Positions 1-10,710 of a stretch of DNA of 10,710 nucleotides are shown here, in pieces. Every line of letters starts with the position of its first letter. The first letter of the stretch is position 1. Position numbers and translations under genes: made by a program. This DNA is from Clostridia bacterium (lineage in GTDB: Bacteria; UBA6262; WVXT01; JAUXBS01). The notes under the pieces were generated by a model. The model was given only the letters and a program-made list of their open reading frames with translations. It was not told the DNA's origin and searched no databases. The stretch is from positions 1 to 10,710 of the forward strand of contig JAUXDE010000060.1 of the NCBI GenBank assembly GCA_030618495.1, given 5' to 3'.

Positions 1-15
1 AACATATCTTTACAT
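1..15. repeat. Left terminal inverted repeat of the 1-266 element
   Basis: AACATATCTTTACAT is the reverse complement of 252-266 except at one position. A CTTC/GAAG match continues inward after a few unpaired bases (22-25 against 246-249). Confidence 0.6.
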
Positions 16-176
16 ATGCTGGAAGTATTTTGCTTCAGCGTCAAGGAACGAAGAGTGAGAATACTGTATATATGTGAACGATGAGTGGTGCCGACGATGA
101 ACAAAAGGCGACAGCCCTATGGGAAGGGGTCTCTTTGAGTGGCTTCTTCGTCTTTCCTTGAACCCATCTAAAAGCC

Positions 177-239
177 CGCCCTTCGACTCACTCCTCTATT
201 CGCCCTTCGACTTCGCTCAGGACCTACGGCTCAGGATCT
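177..239. repeat. Clustered short direct repeats (CGCCCTTCGACT, GCTCAGGAYCT)
   Basis: CGCCCTTCGACT occurs exactly at 177-188 and 201-212. GCTCAGGACCT (215-225) recurs as GCTCAGGATCT (229-239). Together 203-223 reads CCTTCGACTTCGCTCAGGAC with flanking bases, which resembles dispersed intergenic repeats built on GAGCGAAGTCGAAGG found in many bacterial genomes. That resemblance is from memory and not tested. The unequal spacing and short units rule out a CRISPR array. Confidence 0.5.
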
Positions 240-251
240 GCGACCCTTCAA

Positions 252-266
252 ATGTAAAGCTATGTT
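252..266. repeat. Right terminal inverted repeat of the 1-266 element
   Basis: ATGTAAAGCTATGTT matches the reverse complement of 1-15 at 14 of 15 positions. It lies 17 bases before the stop codon of the GGDEF gene, so the element sits directly behind the minus-strand operon. Confidence 0.6.
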
Positions 267-283
267 AGACGCACCACACTTGA

Positions 284-1228
284 TTAATTTATTCTATTGT
301 CTATCTTATAATTACTCCACTGCAGGGTCTTGGCGTATTTTTTTACCTCAGCCCCTATCTTGCTTATTTCGCCTGGGTGCGTTATCTTTCTTCTTTCATT
401 TGACACCACACCGATACTGATTGTCATTAAAGGAAATTTGTTTTCCTTGCCCTGCCTGTCCTTGCATAAAATATACCCCTCTTTGCGGTCATCCTCATCA
501 TATAGATCCTGTATCCTGCCGTCAAATTCTTCTATTATTTTTGAACAAAAATCAACAGCCTTTTCAGGACAGGTAACAATGACAAAATCGTCTCCGCCTA
601 TATGCCCGGTAAAATCATCTTCACTGCCAAACTTGGCTACTGTTTCAATAATAATTCGCGCGGTCAGCTTGATGACGACGTCACCCCTGAGAAAACCGTA
701 ATAATCGTTGAATGCCTTGAATTTATTGATATCCAGGTATAAAACACTGAAGAGGGTCTTCCCTTCAATCCTTTTTTCAATCTCTCTTGATATTGCAATA
801 TTGCCCGGCATCTTGGTTAAAGGGTTAGCGTCAAGGACACGGGTGGTTCGATTCATTATTCCCTTTACGCGGGCTACTAATTCCGCATTCTTGTAGGGTT
901 TAAGCATATAATCATCGCTGCCAAACCCCAATGCCTTTACCAGGTTGTCCTCTTCACTGCTGCCGGTCAGCATAATAATAGGCAGGTGCCTGTATAATAC
1001 ATCGCCTCTTATTTTCTGGCAAACCTGGAAACCGTTCATCCGTGGCATATCAATATCCAGGAGCACAAGGTCAGGCGATACTTTCTGTAATTTTTCCAGC
1101 CCTTTTATGCCGTCAGTCGCAGAAAATACTTCATACCCTTCCTTTTCCATGAGAAACCTTGCCAGTTTCGTGGCACTCTCATCATCATCAATAATAAGAA
1201 TCTTTTCTTTCTCGGTATTTTTTTCCAT
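284..1228 (-). CDS. Response regulator with C-terminal GGDEF domain
   Basis: A 314-residue cytoplasmic signalling protein. Residues 9-125 form a CheY-like receiver with the acidic pocket D14/D15, phospho-acceptor D58 in LLDID, switch residue T88 and K110 in LKPY, so it should be phosphorylated by a histidine kinase not found here. Residues about 135-305 form a GGDEF domain: NPLTKMPGN at 135-143, metal-site D166 in LYLDINKF, and signature GGDDF at 211-215 instead of GGDEF/GGEEF. The inhibitory RxxD site is absent (S202 stands where Arg is expected). It may be an active diguanylate cyclase making c-di-GMP, or a degenerate GTP- or c-di-GMP-sensing module; the sequence does not decide. The ATG starts four bases after the acsB stop with no clear Shine-Dalgarno, so translation probably depends on ribosomes finishing acsB. 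It is the last gene of the operon. Confidence 0.88.
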   Translation of the reverse strand: MEKNTEKEKILIIDDDESATKLARFLMEKEGYEVFSATDGIKGLEKLQKVSPDLVLLDIDMPRMNGFQVCQKIRGDVLYRHLPIIMLTGSSEEDNLVKALGFGSDDYMLKPYKNAELVARVKGIMNRTTRVLDANPLTKMPGNIAISREIEKRIEGKTLFSVLYLDINKFKAFNDYYGFLRGDVVIKLTARIIIETVAKFGSEDDFTGHIGGDDFVIVTCPEKAVDFCSKIIEEFDGRIQDLYDEDDRKEGYILCKDRQGKENKFPLMTISIGVVSNERRKITHPGEISKIGAEVKKYAKTLQWSNYKIDNRIN

Positions 1229-1232
1229 GATA

Positions 1233-3410
1233 TCACATAAGCGGAGGCATGCCCAGGACAGGGTGATTAACCTTCTCCAGGTATTTAACGAGTTCTTCTG
1301 CTGTTATTGCATCATTTTCATCTGCAATCTTGTCAATCAGGTCCGGAACCCCTTCTTCTTCCGCTCTCCTCTTCAATTTTTCTCCAAGCGCTTCTTTTAA
1401 TTCCTTCGACATCCACACAATTCTTTTCAGTCCGCCGTCTGCGGGAATAAACTTTTTGCTAACCATGTACAGCCTTCCCACTCCCATGAATCCGGGGGTC
1501 TGAACGCCGCCGCCCACAGAACCGGCAAGCGTGCTGAAGGTCATGCCCACGGGCGTCTCACCGGAGAATTCGCGGTTAACAACCATGAAACCGTTTGCTT
1601 CAGGGACGAGCGCAATCACGCACTCAAAACAGCCGCATCCCGTTTCAGGATCTTCCATTATGGTGTATGCGTTGAATCTCTCTATGGTCTTGTTTGATTT
1701 CTGCTGAACGATATTATTAATACCCTCCCACTGGCCTTTTACCGCGTCAATGACCCTCCCCTTCTTTACGGGCTGGTTAGGGCCGGTCGGATTTATTTCA
1801 AAAGATGCCTTGCAGTCCATCCAGTTATAGGCGCCGCACAGTCCGAGTCTTTCAGGTTTAACGATGCATACATGGGTCGGAGCGAAACTCTGGCACAGTG
1901 TGCACGTGTAAAAGGTATCAACGCTCTCGTCAGTCATGCCCGCAACCCTCTCGTCGCGGAAATTGTATGCCTTCTGGGCTTGGGCCATAACCTTTTCCAC
2001 GTCTTCTTTTTTAGTGTGAAGAGTTACCTGGACCTTGTCAGCGATTTCACCGAACACATCATGAATGCAAGCATGAATTATAGTGCCAAAATGTTTTATT
2101 TTAAACCCTTTCTTCTGCGCGTCCTTGCTTATCCTCAACCAGTTAAGGTTTCGCTGTCCCATGTGCCATATTCCCATAGCCTCGTTTATGAACATATGAA
2201 GCTGTCTCTCTATGATAGGTTCAAAATCCTTCTGCATCTTCCTGCCTGCAACCTCAACCAGTATTCCCAGCGGCAATGCATCCCCTTCCTTTACATCGTC
2301 TATTTCAGGACCGACGACTTCTATCCTGCCGTCTTCAACTTCACTGCCATCTTTCATTCTCAAGTACTCAAACCCGGGAGCGTATTTGCCACCGAACTGG
2401 ATGTACATCTGTTCCTTCCTAACAACTTCCCCTTCAAACGCCGCTGCAAATGAAACAGGTATCGGTATCTTCGCCAGCTTCACCTTAACCCCGCGCACCT
2501 CAATGCAGGTGGGAACAATCTTCTTGTAATCAAGTTGTTTTACCAGGTGCTCATAGGTGCATATGCCCGTGGGCCTTATCTCGGGTATATCCGTATCAGC
2601 AATTATAGGGAATCCCATGTTAATTGCCCCGGCTCCCGTGGCGTACTTGACATCATCAACTTCACCCAAAGTAAGACCGAAAGCAAACACCCTGTCCTTG
2701 CAGTAGGTAAGGCACTTCAGCGCCTCACCCTTCTTATGTCCGCCAAAGGTCAGCGCGCCGCGTATTGCCCAGTTCAGCGGGTATATCCCCGACACGGTAT
2801 CCCTGCCGTAAGGCACGATGTAGTTGTCCCAGCCCATTTGTACCTTTTCCTCCATCAACTGGTCTATGATACTCTTTCCGTTAGTTGAAGAACCGACGAA
2901 TACGAGGATATTCCTCTGCTGGAACTCTCGTACTATTTCAACAGCTGTTTTATTGTCAGGCGCCGCCCCGAGAATTGCCGCAAATCCCGGCATCCTCCCG
3001 TCTACTAACTTTATACCAAGCGTCCTTAATATCGTATCAGAGAAAAACCCGTTGCAGTCAGACTGCGGTTCCTGTTCGTAAAGATATCTCAGGGCAACTA
3101 TTATTTCCTCAGACAAAAGCGCTGCCATGCCCGAATCAAGCGTATCCCCAAGGAATGGAAGCCATAAATGCTCGGTCGGCTCTTTCCTTAATAATGATTT
3201 TGCCTCATCAAGCACCGGGACTATGTCCCCCAGTACTTTTACCTCGGCCCCGAGCAGGGCATAAGCCATGGGTAAGTAAAAAGCTGTATCCGGGAACTCA
3301 ACCTTCTGGTCCTTCCCTTTTTCCTTGATGGCTTTAGTTAAAAAGTCATCCGCTTCCTTGACAAGTTTATTAGCGCCTCTTATGGCGGCTGCAGCAACTA
3401 TTTTTGACAT
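1233..3410 (-). CDS. acsB: Acetyl-CoA synthase (CODH/ACS alpha subunit)
   Basis: Condenses CO from CO dehydrogenase, a methyl group from the corrinoid iron-sulfur protein and CoA into acetyl-CoA, the final step of the Wood-Ljungdahl pathway. At 725 residues it is nearly as long as the Moorella enzyme (729). The A-cluster ligands are all present: C503, C506, C515 and C525 for the 4Fe-4S cluster, and the Cys-Gly-Cys motif C592/C594 for the distal nickel, with C506 also bridging to the proximal nickel. These sit at a constant offset of three from Moorella C506/C509/C518/C528/C595/C597. F509 matches the gating Phe512. The N-terminal domain of about 310 residues, which binds CO dehydrogenase and is missing from the archaeal form, is present, so this is the bacterial type. 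A strong AGGAGG (3416-3421) lies five bases before the ATG. It follows cooS by 51 nt. Confidence 0.97.
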   Translation of the reverse strand: MSKIVAAAAIRGANKLVKEADDFLTKAIKEKGKDQKVEFPDTAFYLPMAYALLGAEVKVLGDIVPVLDEAKSLLRKEPTEHLWLPFLGDTLDSGMAALLSEEIIVALRYLYEQEPQSDCNGFFSDTILRTLGIKLVDGRMPGFAAILGAAPDNKTAVEIVREFQQRNILVFVGSSTNGKSIIDQLMEEKVQMGWDNYIVPYGRDTVSGIYPLNWAIRGALTFGGHKKGEALKCLTYCKDRVFAFGLTLGEVDDVKYATGAGAINMGFPIIADTDIPEIRPTGICTYEHLVKQLDYKKIVPTCIEVRGVKVKLAKIPIPVSFAAAFEGEVVRKEQMYIQFGGKYAPGFEYLRMKDGSEVEDGRIEVVGPEIDDVKEGDALPLGILVEVAGRKMQKDFEPIIERQLHMFINEAMGIWHMGQRNLNWLRISKDAQKKGFKIKHFGTIIHACIHDVFGEIADKVQVTLHTKKEDVEKVMAQAQKAYNFRDERVAGMTDESVDTFYTCTLCQSFAPTHVCIVKPERLGLCGAYNWMDCKASFEINPTGPNQPVKKGRVIDAVKGQWEGINNIVQQKSNKTIERFNAYTIMEDPETGCGCFECVIALVPEANGFMVVNREFSGETPVGMTFSTLAGSVGGGVQTPGFMGVGRLYMVSKKFIPADGGLKRIVWMSKELKEALGEKLKRRAEEEGVPDLIDKIADENDAITAEELVKYLEKVNHPVLGMPPLM

Positions 3411-3415
3411 ACAAT

Positions 3416-3421
3416 CCTCCT
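3416..3421 (-). promoter_or_regulatory. Ribosome binding site of acsB
   Basis: A perfect AGGAGG on the minus strand, five bases before the ATG. It is the strongest Shine-Dalgarno in the operon and sits in its longest intergenic gap (3411-3461). Confidence 0.8.
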
Positions 3422-3461
3422 GGTATATTATTTCAACTACCGTTATAATGTTCTATGGAAT

Positions 3462-5369
3462 TTACTTAGTATACATCATTGGTCTTAATTTTAGTTCCTT
3501 TCTTTTCTTATTCATGTGTTCTATCATGAGCTGAGCCCCTTTAACCGGGTCAGCTTCAAAAACAAAGTTTGCGCCTACCAAATCCTTGATTTTATCGTAA
3601 ACGAGTTCTGATACCTCTTTGCTGCCAAGAACCGGAAGTGATGGATTAAGCACGGTAAAAGCGCCTGACGCTATTACGTAAAAACCAATTGAAACCGCCT
3701 TCTCGGACATCCACTCGGGAGCCGCTCCCGCTATAGGCATATCGGAAATATCCTCGCCAAGCCCGCCTTCCTTAACCATGTTTGTCAGTACCATCAGTAT
3801 CCTGCTTATGTCAACGCATGAACCCAGGTGCAGGACAGGAGGAATGCCAACCGTATCACAGATTTCCCTTAGCCCTTTGCCGCAGTACTCCAATGCCTTC
3901 TCGGAATCAAGCAGTCCCGCCTTGGCGTCCGCAATTGCGGAACATCCGGTGGTCACCAGTATAACGTCATTTTTTAACAACTCTTTTGACATTTCAACGT
4001 GACCGTAATCATGCTGTATCTTCGTATTGTTGCATCCCACGATTGCAGCCGCGCCCCTTAACCTTCCCGAGATTATGGCATCGTTTAACGGCCTGTAGGT
4101 CGCCCTGTACTTCCCTCCTAGTATGGTAGATACGTTCTCGGCAGTAAATCCCGCAACCATGTCTGTTGTTTCTTCCGGTATAACAATCCTCTTCTTGTTC
4201 CTGTTCTTGAAATTCTCAACAGCCATCTTCACAATTTTCTTTGCAATGGGCAGCGCCTCTTCCTCGCTGAACTGGATGTGCTCAACGTTCGGGAACTTTG
4301 CCTTCGGTGAAGTTGAAATAACCTTGGTATGGTAACAACTTGCTACCTGTCCTATTGCCGGCATTATACATTGCACGTCCACCAGCATTAAATCCACAGC
4401 CCCCGTTGCAATGGCAAGCTCCTGCTGAAGAAAGTTACCGGCTATGTGTATTCCGTGCCTCATCAGTATTTCATTTGCCGTGCAGCATATACCCGCCAGG
4501 TTTATACCTTTCGCCCCGTTATCTTTGGCAAGTTTCAACAGCTCCTTGTCCTGCGCCGCGGCAACTATCACGTCGGATAACGTAGGCTCATGGCCGTGAA
4601 CAACGAGATTGACCTCGTCTTCCTTGAGCACGCCAAGGTTCACCATGGAGCGAACCGGCTTGGGGCTGCCGAACATCACGTCGGAGAGTTCCGTGGCAAT
4701 CATGGAACCTCCCCACCCGTCGCCAATGGACGTTCTCAGTCCATGCATGATTAAATGTTTTGCATCATTGTCAACCCCTATATGGGTCCTGTGCATTACC
4801 TCAACGATTTCCCTGTCGATGCCCCTGGGCATAATTCCGAGTTCCCTCCATATCTTTTTCCTCGGCTCCGGCGCCCTCTGAACGAATTTAAGCTCTCCGT
4901 GCTGCTGGCCGAATTCGGCGAACAATGTTTCCGCAACATCCTTTGCAATCTCATTCTTCTTCCTACCATCAGTTTTTATTCCCAGTTCCTTCGCAAGAGT
5001 TTTAAGTTTTTTCTCATCCTTGATTTCATAGCCTTTTGTTTTACCCTCGGCAGTCATTAATAACGTATGCGCAATATCCCTGCCGTGGTCTGAATGCGCG
5101 GCAGCTCCACCCGCTATCATTCTTATTAAATTCCTTGCCACTATAATATCAGCAGTTGCCCCGCAGACGCCCCTGTCAGGCCCTTCCCCGAACGGGTCTA
5201 TCCTGCAGGGGCCCATTGTGCATATCCTGCAGCATATCCCAAGTTTTCCAAAACCGCACTGTGGCTGTAAAGCGTCAAAACGGTCCCATGCAGTTGAGAT
5301 ATTCTCTTTTTCAGTTATTTCAAGCATCTTCCTGGATGCCTTATCAATTGTCCTGTCATCACATTTCAT
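3462..5369 (-). CDS. acsA: Anaerobic Ni-Fe carbon monoxide dehydrogenase catalytic subunit
   Basis: A homodimeric Ni-Fe-S enzyme (CooS/AcsA) that interconverts CO2 and CO and, beside acsB, feeds CO into acetyl-CoA synthase. It has 635 residues, the usual length. D-cluster cysteines C38 and C46 bridge the dimer; C47, C50, C55 and C69 bind the B-cluster. The C-cluster set is H260 in HGHEP, C295/C296 in GICCTANE, C334, C446, C476 and the nickel ligand C518 in LGSCVD. Proton-transfer residues are conserved: H92 in AHSDHGRD and K557 in EWMSEKAVSIG, corresponding to His93 and Lys563 of Carboxydothermus CODH-II. With every ligand present it should be active. The ATG at 5369 has GGGAGG (5378-5383) eight bases upstream. 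It lies between its maturation ATPase cooC (19-nt gap) and acsB, so a role in the CODH/ACS complex is more likely than stand-alone CO oxidation; no hydrogenase or CooF genes are near. Confidence 0.97.
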   Translation of the reverse strand: MKCDDRTIDKASRKMLEITEKENISTAWDRFDALQPQCGFGKLGICCRICTMGPCRIDPFGEGPDRGVCGATADIIVARNLIRMIAGGAAAHSDHGRDIAHTLLMTAEGKTKGYEIKDEKKLKTLAKELGIKTDGRKKNEIAKDVAETLFAEFGQQHGELKFVQRAPEPRKKIWRELGIMPRGIDREIVEVMHRTHIGVDNDAKHLIMHGLRTSIGDGWGGSMIATELSDVMFGSPKPVRSMVNLGVLKEDEVNLVVHGHEPTLSDVIVAAAQDKELLKLAKDNGAKGINLAGICCTANEILMRHGIHIAGNFLQQELAIATGAVDLMLVDVQCIMPAIGQVASCYHTKVISTSPKAKFPNVEHIQFSEEEALPIAKKIVKMAVENFKNRNKKRIVIPEETTDMVAGFTAENVSTILGGKYRATYRPLNDAIISGRLRGAAAIVGCNNTKIQHDYGHVEMSKELLKNDVILVTTGCSAIADAKAGLLDSEKALEYCGKGLREICDTVGIPPVLHLGSCVDISRILMVLTNMVKEGGLGEDISDMPIAGAAPEWMSEKAVSIGFYVIASGAFTVLNPSLPVLGSKEVSELVYDKIKDLVGANFVFEADPVKGAQLMIEHMNKKRKELKLRPMMYTK

Positions 5370-5388
5370 TACTAATTCCTCCCAAAAT

Positions 5389-6111
5389 TTATATTTTAAC
5401 CATTTCCAGCATATCTGAAAATACTTTCATATCATCAATGTTGATTTTATCTATTAAATTTTTATTATAATTAATAAATGCCAATACGTCAAGCCCTAAG
5501 GTTTTTTTCATTATGAATTTTCTATCATTCTCGTCGCGAATTTTGTTACCTACAATAAAACATTTTTTTATCTTTAAATCATCCGCAAGCTTTTTAATCC
5601 TATAAGCCGTTTCAATGCTCCTCAGGCTCGGCTCCACCACTACAAGCAGGGCATCAACGCCGCCGGACGTACCCCTGCCAAGATGTTCCACTCCCGCTTC
5701 CATGTCCATTAGCAGTATATCTTCCCGCCCGACAATAAGGTGGGTAAGCAATGCCTTTAAGAGGGCGTTCTCCGGACAGTAACACCCGGTTCCCGCCTTC
5801 TTTATCCTGCCCATCACCAGCAGTTTTATCCCGTTGTGTTCCACGCAGTACTTCCCGGGTATGTCATCAACCCTGGGATTCATGTTAAAAAATCCCCCTT
5901 TTCTACCCGCGCGTTCTTCAACAAGTTCCTTCATTTCAGCGATAGGGATAATTTTATCCGGTTCGGGGAATCCCAGTGTTGCAGCCAGGTTGGCGTCAGG
6001 GTCTGCATCAACAGCTATTGGGTTCTTGTTTTTTTTAACCAGGGCCATCAGCAGTCCCGCTGATAGCGTTGTCTTTCCCACTCCACCTTTGCCCGATATA
6101 GCTAACTTCAT
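5389..6111 (-). CDS. cooC: CO dehydrogenase nickel-insertion ATPase CooC
   Basis: A cytoplasmic MinD/ParA-family P-loop ATPase (240 residues) that uses ATP-driven dimerisation to help insert nickel into the CODH C-cluster; acetogen homologues are also called AcsF. It starts with the deviant Walker A motif GKGGVGKT (residues 7-14, lysines K8 and K13), followed by switch I around DADPDANLA (35-43), the C-x-C metal motif C110/C112 at the dimer interface, and the DMEAGVEHLGRG switch II region from D136. The C-x-C motif separates CooC from general MinD or NifH relatives. Its ATG overlaps the stop codon of the upstream methyltransferase gene as ATGA, which implies translational coupling. AGGAGG at 6123-6128 is eleven bases from the start, rather far. 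cooS follows 19 nt later. Confidence 0.95.
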   Translation of the reverse strand: MKLAISGKGGVGKTTLSAGLLMALVKKNKNPIAVDADPDANLAATLGFPEPDKIIPIAEMKELVEERAGRKGGFFNMNPRVDDIPGKYCVEHNGIKLLVMGRIKKAGTGCYCPENALLKALLTHLIVGREDILLMDMEAGVEHLGRGTSGGVDALLVVVEPSLRSIETAYRIKKLADDLKIKKCFIVGNKIRDENDRKFIMKKTLGLDVLAFINYNKNLIDKINIDDMKVFSDMLEMVKI

Positions 6112-7160
6112 CCGTTCGTATTCCTCCTTAATCCATCCGATACTTCCTTGTTCAACTTAAATACTTTTTCTGCAAGTTCAACTGCCATACTGCCAGTGCC
6201 GCAGCTTGGTGTTATCAGGCATTGATTCCATAATTGCTCTCTTGATAAGCCTTTATTTACAAGCATATCCACGCCATTGTTAAACCTTTTTATTAAGTTT
6301 TCACGTGTTTCCTTTTCTATGTTTTCAGAGCTCGGCACAATACCCCAGGCAAGGCATTTACCATTATCAAAGTATTCCTTTAGCTTTTCCGGGTAAAGGG
6401 TCATTGATTCTATATAATTGTACGCATCGAAACTTATAATATCAATATCCGTTTCCATAAGTATTGACCAATCCGTGTTACCACAGCAGTGAATGCCCGC
6501 AATCGCCTTTTCTGAATGGATTGCCGTGATTACCTCGTTTAAATGCTTTATTATATCCTCTCTGCTTATTGACACGAATGAGGAGCCAAAGGAGCTAAGG
6601 TAGGGTTCATCTATAAACATTATTACATTTGAAGTTCCGGTACTCTCTGAGAGCATCCTTACCTGCCATCTTGACTTCATGGCGCAGGTCTTTACAACAG
6701 TATCGCCAAGCTGTTCATCGTATAAAATGGATTTATTGTTCTGGTCTGTGACTGTAAGGCCGAAAGTCACGGGCCCCGTTACCTGGCCTTTAATCCATTT
6801 CATACCAGCAGGCTTTCCCGACGATTTAATTTCCTCAATCAATCCGTAAAGCCCTGAGGCGTGGTCCTGGCTTATTTTGAAGTACCCGACATCATCGGCT
6901 ATTATTTTCTCATAAAATTTTTCCAGCTCTGAGGTTACGTCACCATCCGTCTTAAAATACACCTTCTTCCTGTTTTCATCTATGACCAGGCATGGCATGT
7001 TTTCGCTGTACTGCGCGTACATGTTCTCCCTGAAATTCAGATTTGGAAGCTGCGGCCACACGGGTACTTCCGGCATTAAATCCAGAACCAGCCTGCAGGC
7101 TTTTTTCACATTATCGTGCGGCATACTGCTTATTGCCGTGGCAAGACATCCGAATTTCAT
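6108..7160 (-). CDS. mesB: MetE-core corrinoid-dependent methyltransferase, likely MesB-type methionine synthase
   Basis: A 350-residue UROD/MetE-superfamily barrel. It has the zinc site of cobalamin-independent methionine synthase in short form: H224 and C226 in HCCGN and C320 in TPSCGTG correspond to the His-x-Cys and final Cys of MetE. DEPYLS (184-189) resembles the MetE DEP motif. The N-terminus (ATAISSMPH, then PVWPQLP at 33-39) resembles folate-independent core methionine synthases of anaerobes. MesB enzymes, for example from Dehalococcoides, methylate homocysteine and are thought to take the methyl group from the Wood-Ljungdahl corrinoid protein; its place beside cooC-cooS-acsB fits. 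The residue aligning with the MetE zinc Glu appears to be D245. The ATG at 7160 is preferred because GGGAG (7169-7173) lies eight bases upstream; an ATG at 7196 overlaps manA and lacks a ribosome site. A catabolic methyltransferase of the MtaA type is the main alternative. Confidence 0.75.
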   Translation of the reverse strand: MKFGCLATAISSMPHDNVKKACRLVLDLMPEVPVWPQLPNLNFRENMYAQYSENMPCLVIDENRKKVYFKTDGDVTSELEKFYEKIIADDVGYFKISQDHASGLYGLIEEIKSSGKPAGMKWIKGQVTGPVTFGLTVTDQNNKSILYDEQLGDTVVKTCAMKSRWQVRMLSESTGTSNVIMFIDEPYLSSFGSSFVSISREDIIKHLNEVITAIHSEKAIAGIHCCGNTDWSILMETDIDIISFDAYNYIESMTLYPEKLKEYFDNGKCLAWGIVPSSENIEKETRENLIKRFNNGVDMLVNKGLSREQLWNQCLITPSCGTGSMAVELAEKVFKLNKEVSDGLRRNTNG

Positions 7161-7168
7161 AATTATCT

Positions 7169-7173
7169 CTCCC
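7169..7173 (-). promoter_or_regulatory. Ribosome binding site that sets the start of the MesB-like gene
   Basis: GGGAG on the minus strand, eight bases before the ATG at 7160 (protein MKFGCLATAI...). The in-frame ATG at 7196 has no such site and would overlap the manA stop by 11 nt, so the shorter protein is preferred. Confidence 0.65.
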
Positions 7174-7185
7174 TTATCTTTACAA

Positions 7186-8154
7186 TCACCTGGCATAGCT
7201 CAATAATATTACTGTCGGTTTTTCAGGAACAATGGTATAATTCTTACAAATTGCGGGAATAAGAACCGATTCACCCATTTCGCATTCAAGGGTAAAATCA
7301 GCGCATTTCACTAGAAATGAACCTTCAATTACACTTATTACCCTGAAATTACCGCTGCAACTAAATACCTTATCCTCTTTTAGTTCATGTTCCTCAATAC
7401 TGAAGAAATCACAATCAATGAGCCTGGCATGCCTGTTTGCGCCATCATCAATCCACTCTTTTTTCACCGCAGAAGGGGCATAGTCATTAAAATCCATAAC
7501 ATCAATTGCTTCCTTTATATGAGTAGGCCTTGGCTTCCCGTCAAATCCAAGCCGTCCCCAGTCATACAATCTGAAAGTCGTATCCGAATTCTGCTGTATT
7601 TCATTTATTATTATGTCCTTTTTCAGCGCGTGAAGCCTGCCCGAGGGTAAAAAAATAATATCGCCTTTCTTAACTTCCACTTCATGCATGCACTTTTCAA
7701 GAGAACCTTCATTTTCCGCCTTCATGAACATATCCCTTGTCGTCCCTTCCTTCAGTCCGGCTATCAGTTTTGCTCCCGGCCGGGCATGCATGACATACCA
7801 TGCCTCTGTCTTGCCTAACTCTCCGGGCTTGTAGCGGTTTGCGTATTCATCGTCAGGATGGACCTGTACGGAAAGGTCGTCTTCAGGACCTATAAACTTA
7901 TACAGTAACGGAAATTTTGAGTACTTGTGCCCGTTAAATAGTTCCCTGCTGTAATTTTCAATCAGCCAGCGGAGTGATTTGCCGGCAAGCTCTCCATTGC
8001 TTACTATTGATATGTCATTATCATGATCAGAGATTTCCCAGCTTTCACCGATCTTTACAGTAGGGCCATAATCCTTCTTGAGATATTTTTTAAGTTTTTG
8101 GCCGCCCCAAATAAATTCCTTTAATATAGGGCTGAACTTCATGGGATATAGCAT
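7186..8154 (-). CDS. manA: Mannose-6-phosphate isomerase, class I
   Basis: A cytoplasmic zinc enzyme interconverting fructose-6-phosphate and mannose-6-phosphate, the entry to GDP-mannose and mannose-containing polysaccharides. The 322 residues match the short Bacillus-type class I enzymes. The cupin zinc ligands are visible: Q97 and H99 in VQVHPDD, E117 in GKTEAWY and H175 in GRLHAL. Substrate-site R195 follows in TTFRLYDWGR. The C-terminal cupin half (about 240-322) is complete. The ATG at 8154 has GGAAAG nine bases upstream (8164-8169); the in-frame ATG at 8142 has none. It is the first gene behind the minus-strand promoter, 25 nt before the MesB-like gene, an unusual partner for CODH/ACS genes. 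Its role probably belongs with the divergent sugar genes at 8260 onward. Confidence 0.93.
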   Translation of the reverse strand: MLYPMKFSPILKEFIWGGQKLKKYLKKDYGPTVKIGESWEISDHDNDISIVSNGELAGKSLRWLIENYSRELFNGHKYSKFPLLYKFIGPEDDLSVQVHPDDEYANRYKPGELGKTEAWYVMHARPGAKLIAGLKEGTTRDMFMKAENEGSLEKCMHEVEVKKGDIIFLPSGRLHALKKDIIINEIQQNSDTTFRLYDWGRLGFDGKPRPTHIKEAIDVMDFNDYAPSAVKKEWIDDGANRHARLIDCDFFSIEEHELKEDKVFSCSGNFRVISVIEGSFLVKCADFTLECEMGESVLIPAICKNYTIVPEKPTVILLSYAR

Positions 8155-8186
8155 GCAGGTTTTCTTTCCGGATATTTATTTGTTAG

Positions 8187-8215
8187 ATTTTAATTGAATT
8201 TTGTCTAAAAGTCAA
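8187..8215 (-). promoter_or_regulatory. Sigma70-type promoter of the manA-acsB-GGDEF operon
   Basis: On the minus strand, TTGACT (8210-8215) is followed after exactly 17 bases by TAAAAT (8187-8192). Transcription would start near 8180, leaving a leader of about 25 nt with GGAAAG before the manA ATG. No other equally good promoter was seen within the operon, so all six genes probably depend on it. Confidence 0.65.
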
Positions 8216-8222
8216 ATATAAT
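8194..8222 (+). promoter_or_regulatory. Sigma70-type promoter of the glycosyltransferase group
   Basis: TTGAAT (8194-8199), 17 bases, then a perfect TATAAT (8217-8222). Transcription would start near 8229, with a leader of about 30 nt and GAAAGGA (8246-8252) seven bases before the ATG. It occupies the same DNA as the minus-strand promoter: each promoter's -35 box lies in the other's spacer. Confidence 0.65.
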
Positions 8223-8259
8223 ATGATGATAATTAACATAACCTTGAAAGGATACTAAT

Positions 8260-9306
8260 ATGAAAATATGCTTCATGACCGCATGGAACCTTGATTCAGG
8301 CCCGTTTATCCACGCCTCGCTTATCGTCAAGGAACTAATCAATATGGGTCATAAAGTCAATGTCCTTTCCTTTATAAGGGATAGCTTTCACGGAACCGCC
8401 TTCATTGACAGGGATAAACCTTATGTAACGAGATGTTTTTCCACGTACAATTCAAGCCCTCCCGTTCTGGACGTAGAACCCTTCATAGAAAACGATTACG
8501 ATGTTTTTATCGTTGAAGACCTCGGGATGATGCCAATGGACCTGCTGTATAAAATATTTCCCGTCATAAAAAGAAAGGCATTAACCATCAATGTCGTTCA
8601 CGACAAGAAGCCTTCCCTTAAACATTCCTATTACCAGTTTGAATGGGATGCCGTGATTTGCACAGATAAGCGTTTCAGTAATTTCCTGAAGAAAATATAC
8701 CCTCCTGATATAATACATATAATCCCTCATCCTGTAAATCCAATGAAAAAAGGCGACAAAGCCAGGGCAAGAAAAAAGATGAAACTTCCCATGGATAAAA
8801 AAATATTATTCACCTTTGGGCAAAGGGTAAGGTTTTTAAAGGAAATATTACCTACCCTTAAAAGTCTCACTAAAAAATATCCGCTTGCAACCCTCGTGGT
8901 TTCAAACAGGGATACCGATTACCTGAAAAAGATTAAACATCCCGAAATAATACTGCATGAGAAACGGCCAAACCTGGAGACCATATACGATTACCTCCAC
9001 GCCTCGGATGCTTTGATTCTCCACAGAAATGACCTCGGCGGCGCCGTTTATTCCAGTTCAACTTACCAGTGCCTTGGCGCGGGCTGTCCAATACTGGCGT
9101 CTGACGTTGACCTCTTCTTCCCCTTTAAAAAGGAAGTTTTCAAGTATGCCAACAAAACAGAATTAAAAAAGAATATCATTGATATATTTGAGGAAACCCC
9201 TCGTCATAAATCAATAATGAAGGCAGCGGAAAACCTTATTGAGGATAATTCCCCCAATAAAATAACTAAACAATTTTTGGAATTGTTTAAGTCAATTGAA
9301 AAATAG
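8260..9306 (+). CDS. GT4-like glycosyltransferase (GT-B fold)
   Basis: A 348-residue soluble protein with two Rossmann-like halves typical of GT-B glycosyltransferases. The N-terminal acceptor half opens MKICFMTAWNLDSGPFIHASLIVKELINMGH-like, the usual strand, Gly-rich turn and helix of group 1 enzymes. The C-terminal donor half starts at KKILFTFGQ (180-188) and includes HASDALILH (247-255) and SSSTYQCLGAGCPILASD (265-282), the nucleotide-sugar binding region; the classical E-x7-E pair is not conserved. There is no signal peptide or membrane segment, so it works in the cytoplasm or at the inner membrane face. Donor and acceptor sugars cannot be told; manA on the other side of the promoter would supply mannose-6-phosphate for GDP-mannose, so a mannosyltransferase is possible but unproven. 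It is the first gene of the plus-strand group. Confidence 0.8.
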   Translation: MKICFMTAWNLDSGPFIHASLIVKELINMGHKVNVLSFIRDSFHGTAFIDRDKPYVTRCFSTYNSSPPVLDVEPFIENDYDVFIVEDLGMMPMDLLYKIFPVIKRKALTINVVHDKKPSLKHSYYQFEWDAVICTDKRFSNFLKKIYPPDIIHIIPHPVNPMKKGDKARARKKMKLPMDKKILFTFGQRVRFLKEILPTLKSLTKKYPLATLVVSNRDTDYLKKIKHPEIILHEKRPNLETIYDYLHASDALILHRNDLGGAVYSSSTYQCLGAGCPILASDVDLFFPFKKEVFKYANKTELKKNIIDIFEETPRHKSIMKAAENLIEDNSPNKITKQFLELFKSIEK

Positions 9307-9313
9307 ATATCCC

Positions 9314-10126
9314 ATGAAAATACTATACTTTGCAGACCTGCATGGAAACCGCGACAGGTGTAAATACTCTCTTGAGCTTATCAAGAAACTTAAGCCGGAT
9401 GTCGTTGTTAACGGTGGAGACCTTCTCTCAATTAAGGGAAACCCCTTTGCCGAACAACCGAAGTTCATCAGGTGGTTCGAAAACATACTTGCAGAAGCCG
9501 CTACTGGCATCCCTTACCTGCTGATTCCGGGAAACGACGACCTGAAAGCCCACCTGCCTCTTATCAGTAAAATTGAAGACAGGAAACTAATCATAAACAT
9601 ATCCGGAACCAAGACAAGAATCGGTGATTACGAATTCATCGGATACAGTTATATACCCAATTACCACTACATGCTGAAGGACTGGCGTAAACTTGACAAC
9701 AGGGATATTTATGACCCAGCCCAGCCGGTACAACCGGTGATTTCAAAACCTACGGGTTACGAGCCTATTGATAATCTAAAGGATTTTTTATATAATCAGA
9801 CCACAATCAAGCAGGATATGGAAGCATTACCCGAACCGGAGGATTATTCAAAAGCAATTTACGTTATGCATTCCCCACCGGCAGGCACGGAACTTGACGT
9901 GGCAAATAACGGGATGCATGCGGGAAGCAAGTCCATATATGAATTCATAGTTCGAAAACATCCCCTACTGACCCTTCATGGACATATTCATGAAAGCCCT
10001 TCCATGACAGGAAAACACAGCATTAAGATAAACAATACAACATGCATGCATCCGGGACAGAATACGTTTCTGTCATTTAACACCGAAGACTTGGGAAACA
10101 GCCTTGAGATCATAAAATATAATTAG
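9314..10126 (+). CDS. Calcineurin-like metallophosphoesterase
   Basis: A 270-residue protein with the metallophosphoesterase motifs in order: D-x-H (D8, H10 in FADLHGN), GGD (D36), GND (N74 in PGNDD, where many relatives have GNHD), a lone His (H186 in VMHSPP) and G-H-x-H (H224, H226 in LHGHIH). These bind two metal ions and hydrolyse phosphate esters. Residues about 105-170, between the GND and the third motif, form an insert that may shape substrate choice. It resembles the Icc-related cytoplasmic phosphoesterases; the substrate is unknown. The ATG at 9314 is preferred, seven bases after the glycosyltransferase stop; an in-frame TTG at 9296 would overlap that gene and add six residues. The Shine-Dalgarno is weak either way, so coupling to the upstream gene is likely. 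Confidence 0.85.
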   Translation: MKILYFADLHGNRDRCKYSLELIKKLKPDVVVNGGDLLSIKGNPFAEQPKFIRWFENILAEAATGIPYLLIPGNDDLKAHLPLISKIEDRKLIINISGTKTRIGDYEFIGYSYIPNYHYMLKDWRKLDNRDIYDPAQPVQPVISKPTGYEPIDNLKDFLYNQTTIKQDMEALPEPEDYSKAIYVMHSPPAGTELDVANNGMHAGSKSIYEFIVRKHPLLTLHGHIHESPSMTGKHSIKINNTTCMHPGQNTFLSFNTEDLGNSLEIIKYN

Positions 10127-10175
10127 ATGTTGTTTAATTCAGGCTTATTATAAACACCTAACACAGGAACAAATT

Positions 10176-10710
10176 ATGGATGTAAGAAAAGATTTAAAGA
10201 TAATCTTTAATTGGAATATTAATATTATCCTTGTGGTAATTTTAGGAATACTTTCAGGGATATTATATTCTTTGTTAAAGATGAACCTTGTTGATATTTT
10301 AATTCCAGGCAATGTTACCGGAACTTCTTTCTGGGAATTATCTTCTATAAACATCAGTGTCCTATACAGTTTTAAAACGATGTTTATAATTTTAATATTT
10401 ATACTCTGCTATTTGTTAGCCTGGATTTCCTTTGCTCTGTTTTGCAGATATCTTTCCGCAGTTTCCCTAAAAACCATCTTGAAATACGATAGTTACACAT
10501 ACCTTCTTTCTTTTACTATCCCCGTTGTTCTTATTTTCAGATTTAATGTTAAGCCGCCATTATGGCTGCATACAATAACAGGTTTGTATATGCTTATGTT
10601 GTTTTTTAAGTTTAAGCATGTTTTTTCAGGTATTTTTAATAGCAAAATCAAATTAAACACAAGAAAGTTATTCTTTGTTATATTCCTTGCATATTTTCTG
10701 GTAAATATAG
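10176..10710 (+). CDS. Multi-pass membrane protein, N-terminal part (runs off the window)
   Basis: An open frame from ATG 10176 to the right edge, 178 codons plus one base with no stop, preceded by AGGAA (10165-10169) six bases upstream. It begins MDVRKDLKIIFNW and has about five hydrophobic helices: residues 17-34, 67-91, 107-122, 130-146 and 164 onward, separated by short basic loops such as KFKHVF and NSKIKLNTRK. This is an integral inner-membrane protein. The family cannot be named from this part; its place 49 nt behind the glycosyltransferase and phosphoesterase would fit a polyprenyl-phosphate-sugar glycosyltransferase or a polysaccharide polymerase or flippase, but no diagnostic motif is seen. 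Base composition is more AT-rich than in the CODH/ACS genes, as usual for membrane proteins. Confidence 0.75.
   Translation, partial: MDVRKDLKIIFNWNINIILVVILGILSGILYSLLKMNLVDILIPGNVTGTSFWELSSINISVLYSFKTMFIILIFILCYLLAWISFALFCRYLSAVSLKTILKYDSYTYLLSFTIPVVLIFRFNVKPPLWLHTITGLYMLMLFFKFKHVFSGIFNSKIKLNTRKLFFVIFLAYFLVNI

Follow-up and report, generated by a model that had tools for sequence, protein, structure and literature searches.

The MesB protein of D. mccartyi, also termed core-MetE (cbdbA481, DET0516), is the closest described counterpart of the protein reported here. It has ~345 residues, no folate-binding half, and a zinc site formed by His215, Cys217, Asp236, and Cys312 (Deobald et al., PMC7005905), and it is encoded in a genome that lacks MetE and MetH but has the corrinoid iron-sulfur protein (CoFeSP) pathway; AcsE, MetF, and CODH are missing there. 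According to a published prediction that extends to D. mccartyi, MesB takes its methyl group from CoFeSP. Homologues of at least 130 bits were counted as MesB by Price et al. (2021; PMC7857596), whose text reports that each of the 123 proteomes with a qualifying MesB also had AcsC or AcsD, and describes operon linkage of mesB for methanogens, with acsC-acsD; Figure 3B apart, that text does not mention linkage of bacterial mesB to CODH/ACS genes. Two further points of comparison are MesD, which is aerobic and needs MesX, and MetE, which has an extra folate-binding half.

In the window, the 10,710-nucleotide stretch of Clostridia bacterium DNA that was analysed, a gene for a protein of this type (P0001) lies in a run of genes read from the minus strand:

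7186..8154, minus strand: manA, mannose-6-phosphate isomerase class I, 25 bp upstream of mesB (TIGR00218, 146 bits, cut-off 116)
6108..7160, minus strand: mesB, predicted MesB-type core methionine synthase, 350 aa, with zinc ligands H224, C226, D245, and C320 and homocysteine-site residues S12 and D184
6108..6111, minus strand: ATGA, 4-bp overlap of the mesB stop and the cooC start
5389..6111, minus strand: cooC, MinD/CooC-type ATPase (CODH nickel-insertion type), 240 aa, neighbour of cooS
3462..5369, minus strand: cooS/acsA, anaerobic CO dehydrogenase catalytic subunit, 635 aa (TIGR01702, 709 bits, cut-off 478)
1233..3410, minus strand: acsB, acetyl-CoA synthase alpha/beta subunit, 725 aa (NF040764, 1030 bits, cut-off 800)

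The mesB reading frame is intact, and its start at 7160 is preferred to an alternative ATG at 7196, which would make it 12 codons longer, because GGGAGAG lies upstream of the former and relatives begin at the same position. The ATGA overlap with cooC, pointed out in the original prediction together with the frame itself, is seen in the junction sequence GGAGGAATACGAACGGATGAAG, and the GGAGG site ahead of cooC falls within the 3' end of mesB. Successive genes of the run, in the order manA-mesB-cooC-cooS-acsB, are separated by 25, -4, 19, and 51 bp, and a consensus scan of the coding strand found no terminator-like sites between manA and acsB. The first gene of the run is probably manA, the order being the same in a genus relative (G001); a promoter-like site precedes it at 8187-8215, although the site is weak evidence, this AT-rich stretch having many such matches. 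Judged by its spacing, mesB probably shares a transcript with cooC, cooS, and acsB, so that the branch point from which a methyl group would pass to acetyl-CoA or to methionine would be encoded together. The claim that mesB is embedded in a CODH/ACS operon needs qualification: the gene is indeed second in the run, but acsC and acsV are found on a separate contig of the draft assembly. In being linked to CODH/ACS genes at all, the locus resembles the methanogen operons described in the text of Price et al.; those, however, are archaeal and place mesB by the CoFeSP subunit genes, whereas the bacterial mesB here lies by cooC-cooS-acsB. It differs too from D. mccartyi, whose mesB is found with metK, ahcY, and MTA-recycling genes.

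A reference MesB for sequence comparison was taken from genome G106, found by searching Dehalococcoidia genomes. We take this genome to be that of D. mccartyi strain 195, an assignment based in part on the genes next to its mesB. These neighbours (metK, ahcY, mtnP, and mtnA) fit the account of Deobald et al. (PMC7005905). With the G106 protein as the phmmer query, P0001 matched at 256 bits and 38.6% identity over 345 residues, as compared with the 130 bits that Price et al. used to count MesB homologues. The two proteins also fall within one 86-row clade (SH-aLRT 100) of a 91-row tree, apart from a five-row paralogue group; this tree came from a short search without bootstraps and has no MesA, MesC, MesD, HemE, or MtaA rows, for which profile scans and structural ranking stand in. 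P0001 is an ordinary member of the described MesB family and not a new kind of system.

The paralogue group (L162, L167, L168, L169, and L170) scores ~128-149 bits to P0001 and keeps the zinc ligands, but HCC is replaced by HLC, and a Cys-rich stretch, 'PARCC', is inserted where the fourth ligand lies.

It had been anticipated that the gene would be labelled a uroporphyrinogen decarboxylase, and wrongly so. That expectation finds no support in the family searches, as Pfam assigns P0001 to no family at E<=1, PF01208 (URO-D) and PF01717 (MetE/MesA/MesD-type) included. Its sole NCBIfam match is PRK00957 methionine synthase, at 41 bits and below the cut-off. Among 44 relatives, PRK00957 was matched by 33, MtbA by six, PF01717 by six, and PF01208 by a single one, weakly (E 0.004). 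A two-domain MetE was considered and rejected, as the protein, at 350 aa, has neither an N-terminal folate-binding domain nor a PF01717 match.

Searching solved structures by sequence, with either P0001 or the 44-row profile, gave chance matches only, and we therefore compared folds. An AlphaFold2 model built from the 44-row alignment (mean pLDDT 93.8, pTM 0.93) is a single barrel of ~350 residues without a folate-binding half, as the original prediction had it. The top solved chain in VIA-align was MesD (3RPD; Z 25.1, rmsd 3.2, 283 aligned residues), followed by MetE (Z ~24), UroD (20.8), MtaA (19.5), and BHMT (13.1), and Foldseek ranked MetE first. By its predicted fold, P0001 is confirmed as a member of the UroD/MetE superfamily, with MetE and MesD nearest. 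MesD and the MetE catalytic domain (e.g., 1XDJ and 3L7R) thus provide the best structural matches (Z 24-25) and share the zinc site, although their identity to P0001 is only 13-16%.

The zinc ligands are H224, C226, D245, and C320. Three of these (H224, C226, and C320) had been recognized in the original prediction; the fourth, D245, was absent from its list. D245 aligns with Asp236 of D. mccartyi MesB, and the spacing of the ligands (H-x-C, then Asp at +21) matches, all four lying at nearly the same intervals in the two proteins; in MetE the fourth ligand is Glu. The four ligands are invariant in the 44-sequence alignment and in all 122 homologues collected. Two further residues, S12 (G/S-S-x-P motif) and D184 (DEP motif), are the equivalents of MetE Ser433 and Asp599, the MetE numbering being assigned by motif; D184 is present in 122 of 122 homologues, and the S12 position is Ser in 116 of them.

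These results bear on the possibility that P0001 belongs instead with the uroporphyrinogen decarboxylases or the methylcobamide:CoM methyltransferases (HemE, MtaA, or CmuA type). The superfamily fold is common to all of these proteins, with Z scores of 20.8 for UroD and 19.5 for MtaA, and one relative does match PF01208, but the scores for MesD and MetE are higher, the PF01208 model does not match P0001 itself while PRK00957 matches most of its relatives, and the complete MetE-type zinc set is retained. We regard such an assignment as extremely improbable. To the extent that sequence can decide, the MesB-like identity first proposed is upheld both by the grouping with D. mccartyi-type MesB and by the structural ranking.

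We then consider the remainder of the genome, a draft assembly of 1.69 Mb that is 98% complete and in which families were searched one by one. Whether it lacks MetH and full-length MetE had been raised as a check, and the answer is affirmative: PF01717 has no match in this assembly, PF02574 (the MetH/BHMT-type homocysteine-binding family) has none in six genomes of the phylum, this one included, and across the six PF01717 gives nothing above the cut-off, its single sub-cut-off match, in G005, being MesB itself. P0001 is present in a single copy, and mesB appears to encode the only methionine synthase of this bacterium. MetF is present, as is AcsE, both of which are missing from D. mccartyi. 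Contig C132 encodes AcsC, AcsV, and a second CooC, and on C79 the gene for acetate kinase is followed by that for AcsE. Although acsC is present, acsD was not found in the assembly; because the order in G001 is cooC-acsD-ackA-acsE, the gene probably falls where the assembly breaks between C132 and C79.

The HcyBio route is the probable source of homocysteine, given that the HcyBio homocysteine synthase (PF01837) is matched at 512 bits while PF01053 yields weak, mostly partial matches of 33 bits or less. A MetB/MetY route was also considered; it is not supported, the PF01053 matches being read as other PLP enzymes. On contigs C44, C123, and C46 of this genome (G000) there are seemingly two HcyBio (DUF39) genes, one complete and the other divided between two contig pieces.

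Taken with the family assignment, these features make it very likely that the mesB product is a MesB-type core methionine synthase that takes its methyl group from a methylated corrinoid, most plausibly that of AcsCD. In the proposed mechanism, a single TIM barrel resembling the catalytic half of MetE would use zinc, held at H224, C226, D245, and C320, to activate homocysteine as a thiolate, which would then take the methyl group from the methylated corrinoid. The likeliest donor would be AcsCD, the corrinoid iron-sulfur protein of the Wood-Ljungdahl pathway, in its methylated form; AcsE could methylate it with methyl-THF, or AcsB with acetyl-CoA, and the HcyBio enzyme would probably supply the homocysteine. 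A more speculative extension, which we think improbable, is that MesB is a dedicated subunit bound to the CODH/ACS-CoFeSP assembly, in which case a single complex would determine how methyl groups are divided between acetyl-CoA and methionine; run in reverse, it could let methionine donate methyl groups for the synthesis of acetyl-CoA.

A zinc-dependent methyltransferase with the MesB fold might instead use a different donor corrinoid protein or a different thiol acceptor. Price et al., in the text of their paper, suggest that other corrinoid proteins may serve genomes that have two or three copies of MesB, there are paralogue groups that share the zinc ligands but differ in sequence, and MtbA/CoM-methyltransferase models weakly match the six family members counted above. 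P0001, however, is a single-copy protein that groups with the characterised MesB and not with the paralogues, its gene neighbours are CODH/ACS genes, and the genome has homocysteine synthesis genes yet no other methionine synthase that we could find. Another donor or acceptor is, on this evidence, unlikely.

The case for methionine synthesis from CoFeSP also draws on gene order in other bacteria. The genus relative G001 keeps manA-mesB-cooC-cooS, and in G002, an order-level relative, mesB, cooC, cooS, acsB, acsC, acsD, and acsE are on one strand of a single 32.6-kb contig. The sister family has the order mesB-pabB-like-pabC-like-cooC-cooS (names that NCBIfam cut-offs support in part), preceded in G004 by folD and fchA, as if genes for one-carbon cofactor synthesis and for CODH/ACS were on a shared transcript. 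On the mesB contigs of G002, G004, and G005 (L007-L009), mesB is found beside pabB-like and class IV aminotransferase genes.

Over a broader range, CODH/ACS core genes lie within 8 kb of mesB in 25 of 80 bacterial loci from at least eight named phyla, a count that is not a family-wide frequency because the 80 named loci are those most similar to P0001. When the rows labelled on the tree are used, the window included, 24 of 78 are linked to CODH/ACS, and these again represent at least eight named phyla; a minimum of nine trait changes on the tree would account for this distribution. Roughly estimated, 1-2% of genomes would have a randomly chosen gene within 8 kb of a CODH/ACS cluster. The linkage in at least eight bacterial phyla is what is new here, the earlier gene-order support in the text of Price et al. 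having come from methanogens, and it offers broader bacterial support for the predicted transfer from CoFeSP.

Tight pairing of mesB with cooC is also found in Elusimicrobiota, Calditrichota, Latescibacterota, Myxococcota, and others, and could indicate that the protein has an accessory role or a part in CODH/ACS maturation, for instance together with CooC, and has kept the MetE fold but lost the reaction. Against this, the protein retains the S/D substrate residues as well as every zinc ligand, and the genome would be left with no methionine synthase at all. Furthermore, orthologues elsewhere are away from CODH/ACS: in Chloroflexota the same mesB clade is often beside mtnA, mtnP, ahcY, and metK, a neighbourhood that fits methionine/SAM metabolism and argues against an accessory role, which we consider very unlikely. 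For MesB as a methionine synthase, the neighbours come from both ends of the proposed reaction, CODH/ACS genes in some genomes and SAM-cycle genes in others (often in Chloroflexota), which makes the CoFeSP-to-homocysteine step a well-supported target for direct assay and the putative mesB operon described here a good source operon for that purpose.

A CooC/MinD-like ATPase gene lies directly 3' of mesB in several phyla (L048, L049, L051-L054, L059, L098, L102, and L103). The ATPase that adjoins mesB often belongs to a subfamily distant from CODH-type CooC (~67-127 bits), and it sometimes precedes a second, typical CooC.

One further observation concerns acsB of G002 (L199:1171-5007, minus strand, corresponding to G002:C82:18670-22506), which contains an in-frame intein of ~550 aa with a TIGR01445 (NCBIfam) match above the cut-off and a LAGLIDADG-like stretch. 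A search of the available literature for an intein in acetyl-CoA synthase found no paper. The intein sits inside the conserved CTL/CQSF motif, at the active-site cysteine of acetyl-CoA synthase.
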